This document shows, piece after piece, positions 1-32,244 of a DNA stretch of 32,244 nt; positions within the stretch are counted from its first letter, which is position 1, and every line of letters starts with the position of its first letter. Source of the stretch: a virus; IMG/VR virus record IMGVR_UViG_3300042465_002411, positions 1 through 32,244 of that record. One strand, given 5' to 3'. A program made the position numbers and the translations under genes. The notes under the pieces are model-generated. The model was not told the origin of the DNA. It saw nothing but the letters and a program-made list of their open reading frames with translations, and did no database searches.

Positions 1-139
1 AGTTAATTTTGGATTAGTAAGCAATACAGTTTTTAGTACAACGGTTAACAATACGCTAACAATAACAGCCGAATGGATAGGAACAGATTCAGGAAATACT
101 ATTCGTTCACAAAATTTTACGTTAACAAAATCTTATTAA
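1..139 (+). CDS. Structural protein, C-terminal fragment (second haplotype)
   Basis: Bases 2-139 encode the last 45 residues of the same protein as the complete gene at 31448-32083. They differ from it at only three residues (V/I, S/A, S/T). The 5' part lies off the window and is represented by the full copy at the right end. It is not a separate gene. Confidence 0.9.
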   Translation, partial: VNFGLVSNTVFSTTVNNTLTITAEWIGTDSGNTIRSQNFTLTKSY

Positions 140-300
140 AAATGCAAAATAAATTAAAATATAGTTAAATAATAAATTCAAATTTTAAACAATGAAAAAC
201 ACAGACATTTTAAGCAGAATAACTGCATTATTAAACAAAAAAGTAAGTTTGGCACAAATGAGCCTTGACAACGGAACAGTTGTAGAATCGGATTCATTTG
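1..300. repeat. Left copy of 300-bp terminal redundancy
   Basis: Bases 1-300 align without indels to 31945-32244 (offset 31944). I count 16 substitutions by eye, at 1, 10, 17, 28, 37, 40, 43, 46, 56, 85, 89, 91, 131, 153, 156 and 278. Most coding differences are silent third-position changes, so they look like true strain variation and not sequencing error. The simplest reading is that a circular or circularly permuted genome of about 31,944 bp was assembled past its own start, with two haplotypes at the ends. Confidence 0.93.
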
Positions 301-761
301 CAGTAGGAGACCCTATTTTCGCTATTGATGGCGAAAATAAAGTACCATTAGAAATTGGAAAATACACAATGGAAGATGGTTCAGTATTGGAAGTTTACGA
401 AATTGGAATCGTTGGCGAAGTTGCACCAGCGGAAGTTGCAGAAGTAGAAACTAAATCTGAAGAAGAAATGGCTGCAGAATTAGCAGCGGTTACAGAAGTA
501 GCAAGATTAGCAGAAGAGGAAAAAACAAACGATGTAATTTTAAAAGTAGTCGAAGCTTTGAAACCAGTCTTTGACGAATTGAACACACGAATTGAAAATC
601 TTTCAAAAGCAAATTCAGAAGTTAAAGAAACACTTTCAAAAGTAACAGAGAAAACACCTTTAAAGCATAAACCAATTGAAGCTAATTTAAGTTCAGTAAA
701 AAATACTGGAGCAAATCTATCAGGAACAGAAGCACGTGTAATGGCGATGTTATCTAAATAA
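192..761 (+). CDS. Putative capsid scaffold-like protein
   Basis: A 189-residue acidic protein directly upstream of the major capsid gene. Residues about 1-75 look globular (G and V rich, beta-like). Residues about 80-165 are rich in E, A, K and V and are predicted by eye to be helical or coiled-coil, and the C-terminus is a short basic and Ala/Met-rich tail. Position between the prohead protease (31 kb) and the capsid protein, size and charge fit a scaffolding protein, but no signature motif proves this. A decoration or capsid-assembly protein is the main alternative. The start is preceded by an A/T-rich leader. A second partial copy from another haplotype begins at 32136. Confidence 0.55.
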   Translation: MKNTDILSRITALLNKKVSLAQMSLDNGTVVESDSFAVGDPIFAIDGENKVPLEIGKYTMEDGSVLEVYEIGIVGEVAPAEVAEVETKSEEEMAAELAAVTEVARLAEEEKTNDVILKVVEALKPVFDELNTRIENLSKANSEVKETLSKVTEKTPLKHKPIEANLSSVKNTGANLSGTEARVMAMLSK

Positions 762-786
762 TTAACAAATAAATAAATAAAAAACA

Positions 787-1698
787 ATGGCTAATCAACC
801 AACAATCACATCCAGTTACGCTGGAGAATTCGCAGGAAAATATATTGCAGCCGCAGTATTATCAGCAAACACAATTGCAAACAATGGAGTAACAGTTATT
901 CCAAATGTGAAATTCAAAACAACGCTTAAAAAAGCAGTAGTAAGTGGCTTAGTAACCGCTGCAACTTGTGATTTTACAGATACAGGAGTTGTTACTCTTT
1001 CTGACAAAGTTTTAACAGTTGAAGAAAAACAAGTTAACTTACAAGTTTGTAAAACACCGTTTCAATCAGATTGGGAAGCGTCTCAAATGGGATATAGTGC
1101 ATTCGATGTACTTCCATCTACATTTTCAGATTTCTTTATTGGTAAAGTATTAAAAGATATTGCTTTAGATACTGAAAATTTCCTTTGGTCAGCTACAACT
1201 GGACTTGGAAAATTATTGAAAACAGATGGAGCTGCTACAATTGCAACGCCTTTGACTATTACAGCTTCGAATGTAATTACAGAAATGGGACGTGTTGTAG
1301 ACGCTATTCCTACTGCTATCTACGGTAATGAAGGTTTAAGAGTTTATGTGTCTCAAAACGTTGCTAAAGCATACGTAAGAGCATTGGGTGGCTTTTCAGT
1401 TGCTGCTACTTCTAACAATGGAGTTCAAGGATTAGGTACGCAATGGTACAACGGTCAAGATTTGACTTTTGACGGTGTAAAAATCTTTGTAGCAAACGGA
1501 CTTCCTGCTAATACAATGGTAGCTGCAGAAATCGAAAACTTATTCGTTGGATTCGGTTTACAAGACGATCAGAATTTAATTAAAACTATCGATATGCAAG
1601 ATATTGACGGTTCTAAAAATGTACGTTTTATTGCAAGATTCACAAGAGGATTGCAAGTTGGAATCGGAGCAGATGCCGTAACTTATGGTATTGCATAA
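787..1698 (+). CDS. Major capsid protein
   Basis: A 303-residue protein with the composition of a coat protein: A, V, T, N and G rich, few Cys, no membrane segment. It sits just after the scaffold-like gene and before a terminator, and it has by far the most regular codon use in the window, consistent with high expression. The middle part (residues about 95-150) has alternating aromatic and acidic residues, followed by a long beta-rich half, compatible with an HK97-type coat fold as in other Bacteroidota phages. The identification rests on gene order and composition. A strong hairpin terminator lies 7 bases after the stop, which would isolate capsid mRNA from the downstream tail genes. Confidence 0.75.
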   Translation: MANQPTITSSYAGEFAGKYIAAAVLSANTIANNGVTVIPNVKFKTTLKKAVVSGLVTAATCDFTDTGVVTLSDKVLTVEEKQVNLQVCKTPFQSDWEASQMGYSAFDVLPSTFSDFFIGKVLKDIALDTENFLWSATTGLGKLLKTDGAATIATPLTITASNVITEMGRVVDAIPTAIYGNEGLRVYVSQNVAKAYVRALGGFSVAATSNNGVQGLGTQWYNGQDLTFDGVKIFVANGLPANTMVAAEIENLFVGFGLQDDQNLIKTIDMQDIDGSKNVRFIARFTRGLQVGIGADAVTYGIA

Positions 1699-1705
1699 AT
1701 TTAAT

Positions 1706-1729
1706 AGGGGTTAGAAATAGCCCCTTTTT
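1706..1729 (+). terminator. Rho-independent terminator after capsid gene
   Basis: AGGGGTT (1706-1712) pairs with AGCCCCT (1719-1725), including one G-T wobble, around a 6-base loop and followed by a T run. It sits directly after the capsid stop codon. Confidence 0.85.
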
Positions 1730-1752
1730 ATTAACTTAAAAAATAAAAAAAA

Positions 1753-2289
1753 ATGAGTGTATGCTTAATGTCAACAGGGCGAAAATTAGCTTGTAAAGAT
1801 GCGGTTGGAGGGATTTCCCAAATATTTTTTGCGGACTATGGAACTTTAGGAACAGCAACAATAACAGCGGGTTTAGTAACAGCCTTTTCAGGAACTACTT
1901 ATACATTATATCAATACGATGTTAAGAGTGCTTCGAATTTAGTTCAGACTATAACCTCTTCAAACGATGCGGGAACAACTTACTTCGAGCAATCAATTAC
2001 TTTAGTTTTAACTAAATTAGATGCTGCTACACAAGTAGAACTTTATAAATTAATAACAAGCCGACCACACGCTTTTATTAAAGATAACAACGGTAATTAT
2101 TTGTCAGTTGGAATGACACGTGGATGCGACACAAACGGAACTATCGACACGGGAACAGCTTTAGGTGATATGAATGGTTATTCATTGACTATTACAGCAC
2201 AAGAGCCTTTAATGGCACAATTTGTAACTCCTTTGTTAATTACTGCTAAAATTGCTGGAGGTTTAACACCAACACAAATCACACCGTAA
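1753..2289 (+). CDS. Putative major tail tube protein
   Basis: A 178-residue protein rich in T, G, I and L with repeated beta-strand patterns, located between two terminators immediately after the capsid gene, so it has its own short transcription unit. A stand-alone, well-insulated gene for a beta-rich protein of this length is typical for the tail tube protein, which is needed in many copies. The N-terminus is short with two cysteines (residues 4 and 14). No diagnostic motif was recognised; a decoration protein is possible. Confidence 0.55.
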   Translation: MSVCLMSTGRKLACKDAVGGISQIFFADYGTLGTATITAGLVTAFSGTTYTLYQYDVKSASNLVQTITSSNDAGTTYFEQSITLVLTKLDAATQVELYKLITSRPHAFIKDNNGNYLSVGMTRGCDTNGTIDTGTALGDMNGYSLTITAQEPLMAQFVTPLLITAKIAGGLTPTQITP

Positions 2290-2328
2290 AAATTGTTAGA
2301 AATTAGTTTGAGTAAAATTAATTATTTT

Positions 2329-2359
2329 AAGCACCAATTTATTTTGGTGCTTTTTTTTT
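2329..2359 (+). terminator. Rho-independent terminator after tail-tube gene
   Basis: AAGCACCAA (2329-2337) pairs perfectly with TTGGTGCTT (2344-2352) around a 6-base loop and runs into nine T residues. Confidence 0.92.
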
Positions 2360-2378
2360 ACAAATAATTTAAAAAGTC

Positions 2379-2390
2379 CGTTATAGAAAT
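2379..2390 (+). promoter_or_regulatory. Late start-proximal element CGTTATAGA
   Basis: CGTTATAGA begins exactly 12 bases before the ATG at 2391. The same 9-mer lies 12 bases before the ATG at 23281, and CGTTA lies 12 bases before the ATG at 30594. Function unknown: part of a late promoter or a translation leader. Confidence 0.4.
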
Positions 2391-2735
2391 ATGATAATAA
2401 TAAATCCAACAAATTCGGTATTTACTTTTAGTTTGATTCCAATTACTTATAATGTAACTGGAGTTTATACTTTAAAACTAACAGACGAGCAAACAAACAC
2501 TCTTTTAGGTACGTTTACAGCATCAACTATTACAAATAGTAATGATGTATCAAATTTAACTTTTACGCTCTTAAATAAGACTTATGAGGGTGGATTTTAT
2601 AATGCAGAGTTTCTTTTGAATGGAATTACTGTTTTTAAAGACAGAATTTTTGCAACAAGCCAAGCCTATTATACTATTAATAATAATAGCTATGTACTAC
2701 CGACAATTAATAATAATTCTTACATAACAATATGA
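2391..2735 (+). CDS. Small beta-rich structural protein
   Basis: A 114-residue protein of alternating hydrophobic and polar residues that looks like a single Ig-like beta sandwich (residues about 8-90), followed by a short tail in which an INNNSY motif occurs twice. Such proteins are common next to capsid or tail genes of Bacteroidota phages and may decorate the virion. The last four bases overlap the portal start (ATGA), so the two are translationally coupled. The exact role is not known. Confidence 0.5.
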   Translation: MIIINPTNSVFTFSLIPITYNVTGVYTLKLTDEQTNTLLGTFTASTITNSNDVSNLTFTLLNKTYEGGFYNAEFLLNGITVFKDRIFATSQAYYTINNNSYVLPTINNNSYITI

Positions 2736-4591
2736 GACCAAAGAGAAAAATATTAAAACCTATTGAAAATAAAAGCGGAGGTATTGGGGTAGTTTCTTTA
2801 GCTACTTATACAAGCCCTAAAATAGTTGAGGTTAGAAATCAAGATTGGATTAACTACGGTGAAGACAATAATTATTTTGGCTACTTGCAAGATAGGATAA
2901 ACGGTTCGCCAACGAATAACGCTATTGTAAATGGTATTAGTCAAATGATATTCGGTCAAGGATTGGATTCAACTGAAAAACTTATTAAGCCTGATGAATG
3001 GGCAGAGGTTCAATTATTATTCGATAATGATACAGTTGAACGCTTAGGTAATGATTTAGAAGCGATGGGGAATTGTGCTATACAGGTTGTGTATTCAATC
3101 GACAGAACGCGTATTTTAGAGTGTAATCATTTTCCAGTTGAGACTTTAAGAAGCGGAAAATGCAACGAGGATGGCGACATTGAATTTTATTATTATTCGG
3201 AGGACTGGACTAAAGTTACAAGACAAAAACCGCCCTTAGCTATTCCTTCTTTTGGAACAAGTAAAGAAAGTGAAGAAATATTATATATTAAGCCTTATAA
3301 GACTGGATTCTACTATTATAGTCCCGTTAGCTATCAGGGTTGTTTGCAATATTGTGAAATTGAGGAGGAGGTATCTAACTTCCATTTAAACAACATCCTT
3401 AATGGAATGGCTCCTTCGATGCTTATTAATTTCTTAAACGGAACACCAACAGAAACAGAGCAAAGAGAAATCGAGCGTAATATTCAAAACAAATTTAGCG
3501 GGACTTCAAACTCTGGCAAGTTTATTTTAAATTTTAGTGATGGAGCAAATACAGCGTCCACAATCACACCTATTCAATTATCGGATGCACATAATCAATA
3601 TCAGTTTTTAGCAGACGAAGCAATGAGAAAAATTATGGTAGGACATCGTATAATTTCTCCGATGCTTTTAGGAATTAAAGACAATAGCGGATTCGGTAAC
3701 AATGCAGACGAATTACAAACTGCAACTATATTAATGCAAAATACAGTTATTAAACCAGTTCAAAATTTACTAATAAAACACTTCGACAAAGTTTTAGCGT
3801 TTAATGAAAATACAATTAAAGTAATTTTCAAAGATTTACAGCCTTTAGATGCTTCAAATGAGTTGACAATTACTGACAAATCAAATACTATTATCGATGG
3901 TATTAATAGTCTAAGTCCTTTAGTAGCAAATAAAGTACTTGAATCAATGACACCAGACGAAATAAGAGCCTTAGTTGGATTGAAAAGTGTAATTATACCC
4001 GAAGTACCGACTGAAAATTTAAGTGCAGTAGATTTGTCTCAATTTGGCGAAGAAATAGACCTTGAAAAGTACGAATTAATCGATTCAAGACAGGTTAATT
4101 ATGAGCAAGAAACCGAATTAGACGCACAATTAAGCGTACATTTAAGCACTGGAACAGCTATTCCAAACGCTAATAGTAGAGAAGATAGTTCGGTTTATAA
4201 AGTTCGTTACAGATACGGTGGTAATCAGTCCCCAGAACGCAAATTTTGTAAGCAAATGATGAGTGCTAATAAGATTTATAGAAAAGAGGATATAGAAAAA
4301 ATGAGTAAAATGACTGTTAATCCTGGTTTTGGTATGAGTCCAAATCCTGATGAGCCTTATGATATATTCTTATGGAAGGGTGGAGGTCTTTTAAGCGAAG
4401 AATTTCCAAATGGAACGTGTAAACATTATTGGATGCGTGAAACTTATGCATCTAAAGACAGAACAACAAAAGTAGACGTTTACAGTCCAAATGCAGAAAT
4501 AGTAAGTCCTACAAAATCAATAAAAGAAGCTGGTTTTATACCAACAATTAACGACCCTAAAGCGTACATTGCTCCGCACGATATGAAATAA
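2732..4591 (+). CDS. Portal protein with C-terminal extension
   Basis: A 619-residue protein with the features of a phage portal: a basic N-terminus, a conserved stretch NYGEDNNYF (about residues 44-52), an Asn-rich segment around residues 70-85, and a mixed alpha/beta core up to about residue 400 ending with acidic residues. Portals form the dodecameric ring through which DNA enters the head. The last about 140 residues form a separate Cys/His-containing domain (FCKQMM near residue 508, then a Gly-rich part and CKHYW near residue 565). This tail is unlike the core and may be a minor head protein domain fused to the portal. The gene overlaps the preceding gene by 4 bases and lies downstream of the capsid gene, not between terminase and protease as is usual. 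Confidence 0.8.
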   Translation: MRPKRKILKPIENKSGGIGVVSLATYTSPKIVEVRNQDWINYGEDNNYFGYLQDRINGSPTNNAIVNGISQMIFGQGLDSTEKLIKPDEWAEVQLLFDNDTVERLGNDLEAMGNCAIQVVYSIDRTRILECNHFPVETLRSGKCNEDGDIEFYYYSEDWTKVTRQKPPLAIPSFGTSKESEEILYIKPYKTGFYYYSPVSYQGCLQYCEIEEEVSNFHLNNILNGMAPSMLINFLNGTPTETEQREIERNIQNKFSGTSNSGKFILNFSDGANTASTITPIQLSDAHNQYQFLADEAMRKIMVGHRIISPMLLGIKDNSGFGNNADELQTATILMQNTVIKPVQNLLIKHFDKVLAFNENTIKVIFKDLQPLDASNELTITDKSNTIIDGINSLSPLVANKVLESMTPDEIRALVGLKSVIIPEVPTENLSAVDLSQFGEEIDLEKYELIDSRQVNYEQETELDAQLSVHLSTGTAIPNANSREDSSVYKVRYRYGGNQSPERKFCKQMMSANKIYRKEDIEKMSKMTVNPGFGMSPNPDEPYDIFLWKGGGLLSEEFPNGTCKHYWMRETYASKDRTTKVDVYSPNAEIVSPTKSIKEAGFIPTINDPKAYIAPHDMK

Positions 4592-4593
4592 TT

Positions 4594-5097
4594 ATGGCAA
4601 CTACTTTATTTATTACACCTACCGACCTAAAAGCAAACACAATTATAAACGGAAACGTTGACATTGATTTGTTTATCCAGTTTATTAAGATTGCACAACA
4701 GATGCACGTACAAAATTATGTAGGTACTAAGTTATACGATACAATAGGCTTAAAAATAGCAAATACAACGCTTACAGGCGACTATTTAGCTTTAGTGGTA
4801 GATTATATACAACCGATGCTAATTCACTTCGCTATGGTCGATTATTTACCTTTTGCGAGTTACCAAATTAGAAACGGTGGAGTATTTAAACATCGTACGG
4901 AAAATTCAGAAACACCAACTAAGGACGAAATAGATATCTTAGTACAAAAGCACCGAACATTTGCGGATTTTTACGCTAAAAGATTTGTAGATTATATGTC
5001 TATTAATGCTGCTGGAATGTTTCCCGAATATTGGACTAATAGTAATTCGGATATGTTTCCAGACCAAAAACCAAACCCAAGCGGATGGGTACTATAA
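4594..5097 (+). CDS. Head-tail connector (DUF6712-like)
   Basis: A 167-residue, mostly helical protein two bases after the portal. It begins with a short strand and then ITPTDLKANT, as seen in connector proteins of Bacteroidota phages, has a central pair of hydrophobic helices (residues about 65-95), and ends in a Pro/Asn-rich tail. By position and length it should be the adaptor that joins the portal to the tail completion proteins. The family call is from memory of similar proteins; the connector role is inferred. Confidence 0.55.
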   Translation: MATTLFITPTDLKANTIINGNVDIDLFIQFIKIAQQMHVQNYVGTKLYDTIGLKIANTTLTGDYLALVVDYIQPMLIHFAMVDYLPFASYQIRNGGVFKHRTENSETPTKDEIDILVQKHRTFADFYAKRFVDYMSINAAGMFPEYWTNSNSDMFPDQKPNPSGWVL

Positions 5098-5099
5098 TT

Positions 5100-5216
5100 A
5101 TGAAAGAGACAAAAGAAAAAACGGTAAAAACTGAAAGCGTAAAAGTTTACAATATTAAAGCCGAAAATATCAAAAAAATGAATATTTATTTAAACAAGAC
5201 TAAAAATGGCAAATAA
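5100..5216 (+). CDS. Small Lys/Glu-rich protein
   Basis: A 38-residue ORF starting 2 bases after the connector stop and overlapping the next gene's ATG (5206) in another frame. It is very rich in K, E and T at the N-terminus. No homologue recognised. Tight packing between two genes favours a real gene, but its small size leaves doubt. Confidence 0.45.
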   Translation: MKETKEKTVKTESVKVYNIKAENIKKMNIYLNKTKNGK

Positions 5217-5454
5217 TATAGGATGGGGACAAGGAGCGGTCAATAACGCTATTGGCTGGGGTCAAGGTGCTATTAATAACCTTATAGGTTGGGGTTCTAT
5301 TTACTTATTAAGTTATTACGCTGAGACTGACATAGTAGGCTCGCCAGTTCCTTCCTTAATAGTTAATTTTAAAAGTAGAGTTTCAACAGATGCAGGAGTT
5401 TTCGAAGCAGAAAGTTGCTTAAATACAACACTAACCAATCTAAATAGTATATAA
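5206..5454 (+). CDS. Small repeat-containing structural protein
   Basis: An 82-residue protein whose N-terminal part is built from three copies of a ten-residue unit (NN-x-IGWGQGA type). A short segment with hydrophobic residues (SIYLLSYYAE) follows. Proteins with the IGWGQGA repeat are found near tail-fibre genes in Flavobacteriia phages. The Gly/Trp turns may form an oligomerising or adsorption element. The stop overlaps the next ATG by one base (TAATG). Confidence 0.6.
   Translation: MANNIGWGQGAVNNAIGWGQGAINNLIGWGSIYLLSYYAETDIVGSPVPSLIVNFKSRVSTDAGVFEAESCLNTTLTNLNSI
5217..5300 (+). repeat. Imperfect 30-bp tandem repeat (three units)
   Basis: Three in-frame units encode NNxIGWGQGA-type decapeptides, the last one truncated. 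The copies differ mainly at synonymous positions, which indicates selection on the peptide. Confidence 0.8.
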
Positions 5455-6437
5455 TGAGTTTATTAGACAAAGCGAGCTTAATTTGCACACCCAATGCGGT
5501 GAAAGCAGGTAAATTATATTCAATTGTACCAAGTTCTGGAGCAGGCGATATGGATGTTGTGAGAGCAACAACAGCAACGAGGGTTAATAGTTTAGGTTTA
5601 ATCGAAAATGTTGCTTTAAATGTTGCAAGATTAAACTATGATACGATAGGAGGTTGTCCAAGTATATTAGTTGAACCACAGAGAACTAATTTAATATTAA
5701 ATAGTGCAACGGTAGCAACTCAAACAATTACAACAACAGCAGTAGCTACAACTGTATCTTTTTACGGAATTGGAACAATTACTTTTAGCGGAACTTATAT
5801 AGGCTCTTTGGTAGGAACTGGCGTTAATAATAGAGTTAATTTGACATTTACACCAACAGCTGGAAGTTTAATTTTAACGGTTGTAGGAAGTTGCGTAAAT
5901 GGACAATTAGAAGCAGGCTCTTTCGCTACTTCTTACATTCCAACAGTAGCAAGTATTCAAACGAGAAACGCTGATGTAATTAGTAAAACAGGTATAAGTA
6001 GTTTAATAGGGCAGACAGAGGGGACTTTGTTTGTAGAAGTAAAAGCGCTTTTAAACGGTGGTTCATATAGAGCGTTATCTTTGTCAGATAATAGTAATAG
6101 TAATTATGTTAATATAGAATATAATTTAACATCAAGTGCTATTTTTGCAGGTTTTCAAATTGGCGCAACAAGTTATTTTCAGGCAAATAATAGTATAAAT
6201 CAGACCGACAAAAATAAGTTATTGATAACTTGGCAAAATGGTATGTTTAAATTTTTTACAAACGGAATAAAAATATTTGAAAGAAATACATTCCCAAACA
6301 TAACTACTCAATTATTTAATACGTTAAAATTTTCAAGAGGAGATGGACAAAGGTCTTTTGACTCAATGGTTAGTAGTTTACAATTATACAAAAAAGCTTT
6401 AACAGACCAAGAATGTATTAATCTAACAACACTATAA
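5454..6437 (+). CDS. Tail fibre / LamG-like structural protein
   Basis: A 327-residue protein. The N-terminal about 85 residues contain the stretch VEPQRTNLILNS, a hallmark of many phage tail-fibre or appendage proteins. The middle is Thr-rich and beta-stranded. The C-terminal about 150 residues (from GTLFVEVKA to SLQLYKKALT) look like a concanavalin/LamG-type jelly roll, a fold often used to bind sugars. It is likely part of the adsorption apparatus at the tail tip. It overlaps both neighbours by one base, giving a coupled block 5206-6718. Confidence 0.7.
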   Translation: MSLLDKASLICTPNAVKAGKLYSIVPSSGAGDMDVVRATTATRVNSLGLIENVALNVARLNYDTIGGCPSILVEPQRTNLILNSATVATQTITTTAVATTVSFYGIGTITFSGTYIGSLVGTGVNNRVNLTFTPTAGSLILTVVGSCVNGQLEAGSFATSYIPTVASIQTRNADVISKTGISSLIGQTEGTLFVEVKALLNGGSYRALSLSDNSNSNYVNIEYNLTSSAIFAGFQIGATSYFQANNSINQTDKNKLLITWQNGMFKFFTNGIKIFERNTFPNITTQLFNTLKFSRGDGQRSFDSMVSSLQLYKKALTDQECINLTTL

Positions 6438-6718
6438 TGATATATAAATTATCTTATTCAAACAGAAAAGAAGCTATTTTAGACTTAATAGCTAAAGAAG
6501 TAATAGACATAAAAGAAAATTACATAAACGGTACACAAGCTGTTGTCTATTTAGGATTCTTGGTTTTACAGCAAGGAACATACGACATAAAAGGATTAGA
6601 AACAACACCCGCTATAATAGATACTAATTATAGTGTTGACTTAATGAGCACAAACGAAATAGAATTTACAAATTTAATAACACCTAACAATCCGAGACAC
6701 GGATTTTCTGGTAACTAA
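6437..6718 (+). CDS. Hypothetical protein in tail-fibre block
   Basis: A 93-residue protein in the tail-fibre cluster, overlapping the LamG-like gene by one base (TAATG). The first half is helical (ILDLIAKEVIDIKENY), the second is mixed. No motif recognised. Context suggests a small tail or fibre accessory protein. Confidence 0.6.
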   Translation: MIYKLSYSNRKEAILDLIAKEVIDIKENYINGTQAVVYLGFLVLQQGTYDIKGLETTPAIIDTNYSVDLMSTNEIEFTNLITPNNPRHGFSGN

Positions 6719-6729
6719 AAAAAACAAAT

Positions 6730-7794
6730 ATGGCAACAATTCAAACAATTAATATTGGAGCAAGTGCAAACGATAATACGGGAGACCCGTTAAGAACAGC
6801 GTTCGACAAAACAAATCAAAATAACACCGCTTTAAATAACGATTTAGCTGCTAAGCAAGTGGCTTTGGATTTAAAAGCACCGATTGCAAGTCCAACTTTT
6901 ACAGGAACTTTAACAGCGGTTAACGATGCGATAATTAATGGAATTAAAGTTGGTACAGGTGGAGGTAGTTATTTGGGAAACACGGTAATTGGTAATAATT
7001 CATTAATAGCTAATACAAGTGGTATTGAAAATACGTCAATTGGGTATAGCTCACAAAATAAAACAACCATAGGAGATAATAATATATCATTAGGAGGTTA
7101 TTCTTTATTTTCAAACACAATTGGAAATTCAAATACGGCAATAGGATTACAAACTTTATACGATAATGTTAGCGGTTCGGCAAATACCGCAATTGGATAC
7201 AATGCTTTAGGCTCTACGCTAACTGATGATAATACTGCATTAGGACATTCAGCTGGGGACAACAATATAAACTATTCCAGAATTACGTGTATAGGTTACA
7301 ATTCTCAAGTTACAGGCTCAAGTCAGAATCAAATAGGTTCTGCAGACACAACAACTTATGTATATGGAACAGTTCAAAACCGTTCAGATTTAAGAGATAA
7401 AGCGGATGTTCAAGATACTGTTTTAGGTTTAGATTTTATTTCTAAATTAAGACCAGTCGATTATAAATGGGATATGCGTGAGGATTATAAATCCGAATTG
7501 CCAATACAAGGCGAATTATCCGAGGAAGATTTCAAAGTTGTAATGGATTTATGGATTGAAGAAAATAAATTAGTAAATTTAAAAAATGACGGAACTAAAA
7601 AAAGAAACAGATACCATCACGGATTTATAGCACAAGAGGTTAGAGATTTAGGAATTGACTTTGGTGGATTTCAAGACCATTCTATTAATGGTGGCGAAGA
7701 TGTTTTATCGATTGGTTATGACGAATTTATTGCACCAATGATTAAGGCAATACAAGAATTAAAAGCGGAGATTGAACTTTTAAAATCAAAATAA
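6730..7794 (+). CDS. Tail fibre with S74 intramolecular chaperone
   Basis: A 354-residue protein. Residues 1-60 form a short helical head, often seen at the N-terminus of Bacteroidota phage fibres (TINIGASANDNTGDPLR). Residues about 85-215 contain repeated Asn/Ser/Gly-rich units (NTAIGY type), like head-domain beta helices of adhesins. From about residue 217 comes the peptidase S74 chaperone: a SDLRDK motif with the Ser used for self-cleavage, then LRPVDYKW and HGFIAQEV. This domain trimerises the fibre and then cuts itself off. It is the probable receptor-binding protein. The stop overlaps the next ATG. Confidence 0.9.
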   Translation: MATIQTINIGASANDNTGDPLRTAFDKTNQNNTALNNDLAAKQVALDLKAPIASPTFTGTLTAVNDAIINGIKVGTGGGSYLGNTVIGNNSLIANTSGIENTSIGYSSQNKTTIGDNNISLGGYSLFSNTIGNSNTAIGLQTLYDNVSGSANTAIGYNALGSTLTDDNTALGHSAGDNNINYSRITCIGYNSQVTGSSQNQIGSADTTTYVYGTVQNRSDLRDKADVQDTVLGLDFISKLRPVDYKWDMREDYKSELPIQGELSEEDFKVVMDLWIEENKLVNLKNDGTKKRNRYHHGFIAQEVRDLGIDFGGFQDHSINGGEDVLSIGYDEFIAPMIKAIQELKAEIELLKSK

Positions 7795-7973
7795 TGAATG
7801 ATAATAATATAATAAGAAATATGAAATTATACCTATTAAATAGCGGTGCTTTTGCGATTTCGTTTACGCATATAGAAAACGGATTTAGACTATTTTTGAT
7901 GGGAATCTCAATAGTATACACATTAATTAACATTTATAAACTTTTAAAAAAGAAAACAGATGCAGATAAGTAA
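7794..7973 (+). CDS. Small membrane protein, putative holin
   Basis: A 59-residue protein whose ATG overlaps the stop codon of the fibre gene (TAATG) and whose 3' end overlaps the endolysin gene by 14 bases. It has one clear membrane segment (about residues 32-52, LFLMGISIVYTLINIY) and a Lys-rich tail. A short membrane protein fused by overlap to an endolysin gene is the usual holin arrangement. No holin family signature was recognised, so the function is inferred. Confidence 0.6.
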   Translation: MNDNNIIRNMKLYLLNSGAFAISFTHIENGFRLFLMGISIVYTLINIYKLLKKKTDADK

Positions 7974-8403
7974 ACATTTAAGTTTTGAAGAAGCAACACA
8001 TTCGGATACTGCCGATAGTTTGGGGATAGTAAACAACAATCCCAATCTTTCAGTAATTGCAAATATGAAATTATTAGCAGATAACGTTTTTGAGCCAATT
8101 AGAGAGTATTTTAAAGCACCAATTAACGTTTCAAGTATGTATAGAGGTTTAAACTTAAATAATGCGGTAAAAGGCTCTATTACGTCTCAACATTGTAGCG
8201 GTCAAGCTATGGACATTGATAATGTAAAACCAAGTAATAAAGAGATTTTCGAGTATATTAAAAAAAATCTTATATTTGACCAGCTCATAAACGAACACGA
8301 TTACAGTTGGATTCACGTTTCATTCTCAAACGTTAAAAACAGAAAACAAATATTAAGAGCAAAAAAAGTAAATGGAAAAACCGTTTATGAAACAATTAAA
8401 TAA
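7960..8403 (+). CDS. Peptidase M15 family endolysin
   Basis: A 147-residue protein with the metal-binding pattern of M15 peptidases (D-Ala-D-Ala carboxypeptidase or L-Ala-D-Glu endopeptidase): His78, Asp85 in SQHCSGQAMDID, and His119 in SWIHVS. The S-SMYR-N motif near residues 58-65 is also typical. It cuts peptide cross-links of peptidoglycan and would need a holin for release, in keeping with the overlapping membrane protein upstream. No signal peptide is visible. Confidence 0.9.
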   Translation: MQISKHLSFEEATHSDTADSLGIVNNNPNLSVIANMKLLADNVFEPIREYFKAPINVSSMYRGLNLNNAVKGSITSQHCSGQAMDIDNVKPSNKEIFEYIKKNLIFDQLINEHDYSWIHVSFSNVKNRKQILRAKKVNGKTVYETIK

Positions 8404-8409
8404 ATAAAT

Positions 8410-8619
8410 ATGAAAATTAAAGAAGTATTAAAAGAAGTAGTTACTGAAGTAGCAAAGGAATCAATCGACCCTATCAAATCTATTTTAGATGAAGCAGCTT
8501 ACAGATATTCAGATAGCCCGGCTACAACTAATGCAGGACGTGTATTAAGGTTTATAAGCAGATTTATTAAACCAAGTACCATTATTAAATTATTTGCTTA
8601 CAAATTAACAAATAAATAA
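8410..8619 (+). CDS. Hypothetical protein after endolysin
   Basis: A 69-residue protein, mostly helical. The first part is Lys/Glu-rich, then comes a segment with R and I/F residues (about 43-65) that could be an amphipathic or membrane-associated helix. Last gene of the late unit, directly before a strong terminator. It could be a lysis accessory (spanin-like or anti-holin), but nothing proves this. Confidence 0.6.
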   Translation: MKIKEVLKEVVTEVAKESIDPIKSILDEAAYRYSDSPATTNAGRVLRFISRFIKPSTIIKLFAYKLTNK

Positions 8620-8652
8620 AAACTAAGTGCATTGAATTGCTATCTTGTTTTT

Positions 8653-8685
8653 AAACCCTATAATTAATTTTATAGGGTTTTTTTA
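8653..8685 (+). terminator. Strong terminator ending the late unit
   Basis: AAACCCTATAA (8653-8663) pairs perfectly over 11 bp with TTATAGGGTTT (8670-8680), 6-base loop, followed by a T run. Strands are nearly symmetrical, so it may also stop opposite transcription. Confidence 0.93.
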
Positions 8686-8705
8686 TTTATTTTAATTAAA
8701 ATGTA

Positions 8706-8735
8706 TTGTTTATCTAAAAAAAGGTTTTATATTTG
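8706..8735 (+). promoter_or_regulatory. Bacteroidota-type promoter of small RNA 1
   Basis: TTG at 8706-8708, 19-base spacer, TATATTTG at 8728-8735. This matches the Bacteroidota primary sigma consensus (TTG and TAnnTTTG). The predicted RNA start is near 8740-8742, just before the first stem of the RNA. Confidence 0.8.
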
Positions 8736-8740
8736 TAATT

Positions 8741-8840
8741 CAATATGGCTAGACACCTATTGATTTAGGTAGCCATTTTGATAAAACGAAATATCACCCT
8801 TAAGCAAAGTAGTCTAGCCCTTTGTATTAAGGGTTTTTTG
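8741..8840 (+). ncRNA. Structured ~100-nt RNA with intrinsic terminator
   Basis: From the predicted start, hairpin I is ATGGCT (8745-8750) with AGCCAT (8771-8776), a 4-base AGAC bulge, and ACCTA (8755-8759) with TAGGT (8766-8770). Hairpin II is CCCTTAA+CAAAG (8797-8809) with CTTTG+TTAAGGG (8820-8833), ending in six T: a terminator. The 10-base loop of hairpin II contains GTCTAGCC (8812-8819), fully complementary to GGCTAGAC (8747-8754). So the loop can form a pseudoknot with the 5' end or replace hairpin I. No long ORF lies inside. It may be a stand-alone small RNA or an attenuator/riboswitch-like leader of the downstream region. No known family recognised. Confidence 0.7.
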
Positions 8841-8857
8841 TTTCCTAAAAACAATCG

Positions 8858-9053
8858 AGATAGTTATTTATGGGGAAATACAACAATTTAACCTATCTTT
8901 AAAGCACTAAAATGGGATTCTAATGGTGCAACTGTGAACGAAACTACGACGGCTAACTAAGTAAATTTCAAACAGAGGAAAAAGGTATAAAATGAAAAAT
9001 ATTTATATCTGGATTAACACGAAAGTAGTTTTTCCCTTAGGCTTCTTCTGTTT
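8858..9053 (+). ncRNA. Folded non-coding stretch upstream of HNH gene
   Basis: This stretch is less AT-rich than its surroundings and contains nested complementary blocks: AGATAG (8858-8863) with CTATCT (8893-8898), enclosing a smaller hairpin; GCAC (8904-8907) with GTGC (8926-8929); and AAACAGAGGAA (8970-8980) with TTCTTCTGTTT (9043-9053), 11 bp with one G-T pair. No protein fits apart from a 24-codon ORF. It may be a functional RNA or a relic of a self-splicing intron or other element linked to the HNH gene. Intron core motifs were not recognised, and no split gene flanks it. Confidence 0.4.
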
Positions 9054-9066
9054 ACTCACCAACTAA
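8992..9066 (+). CDS. Possible 24-residue hydrophobic peptide
   Basis: ATG at 8992, preceded by a purine-rich stretch (GAGGAAAAAGG, 8976-8985), encodes 24 residues with a hydrophobic second half (VVFPLGFFCLL). The start lies inside the long hairpin 8970-9053, which would hide or expose it. It may be chance in a non-coding RNA. Confidence 0.25.
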   Translation: MKNIYIWINTKVVFPLGFFCLLTN

Positions 9067-9125
9067 AACTTCAAAGTAATATAATAAGTATATATATAAT
9101 AGTATATAATTAATAATTAAATAAT

Positions 9126-9133
9126 CACTAAAA
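9126..9133 (+). promoter_or_regulatory. CACTAAAA leader of HNH gene
   Basis: CACTAAAA begins 16 bases before the ATG at 9142, one of nine such early leaders. Confidence 0.55.
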
Positions 9134-9141
9134 TAAATAAT

Positions 9142-9807
9142 ATGAAAGAATGTAGTAATTGTAAAATAGAAATGGAATTAATTGAATTTAATAAAAAAAA
9201 AGAAACAAAAGATGGCTTTAGTAGTAAATGTAAAATATGTGAGAAAGAAAGAGCTATATTATGGTTTAATAATAATATAAATATTATAAAAGAAACCAAA
9301 AAAAAATACTATTTAAATAATAAAGAAAATTTAAAAGAAAAAAACAAAAAATAATATTTAAATAATTTAGAAAAAGTAAAAAATAAACAAAAAGAAACTG
9401 CAAAATTATATTATAAAAATAATAAAGAAAAAATAATAAAAAGAAATATAAAAAATCAAAAAAATAGAAAATTAATAGACCCTTTATTTAAATTAAGTTG
9501 TAATATTAGAACATTAATATGGATATCATTAAAAAAAAAATATACAAAAACTTCACGTACTCATCAAATATTAGGATGCTCCTTTGAAGATTTTAAAATA
9601 CACTTACAGAGCCAATTTACAAAAGGAATGAACTGGGAAAACGCTGGAGAATGGCATTTAGACCATATCTATCCAGTATCACTTGCAAAGAGCGAAGAAG
9701 AACTAATACAATTAAACCACTATACTAATTTTCAACCATTGTGGGCAAAAGATAATTTACAAAAAGGAAATAAGATAATAGATAATAAACGGCTAAAATT
9801 AATTTAG
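9142..9807 (+). pseudogene. HNH endonuclease gene interrupted by ochre stop
   Basis: One continuous reading frame of 221 codons, broken only by TAA at 9352-9354 (codon 71). The N-terminal piece has a Cys-pair motif (CSNCKIEM ... CKICEKERA), followed by a Lys/Asn/Tyr-rich linker. The C-terminal piece has the phage HNH core: HQILGCSFEDFK, GMNWEN, WHLDHIYPVS and FQPLWAKDNLQKGNK. Similar intact proteins are free-standing or intron-encoded homing endonucleases. In the linker the pattern KKYYLNN recurs, and the stop stands exactly where a Tyr codon (TAC or TAT) stands in the upstream unit, so one substitution explains it. The gene is probably inactive, unless the stop is read through or is a consensus error. 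It also carries an early-type leader (9126). Confidence 0.85.
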
Positions 9808-9828
9808 AAATAAATAGTTATTAAAATT

Positions 9829-9857
9829 TTGTTTATAAAGTTAAAAGATTATCTTTG
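9829..9857 (+). promoter_or_regulatory. Early promoter upstream of DUF3850 gene
   Basis: TTG at 9829-9831, 18-base spacer, TATCTTTG at 9850-9857. The upstream block GTTATTAAAA-TTTGTTTATA is shared with the promoters at 12789 and 18342. Confidence 0.8.
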
Positions 9858-9867
9858 TAAAATAAAC

Positions 9868-9875
9868 CACTAAAA
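9868..9875 (+). promoter_or_regulatory. CACTAAAA leader of DUF3850 gene
   Basis: Begins 16 bases before the ATG at 9884 and about 6 bases after the predicted transcription start, so it is the very 5' part of this mRNA. Confidence 0.6.
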
Positions 9876-9883
9876 AATAAATT

Positions 9884-10123
9884 ATGATACATAAATTAAA
9901 AATACTTCCCTATTATGCTGAATTGCATTTGATGAATAAGAAGAATTGGGAAATCAGAAAAAACGATAGGGATTTTAAAGTAAATGATAAAATATATTTT
10001 GAGGTAATTGAAGAAGAAAAGCACCCGCTCGGAAAAAGATGTTACCGAAGAAAAATAGACTATGTTTTTGAAGGCGAAGAATACGGATTAGAAAAAGGAT
10101 ATTGCATTTTATCAATAAGTTAA
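9884..10123 (+). CDS. DUF3850 (ASCH/PUA-like) protein
   Basis: A 79-residue protein with the DUF3850 pattern: HKLKILPYYAELHL at the N-terminus, WEIRKNDRDFKVNDKI in the middle, and YGLEKGYCILSI at the C-terminus. The family belongs to the ASCH/PUA-like folds, thought to bind RNA or nucleotides, and is common in small phage early regions. First gene behind an early promoter. Exact role unknown. Confidence 0.85.
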   Translation: MIHKLKILPYYAELHLMNKKNWEIRKNDRDFKVNDKIYFEVIEEEKHPLGKRCYRRKIDYVFEGEEYGLEKGYCILSIS

Positions 10124-10134
10124 AATAAAAATAA

Positions 10135-10251
10135 ATGAAACAAACACCATTACAAAGAGTCAAAAGAATTTTAGACTTCAACCACAAAAGAGGGAACAAC
10201 AAGGAATCAGTAAATGAAGTTTACAGAAAGATAATTAACACTAAAAAATAA
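10135..10251 (+). CDS. Small basic protein
   Basis: A 38-residue ORF, strongly basic (K and R), ending inside the leader of the next gene: its last codons overlap the CACTAAAA motif at 10239. No motif recognised. It fills an otherwise empty gap in a tightly packed operon. Confidence 0.45.
   Translation: MKQTPLQRVKRILDFNHKRGNNKESVNEVYRKIINTKK
10239..10246 (+). promoter_or_regulatory. CACTAAAA leader of 10255 gene
   Basis: Begins 16 bases before the ATG at 10255. The sequence from the motif to the ATG is identical to that before the 9884 gene (CACTAAAAAATAAATTATG). Confidence 0.55.
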
Positions 10252-10254
10252 ATT

Positions 10255-10590
10255 ATGAAAAGATTAGAAAACATTTATGATGTTACAAAAAGATTATGCG
10301 GAATGATTGAACCACAAGGGGCAACAAGCGTTGATGCTGTTAGATTAGATAATTTGACAGACACAATAGACTTAACTGAAAGATTAATTGAAGATATTAT
10401 TATGGTTGCACTCCATAAAGATAGATTTGAATTTTCAATGAAAAAAGCAGGAGAAAAAGCTGATAACTTTATTAGTGGATTACGTGGAAGATTAAATCCT
10501 AAGCCAATGTTTTCTGAACACGAAATTTCACGACTTCAAAGTAAAATTCACGCAATTACTAGAGATGGCGAACATTACGCAAAAGAATAA
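10255..10590 (+). CDS. Hypothetical early protein
   Basis: A 111-residue, mainly helical protein. A central acidic stretch of D, T and L (about residues 30-55) is followed by a basic part with a Gly/Arg cluster (ISGLRGRL). No family recognised. The leader motif and operon position support a real early gene. Confidence 0.6.
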   Translation: MKRLENIYDVTKRLCGMIEPQGATSVDAVRLDNLTDTIDLTERLIEDIIMVALHKDRFEFSMKKAGEKADNFISGLRGRLNPKPMFSEHEISRLQSKIHAITRDGEHYAKE

Positions 10591-10593
10591 ATA

Positions 10594-10707
10594 ATTTATA
10601 GTAAAAAACAAGTTGATTTATTAATAAATTTTTTAAAACAAACAACAGAATATGAATTTTTACAAAGTTTTAGAGATAAAGTCGAACAATTTAAAAAAAA
10701 ATTATGA
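10594..10707 (+). CDS. Possible small protein without ATG
   Basis: In the same frame as the previous gene and directly after its stop, an open frame runs to TGA at 10705-10707 and overlaps the next ATG (10704). The peptide, with KKQVDLLINFLK and FLQSFRDKVEQFKKK, has a convincing helical pattern. The only start candidates are rare codons (ATT at 10594), or the frame is reached by read-through of the TAA at 10588. It could be a decayed gene end. Confidence 0.3.
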   Translation: MYSKKQVDLLINFLKQTTEYEFLQSFRDKVEQFKKKL

Positions 10708-10859
10708 AAATAACAGTAACTAAAATCATTAGAGAATTAGAAGAAAAACACGGTTGGAATACTATCAAAGAATACGAACAGATTTCATTAATCTACGACG
10801 TTTTAAAAGTGGTTGAAGAAATATTAATAAGACAAAAAAACATAACAATACTAAAGTAA
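10704..10859 (+). CDS. Small helical protein
   Basis: A 51-residue protein starting with ATGA overlap to the preceding frame. Predicted by eye as two helices with alternating charged and hydrophobic residues. No family recognised. Confidence 0.5.
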   Translation: MKITVTKIIRELEEKHGWNTIKEYEQISLIYDVLKVVEEILIRQKNITILK

Positions 10860-10860
10860 A

Positions 10861-11112
10861 ATGAATCCAAAAAAAAAGAATCAGGAAATGCACAAACTAT
10901 TTTGTATTAGTCAACTGCTATTAGAAAGCCTTGACGTTTTAAAACCTACAACACCTAAAATGGTTAAATATAAGACCGATTTAACCGCTCTTTGTGAAGA
11001 GTTGAACAATGTTACATCCGACACTTATACAGTTCAGAAAAGCACTTATTTCCACGAAATGACAAAGAAAATAGACAGCATAATTAGAAACAATTTTAAC
11101 GATAAAATGTAA
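10861..11112 (+). CDS. Hypothetical early protein
   Basis: An 83-residue helical protein with a Lys-rich N-terminus, starting 1 base after the previous stop. Two Cys (residues 15 and 46), no zinc pattern. Unknown function. Confidence 0.55.
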   Translation: MNPKKKNQEMHKLFCISQLLLESLDVLKPTTPKMVKYKTDLTALCEELNNVTSDTYTVQKSTYFHEMTKKIDSIIRNNFNDKM

Positions 11113-11116
11113 TATT

Positions 11117-11278
11117 ATGAAAAGAACAATCATTGAACTTATTTTAAACACGCTAGGAATTTATATTATTTGGTTTTTAATCCTGAAAAATAAAACATTT
11201 AATTTATATTCAAAAAAAGGATTTTTAACGTTTTTGGCAATTCTCTCCGCTGTAACATTAATAAAAATAAAACTATGA
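11117..11278 (+). CDS. Small two-helix membrane protein
   Basis: A 53-residue protein with two hydrophobic segments (about residues 5-22, IIELILNTLGIYIIWFLI, and about residues 34-49, FLTFLAILSAVTLI) joined by a Lys-rich loop. Its stop overlaps the next ATG (ATGA), so translation is coupled. Possibly an early membrane-acting protein such as a host take-over or exclusion factor; this is inference only. Confidence 0.55.
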   Translation: MKRTIIELILNTLGIYIIWFLILKNKTFNLYSKKGFLTFLAILSAVTLIKIKL

Positions 11279-11544
11279 ATCCTTACGAATCAATATTAAG
11301 AGAGATAGCATCAGGAATGTTAGAGACAGCAGAAATAAAACCTAATTTTTCAAATGATGCTTTTATAGATGCAGTATTAATTTTTCAAACTGTACTTATA
11401 GACAAACTATATTATAGCTACAAAGACTACCCTTTAGAACTTCAAGAAAAAAAAGCAGCTGGAGAAGAATTAAGAAACTTTATTTTAAAATTCACAAGTT
11501 TAGATACTCACGAATTAGTAAACAATTACGGTAATGATAGATAA
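11275..11544 (+). CDS. Hypothetical early protein
   Basis: An 89-residue helical, acidic protein. It overlaps the membrane-protein gene (4 bases) and the next gene (11 bases). No family recognised, but the type, with MNPYESILREIASGMLE at the N-terminus, is common among small genes of Bacteroidota phages. Confidence 0.6.
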   Translation: MNPYESILREIASGMLETAEIKPNFSNDAFIDAVLIFQTVLIDKLYYSYKDYPLELQEKKAAGEELRNFILKFTSLDTHELVNNYGNDR

Positions 11545-11755
11545 TAATTTAAAGCTCAAAAACATATTAAAAAAAATGTTAAAATTGCATTTAGAAAATA
11601 AACAGCCTTTAGAAAATAAAGCGTTTTGCTGTTCTAAAATTTGGGACAATGGGATGAATATTTATAAAGGTATTCCAGTTTATTATTTTATATTAATTAA
11701 AGGAGACTATATCGGATTAATGGACAGCCCAATGATGCAAGATTATGGAAAATGA
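11534..11755 (+). CDS. Hypothetical early protein
   Basis: A 73-residue protein, N-terminal half basic and helical, C-terminal half with aromatic residues (VYYFILIKGDYIGL). Overlaps the neighbours on both sides. Unknown function. Confidence 0.5.
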   Translation: MIDNNLKLKNILKKMLKLHLENKQPLENKAFCCSKIWDNGMNIYKGIPVYYFILIKGDYIGLMDSPMMQDYGK

Positions 11756-11855
11756 ATTAGAAAAAATTAGGAGAAAATTGTTATTATCTAAAATTTTAAT
11801 GATTATTTTTATGGTAGAAATAATATTAATGATTATTAAAATTATAAATAATTAA
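11745..11855 (+). CDS. Small membrane peptide
   Basis: A 36-residue ORF: charged N-terminus (ENELEKIRRK), then one strongly hydrophobic segment of I, L, M and F. It overlaps the previous gene by 11 bases and the NinG-like gene by one base (TAATG). The size is small, but the overlap pattern and the membrane helix argue for a real gene. Confidence 0.45.
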   Translation: MENELEKIRRKLLLSKILMIIFMVEIILMIIKIINN

Positions 11856-12403
11856 TGAAACAAAAGAAATGTAAAGTTTGCCAAGAGTTATTTTTACCCC
11901 GACAATTTGCCCAGTGTGTCTGTTCGCCAAAATGTGCAATGATCCATTCTAAAAACTTAAAGCAACAAAAAGAGAAAAGAGAATGGAAACAAGAAAAGGC
12001 TGTTTTAAAGGACAAACTAAAAACACTAAGTCAATACGAAGCAGACGCTAAGAAGTCCTTTCAAAAGTGGGTACGATTGCGAGATAAAGACTTACCTTGT
12101 ATTAGTTGCGGAGTAGAACAAACAGAACTTTGGGACGGTGGACATTACAAAAAAGCAGAGATATACAGCGGAGTTATATTTAACGAAAAAAACTGCCACA
12201 AACAATGTAGGAAGTGCAATAGGTTTTTAAACGGTAACGAATTAATGTACCGTCAGGGTTTAATTAAAAGATACGGAATTGAGTATGCTGATGCAATCGA
12301 ACTAAAAGCAAATGAGACACGAAATTATAAATACACAAAAGAAGAATTGATTGCAAAAAAATTAAAGTTTGATATTTTAATTAAAGAACTAAATAAAAAT
12401 TGA
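11855..12403 (+). CDS. ninG: NinG-like recombination protein
   Basis: A 182-residue protein of the phage lambda NinG (Rap) family. It has an N-terminal zinc-finger-like part (CKVC ... CVCSPKC, residues 6-26), a Lys/Gln-rich helix, then a second Cys region (LPCISCG, about residue 84), the GGHYKKAE motif, CHKQCRKCN (about residues 113-121), and a helical end. NinG proteins have a degenerate HNH-like fold and act in phage recombination by cutting branched DNA. The nearby ERF annealing protein (13560) would supply the substrates. Confidence 0.9.
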   Translation: MKQKKCKVCQELFLPRQFAQCVCSPKCAMIHSKNLKQQKEKREWKQEKAVLKDKLKTLSQYEADAKKSFQKWVRLRDKDLPCISCGVEQTELWDGGHYKKAEIYSGVIFNEKNCHKQCRKCNRFLNGNELMYRQGLIKRYGIEYADAIELKANETRNYKYTKEELIAKKLKFDILIKELNKN

Positions 12404-12449
12404 ATATCCGACAACAATAAAAAAAGGTAGGAAAAAGAATAATAATATT

Positions 12450-12650
12450 ATGAGTACATTTTTAGAAAGATTAGAAGTAGAACAATTAGAATTGCAAACA
12501 AAAACACACGCATTAGAAACTTTTGTCGATAGTAATCCAGTTTTTGAAACGGTTAGCGAAATCCAAAGAGTTTTATTAGTAAATCAATTGAGTTCGATGC
12601 AAGGTTATTTATTTTGTTTGAATGAAAGAATTTTGGATTTATCTAAATAA
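12450..12650 (+). CDS. Small crAss001_48-like protein
   Basis: A 66-residue, two-helix protein with the pattern FLERLEVEQLEL at the N-terminus and a second amphipathic helix (VLLVNQLSSMQGYLFCLNERI). Such proteins of unknown function are widespread in phages, including crAss-like ones. The family link is from pattern memory and moderate. The -33 part of the next promoter lies inside its last codons. Confidence 0.6.
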   Translation: MSTFLERLEVEQLELQTKTHALETFVDSNPVFETVSEIQRVLLVNQLSSMQGYLFCLNERILDLSK

Positions 12651-12664
12651 ATAACCTATCTTTG
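12633..12664 (+). promoter_or_regulatory. Promoter of small RNA 2
   Basis: TTG at 12633-12635, 21-base spacer, TATCTTTG at 12657-12664. Predicted RNA start near 12669-12671. Confidence 0.7.
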
Positions 12665-12669
12665 TAATA

Positions 12670-12751
12670 GATGTTTAATAGCCATCATTTTTTCATAATT
12701 TTAGTTTTAGTGAACTGGAGAAAACCTAGCGGAAACGTTGGGTTTTTTTTT
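12670..12751 (+). ncRNA. Small RNA antisense to early gene leaders
   Basis: A gap without a gene holds a promoter (12633-12664), then about 80 bases, then a terminator with a GAAA loop. Bases 12694-12712 read CATAATTTTAGTTTTAGTG, the reverse complement of CACTAAAACTAAAATTATG, i.e. of the shared early leader including a start codon. Against the ATPase leader (15425-15444) the only difference is one bulged A. Against the methyltransferase start (20434-20458), counting the T-run upstream of the CAT, 22 of 25 positions pair. This suggests a trans-acting RNA that blocks or modulates initiation of several early genes. The structure is seen in the sequence; the function is inferred. Confidence 0.6.
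12722..12751 (+). terminator. Terminator with GAAA tetraloop
   Basis: AAACCTAGCG (12722-12731), loop GAAA, CGTTGGGTTT (12736-12745): 10 bp with two G-T pairs, then nine T residues (12743-12751). Confidence 0.92.
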
Positions 12752-12788
12752 GCTTTGAAAAATAAATTAAAAATAAGTTATTAAAAGT

Positions 12789-12820
12789 TTGTTTATAAAA
12801 TTTATTATTTTGTATATTTG
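12789..12820 (+). promoter_or_regulatory. Early promoter for the replication block
   Basis: TTG at 12789-12791, 21-base spacer, TATATTTG at 12813-12820, in a shared upstream block AATAAGTTATTAAAA. Predicted start near 12826. It follows the terminator of small RNA 2. Confidence 0.85.
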
Positions 12821-12859
12821 TACTCGGGTTAAGGAAGTAGTTTTACAGCAAACCCAAAA

Positions 12860-12867
12860 CACTAAAA
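12860..12867 (+). promoter_or_regulatory. CACTAAAA leader of small peptide gene
   Basis: CACTAAAAC starts 12 bases before the ATG at 12872. Confidence 0.55.
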
Positions 12868-12871
12868 CAAA

Positions 12872-12949
12872 ATGAGCAGAGCAACACAATTAAAAATAGG
12901 CTTAGCAATCTTAGCCTATTTTATCTTAAGAACATTAATTAATATTTAA
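12872..12949 (+). CDS. 25-residue membrane peptide
   Basis: First ORF behind a strong early promoter, with its own CACTAAAA leader. It encodes a short basic N-terminus and a hydrophobic segment (IGLAILAYFILRTLI). The next gene has a second copy of the leader directly after this stop. It could be a leader peptide or a small toxin-like membrane peptide. Confidence 0.45.
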   Translation: MSRATQLKIGLAILAYFILRTLINI

Positions 12950-12957
12950 CACTAAAA
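12950..12957 (+). promoter_or_regulatory. CACTAAAA leader of 12961 gene
   Basis: CACTAAAAC begins 11 bases before the ATG at 12961. Confidence 0.55.
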
Positions 12958-12960
12958 CAA

Positions 12961-13164
12961 ATGAGCAAACAAAATGAAAGCTGGGGAAACAAGGAAGTAG
13001 TCGAGTTTCTAACTTTATCAAATAACGCTTTGATAATTGAAAACCAAAGATTGAAAGACAAAATTGAAGCACTAATTAACAGGGTAGAAGTTACCGATGC
13101 AGAATTAGTAAGTAATCACTATTACGAATTTATTAATAATTTTAACTATAAATTGAAAAAGTAA
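12961..13164 (+). CDS. Small coiled-coil protein
   Basis: A 67-residue protein with a heptad-like stretch at residues about 22-50 (ALIIENQRLKDKIEALINRV), suggesting a dimeric coiled coil, and an aromatic C-terminal end. Unknown function. One base separates it from the next gene. Confidence 0.6.
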   Translation: MSKQNESWGNKEVVEFLTLSNNALIIENQRLKDKIEALINRVEVTDAELVSNHYYEFINNFNYKLKK

Positions 13165-13165
13165 A

Positions 13166-13558
13166 ATGAAAAGAGCAATAGCAATGAAATGCAATCAAGA
13201 ACAATGGGATAGCATTAAGGGGAAGTTAGTAGGATGTGAAATATCTGATATAGCAATATTCGAGCGAGATTATTACCTAATAAATAATTATTCACATAAA
13301 CAAAATTCAATTACTAATTTTTCAAAAAACGGAGCAAGAGGAAATAATAGGAAGTTTCACAAAACTTGGAACGAGCAAGTATTCCTTGAAGCGTGTGGAA
13401 TTGAAACAGAAAATATTTTTAAAGGTATTGAGTTGCAGTGGTTCAATACTGATGAAGAAAAGTGGATAGATTGTTGTCATAAATACAGACTTAAACCAGA
13501 CTACTCAGCAGAAATAGCAGAATTAGAAAAACAAATAGAAATTTTAAAAAACAAGTAA
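13166..13558 (+). CDS. Hypothetical early protein
   Basis: A 130-residue protein. The N-terminal part resembles a small globular domain (MKCNQEQWDSIKGKL ... ISDIAIFERDYYLINNY), while the C-terminus ends in a short coiled coil (AEIAELEKQIEILKNK). Proteins of this layout are frequent just upstream of recombination genes in Bacteroidota phages. No function known. Confidence 0.6.
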   Translation: MKRAIAMKCNQEQWDSIKGKLVGCEISDIAIFERDYYLINNYSHKQNSITNFSKNGARGNNRKFHKTWNEQVFLEACGIETENIFKGIELQWFNTDEEKWIDCCHKYRLKPDYSAEIAELEKQIEILKNK

Positions 13559-13559
13559 T

Positions 13560-14126
13560 ATGGAAGTAAGACAATTAGAATTAGGCGAAAAGCTATCAAA
13601 CATACAGTTTGAATTTAAAGCACAAAAGAGCAATTATAACTCTTTTGGGAAATACAAATTTAGAAGTGCAGAGGACATTTTAGAAGCGTTAAAACCGTTC
13701 AATATTAAATATCAAGTCTACTTCACAATTAACGAAAGTTTGGTAAATGCGAACCCCCCAATAATGCAAAGTATAGCTACTATCTTTGATGTGCAAAGCG
13801 GACAGCAAATAGATGCACAAGCTATTGTAGAAGTAGACAAAGAACAAAAAGGAATGGCAATGCCACAAAGATATGGTTCAGCAAGTTCATACGGTAAGAA
13901 ATACGCTTTAGGCAACTTATTATTAATAGACGATACTAAGGATTCAGATGCAACTAATACGCACGGTAATGAGCCTAAAAAAGAGCAAGTAAAGCCTAAT
14001 TTAGAAATAGGAACAGAAGCCTTTACAAAAGCAAAAGATTACTTAGCTGGAGGTGGCGACATAGCATTAATAGAAAAGAAATATATTTTAACCGCTGAAG
14101 TAAAAACAGCACTAACAAAAAAATAA
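13560..14126 (+). CDS. erf: ERF-family single-strand annealing protein
   Basis: A 188-residue protein of the ERF superfamily. It contains FGKYKFRSAEDILEALKP (about residues 29-46), a central beta part, and the signature GSASSYGKKYALGNLLLIDD (about residues 102-121), then a DTKDSDA stretch and a linker to a short helical C-terminus. ERF proteins anneal complementary single strands and help recombination or circularisation of the phage genome. Next to it is an OB-fold protein that may act as its ssDNA-binding partner. Confidence 0.92.
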   Translation: MEVRQLELGEKLSNIQFEFKAQKSNYNSFGKYKFRSAEDILEALKPFNIKYQVYFTINESLVNANPPIMQSIATIFDVQSGQQIDAQAIVEVDKEQKGMAMPQRYGSASSYGKKYALGNLLLIDDTKDSDATNTHGNEPKKEQVKPNLEIGTEAFTKAKDYLAGGGDIALIEKKYILTAEVKTALTKK

Positions 14127-14129
14127 ATT

Positions 14130-14480
14130 ATGGAAATTACAGGAACGATTATAGTAATAGGAGCAACGGAAACAATCGGAGCGAAAGACTTCAAAAAAAG
14201 ATTGTTAGTTTTAAAAACTGAAGAGCAATATCCGCAAAGTATTCCAGTTGAATTTACACAAGATAAAACAACGGTCTTGAATAACTACGCAATCGGGGAC
14301 TTAGTCAAGGTAGGAATAAATCTAAGAGGTTCAGAATGGCAAGGTAAGTATTACGCTAATATTCAAGGTTGGAAAATTGAGAAAACAGTTTCAAAAGATT
14401 TAACAGCACAAAAGCAAATGCCAGATAGGGAAGCGGTATATGGAACTGAAACAGCAGACGATAAATTACCTTGGGAATAA
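14130..14480 (+). CDS. DUF3127 OB-fold, SSB-like protein
   Basis: A 116-residue protein with a DUF3127 pattern: EITGTIIVIGATE, FKKRLLVLKTEEQYPQ, IPVEFTQDK, then GDLVKVGINLRGSEWQGKYY. DUF3127 is found almost only in Bacteroidota and their phages and is predicted to be an OB-fold ssDNA-binding protein. The C-terminal tail DDKLPWE looks like the acidic SSB tip that recruits partners. It sits 3 bases after the ERF gene. Confidence 0.85.
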   Translation: MEITGTIIVIGATETIGAKDFKKRLLVLKTEEQYPQSIPVEFTQDKTTVLNNYAIGDLVKVGINLRGSEWQGKYYANIQGWKIEKTVSKDLTAQKQMPDREAVYGTETADDKLPWE

Positions 14481-14502
14481 AATTAATTTAAAACAAAAAC
14501 AA

Positions 14503-14694
14503 ATGAAAACAAGTTTATTAACTATTCTTTATTTTGCTCTTATTATTGGTTCAATAGTTGGCGAAGTGAAATGTATTATGAAAATGATTAATTGCAATTT
14601 TGAACCGATAGGAAAAGCAGAAGTATTCTATACGGTTGGAACTTTTACAGGAGCAGGATGCTTAATTGGTTATTTCGATATAAAAGACAATTAA
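14503..14694 (+). CDS. Small membrane protein
   Basis: A 63-residue protein with two hydrophobic segments (residues about 4-22 and 43-58) and three Cys. I chose ATG 14503, just after an A-rich leader, over upstream in-frame codons that would lie in the previous gene. A terminator follows it, so it ends this operon part. Confidence 0.55.
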   Translation: MKTSLLTILYFALIIGSIVGEVKCIMKMINCNFEPIGKAEVFYTVGTFTGAGCLIGYFDIKDN

Positions 14695-14710
14695 AAATTA
14701 AATTTAACAT

Positions 14711-14735
14711 ACCGCTAATTAACTTTAGCGGTTTT
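14711..14735 (+). terminator. Terminator between 14694 and 14749
   Basis: ACCGCTAA (14711-14718) pairs with TTAGCGGT (14725-14732), 6-base loop, followed by only four T and then A residues. Possibly weak or bidirectional. Confidence 0.7.
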
Positions 14736-14748
14736 AAAAAAACAAATT

Positions 14749-15159
14749 ATGAAATTAGAAATCAAGCATTTAGCTGGTTATTTACCTTATGGGTTGAAAT
14801 ATCAATCTGAACATATCGAGGGAAGCCGTCAATATAATATGTTGGGTATTAATTGTAAATATAATAGAATTGATTCAGACAACGATTATGGGTGGATTTA
14901 TATTAAAGGAATTAAACCAATACTTCGCCCACTTTCAGACCTTACAAAAGAGATTGAAGTAAACGGAGAAAAGTTTGTTCCGATTGAAGAATTAGATTAC
15001 AAACCAACATTAAGACACGTTTCTAATTATCCATCTGACTTTTTGCATTTACAATATATACCGCATCACTCGGTTGAAAAACTATACGAATGGAACTTCG
15101 ACATTTACGGACTAATTGAGTTGGGTTTAGCAATTGATATAAATAAATTAAACAAATAA
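14749..15159 (+). CDS. Hypothetical phage protein
   Basis: A 136-residue protein. The C-terminal pattern YEWNFDIYGLIELGLAIDIN belongs to a frequent but uncharacterised protein type of Bacteroidota phages, in which aromatic residues precede a GLI-GLA motif. The N-terminus (HLAGYLPYGLKY) is also typical. Function unknown. Confidence 0.65.
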   Translation: MKLEIKHLAGYLPYGLKYQSEHIEGSRQYNMLGINCKYNRIDSDNDYGWIYIKGIKPILRPLSDLTKEIEVNGEKFVPIEELDYKPTLRHVSNYPSDFLHLQYIPHHSVEKLYEWNFDIYGLIELGLAIDINKLNK

Positions 15160-15162
15160 ATT

Positions 15163-15423
15163 ATGAAAAAAGTATTATTATTATTAGCAGTTGTATTAGT
15201 TGGATGTACAGCAGAAGAAACAGCAGCCAAAAAAGAAGTTGCTAAAGATTGTAAATGTAATAGAGTTGCAGCAGTTAGTTCAATTAATATAATCGGAGAT
15301 GCTCGGGGCAATATGACAGGCTCAACAAGTTATTATTATAGAACCATTAATGATTGTACATTATTGCAATCAGATTGGATTTCTAACGGTTCTGCTTCGG
15401 TAAAAGTTGGAGACTGTAAATAA
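15163..15423 (+). CDS. Small lipoprotein
   Basis: An 86-residue protein with a lipoprotein signal: MKK, a hydrophobic core, and lipobox L12-V13-G14-C15. The mature start CTAEET has two acidic residues soon after the Cys, somewhat like the Bacteroidota signals that send lipoproteins to the cell surface. Five Cys remain in the mature part. A phage lipoprotein expressed early could mask a receptor or block superinfection, as known for lipoproteins of other phages; here this is inference. Confidence 0.75.
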   Translation: MKKVLLLLAVVLVGCTAEETAAKKEVAKDCKCNRVAAVSSINIIGDARGNMTGSTSYYYRTINDCTLLQSDWISNGSASVKVGDCK

Positions 15424-15424
15424 A

Positions 15425-15432
15425 CACTAAAA
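15425..15432 (+). promoter_or_regulatory. CACTAAAA leader of ATPase gene
   Basis: Begins 17 bases before the ATG at 15442. The span 15425-15444, CACTAAAAACTAAAATTATG, is the best match to the antisense stretch of small RNA 2 (one bulged A). Confidence 0.6.
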
Positions 15433-15441
15433 ACTAAAATT

Positions 15442-16353
15442 ATGTTAATAGACTACAAAAAAGAATTAGAAATTTTAAAGAAAATTAGAAGCGGAAAGAT
15501 ACGTCAAGGTTATGCATTAGGAATAAAAGAGATTGACGACTATTTAGTATTCAAGCCTTCTAATTTCAATATAATACTTGGACACGCAAACGTTGGTAAA
15601 ACAACAGCTATATTATACTTAATGCTGGCTTATTCGCTTAAACACGGTAAGAAGTGGATTATATGCAGTACAGAGAACGATTCGTACTCTTTGATTCGAA
15701 AGTTAGTTGAGTTTTTGGATGAGACACCAATTAACCTTGTTTCAGATGCAAACTTTAAAACGCATACTGATTTTATAAACGAACATTTTAGATTTTTAGA
15801 TAACGCAATTATGTACACTTATGTAACAGCTATTGATTTATTCAGAAAGATAAAAAAAGATTTTAATTACGATGGGATATTATTAGACCCTTACAATAGT
15901 TTGGCGAAAGAGCCAGAGATGATGAAAAACTTAGGAGGTCACGAATACGACTATCAAGCCTGTACTGAAATGCGAATGTTCTGCAAAGAGAATAAAGTTT
16001 CTATCTGGTTAAATACACACGCCAATACAACCGCTTTGAGAATGCTTTATAATACAAATCACCCCTTTGCAGGATTTCCACAGCCACCGATGGCTAATGA
16101 TGTTGAGGGCGGTGGTAAGTTCGTAAACAGAGCCGATGACTTTATAGTAATTCACAGGCTTGTAGGACACGCTGAAATCTGGAATAAGACAATGATTCAT
16201 ATTCGAAAAATTAAAGAAGTAGAAACGGGCGGAATACCGACACCGTATGAAAAGCCGATAGAGTTAACAGCACTAAGTAATAATGTAGGCTTCGCATTAA
16301 ATGGCAAATCAATACTTCAAACAATTAAAGAAAGTCAACTAAATTTTTTATAA
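15442..16353 (+). CDS. DnaB/RecA-type replicative ATPase
   Basis: A 303-residue protein with a RecA-like fold as in the C-terminal domain of DnaB helicases. Walker A is GHANVGKTT (residues 47-55), Walker B is DGILLD (144-149), and a sensor-like motif WLNTHA follows at about residues 189-194. It lacks the N-terminal primase-binding domain of full DnaB, so it may be a short phage helicase or a KaiC-like ATPase. It is the largest early gene and probably central to replication. It overlaps nothing, and the sigma-like gene follows with zero gap. Confidence 0.85.
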   Translation: MLIDYKKELEILKKIRSGKIRQGYALGIKEIDDYLVFKPSNFNIILGHANVGKTTAILYLMLAYSLKHGKKWIICSTENDSYSLIRKLVEFLDETPINLVSDANFKTHTDFINEHFRFLDNAIMYTYVTAIDLFRKIKKDFNYDGILLDPYNSLAKEPEMMKNLGGHEYDYQACTEMRMFCKENKVSIWLNTHANTTALRMLYNTNHPFAGFPQPPMANDVEGGGKFVNRADDFIVIHRLVGHAEIWNKTMIHIRKIKEVETGGIPTPYEKPIELTALSNNVGFALNGKSILQTIKESQLNFL

Positions 16354-16896
16354 ATGAATGATTTACTATCGGTGCTTTTTAAGAAACATAAATTATGGCT
16401 AAATTATATAAAGTCTTTCGGATGCAGCAATGATACAGCGGAAGACTTTGTGCAGGAAATGTATATTAAAATATTCATTTATGTTGAGAAAAATGGTAAC
16501 GATATTATGTATAATGATACAGAGGTTAATTACTTTTTTGTTTACGTAACTTTAAAAAATATGTTTTACGATAATTTAAGAAAAAAGAAAAAGTTATTAT
16601 TAAGCGATTTAACGAACGATATTGCAGAAGATGAAACAGAATATACCGAAGTAGATTTTTATCTTAAAAACGATGCTGTAATAGCTTGGAGGGATAACTT
16701 AGAGCAAGAGATAAACAACCTTGACGAATACACAAGAGAAAAAGCAAACCTATGTTATATTAGATTCATTTACGAAAAGATATTAGTAGAACATATACCA
16801 GTTAGTAAGTTGAGCCGAGATGCTGGAATTACTTATTTTAGTTTACGAAATACAGTATTGATTATTAAACAACAAATTAAAGATTTAAAAAAATGA
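16354..16896 (+). CDS. Sigma-70-like factor
   Basis: A 180-residue protein with sigma region 2 (about residues 5-75; SNDTAEDFVQEMYIKIF and FFVYVTLKNMFYDNLRKKKK) and a C-terminal helix-turn-helix like region 4 (VSKLSRDAGITYFSLRNTV). This is the ECF or phage-sigma arrangement, seen in many Bacteroidota phages. It probably redirects host RNA polymerase to phage late promoters. No host-type TAnnTTTG promoter was seen upstream of the late genes, which fits such a role. Confidence 0.85.
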   Translation: MNDLLSVLFKKHKLWLNYIKSFGCSNDTAEDFVQEMYIKIFIYVEKNGNDIMYNDTEVNYFFVYVTLKNMFYDNLRKKKKLLLSDLTNDIAEDETEYTEVDFYLKNDAVIAWRDNLEQEINNLDEYTREKANLCYIRFIYEKILVEHIPVSKLSRDAGITYFSLRNTVLIIKQQIKDLKK

Positions 16897-17093
16897 ATTT
16901 AAACGACCAATTTTCAGCAACTGAAAGAGCGTTACTACTTTTAAATAAATATCCTTTAGAGTACTTGAAACAAGTAGTAAACGGGAATATTGAAAGTAGC
17001 CGAAAGAGTAATGAAACTGAAATTTTAAACTACTGGAATGAAGTAGCCAATGAAATGAAAAGATTAATTAAACAACACATTGAAAAATTATGA
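16893..17093 (+). CDS. Hypothetical protein
   Basis: A 66-residue helical protein, with ATG overlapping the sigma-factor stop by 4 bases and its own stop overlapping the next start. No family recognised. Confidence 0.55.
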   Translation: MNLNDQFSATERALLLLNKYPLEYLKQVVNGNIESSRKSNETEILNYWNEVANEMKRLIKQHIEKL

Positions 17094-17263
17094 CACAAAA
17101 GCAAGAGATAAAAGAGTACCACGCAAGTTTAAAACTTGGGGATAAATTAGAATGGTTGTTTAAATACACTGGTATAAAATGGATAGTCAAAAAGATACAT
17201 CCAAACTGCAACTGCGAAAGAAGAAAAGATTATTTAAACGAAATTAAAGTAAAAAGAAAATGA
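17090..17263 (+). CDS. Small Cys-containing protein
   Basis: A 57-residue protein with the C-terminal pattern HPNCNCERRKDYLN, a CxC-x-RK-xx-LN motif seen in many small phage proteins. N-terminal part with K-L-G-D-K and W residues. Coupled by 4-base overlaps on both sides. Confidence 0.6.
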   Translation: MTQKQEIKEYHASLKLGDKLEWLFKYTGIKWIVKKIHPNCNCERRKDYLNEIKVKRK

Positions 17264-17463
17264 CAGATAAACAAAAATTAAAATCGCTTGAACAAAAAAT
17301 GGATAGGGTTCAAAAATATGTTCCAGACTTAGATTTAAATATTACAAGTGCTAATTTTTTTTATATTGAAAAATATTTTAACCTAAGCCGTGAGCATTTC
17401 TTTTTAAAATTCGAAATGGAAAATTGTACTAAATGTGGTAAAAAATTAAAAGAAAATGAATAA
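17260..17463 (+). CDS. Hypothetical protein with zinc-knuckle end
   Basis: A 67-residue protein, helical N-terminus, then an aromatic stretch, and a C-terminal CTKCGKKL motif (CxxCGK) that may bind metal with partners. Overlaps both neighbours. Confidence 0.55.
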   Translation: MTDKQKLKSLEQKMDRVQKYVPDLDLNITSANFFYIEKYFNLSREHFFLKFEMENCTKCGKKLKENE

Positions 17464-17665
17464 AACAGATAAAGAATGGTGGCAACTATTCAGAGACAAT
17501 CTAAGGGGTACAGTTGACCAAATAGAGTACGTAAAAATATGCGAGATGCACGCACATTATTTTAACCACAAGATTATATATGTATCTAAATGTGCATCGT
17601 GTGGATTCGTGCAAAAGTATATAAATGATTTAAACGAATTTTATTTAAACAATCTTAAAAATTAA
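17456..17665 (+). CDS. Hypothetical protein with CxxC motif
   Basis: A 69-residue protein with His residues in the middle (HAHYFNH) and CASCGF near residue 46; these could form a small zinc site. Unknown function. Confidence 0.55.
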   Translation: MNKTDKEWWQLFRDNLRGTVDQIEYVKICEMHAHYFNHKIIYVSKCASCGFVQKYINDLNEFYLNNLKN

Positions 17666-17667
17666 TT

Positions 17668-17919
17668 ATGAATACACCAAAACAAAAAGCAGTAGAATTG
17701 ATAAAAAAGTTTTCATTATTGCATAGAGGAGAAAAAGAAAGTGATTGGATTGATAAAAACATTACATTTAATTATTTAGACCAAGAATGTGCATTGATAG
17801 TAGTTGAACAAATGCAGTTAATAATGGATTCACTTTGGAAAATTCAAGGAACTAATGAGGGAGAAAAGAGTAGCTATCTATTAGAAGTAATAAAAGAAAT
17901 TGAAAAGTATGAGCAATGA
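17668..17919 (+). CDS. MTPKxKA-type small protein (paralogue 1)
   Basis: An 83-residue protein with the start TPKQKAVELI, a central ECALIVVEQM and a C-terminal LEVIKEIEKY. The same three landmarks occur in the 64-residue protein at 19350, so the two are distant paralogues of a type common in Flavobacteriia phages. Function unknown. Confidence 0.6.
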   Translation: MNTPKQKAVELIKKFSLLHRGEKESDWIDKNITFNYLDQECALIVVEQMQLIMDSLWKIQGTNEGEKSSYLLEVIKEIEKYEQ

Positions 17920-18313
17920 GCACCATAAATGGGAACAAGCAGCCATCCAACTATTAAACTTAGATGGGTGGCAACTTGAATGGACTGGCGAAGAATACGA
18001 ACACTTTGACGCAAAAGGAAAAACACCGAAAGGATATAACTGCCTAATGGAAATTAAGACACGTAATAAGTATTATAATACTAAAGTAATAGAAAAGTAT
18101 AAGTACAATAAATTAATGGCACAAAACAACTGTATGAAGTTCTATTACGTATTCGATGAGAAAGGAAACTATTTATTTCATTTGGATAATTTAAAGTTAG
18201 AGTTATCAATTTTAGAATGTCCAAGTACTACAACCTTTGAAAATAAAGAGAAAAGAACTAAAGAAGTTTATCTTTTAACCGAGAGCCAAGCCAGTATAAT
18301 CAACCGATATTAA
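17909..18313 (+). CDS. PD-(D/E)XK nuclease-like protein
   Basis: A protein of 134 residues from ATG 17909 (an in-frame ATG at 17900 would add three). It contains FDAKGKTPKGYNCLMEIKTR, i.e. an Asp, about 12 residues, then E-x-K, the active-site pattern of the restriction-endonuclease-like fold, preceded by an acidic Glu-containing helix. It could be a phage nuclease for recombination or host DNA breakdown. The pattern is short, so the assignment is moderate. Confidence 0.6.
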   Translation: MSNEHHKWEQAAIQLLNLDGWQLEWTGEEYEHFDAKGKTPKGYNCLMEIKTRNKYYNTKVIEKYKYNKLMAQNNCMKFYYVFDEKGNYLFHLDNLKLELSILECPSTTTFENKEKRTKEVYLLTESQASIINRY

Positions 18314-18341
18314 AATAATTTGAAAATAAGTTATTAAAAAT

Positions 18342-18373
18342 TTGTTTATATCTTTTATTTAGTTGTATATTTG
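18342..18373 (+). promoter_or_regulatory. Early promoter 3
   Basis: TTG at 18342-18344, 21-base spacer, TATATTTG at 18366-18373, with the same upstream block AATAAGTTATTAAAA as the promoter at 12789. The gap 18314-18407 holds nothing else but this and a leader. Confidence 0.85.
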
Positions 18374-18391
18374 TCCCAGCAATAAGCTAAA

Positions 18392-18399
18392 CACTAAAA
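18392..18399 (+). promoter_or_regulatory. CACTAAAA leader of 18408 gene
   Basis: Begins 16 bases before the ATG at 18408, and supports that ATG against an in-frame ATG at 18363, which lies in the promoter. Confidence 0.6.
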
Positions 18400-18407
18400 C
18401 AAACAAA

Positions 18408-18554
18408 ATGACAACATTTAATCAAGAGTTAACATTAGAGCAAGCAATTGAATTATTTAAATTTAAAGGAGAAACAATGTTTCCAAAAACTCAACATAAT
18501 ATTAAAATGATGGCTTTGGTTATTGATAATCATTTAAAAACACTTAGAAAATAA
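18408..18554 (+). CDS. Small helical protein
   Basis: A 48-residue protein. An upstream in-frame ATG (18363) lies inside the TATATTTG promoter box, before the transcription start, so 18408 is the right start. Helical, with LTLEQAIELFKFKG and a basic end. Overlaps the next ATG by one base. Unknown. Confidence 0.6.
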   Translation: MTTFNQELTLEQAIELFKFKGETMFPKTQHNIKMMALVIDNHLKTLRK

Positions 18555-18724
18555 TGAGCATAGAAGAATGGCAATTAATAGAAAAGGAAATGCGTTTAGT
18601 ATTCGAAAGAGATAAAACCTTAACGCATATAGAAGTTTCATTTAACATTCAGCCAGTAACAACAGAAAAAAAAATAGCACGAATTAATATTAAAACTTAC
18701 AAAGATGAGAAAAGAACCTATTAA
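18554..18724 (+). CDS. Small hypothetical protein
   Basis: A 56-residue protein, TAATG overlap with the previous gene and 20-base overlap with the next one. The middle has a beta pattern (HIEVSFNIQPV ... KKIARINIKTY). No family recognised. Confidence 0.5.
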   Translation: MSIEEWQLIEKEMRLVFERDKTLTHIEVSFNIQPVTTEKKIARINIKTYKDEKRTY

Positions 18725-18908
18725 CAGCCCTAATGCTGTTTTAAATAATTTAGATAACAAAATTCCTAAACAAGAAAGAAGTTATAGTGAGGAAGAAGTA
18801 TTAAAATTATTAAAAGACTATAACGAACATACACTGAAATTACAAGCGTTGAAATTAGGCAATAGTTTTAATGTTGATTTATGGTTTGAACAATTTAAAA
18901 AGAAATAA
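18705..18908 (+). CDS. Small hypothetical protein
   Basis: A 67-residue protein with Asn/Pro-rich start and a helical stretch SYSEEEVLKLLKDYNEH, ending in DLWFEQFKKK. This type, ending in W-F-E-Q-F-K, is common in small early operons of Bacteroidota phages. Function unknown. Confidence 0.6.
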   Translation: MRKEPINSPNAVLNNLDNKIPKQERSYSEEEVLKLLKDYNEHTLKLQALKLGNSFNVDLWFEQFKKK

Positions 18909-18909
18909 A

Positions 18910-19125
18910 ATGGCAACAAAAAGCAGCATTAACTATTTAGGATTCGACTTTGATTTCGATTATGATTATTCAAAAGGAATACCAGCAACTCTGGAAGACC
19001 CAGAAGAATATGAAGAGTACGATATCTACAATGTTACTTTATTCGGAATAGATGCAACCGATTTATTAGAAGGACAAATTTATGCATTTGAAGAAGCAGT
19101 AATAGAAAATTTAAAAAGTTATTAA
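18910..19125 (+). CDS. Acidic small protein
   Basis: A 71-residue protein from ATG 18910 (an in-frame ATG at 18871 lies in the previous gene). It is very acidic (many D and E) with several Tyr and Phe, reminiscent of a DNA mimic, and begins with a MATKSSINYLGFDFDFDYDY-like pattern. Such acidic small proteins can bind host DNA-binding proteins; here this is only a possibility. Confidence 0.55.
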   Translation: MATKSSINYLGFDFDFDYDYSKGIPATLEDPEEYEEYDIYNVTLFGIDATDLLEGQIYAFEEAVIENLKSY

Positions 19126-19126
19126 A

Positions 19127-19330
19127 TTGCAAAATAAAAGATGGGTATTATTAGAAGATGGCGAACCACATACGCTATTACTAACAGCAAGTGAAGCTTT
19201 AAATTTAGCTTTTAATTTACAAAGAGCATTCCCTTTAAAGAAATTTACAACGTTCTACGATGAGTACTACGAGTTCATAGACTACTATTCAGAAGAAGAA
19301 CGAGAGCAAATAAATAGATTAATACCATAA
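19127..19330 (+). CDS. Small protein with TTG start
   Basis: A 67-residue protein with a TTG start at 19127, right behind the previous stop; no in-frame ATG nearby. It has a pattern of aromatic and acidic residues (FYDEYYEFIDYYSEEE) and EALNLAFNLQR. Unknown function. Confidence 0.5.
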   Translation: MQNKRWVLLEDGEPHTLLLTASEALNLAFNLQRAFPLKKFTTFYDEYYEFIDYYSEEEREQINRLIP

Positions 19331-19346
19331 CACTAAAACACTAAAA
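19331..19346 (+). promoter_or_regulatory. Tandem CACTAAAA leader
   Basis: Two directly adjoining copies of CACTAAAA (19331-19338 and 19339-19346), 19 and 11 bases before the ATG at 19350. Confidence 0.6.
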
Positions 19347-19349
19347 CAA

Positions 19350-19544
19350 ATGACACCAAAAGAAAAAGCGTTAGAGTTAATTGATAATTATGAAGATAAA
19401 TGTCCAGAATATATTAGACATAATACTGCAAAATGGTGTGCATTAATAGCAGTTGATGAAATATTAAATGAATTGCAAATAGATTATAATGAGGATAGAA
19501 TAAATTATTATTTAGAAACAAGATTAGAAATAGAAAAGCTATGA
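19350..19544 (+). CDS. MTPKxKA-type small protein (paralogue 2)
   Basis: A 64-residue protein with TPKEKALELI, CALIAVDEI and LEIEKL landmarks, as in the protein at 17668. Its stop overlaps the exonuclease start by 4 bases. Confidence 0.6.
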   Translation: MTPKEKALELIDNYEDKCPEYIRHNTAKWCALIAVDEILNELQIDYNEDRINYYLETRLEIEKL

Positions 19545-20251
19545 TAGTATTAGTAGATGCAGACAGTCTTATATGGTCAAGCTGTTACAAGACAAAAGAA
19601 CATCCAGACGATAGCGGATTTCATACAATTGAAAATGCAATATTAAAGTTTGACGAGGTATTTATGTCTATTATAAATACAATAGAAGAAACTTACGAAA
19701 TTGACAAAGTAATGACATTCGCTGGAGCAAAAGGAAACTTTCGCAAAGAGATATCAAAGACTTATAAAGCAAATAGAATAGGACGTGAAATACCTCCAGT
19801 ACTAAATGAACTTCAACAGCACGTAAAGTTTCAATACGAATCAATTAGCGGTTATGGAGTTGAGACGGATGATGTAGTAGCCACGTATTGGAAAAGCCTA
19901 AGTGATACCTTTGGACGTAATGAAGTTATAATAGTAAGCATAGACAAAGACTATAAGCAACTGCCTTGCATTATGTACAATTATCATTTAAAGCATCAAT
20001 GTTATTATGACATCAATGAGCAAGAGTCAAAAAGAAACTTTTATACTCAAATGATTACAGGAGACACTGCGGACAATGTTAATTTTTGCAAAGGACACGG
20101 GGAAGCATATTGCAAGAAAGCATTTAAAGACTGTTTAAGCGACTATTCTTATATTAGAGTAGTATTTAGTCTATTTAAAAAGATATACAAAAGCAAGGCA
20201 CGAGAAATGTATATTCAGTGTTATAGATTATTAAAATTAAAAACAGAGTAA
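19541..20251 (+). CDS. 5'-3' exonuclease (flap-nuclease family)
   Basis: A 236-residue protein of the T7 gene 6 / flap endonuclease group. Asp6 and Asp8 in VDADSL start the active site, then a basic stretch K-x-YKANR (about residues 73-79), the acidic cluster GVETDD (106-111), SIDKDYKQL (133-141), and TGDTADNV before the end of the catalytic core. A C-terminal part is basic. It degrades 5' ends or flaps, removes RNA primers and may work with the ERF annealing protein. Confidence 0.9.
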   Translation: MIVLVDADSLIWSSCYKTKEHPDDSGFHTIENAILKFDEVFMSIINTIEETYEIDKVMTFAGAKGNFRKEISKTYKANRIGREIPPVLNELQQHVKFQYESISGYGVETDDVVATYWKSLSDTFGRNEVIIVSIDKDYKQLPCIMYNYHLKHQCYYDINEQESKRNFYTQMITGDTADNVNFCKGHGEAYCKKAFKDCLSDYSYIRVVFSLFKKIYKSKAREMYIQCYRLLKLKTE

Positions 20252-20427
20252 TGAAAGTAAATATAAGAGGGGTTTGGTATGATGCTCAAACAGAGCCGAT
20301 ACATTTAAAATTAGATGTTATAGATAAAAGTAATATTCAAATGATGGAGGATAAAGAAAATATTATTAGATATCCAAATAATATGAGCTTGGAAGAAGCA
20401 AAGAAAATATTAAAAATAAAGAAGTAA
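20251..20427 (+). CDS. Small hypothetical protein
   Basis: A 58-residue protein, TAATG overlap with the exonuclease gene. A beta-like N-terminus (VNIRGVWYDAQTEPIHLKLDV), then helix. No family recognised. Confidence 0.55.
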   Translation: MKVNIRGVWYDAQTEPIHLKLDVIDKSNIQMMEDKENIIRYPNNMSLEEAKKILKIKK

Positions 20428-20433
20428 AATAAT

Positions 20434-20441
20434 CACTAAAA
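20434..20441 (+). promoter_or_regulatory. CACTAAAA leader of methyltransferase gene
   Basis: Begins 16 bases before the ATG at 20450. CACTAAAACTAA and the following start codon with six A pair with small RNA 2 at 22 of 25 positions. Confidence 0.6.
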
Positions 20442-20449
20442 CTAATAAA

Positions 20450-21289
20450 ATGAAAAAAGCAAAAATATTCAATAATCATTTCCAGAACTTTAAAACATAC
20501 GCTATTCCAAAAGCACAATTAATAATAGCGGATATCCCTTATAACTTAGGTAACAATGCATACGCTTCGAATCCAGCTTGGTATAAAGATGGCGACAATC
20601 AAAATGGAGAAAGTGCCTTAGCTGGCAAAAGTTTTTTTGATACTGACGAAGATTTTAGACCTGCCGAATTTATGCATTTTTGCAGCACAATGCTAAAGCC
20701 TGAAAAGAAAAATATAAAAGTTGAAGGCGAAGCAAGGCAAAAAGGAGATGCACCTTGTATGATTGTTTTTTGTGCCTTTGACCAACAAATGGATTTAATA
20801 CAACTTGCTAAAAGATACGGATTGAACAATTATATTAATTTAGTATTTAGAAAGAATTTTTCTGCACAAGTATTAAAAGCAAATATGAAAGTAGTAGGTA
20901 ATTGCGAATATGGTTTAATATTTTATAGAGACAAACTACCTAAATTTAGAAACAAAGGTAAAATGATTTTTAATTGTTTTGATTGGGAACGTGACGATGC
21001 AACGGTAGAAAAATTACATCCAACGCAAAAGCCTTTGAAACTTTTAAGAAAATTAATTGAAACATTTACAGACGAAGGCGATGTAGTTATTGACCCTTGT
21101 GCGGGTTCTGGTTCAACTTTAATAGCAGCACAAGAATTAAAAAGGACTGCGTTTGGTTTTGAAATTAAAAAACCATTTCATAAAGCAGCGGAACATTGGA
21201 TTGACCAAGAGCATCAAAAATTATCCGATATAGAAGAATTCGGATTTGCAAAAACATTAATAGAAAAAACAGAAGCAACATTATTTTAA
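20450..21289 (+). CDS. DNA methyltransferase (N6-A or N4-C)
   Basis: A 279-residue protein of the beta-class amino-methyltransferases. Motif IV is DIPY (residues 28-31; usually DPPY, so one substitution), HPTQKP lies at 190-195, and motif I is IDPCAGSGS (about 214-222), in the order IV then I. It transfers a methyl group from SAM to adenine N6 or cytosine N4. There is no partner restriction enzyme, so it is likely an orphan phage methylase that protects the genome from host restriction. The region between 31 and 105 is unusually Asp/Gly/Lys-rich. Confidence 0.9.
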   Translation: MKKAKIFNNHFQNFKTYAIPKAQLIIADIPYNLGNNAYASNPAWYKDGDNQNGESALAGKSFFDTDEDFRPAEFMHFCSTMLKPEKKNIKVEGEARQKGDAPCMIVFCAFDQQMDLIQLAKRYGLNNYINLVFRKNFSAQVLKANMKVVGNCEYGLIFYRDKLPKFRNKGKMIFNCFDWERDDATVEKLHPTQKPLKLLRKLIETFTDEGDVVIDPCAGSGSTLIAAQELKRTAFGFEIKKPFHKAAEHWIDQEHQKLSDIEEFGFAKTLIEKTEATLF

Positions 21290-21298
21290 AAAGATAAA

Positions 21299-21679
21299 AT
21301 GAAAGAAAATAAAATAAGTCAAATAAGCGAAATAATAAATTTAACTTTAAACGTAAACATATTTGAAAACTCAAGAAAACGGGAAGTAGTAGATGCACGC
21401 TCTTTATTTTGCTATATCCTAAGAAAAGATTTAAAACTTACGTTAATAACTATAAGAGACATATTCAGAGCAAACGGTAAACATTACGACCACGCATCCG
21501 TTTTGCATAGCGTAAAGATATACGATGTTGTTTTAATTAATAATAAGCATTACGAAGAGCTAAGAGACCAAATTTTAAGCGAGTATAGCCACAAGCATTC
21601 ATTATTGAGAAAAATAGAGCAAATAGAATCAGAGGAGCAATTAGAAAGAATAACAAATTGTATAAATTATAATGAGTAA
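21299..21679 (+). CDS. DnaA domain IV-like DNA-binding protein
   Basis: A 126-residue protein. The middle part (about residues 27-85) has the pattern of the DnaA C-terminal DNA-binding domain: VVDARSLFCYILR, then a helix LTLITIRDIF and HYDHASVLHSV, near the DnaA signature DHTTVLHA. There is no AAA+ domain. It could bind phage DNA at an origin or near the packaging site. Its place directly before the terminase genes (stop overlaps the next ATG) raises the possibility that it regulates packaging or late transcription. Confidence 0.7.
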   Translation: MKENKISQISEIINLTLNVNIFENSRKREVVDARSLFCYILRKDLKLTLITIRDIFRANGKHYDHASVLHSVKIYDVVLINNKHYEELRDQILSEYSHKHSLLRKIEQIESEEQLERITNCINYNE

Positions 21680-22116
21680 TGGGAAGAAATAAACACATAG
21701 AAACACCAGATAAACTTTGGGAATACTTTAAAGAGTACAAAGAGCAAACAAAGAGCAATCCATTTAAAGTAAAAGATTGGGTAGGTAAAGACGCATTAGA
21801 TGTATATAGAGAAAAGGAAAGACCTTTAACAATAGAAGGATTCGAATGCTGGTTATTTGACCAAGACATTATAAGCGACTTAGGAGACTATTTTAGTAAT
21901 AAAAATAATAATTACTCTGATTATTCCACTATCTGTTCCCGGGTAAAAAAAGCGGTACGTAAAGACCAAATCGAGGGCGGTATGGCTGGAATGTACAATC
22001 CAAGTATAACACAAAGATTAAACGGGTTGGTTGAGAAAACACAAAATGATAATATAGTTCAAGTTAAGAAGTTTGAAGTCGAGATAATAGATAATAATCC
22101 AGATGCCGAAAGTTAA
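21679..22116 (+). CDS. terS: Terminase small subunit
   Basis: A 145-residue protein directly upstream of and overlapping the large terminase gene by 14 bases. It has LWEYFKEYKEQTKSNP at the N-terminus, a central helix-turn-helix-like region with Tyr, Asp and Ser (YFSNKNNNYSDYSTICSRVKK split over two helices), and GGMAGMYNPSITQRLNGL, which is typical for small terminases of Bacteroidota and Gram-positive phages. It recognises the DNA to be packaged and activates the large subunit. Confidence 0.85.
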   Translation: MGRNKHIETPDKLWEYFKEYKEQTKSNPFKVKDWVGKDALDVYREKERPLTIEGFECWLFDQDIISDLGDYFSNKNNNYSDYSTICSRVKKAVRKDQIEGGMAGMYNPSITQRLNGLVEKTQNDNIVQVKKFEVEIIDNNPDAES

Positions 22117-23254
22117 TAAAGTATTTAAGCATTTAGAAAAGTCAGATAAAAGAATAACTATTGAGCAAGGAGGTACAAGGTCAGGTAAGACTTATAATAT
22201 ATTGCTTTGGTTAATCTTTGGTTATGCAATGAAAAATACTGGCAAGACAATAACCATTTGCCGAAAAACATACCCCGCACTTAGAAGTAGTTCTATGCGG
22301 GATTTTTTCGATATATTAAAAGAGCACGAAATATATAATGAATTAGACCATAACAAGAGTAATTCAGAATATCGATTAGAGGGGAACTTATTTGAGTTTA
22401 TATCTTTAGACCAACCACAAAAAGTAAGAGGTCGTAAAAGGCACGTATTATATATCAATGAGGCTAATGAGTTATACTTTGAAGACTGGCAGCAGTTAAT
22501 ATTTAGAACAACTGAGAAAGCTATTTTAGATTACAATCCAAGTGATGAGTTTCATTTCATTTACGATAAGATAAAACCAAGAGACGATGCAGACTTTTAC
22601 GTTACAACCTATTTAGACAATCCTTTTTTATCAAAAGAAATAGTAAGTGAAATAGAACGTTTAAAGCTCGTTGATGAGAACTACTGGAATATATACGGAC
22701 TTGGACAAATTGGTTCATCACAGGCTTTAATATTCCGTATAAACGAATGTAACGATATTCCAACAGATGCTAAGTTTTTAAGTTATGGAATGGATTTCGG
22801 TTTCACAAACGACCCGACTACCTTAGTAGCTATTTACCAACAAGGAGACAATATTTATTTAAAAGAATTGGTATATCAAACTGGATTGACTAACCGAGAT
22901 ATAAACGACAAATTAAAGTTTCACGAAATAGAGCGAAAAGAAATCTTTGCCGATTCAGCAGAGCCAAAAAGTATTGAGGAACTTTACAGGATGGGTTGGA
23001 ATATTAAACCAGCTACAAAAGGACAAGGCTCGGTTAATATTGGAATTGATATGATGAAGCGTTATCAGTTGCACGTTACAAAAGATTCAGTCAATATGAT
23101 TAAAGAATTTAGGAATTATAAATGGCAAGAGGATAAGAACGGAAATATTTTAAACGTACCAGTAGATATGTTTAACCATACGATTGATGCTATTCGTTAT
23201 GGATTGTATGATAAATTAGCACGACCTAACTATGGTAAGTATGCAGTTAGATAA
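22103..23254 (+). CDS. terL: Terminase large subunit
   Basis: A 383-residue protein with ATPase and nuclease parts. Walker A is GGTRSGKT (residues 23-30), Walker B VLYINEAN with catalytic Glu120, then FRTTEKAILDYNP. The nuclease part has SYGMDFGFTNDPT, the ADSAEPKSIEEL stretch and NHTIDAIRYGLY with its Asp. This is the PBSX/Terminase_3 type. It pumps DNA into the prohead and cuts it. It is short for this family but all key motifs are present. Confidence 0.95.
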   Translation: MPKVNKVFKHLEKSDKRITIEQGGTRSGKTYNILLWLIFGYAMKNTGKTITICRKTYPALRSSSMRDFFDILKEHEIYNELDHNKSNSEYRLEGNLFEFISLDQPQKVRGRKRHVLYINEANELYFEDWQQLIFRTTEKAILDYNPSDEFHFIYDKIKPRDDADFYVTTYLDNPFLSKEIVSEIERLKLVDENYWNIYGLGQIGSSQALIFRINECNDIPTDAKFLSYGMDFGFTNDPTTLVAIYQQGDNIYLKELVYQTGLTNRDINDKLKFHEIERKEIFADSAEPKSIEELYRMGWNIKPATKGQGSVNIGIDMMKRYQLHVTKDSVNMIKEFRNYKWQEDKNGNILNVPVDMFNHTIDAIRYGLYDKLARPNYGKYAVR

Positions 23255-23268
23255 AATAAAAATAAACA

Positions 23269-23280
23269 CGTTATAGATAT
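23269..23280 (+). promoter_or_regulatory. Late start-proximal element CGTTATAGA
   Basis: CGTTATAGA starts 12 bases before the ATG at 23281, the same 9-mer and spacing as before 2391. Confidence 0.4.
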
Positions 23281-23928
23281 ATGAAAATAATAATTCCAAC
23301 ATCATTAAAAGACATTACATTAAGTCAGTATCAAAGCTATCAAAAAGAAATAGATGCTTCGGTTAATCGACCCGACCAAATGGAATACTTAAACATAAAA
23401 AAGATTCAAATATTTTGTGGGTTAACACAAGCGGAAGTATATAATATTCAATTAGGCGAAGTATACGATATAGCAGAGCGAATAGAATTAATACTGCAAG
23501 AGCAACCTAAATTAGTTGAAAGTTTTGAATTGAATAAAATAAAGTTTGGGTGGGTTACTAATTTAGACAAATTATCATACGGGGAGTTCTTAGATTTAAA
23601 CGGTAATATAAGCGATTGGGAGACAATGCAAGCTGCAATGGGTGTATTGTATCGACCAATAACAAAAGAGCAATCAGGAGGCTTGTATTTAGTTGAAAAG
23701 TATAAAGGCGATAAATATCATAAAGACTTATTAAATATGCCAATGGATGCAGTAATAGGTTCGATGGTTTTTTTTTGGAATTTAGGGATGGACTTAGCGA
23801 GTTGTATTATCAAGTCTTTGGAACAGGACAAGGAACTAATGACACAAGTGAATTTTCAAGACAATGGAATTGGTATTCAACAGTCGATGAACTTACTAAC
23901 GGAGACATTACAAAAGATAAAGCTGTAA
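23281..23928 (+). CDS. Tail assembly chaperone (gpG-like)
   Basis: A 215-residue protein after the terminase. The N-terminal part, with PTSLKDITLSQYQSYQKEID, is typical for the first tail chaperone of Bacteroidota phages. At codons 162-166 the frame runs over nine T residues (23768-23776). A second open frame, -1 relative to this one, continues to 24032. Such a pair corresponds to the lambda gpG / gpGT chaperones, which coat the tape measure during tail assembly. Confidence 0.75.
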   Translation: MKIIIPTSLKDITLSQYQSYQKEIDASVNRPDQMEYLNIKKIQIFCGLTQAEVYNIQLGEVYDIAERIELILQEQPKLVESFELNKIKFGWVTNLDKLSYGEFLDLNGNISDWETMQAAMGVLYRPITKEQSGGLYLVEKYKGDKYHKDLLNMPMDAVIGSMVFFWNLGMDLASCIIKSLEQDKELMTQVNFQDNGIGIQQSMNLLTETLQKIKL

Positions 23929-24032
23929 CAAGTTTAAATATACATCACTGTTTAAAAAGATTATGTTATAGAATTGACAAAGCAAAAAGAGACGCAGAAC
24001 AATTAAAAAAGACACAAAGCAATGGCAGATAA
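23775..24032 (+). CDS. Tail chaperone frameshift extension (gpT-like)
   Basis: An 85-codon open frame overlapping the previous gene by 154 bases in the -1 frame, without a good start of its own (only a TTG inside the T-run). It has a conserved-looking part, FSRQWNWYSTVDELTNGDIT, then LNIHHCLKRLCYRIDKA, as in the T-part of chaperones of related phages. Slippage by -1 on the T9 run (23768-23776) would give a fusion of about 250 residues. A one-base homopolymer error that splits one gene is the alternative. Confidence 0.75.
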   Translation: MEFRDGLSELYYQVFGTGQGTNDTSEFSRQWNWYSTVDELTNGDITKDKAVTSLNIHHCLKRLCYRIDKAKRDAEQLKKTQSNGR

Positions 24033-24498
24033 TTTAAGAGGAGCAGAAGCACTTTACAGAGTTTTAGAAATATTAAAAAGTGAATTGAATAGTTCGCCTT
24101 TTTGCAATACTGTTACGGTTGGCACACTAACTGAAATTGATTTGGCTAAGATGACAATATTCCCAATGGCACACTTGACGCTTGAAAATGTAACACACAA
24201 TGAAAACAGTTTGACATTTCAGATTACTATGTTTAATTTAGACGTGGTTAATATTTCTAAAGAGCCTTCAGTAGATTTAGTTTATGGAAACGACAATCTA
24301 ATTTATATATGGACAAATCAATTATTCGTAATTAATCGTTTGCTATCGAGATTGAAAAGTAATTTCACAAGTTATGAAGGTTGGGAATTAGACGGTAATC
24401 CTCAATCGGAATTTATAGATAAGGAATACGAAAATATGTTGGCTGGTTACAAAACAAATATAAGTTTGACTGTTCCAAATGATATAAGCAAATGTTAA
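24022..24498 (+). CDS. Putative tail terminator / minor tail protein
   Basis: A 158-residue protein beginning inside the end of the chaperone frame (11-base overlap) and overlapping the next gene by 7 bases. It has a helical N-terminus and a beta-rich core with a repeated hydrophobic pattern, similar in layout to tail completion proteins that are found here in other siphophages. No signature; the position supports a role in tail or neck assembly. Confidence 0.5.
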   Translation: MADNLRGAEALYRVLEILKSELNSSPFCNTVTVGTLTEIDLAKMTIFPMAHLTLENVTHNENSLTFQITMFNLDVVNISKEPSVDLVYGNDNLIYIWTNQLFVINRLLSRLKSNFTSYEGWELDGNPQSEFIDKEYENMLAGYKTNISLTVPNDISKC

Positions 24499-25037
24499 AG
24501 ATTGACAACCTAAAAGAGGGGTTGGATAATTTTAGCAATAAGATAGTTGCCGATGCAATAGACAATTTAAAAAAGAGCAACAAAGTTGACACGGGCAAAT
24601 TAAAAGATAGTCTTAAAAATTTAGGAGTAAAGGTTTCTAAAAATTCTATTGAGATAGGAATTAAAATGATGCCTTATGGAGCGTTCGTAGATAAAGGGGT
24701 TCGAGGTGCAGGTGGCACACGTAAAACTACTTCTGATTTTAAACGAACAAACAACAGGGGTAAGATATGGAAGCAGAAAGCAAAAGACAGTCCATTTTCG
24801 TTTAAAGAGGGAATAAAGCCAAGTGTAAAGCATTTTATAGACTGGTCAAAGAAAAGAGGTTTAAACCCTTACGCTATTCGAGAATCAGTATATAGACAAG
24901 GGATAGCACCGAATCACTTTTTATCCGATGCAGTTAAAAAAAATATAGATAGTTTACCAAAAATAATTCAAGAAAAGTTTTCGTTGGATGTAAAAAATTC
25001 AATAGACTTTATAATCAAATCAAATTTTAATAAATGA
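24492..25037 (+). CDS. HK97 gp10-like neck protein
   Basis: A 181-residue protein. The N-terminal half has the pattern of HK97-gp10-like proteins: a helical start, VDTGKLKDSL, then IEIGIKMMPYGAFVDKGVRG. The C-terminal half contains many Lys and FIDWSKKRGLNPYAI, and ends in helices. These proteins join head and tail in siphophages. Interesting that it sits here with the tail genes and not near the portal. Confidence 0.75.
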   Translation: MLKIDNLKEGLDNFSNKIVADAIDNLKKSNKVDTGKLKDSLKNLGVKVSKNSIEIGIKMMPYGAFVDKGVRGAGGTRKTTSDFKRTNNRGKIWKQKAKDSPFSFKEGIKPSVKHFIDWSKKRGLNPYAIRESVYRQGIAPNHFLSDAVKKNIDSLPKIIQEKFSLDVKNSIDFIIKSNFNK

Positions 25038-26200
25038 AAGCAATATTCGTCCGAAGTCCTTATTCAATAGTTGTAGATTTTGCAACACAAGTAGAAACTA
25101 AATTAGAGTTGTATCTTTGGAACAAACCAAACGTTTCACCCGTAGCACCCACTTATACTTTTAGTGCTTTAATACCCTCTTTAACGCAACGTACAGCGTA
25201 TTATAATATAGCAAGTGAATGTCAGGAATATATAGAGAATATAAACCCGAATTATACAGTATCAACAGAGCAAAACAATATGTTTGCTTATGCTAAAGCA
25301 ATTTCATATTATAGAACCGTATCAGGTGGAGCGTGGATTCAAGATGACAGCGAGACATTTATTTGTCTTTATGGTTATTCAGAGTACAGCCAAGGGGTTA
25401 ATTATTCTATTGAACAAGAAGTAACAATGTTAAATAGTGGCGGTTTATTTGGCAGCGTTCAAAACATTCCTATCAATAATAATGATTTAAAATTTACAGT
25501 AGATACAACAGCTACAAAAGTAGATAGCACATTAATAACAGCAGATAAATACTGGATTGCTTTAGATTATAGTTCAATCTTAGACCCGTATATTAATGTG
25601 TTAATTCAAGATGCAGGTTCAGATTATACAATCGTTTATCAAAATGCATTTAAAACAATTACAACAGAAATAACAATAGTAGGTAATGAAGCTTTATTAA
25701 AGATTCCTTTAGAACCTGCAAATTATACGTTTGACAATCCATACACTATTTATTTAAAAGTAAATGAAACTACTGTATTTTCACGTGGTATCATTCCAAC
25801 TTGTGAAACTAAATATACCCCGTTGCTTTTATCATTCATAAATAAATTAGGTGGGTGGGAGAATATGTGGTTAATGAAATTATCGGAAACAACTATCACA
25901 GCAAAAGGAACAGATTACAATTTGTCTCCGAGTACATTCAATTATAATAAATTCAAAGGACAAAGCAAATCCTTCAATCGTAATGGCAAAAAAGTAATAA
26001 AAGCCAATACGGGTTGGATTGACGAGAATAGTAATTCTTTGCTTACTGAATTAATGATGAGTGAAACTATTTTACTTTCAAATGAGCCAGTACTTTTAAA
26101 AACAGAAAGCCAATTATTAAAACAATATGTAAAAGATAAAAACATTAATTACGCTTTAGAATTTGAATACAAGAGCAATCTAATAAATACAGTTGTATGA
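25034..26200 (+). CDS. Distal tail / baseplate-type protein
   Basis: A 388-residue, beta-rich protein that overlaps both neighbours by 4 bases. The C-terminal part (about residues 275-388), including GGWENMWLMKL, a Lys-rich FNRNGKKVIKANTGWIDEN and a Ser/Leu-rich end, corresponds to a domain common in tail-tip proteins of Bacteroidota phages. The middle resembles two Ig-like sandwiches. Likely at the tail tip, together with the next gene product. Confidence 0.65.
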   Translation: MKAIFVRSPYSIVVDFATQVETKLELYLWNKPNVSPVAPTYTFSALIPSLTQRTAYYNIASECQEYIENINPNYTVSTEQNNMFAYAKAISYYRTVSGGAWIQDDSETFICLYGYSEYSQGVNYSIEQEVTMLNSGGLFGSVQNIPINNNDLKFTVDTTATKVDSTLITADKYWIALDYSSILDPYINVLIQDAGSDYTIVYQNAFKTITTEITIVGNEALLKIPLEPANYTFDNPYTIYLKVNETTVFSRGIIPTCETKYTPLLLSFINKLGGWENMWLMKLSETTITAKGTDYNLSPSTFNYNKFKGQSKSFNRNGKKVIKANTGWIDENSNSLLTELMMSETILLSNEPVLLKTESQLLKQYVKDKNINYALEFEYKSNLINTVV

Positions 26201-28260
26201 TAGTAGTAGGAATATATATTTTAAAAGGAACAGAGTACAAGAGGTTAGATTTATTTTCAGATGAAAACATTTCTATAACTTCTGCTATTCAAGATGCAAA
26301 CGACATAAGCAAAACTAAAACTGATTTCAGTCAATCATTTACCATTCCTGCAAACACAATTAATAATTCTATTTTCCAACATTGGTACGAAAACAAAATA
26401 GATGGCGGTTACGATGCAAAGGTCAGAAAAGATGCTTACATAACTTTAGATACAAAAGTATTTAGAACAGGTAAGATACAATTAGAAAAGGTTAGTTTAA
26501 AGGACGATTTACCACAAAGTTATACTATTACATTCTTTGGCTCTTTAGTTAGCTTAAAAGACACGTTTAACGGTTTAATGCTATCTAACTTAACAGATAA
26601 TACTTTTGACTTTTCTTATTCGATTAGTTCAGTAGTAACTAAGGTTACAACTCAAACAAATGATGCGGTTAAATTCCCTTTAATTACTTCGAATAGAGTT
26701 TGGAATTATGGAGGTACAGATACAGCAAACGATATTAATATAAATACTATTGCGGTTAATGAATTGTTTCCTGCTTTAAGAGTAAAAAATATTTTAGATT
26801 TAATACAAAGTAAATTTGGTATATCTTTTACAGGGACATTTATAACTTCAAACGAATTATTTTTACGTGCTTATTTGTGGTTAAAAAATGCGGACTTGTT
26901 TAAAGTTAAAGGACAATATTTAAAAATAAATTATCAAACTCAAACTTTTGGAACTACTATTGGTATGAGTTTTAATTTAACAACTGATATTTTAAATTTA
27001 ACTTTTGATTCAAGTGTTTTAAATAGAAAAGTAACTTTAAATATTACGAATACAGTAGCAGGAATAAACTATTCAGTATATTGTTTTAAAGATGGTTTAG
27101 AATTTACTAAAGTTGATAATATATCAATTGTTGGTACTCAAAGTATGGAGGTGTTTCAAAAATCTGGAAATGCTGTTGATAATTCAAACTATGAATTTTA
27201 CCTTAGTTCAGGAGCACCGTTAACATTTACAAGTACAGCAACTTTATTTTGCTCTTATGAAGATGGGATACCAAAACCAGACACGTCATATATTAATCAA
27301 ACAACAGCACAAACAACAACCTCTACTATTGCAATAGCACCTTACTTTCCTATAATGAAAATAGAAGATTTCTTTACTGGAATTTTAAAAACATTCAATT
27401 TAGTATGTTATTCGGAAGAAAAAGGAGTGTATAAATTGGAGCAGTTAGAAACTTATTACGCACAAGGTAACACTTTAGACATAACAGAGTTTATAATTAC
27501 GGATACAAAAAGTATAGACAGAATAAAACCGTATAACAAGGTCAAATTTGAACACGAAAAGAGCCAAAGTTTAAATAATATTAAGTTTGCAGGGGACAAT
27601 GGACGAGAATATGGCGACCTTTCACAAGGTTTTGAAGCAGATGGCGGGGAATACAATATTAAACTACCATTTGAGACATTATTATTTAGCAAACTATCAG
27701 GTACATTACAAGCTGGTTACTCAATTAAGACTGATTTAAAGGCTTATATTCCTAAACCAGTTATAATATACGACTATGGAGTACTTCAAACCGTACCGAG
27801 CTTTAAATTAAACGGGTCAAGTTACTCAACTTATAACGCTTTTGGTAGTGAAACAGCAATAGGATTAGACGATTACTCTTTAAACTTTGGAGCAGAGGTT
27901 TCAAGCTTAAGCGGTTCAATTGTTTTTAACAGTTTGTACTCACAATTTTATAATGCGTACTTAAATAATCTTTATTCAGAAAAGTCAAGGATATTTAAAA
28001 CGAGTGCTATATTACCAATTAGCTATTTGACTTCAAGTTCAGCCACTTGTTTAAAATTAAATACTAAAATAATTATAAGCGGAAAAAAATACGTTATAAA
28101 TTCATTCTCAACTAATTTAATAACTGGAGTGGTAGAATTGGATTTAATAAACGATTTTAGAGATATAACATTACCGAATGCTTTAGCAAATTATATAACA
28201 ACGGACAATTTAGAAATAATAACAACAGAGGATTTAATACCCCTTACTATAACAACTTAA
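26197..28260 (+). CDS. Large tail-tip / baseplate hub protein
   Basis: A 687-residue protein. The N-terminal about 120 residues, with a pattern ISKTKTDFSQSFTIPAN followed by an aromatic and charged strand pattern, resemble the first domain of tail-hub proteins of Bacteroidota phages. A central Ig-like part is rich in T and N. The C-terminal half (from about residue 400) has a mixed fold with YNKVKFEHEK. This is probably the tail-hub or tail-associated protein that contacts the host. No enzymatic motif seen. Confidence 0.65.
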   Translation: MIVVGIYILKGTEYKRLDLFSDENISITSAIQDANDISKTKTDFSQSFTIPANTINNSIFQHWYENKIDGGYDAKVRKDAYITLDTKVFRTGKIQLEKVSLKDDLPQSYTITFFGSLVSLKDTFNGLMLSNLTDNTFDFSYSISSVVTKVTTQTNDAVKFPLITSNRVWNYGGTDTANDININTIAVNELFPALRVKNILDLIQSKFGISFTGTFITSNELFLRAYLWLKNADLFKVKGQYLKINYQTQTFGTTIGMSFNLTTDILNLTFDSSVLNRKVTLNITNTVAGINYSVYCFKDGLEFTKVDNISIVGTQSMEVFQKSGNAVDNSNYEFYLSSGAPLTFTSTATLFCSYEDGIPKPDTSYINQTTAQTTTSTIAIAPYFPIMKIEDFFTGILKTFNLVCYSEEKGVYKLEQLETYYAQGNTLDITEFIITDTKSIDRIKPYNKVKFEHEKSQSLNNIKFAGDNGREYGDLSQGFEADGGEYNIKLPFETLLFSKLSGTLQAGYSIKTDLKAYIPKPVIIYDYGVLQTVPSFKLNGSSYSTYNAFGSETAIGLDDYSLNFGAEVSSLSGSIVFNSLYSQFYNAYLNNLYSEKSRIFKTSAILPISYLTSSSATCLKLNTKIIISGKKYVINSFSTNLITGVVELDLINDFRDITLPNALANYITTDNLEIITTEDLIPLTITT

Positions 28261-28261
28261 T

Positions 28262-28651
28262 ATGAAAATTTCAGAATTAACAGATTACACAGGAACACCA
28301 ACAGCGGATGCAATATTCCCGATTAGTTATAATGGAGTGACTTATAAAGCGACATTAGTTGACTTAGCTTTTGAAACAATAAAACTGCCTTACACTTATA
28401 CGCCCGCTGGTACAACTTCGCCACAAACGATAAATAAAAGTTCGGGAAGTGTAAATGCTATTACAGGAGCTTTGTCCGTTACGGTGGCTAATAACAAGGT
28501 TACATTAACTTCTATTGTCTTTGCTACTTTTATGAATAATGATGCAGCTGCAAACGTAAAAAATGTAGTAGTAGGAACGGGAACTTTTACGGTAAACTTT
28601 TCAGCGGGTTTAGCTGGGGAAACACGAATCGGATTTATGGTAATTAATTAA
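28262..28651 (+). CDS. Small structural protein (KISELT-type)
   Basis: A 129-residue protein whose N-terminal motif KISELTDYTGTPTADAIFPI (about residues 2-21) matches the N-terminal pattern of the 31448 gene product. That motif is a recurrent start of small virion proteins in this phage group. The rest is a Thr/Val-rich beta domain. Probably a decoration or tail appendage subunit. Confidence 0.6.
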   Translation: MKISELTDYTGTPTADAIFPISYNGVTYKATLVDLAFETIKLPYTYTPAGTTSPQTINKSSGSVNAITGALSVTVANNKVTLTSIVFATFMNNDAAANVKNVVVGTGTFTVNFSAGLAGETRIGFMVIN

Positions 28652-28652
28652 T

Positions 28653-28796
28653 ATGTTAGAAGAAATATTCAAGGCTTTAAAATTAGAGCTAAAAACAGAC
28701 AGCGAATTGATTGCAATAGCTAAAGGAAAGAATAAGATACCTGAAACTTTTAAAGAAGCATTTAAACACATAAAAAGACAATGGCACAAGAAATAG
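28653..28796 (+). CDS. Small protein upstream of tape measure
   Basis: A 47-residue Lys-rich helical protein overlapping the tape measure start by 16 bases. No family recognised. Possibly a chaperone subunit for the tape measure. Confidence 0.5.
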   Translation: MLEEIFKALKLELKTDSELIAIAKGKNKIPETFKEAFKHIKRQWHKK

Positions 28797-30562
28797 AAGT
28801 AAAGGTAAAGGTAACAACAGACCAAGCAGTAAACAGTGTAGATAAGTTAGGCGATGCTTTTGACCAAACAGCAAAGGACGCAAAGGAAGCACAAGAGGTA
28901 TTCGCAAAAGCTGGCAACGGGGTTAAAGTTGAGGAATCAATTGCTGGTTTAAAACAGTTAAAAAGAGAATTAAAAAATGTTGCAGTAGGTTCAGAAGAAT
29001 TTAAAATAATTTATAATCAAATTGATGACTTAGAGGACAAATTAAAGTCAGCTAAAAATGTGTCAAGTGACTGGGTAGATAGTTTAGAAAGTGCTGGGGG
29101 ACCATTGGGAATGTTAGGTGCTTCAATCAATAAAGCAAAGGTAGCAACTCAATCATTTGGCGGTGCATTAAAAGCAACAGGAATTGGATTAGTAGTTGCA
29201 TTATTAGCTGGCTTAGCTGGAGCGTTTGCAAATAACGAGGGAGCAATGAAAAAACTTCAACCTTTATTGGATGGAGTTAGTAAGTTGTTTCAAGGGGTAT
29301 TTAGGGCGGTAGAACCAGTATTTAATACATTAGTTGATTTAGCAATTAGTGCCTTACCTATGGTTCAAAAAGCGTTTGGTAGTGTTTATTCAGTTGTTAC
29401 AGCAACGTTGCAAAGTTTTGGGGCAATCGGTTCAGCTATTGGCAAATTAATGGACGGGGATTTTAAAGGAGCGTGGAATAGTGCTAAGAGTTCAGTTTCT
29501 GACTTTGGTAAAAATTACGATGCAAGTTTAAAAAGATTTGAATCAGGTGCAAAAGAATTAACCAAAACAGAAAAATTAAATGCGGAGGAGCGTCAAAAAA
29601 TAAGAGACAAAGAAATAGCGGACAAAGCAGCAAGGCAAGAAAAAGAAAAAGCAAGGCAGGAAAAATTAGCGGAAGAAGAAAAAAAGAAAGCAGACGAATT
29701 AAGAACAAGTGCAGAGATAGCAAGGGACGAATATGAAAAAGCCCAAAAGGTTGTAGCCGATGCAAAAAAAGCAAATGAGGATTCTTTAAAAACTGAAAAT
29801 CAATTAAAAGTTGAAGCGGAATTAGCAGACTATGAAACAAAAAAGCAAATTGCTTTAAATGCTGGATTAGGAATTGAAGAAATAGAGAAAGAGCATAAAA
29901 GAAAGTTAGCGGAATTAAACGACCAATACTATGCAGGAGAAAGTGTAAAGTCAACTGAAAGAGATGCAATAGCAAAAGAAAATAAAGCAAGAGCAGACGA
30001 AGAAAAATTAAGGTCAGAAACCGAAATTCAAAATGCAATAGGTTCAGTTGTTAAAAGCGGTCAGGATTTAGTAGCAGCGTTACAAGATGCAGGAATAGCA
30101 AAAGGAAAAGCAGGTCAAGCAGCAATGAAAGCCTTAGCATTAGTTCAAATAGGATTAGACACCGCACAAGCGTTAAGTACAGCAGTACCGATGGCAATAA
30201 AAGCAGGTGCAGAAGCTGCTAAATTAGCGGGGCCAGCTGCTCCATTTGTGGGGCCAATTGCAACAATTACATCCTATGTAACTTCTGCTGGAATGATTGC
30301 TTCAAATATTATGAAAGCAAAAAAACTATTAGGTGGCGGAGGTTCAGCAGTACCAACAGCAAGTGCAGGCGGTGGCGGAGGTGGTGGAATAAGCACACCT
30401 TCTGCAATGCCAGTTAACCCTAACGTGGTAAGTGATAGCGGAGTTAATCAATTAGCAAAATCATTAAATACAGTACCGATTAAGACTTATGTAGTGTCAA
30501 CAGAAATGACTAACCAACAATCTATGGACAGAAATATAAGTGAAACTTCAACCTTAGGATAA
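28781..30562 (+). CDS. Tape measure protein
   Basis: A 593-residue protein: a helical N-terminal part with heptad-like repeats (residues about 20-100), a hydrophobic stretch about 115-155 (ATGIGLVVALLAGLAGAF), a second hydrophobic part around 180-200, a long Lys/Glu/Ala coiled coil (about 255-400), and a Gly/Ser/Ala-rich tail (about 510-560) with a GGGGGGGI run. This is typical for tape measure proteins, which set tail length and are ejected into the cell. By the usual scaling of about 1.5 angstrom per residue it predicts a tail of about 90 nm (inference). Confidence 0.85.
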   Translation: MAQEIEVKVKVTTDQAVNSVDKLGDAFDQTAKDAKEAQEVFAKAGNGVKVEESIAGLKQLKRELKNVAVGSEEFKIIYNQIDDLEDKLKSAKNVSSDWVDSLESAGGPLGMLGASINKAKVATQSFGGALKATGIGLVVALLAGLAGAFANNEGAMKKLQPLLDGVSKLFQGVFRAVEPVFNTLVDLAISALPMVQKAFGSVYSVVTATLQSFGAIGSAIGKLMDGDFKGAWNSAKSSVSDFGKNYDASLKRFESGAKELTKTEKLNAEERQKIRDKEIADKAARQEKEKARQEKLAEEEKKKADELRTSAEIARDEYEKAQKVVADAKKANEDSLKTENQLKVEAELADYETKKQIALNAGLGIEEIEKEHKRKLAELNDQYYAGESVKSTERDAIAKENKARADEEKLRSETEIQNAIGSVVKSGQDLVAALQDAGIAKGKAGQAAMKALALVQIGLDTAQALSTAVPMAIKAGAEAAKLAGPAAPFVGPIATITSYVTSAGMIASNIMKAKKLLGGGGSAVPTASAGGGGGGGISTPSAMPVNPNVVSDSGVNQLAKSLNTVPIKTYVVSTEMTNQQSMDRNISETSTLG

Positions 30563-30581
30563 ACAAAAATAAAATTAAAAA

Positions 30582-30593
30582 CGTTAAAATATT
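30582..30593 (+). promoter_or_regulatory. Late start-proximal element CGTTA
   Basis: CGTTAAAATATT lies directly before ATG 30594. CGTTA is at the same -12 position as the elements before 2391 and 23281. Confidence 0.35.
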
Positions 30594-31232
30594 ATGAGCA
30601 AATTAATAGAATTAATAATAGACGAATCAATGGAACTTTCTGGAATAGATGCAATATCGATTGTAGAAAATCCCGCTATTGAAGAGAATTGGATTACGTT
30701 AAAATCAGAGCAACCTAAGGAATATAAATTTGCCGAAGTTGACAAAGAAAAGAAAATTTTGATGGGTGCTTTATTAGTACCAAACAAGCCTATTTATAGA
30801 CGTGATGAAAATGATGAGGAGTACTATATCTATTTTTCTAAAGATACCATTCAGAAATGTATGGAATTATTCTTTAAAAATGGGAATCAAAATAATGCAA
30901 CTTTTGAACATTTAGAAGCGGTTACAGGATTAACGATGGTTGAAAGTTGGATAGTTGAAGATTTAGAGAAAGACAAATCAAAACTATATAATTTGAATGT
31001 ACCATTAGGTACGTGGATGGGTTCTATTAAAGTTTACAATGAGGACATTTGGAACAACTTTGTTAAGACAGGAATCGTTAAAGGATTTTCCATTGAGGGT
31101 TATTTTGCCGACAAAGCTAAAGTACCACTTTCAAAAATAGAAGTAGAAATAGACACCGAAATAGATGCAGAAATTGAAGCGGGGTTAACCATATTAGAAA
31201 TTCATTCTTTATTTGATAATTATGTCAAGTAG
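30594..31232 (+). CDS. XkdF-like prohead protease
   Basis: A 212-residue protein of the XkdF-type serine proteases of phage heads. The N-terminal part has IDAISIVENPAIEENW (about residues 18-33), then KILMGALLVPNKPIYRRD, the catalytic His in FEHLEAV (about residue 105), GTWMGSIKV, and the catalytic Ser in VKGFSIEGYF (about residue 165). These enzymes cut scaffold and coat proteins during head maturation. The tape measure gene lies directly upstream, an unusual neighbour. Confidence 0.9.
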   Translation: MSKLIELIIDESMELSGIDAISIVENPAIEENWITLKSEQPKEYKFAEVDKEKKILMGALLVPNKPIYRRDENDEEYYIYFSKDTIQKCMELFFKNGNQNNATFEHLEAVTGLTMVESWIVEDLEKDKSKLYNLNVPLGTWMGSIKVYNEDIWNNFVKTGIVKGFSIEGYFADKAKVPLSKIEVEIDTEIDAEIEAGLTILEIHSLFDNYVK

Positions 31233-31455
31233 AAACCAAGCATTTAAAACACCGAGCTGGACAAGTCCAAAAACGAATCAAAGAGGTTGCGTATGTCCCG
31301 ATGGTACTTATAGTACAAAATGTTGCGATGGTTCATTACAAGCCCAAGGAATAGGCAATATATATCGTAAAGGAGAAACTTTTTATATACTTCAAGAAAA
31401 CGGAAGTTTTATACAGCAAGAGAATCAATCATTAATTAAAAAAGAAAATGGATAG
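31222..31455 (+). CDS. Small Cys-rich protein
   Basis: A 77-residue protein from ATG 31222; an in-frame TTG at 31213 is a weaker start. It has the pattern RGCVCPDGTYSTKCCDGS (CxC ... CC), then AQGIGNIYR. This type of small protein is found in many Bacteroidota phages next to the protease and capsid genes. The function is unknown. It overlaps the protease gene by 11 bases and the next gene by 8. Confidence 0.65.
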   Translation: MSSRNQAFKTPSWTSPKTNQRGCVCPDGTYSTKCCDGSLQAQGIGNIYRKGETFYILQENGSFIQQENQSLIKKENG

Positions 31456-32083
31456 TAAAATAAGTCAATTAGCATCAGTTATAACTTTAGATTTAACCGA
31501 TGTTTTACCAATTGTAAACGGTGGAGAAACAAAAAAAGTTAGTTTGTCAAAACTTAAAAACGAAGTATTTAATTCAAACGGATTCTATGCTCAAACAGCT
31601 TTAAGCACACCCGTAGTTTTTGCAAGTGGCGAAGCAAGTCTAATCGGTACAGGAGTTGGAACTTTAACCGTTCCCGCAAATTCTTTTAAAGTTGGGGATT
31701 CTTTCACCGCTAAAATGTGCGGTCAATTAAATTCAGCTAATAATCAAATTATTCACTTTAGAATTAGGTCAAATGGAGTGGTTATTATCGATGCATTACA
31801 ATACACATTACCCGCTTGTACAAATAAATTTTACGATTTAGTATTAGATTTTACTATTGCTAAAATCGGAGGGGCTGGAGTTGGTGAGTTATTTGCAAAC
31901 GGAACTTTTACACACAATAAAAACGCATCAAACGCACTTGAAGGGGTTAATTTCGGATTAATAAGCAATACTGTTTTTAGCACTACAGTCAACAATACGT
32001 TAACAATAACAGCCGAATGGATAGGAACGGATGCGGGAAATACTATTCGTTCACAAAATTTTACGTTAACAAAAACTTATTAA
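31448..32083 (+). CDS. Virion structural protein (KISQLA-type)
   Basis: A 211-residue protein. Residues 1-40 hold the pattern SKISQLASVITLDLTDVLPI, the same start motif as the 28262 product. The rest is a jelly-roll-like, Asn/Thr/Gly-rich beta domain. Similar proteins are capsid decoration or tail appendage subunits. Its last 45 codons recur, with three changed residues, at 2-139 in the other haplotype. It comes just before the scaffold-like gene. Confidence 0.6.
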   Translation: MDSKISQLASVITLDLTDVLPIVNGGETKKVSLSKLKNEVFNSNGFYAQTALSTPVVFASGEASLIGTGVGTLTVPANSFKVGDSFTAKMCGQLNSANNQIIHFRIRSNGVVIIDALQYTLPACTNKFYDLVLDFTIAKIGGAGVGELFANGTFTHNKNASNALEGVNFGLISNTVFSTTVNNTLTITAEWIGTDAGNTIRSQNFTLTKTY

Positions 32084-32244
32084 AAATGCAAAATAATTTT
32101 AAATATAGTTAAATAATAAATTCAAATTTTAAACAATGAAAAACACAGACATTTTAAGCAGAATAACTGCATTATTAAACAAAAAAGTAAGTTTGGCACA
32201 AATGAGCCTTGACAACGGAACGGTTGTAGAATCGGATTCATTTG
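31945..32244. repeat. Right copy of 300-bp terminal redundancy
   Basis: Matches 1-300 without indels and with 16 substitutions, including the end of the 31448 gene, the spacer, and the start of the scaffold-like gene. It shows that the map closes on itself. Confidence 0.93.
32136..32244 (+). CDS. Scaffold-like protein, N-terminal fragment (second haplotype)
   Basis: First 36 codons of the same gene as 192-761, cut by the window end. The only difference to the left copy within the coding part is one silent change (278 / 32222). Confidence 0.9.
   Translation, partial: MKNTDILSRITALLNKKVSLAQMSLDNGTVVESDSF

Follow-up and report, generated by a model that had tools for sequence, protein, structure and literature searches.

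A small RNA (sRNA) encoded in the early region of an uncultured tailed phage probably controls in trans a regulon made up of early genes of the same phage, most likely by blocking translation initiation, judging from the sequences of this phage and its relatives. The window, by which we mean the whole stretch of 32,244 nucleotides that was analyzed, is a contig of 32.2 kb with a GC content of 31%. Both of its ends carry portal, terminase, tail and tape-measure-like genes, which flank an early block encoding NinG, ERF, DUF3127, a DnaB-like ATPase, an exonuclease and a methyltransferase. By portal protein, the nearest cultured phages are the Nonlabens phages P12024S and P12024L; the 33% identity of this protein, together with a similar gene order, suggests a probable host within the Flavobacteriaceae. 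A blastn comparison with isolate phages produced no match, and only one weak match to NinG was found in 395 Bacteroidota genomes, indicating that the phages of this sRNA group are probably not common prophages.

The unit spans positions 12633–12751 on the plus strand and is made up of a promoter, a small RNA and a terminator. The promoter (12633–12664) is of the Bacteroidota type, TTG...TATCTTTG, with a TAnnTTTG -7 box that is also found 5' of the unit in relatives. The small RNA unit itself (12665–12751) is non-coding, has a predicted 5' end at about 12669–12671, and is matched by our covariance model R1 at 12675–12751 (E 1.5e-8). Its 5' tail includes CATAAT (12694–12699), of which CATAA recurs in the 5' parts of the relatives; this element is antisense to ATTATG, which in the leaders comprises the start codon and the three nucleotides 5' of it. 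The tail runs into a hairpin (12699–12720), whose stem arms, at about 12699–12706 and 12713–12720, show compensatory changes in relatives, and whose loop, TTAGTG (12707–12712), is invariant in alignment A2 and antisense to CACTAA. The UUAG of the loop fits the U-turn motif YUNR. An intrinsic terminator with a GAAA-capped stem and nine T (12721–12751), evident from both sequence and fold, closes the unit. Both the promoter and the terminator had been described in the initial annotation, with coordinates and sequences that proved correct, as did its observation that positions 12694–12712 are the exact reverse complement of CACTAAAACTAAAATTATG. That 19-mer fits the leader consensus, as had been claimed, but an exact copy occurs nowhere on the plus strand of the window, and the match is therefore to the consensus and not to one leader. 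Nor is the 19-mer conserved as a whole; the unit kept from phage to phage consists of the hairpin loop UUAGUG and the CAUAA tail.

The short ATG frame in the window's unit is not kept in relatives, and inspection by eye revealed no conserved reading frame. A scan of the window against Rfam 15 returned no family at the gathering score. Membership in the FopS family was rejected, since its covariance model (RF04319) scored 22.5 bits against the sRNA unit, below the cut-off of 56. A cis-antisense phage RNA of the sar/OOP type was likewise rejected, because no ORF of at least 40 aa lies opposite the unit and the targets are elsewhere. An independent short unit with its own promoter and terminator, as is characteristic of trans-acting sRNAs, can be recognized in the window and in the relatives.

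Among related Bacteroidota phages, all of them uncultured, 35 records contain a unit with the loop, one per phage and usually directly 3' of ninG. The 35 were collected by reading the DNA 3' of ninG in 41 related contigs, about a dozen of which carried the unit, and the remainder were added by pattern scans and an ERF search. Model R1 detected a single strong copy in each phage (E 1e-13 to 1e-6), gave E 1e-4 on two loop-less variants, and produced weak matches at most (E > 0.01) on other ninG phages. Within 14 sequences collected without using the hairpin, the loop UUAGUG was constant and five of the six stem pairs showed compensatory changes. The covariation score of the stem was 0.548, compared to 0.19 after shuffling (0/500) and no more than 0.25 for slid controls, and of 25 distinct 5' tails, 15 held CAUAA, where shuffles predicted 1.1. 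An exact search of viral contigs for the 3' seed region of the window found no matches, because the sequence around the loop varies. The hairpin pattern was matched 10 times in 84,980 bacterial and archaeal genomes, and these matches were rejected as chance, as none had the TAnnTTTG promoter and GC-rich terminator of a proper unit. Three cultured Bacteroidota phages yielded no convincing copy with R1 (best E 0.037, loop missing); whole-genome searches with RNA models scored 150 candidates, and their sensitivity is hence low. A loop-less variant, with CUUUGUUUUUGUUUG in place of UUAGUG, was observed in L008, L009, L010 and L013 (records G003 and G004), where the CACTAA leaders are nearly gone along with the loop. 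This variant perhaps reflects decay or a new seed; a search for a new seed in the loop-less RNA of both records did not reveal one (z of about -1).

The loop and tail of the sRNA are antisense to CACTAAAA…ATTATG, a leader located 15–18 nt 5' of early-gene starts. Ten genes of the window carry this tag, all between 9.1 and 20.5 kb and on the plus strand. They are gene 9142 (leader CACTAAAATAAATAATATG, 9126–9144; predicted duplex -22.0 kcal/mol), the DUF3850 gene at 9884 (9868–9886), gene 10255 (10239–10257; -21.9 kcal/mol), the 25-aa gene 12872 (12860–12874), gene 12961 (12950–12963), the DUF3127 (SSB-like) gene 14130, with the CACTAAC form (14110–14132), the DnaB-like ATPase gene at 15442 (15425–15444), the 48-aa gene 18408 (18392–18410), gene 19350, with a doubled leader (CACTAAAACACTAAAACAAATG, 19331–19352), and the DNA methyltransferase gene at 20450 (20434–20452), which has the best predicted duplex (-22.9 kcal/mol). 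The individual pairings reported earlier were reproduced: the match includes a single additional A in the ATPase leader and covers 22 of 25 positions at the methyltransferase start (20434–20458) and 16 of 19 in the DUF3850 and 10255 leaders. The control proposed in the initial annotation, in which the RNA is compared with shuffled versions of itself, came out in its favor. Across 59 start regions of the window, the ten best duplexes of the actual RNA averaged -18.9 kcal/mol, compared to -14.4 +/- 1.1 kcal/mol for 300 dinucleotide-shuffled RNAs (0/300), with the single best duplex being less striking (8/300).

The leader tag is enriched chiefly in the phages that have the RNA. When leader 7-mers were ranked de novo, CACTAAA was among the top enriched, and ranked first in several sRNA phages. 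Leader-motif sites, counted with the sRNA gene masked and with expectations taken from permuted hexamers, numbered 174 against 39.9 expected in the 35 records with the RNA, 23 against 14.1 in 14 records without it, and 1 against 1.9 in the two records with a loop-less RNA. By record, the difference in enrichment gave a Mann-Whitney p of 5e-6; these phages are kin, and the leader counts are therefore not independent events. The 1.6-fold excess in the 14 phages without the RNA is partly due to G034, a fragment that does not cover the sRNA region. The motif was not enriched in three cultured Bacteroidota phages, and 100 kb of low-GC Bacteroidota chromosomes held 2 sites against 4.1 expected. Some sRNA phages (G005, G007, G027, G438) have few such leaders, and in several phages the ATPase leader lacks the motif. 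In leaders, CACTAAAA occurred 96 times and its complement TTTTAGTG 7 times, an enrichment on the sense strand only, and the distance from the C of CACTAAAA to the AUG peaked at 15–18 nt. A match between sRNA and leaders by chance is excluded.

RNA and leaders have also changed together. Cognate RNA-leader pairing was stronger than pairing after swapping between phages (residual -1.55 kcal/mol, permutation sd 0.35, 0/20,000), and the same test on the 5' part (tail) alone gave p 5e-5; four sites that were antisense reads of the sRNA gene itself were removed from the swap tests. Two bases beside the loop co-vary between RNA and leaders: RNAs with GGU-UUAGUG go together with CACTAAAC leaders (7:5 versus 5:106, Fisher p 7e-6), and GUU RNAs with CACTAAAAC (AAC) and UUU RNAs with CACTAAAAA (AAA) leaders (46:19 versus 5:25, Fisher p 8e-7), values that treat leaders as independent once identical ones are removed and that come from phylogenetically dependent contigs. 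UUU contigs fetched after this pattern had been seen agree with it, containing 14 AAA leaders and 1 AAC leader, and the flanking-base classes are scattered on both the ninG and the ATPase trees. The ATPase gene displays the loss directly, its leader reading AACACTAAAACAAATG in G031, where the RNA is intact, AAAACTAAAAACAAAAATG in G005, where the hairpin is weakened, and AACAAAACAAAACAAATG in G004, where the loop is missing. The RNA-leader core common to these phages is only 8–9 bp, with few G-C pairs, and in some RNAs (such as those of G002 and G025) the spacing between tail and loop is longer than in their leaders, so that tail and loop cannot both pair without a bulge. A seed complementary to several mRNAs at their ribosome-binding region, co-varying with them, is the second mark of a trans-acting sRNA that these phages display. 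The comparison with related phages called for at the outset has thus borne out the idea that one RNA pairs with several early-gene leaders: RNA and leader motif co-occur, disappear together and show covariation down to single bases. On these grounds, sRNA-leader pairing is strongly supported.

Transcription, pairing in cells, repression and early-to-late timing are inferred from these patterns, and we propose the following course of events. The sRNA would be transcribed from the host-type promoter 3' of ninG and end at the intrinsic terminator. Its exposed UUAGUG loop would first pair with CACTAA of the common leader, about 12–17 nt 5' of the AUG, and as the stem opens, its UUUU or GUUU would pair in turn with AAAA or AAAC; in many phages the CAUAA tail could carry the pairing on to the start codon. 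The resulting duplex would cover the ribosome-binding stretch and most likely stop initiation. Tagged early genes would be turned down as the sRNA builds up, and late structural genes, having no such leader, would escape. The YUNR U-turn motif has been linked to fast pairing of antisense RNAs (PMC4485353). In Flavobacterium johnsoniae, structure from about -20 to +20 tends to lower initiation, and an A at -12/-13 favors it (PMC6847099); the target site of the sRNA covers this region in which adenines aid initiation. A precedent within the Bacteroidota is FopS, whose sRNAs pair at or near start codon regions and thereby block translation (PMC11697453). Taken together, the YUNR loop, a site over initiation-relevant adenines and the FopS precedent make repression the most likely outcome of pairing.

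The same pairing data would fit an RNA that binds these leaders and instead activates or stabilizes the mRNAs, for instance through protection of the transcripts or release of the start region, and would thus serve as a positive early regulator. If pairing were confined to -17 to -12, the AUG could stay free, and 10 of the 25 distinct RNAs have no CAUAA tail. We nevertheless regard activation as unlikely, because the leaders are A-rich and probably little structured, leaving nothing obvious to unfold, because structure near the start tends to lower initiation in F. johnsoniae (PMC6847099), and because in most members the CAUAA tail extends to the start codon. Slightly less probable still is a main target elsewhere, be it a host mRNA, the early genes of another phage (as superinfection control) or replication priming, with the leader match being secondary. 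The unit does adjoin recombination and replication genes, and since the leaders are common to related phages, the RNA could also silence a competitor; however, among the phage leaders compared, cognate pairing exceeds non-cognate pairing, which favors the phage's own genes. We give very little credence to the idea that CACTAAAA is a DNA operator, a repressor or activator site read on either strand, with the sRNA copy being a reversed site. One octamer is indeed present in both the leaders and the unit, and a TAnnTTTG promoter lies within 90 nt 5' of some leaders, but the leader motif is confined to the sense strand at a set distance from the AUG, the RNA copy lies in the loop of a hairpin whose stem shows compensatory changes, and the bases beside the motif behave as co-varying Watson-Crick partners of opposite orientation, part of which a common operator drifting within each phage could mimic. 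Equally remote, and already disfavored, is a general Bacteroidota translation-enhancing leader with the unit as a chance or relic antisense copy: A-rich leaders are favorable in Flavobacterium (PMC6847099) and the minus strand of the unit resembles a leader followed by ATG AAA AAA, but phages without the RNA show at best a weak enrichment of the motif and the cultured phages and chromosomes none, and a relic would not retain a promoter, a covarying hairpin and a terminator, nor co-vary with leaders.

Several other elements of these genomes were noted. Directly 3' of the ATPase gene, gene 16354–16896 encodes a 180-aa protein with a weak match to sigma-70 region 2, below Pfam's cut-off, making it a candidate late sigma factor. 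CGTTATA or CGTTAAA occurs about 12 bases 5' of late-gene starts (window positions 2379, 23269 and 30582), with TTTCCGTTAATATA in P12024S (L149), and may represent a late promoter of the phage from which mRNAs with very short leaders would start. An attractive extension is that the sRNA regulon could control a switch from early to late genes. A second structured unit, at 8728–8840 of the window, has a TAnnTTTG promoter, two interleaved stems (GGCTAGAC/GTCTAGCC and ACCCTTAA/TTAAGGGT) forming an H-type pseudoknot and, mostly, a terminator-like T run at its end. It also occurs in L010, L011, L012, L014, L016, L017, L023, L025, L035, L037–L041, L045, L053 and L082, and its topology is kept among many phages with differing stem sequences. 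It has no Rfam match and looks like an undescribed conserved RNA. Additional structured leaders may be represented by long gene-free stretches 5' of early genes (window 8850–9125, and 3' of the sRNA unit in L012 and L015). In P12024S, a small unit with promoter and terminator but no TTAGTG lies 3' of gene 14 (L149, about 10170–10245) and could encode a comparable sRNA that uses a different seed; a leader motif matching it was sought in P12024S and not found.

Among known systems, the FopS sRNAs of Bacteroides thetaiotaomicron (RF04319) are, by analogy, the closest functional counterpart, but they are RbpB-linked and encoded on the host chromosome in 14 paralogs, whereas here a single phage copy would be aimed at the phage's own regulon. 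RNAII of plasmid pMV158, which blocks translation of its target, similarly combines a single-stranded 5' tail with hairpin loop recognition (PMC4485353); it differs in controlling plasmid replication through one target, repB, and in having no U-turn loop, whereas the phage sRNA has a loop of the U-turn type and about ten targets, which are encoded at other places in the genome. Other antisense RNAs have U-turn (YUNR) loops that the UUAG of the phage sRNA resembles (PMC4485353), but these were described for loop-loop kissing in plasmid control, and the partner here is an A-rich, probably unpaired leader. P22 sar, lambda OOP, phi24B 24B_1 and DicF are likewise phage-encoded RNAs that regulate mRNAs of phage or host at the level of translation or stability, but according to the accessible part of a review (PMC12197685) each has one or few targets, often cis-overlapping, and belongs to lambdoid phages or prophages. 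None of the phage antisense RNAs in that part of the review has a leader tag common to many of the phage's own genes (PMC12197685).

As far as that partial survey extends, known phage sRNAs act on one or few targets. The co-evolution seen here, of one RNA with a tag on about ten genes, provides direct evidence at the sequence level for an RNA regulon that is phage-wide. A fuller version of this model is conceivable, at somewhat less than even chances: a phage RNA regulon in which one sRNA and the leader tag on about ten early genes co-evolve, early translation is turned off as a class, and late genes, having no tag and perhaps being read from a phage-specific CGTTATA promoter near the AUG, escape. 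If true, such a class-wide shut-off would amount to a post-transcriptional early-to-late switch. Compensation between RNA and leader can be predicted to the exact base. Bacteroidota hosts do not use Shine-Dalgarno pairing, and the sRNA and its leader tag may provide a handle on how Bacteroidota phages time their genes.
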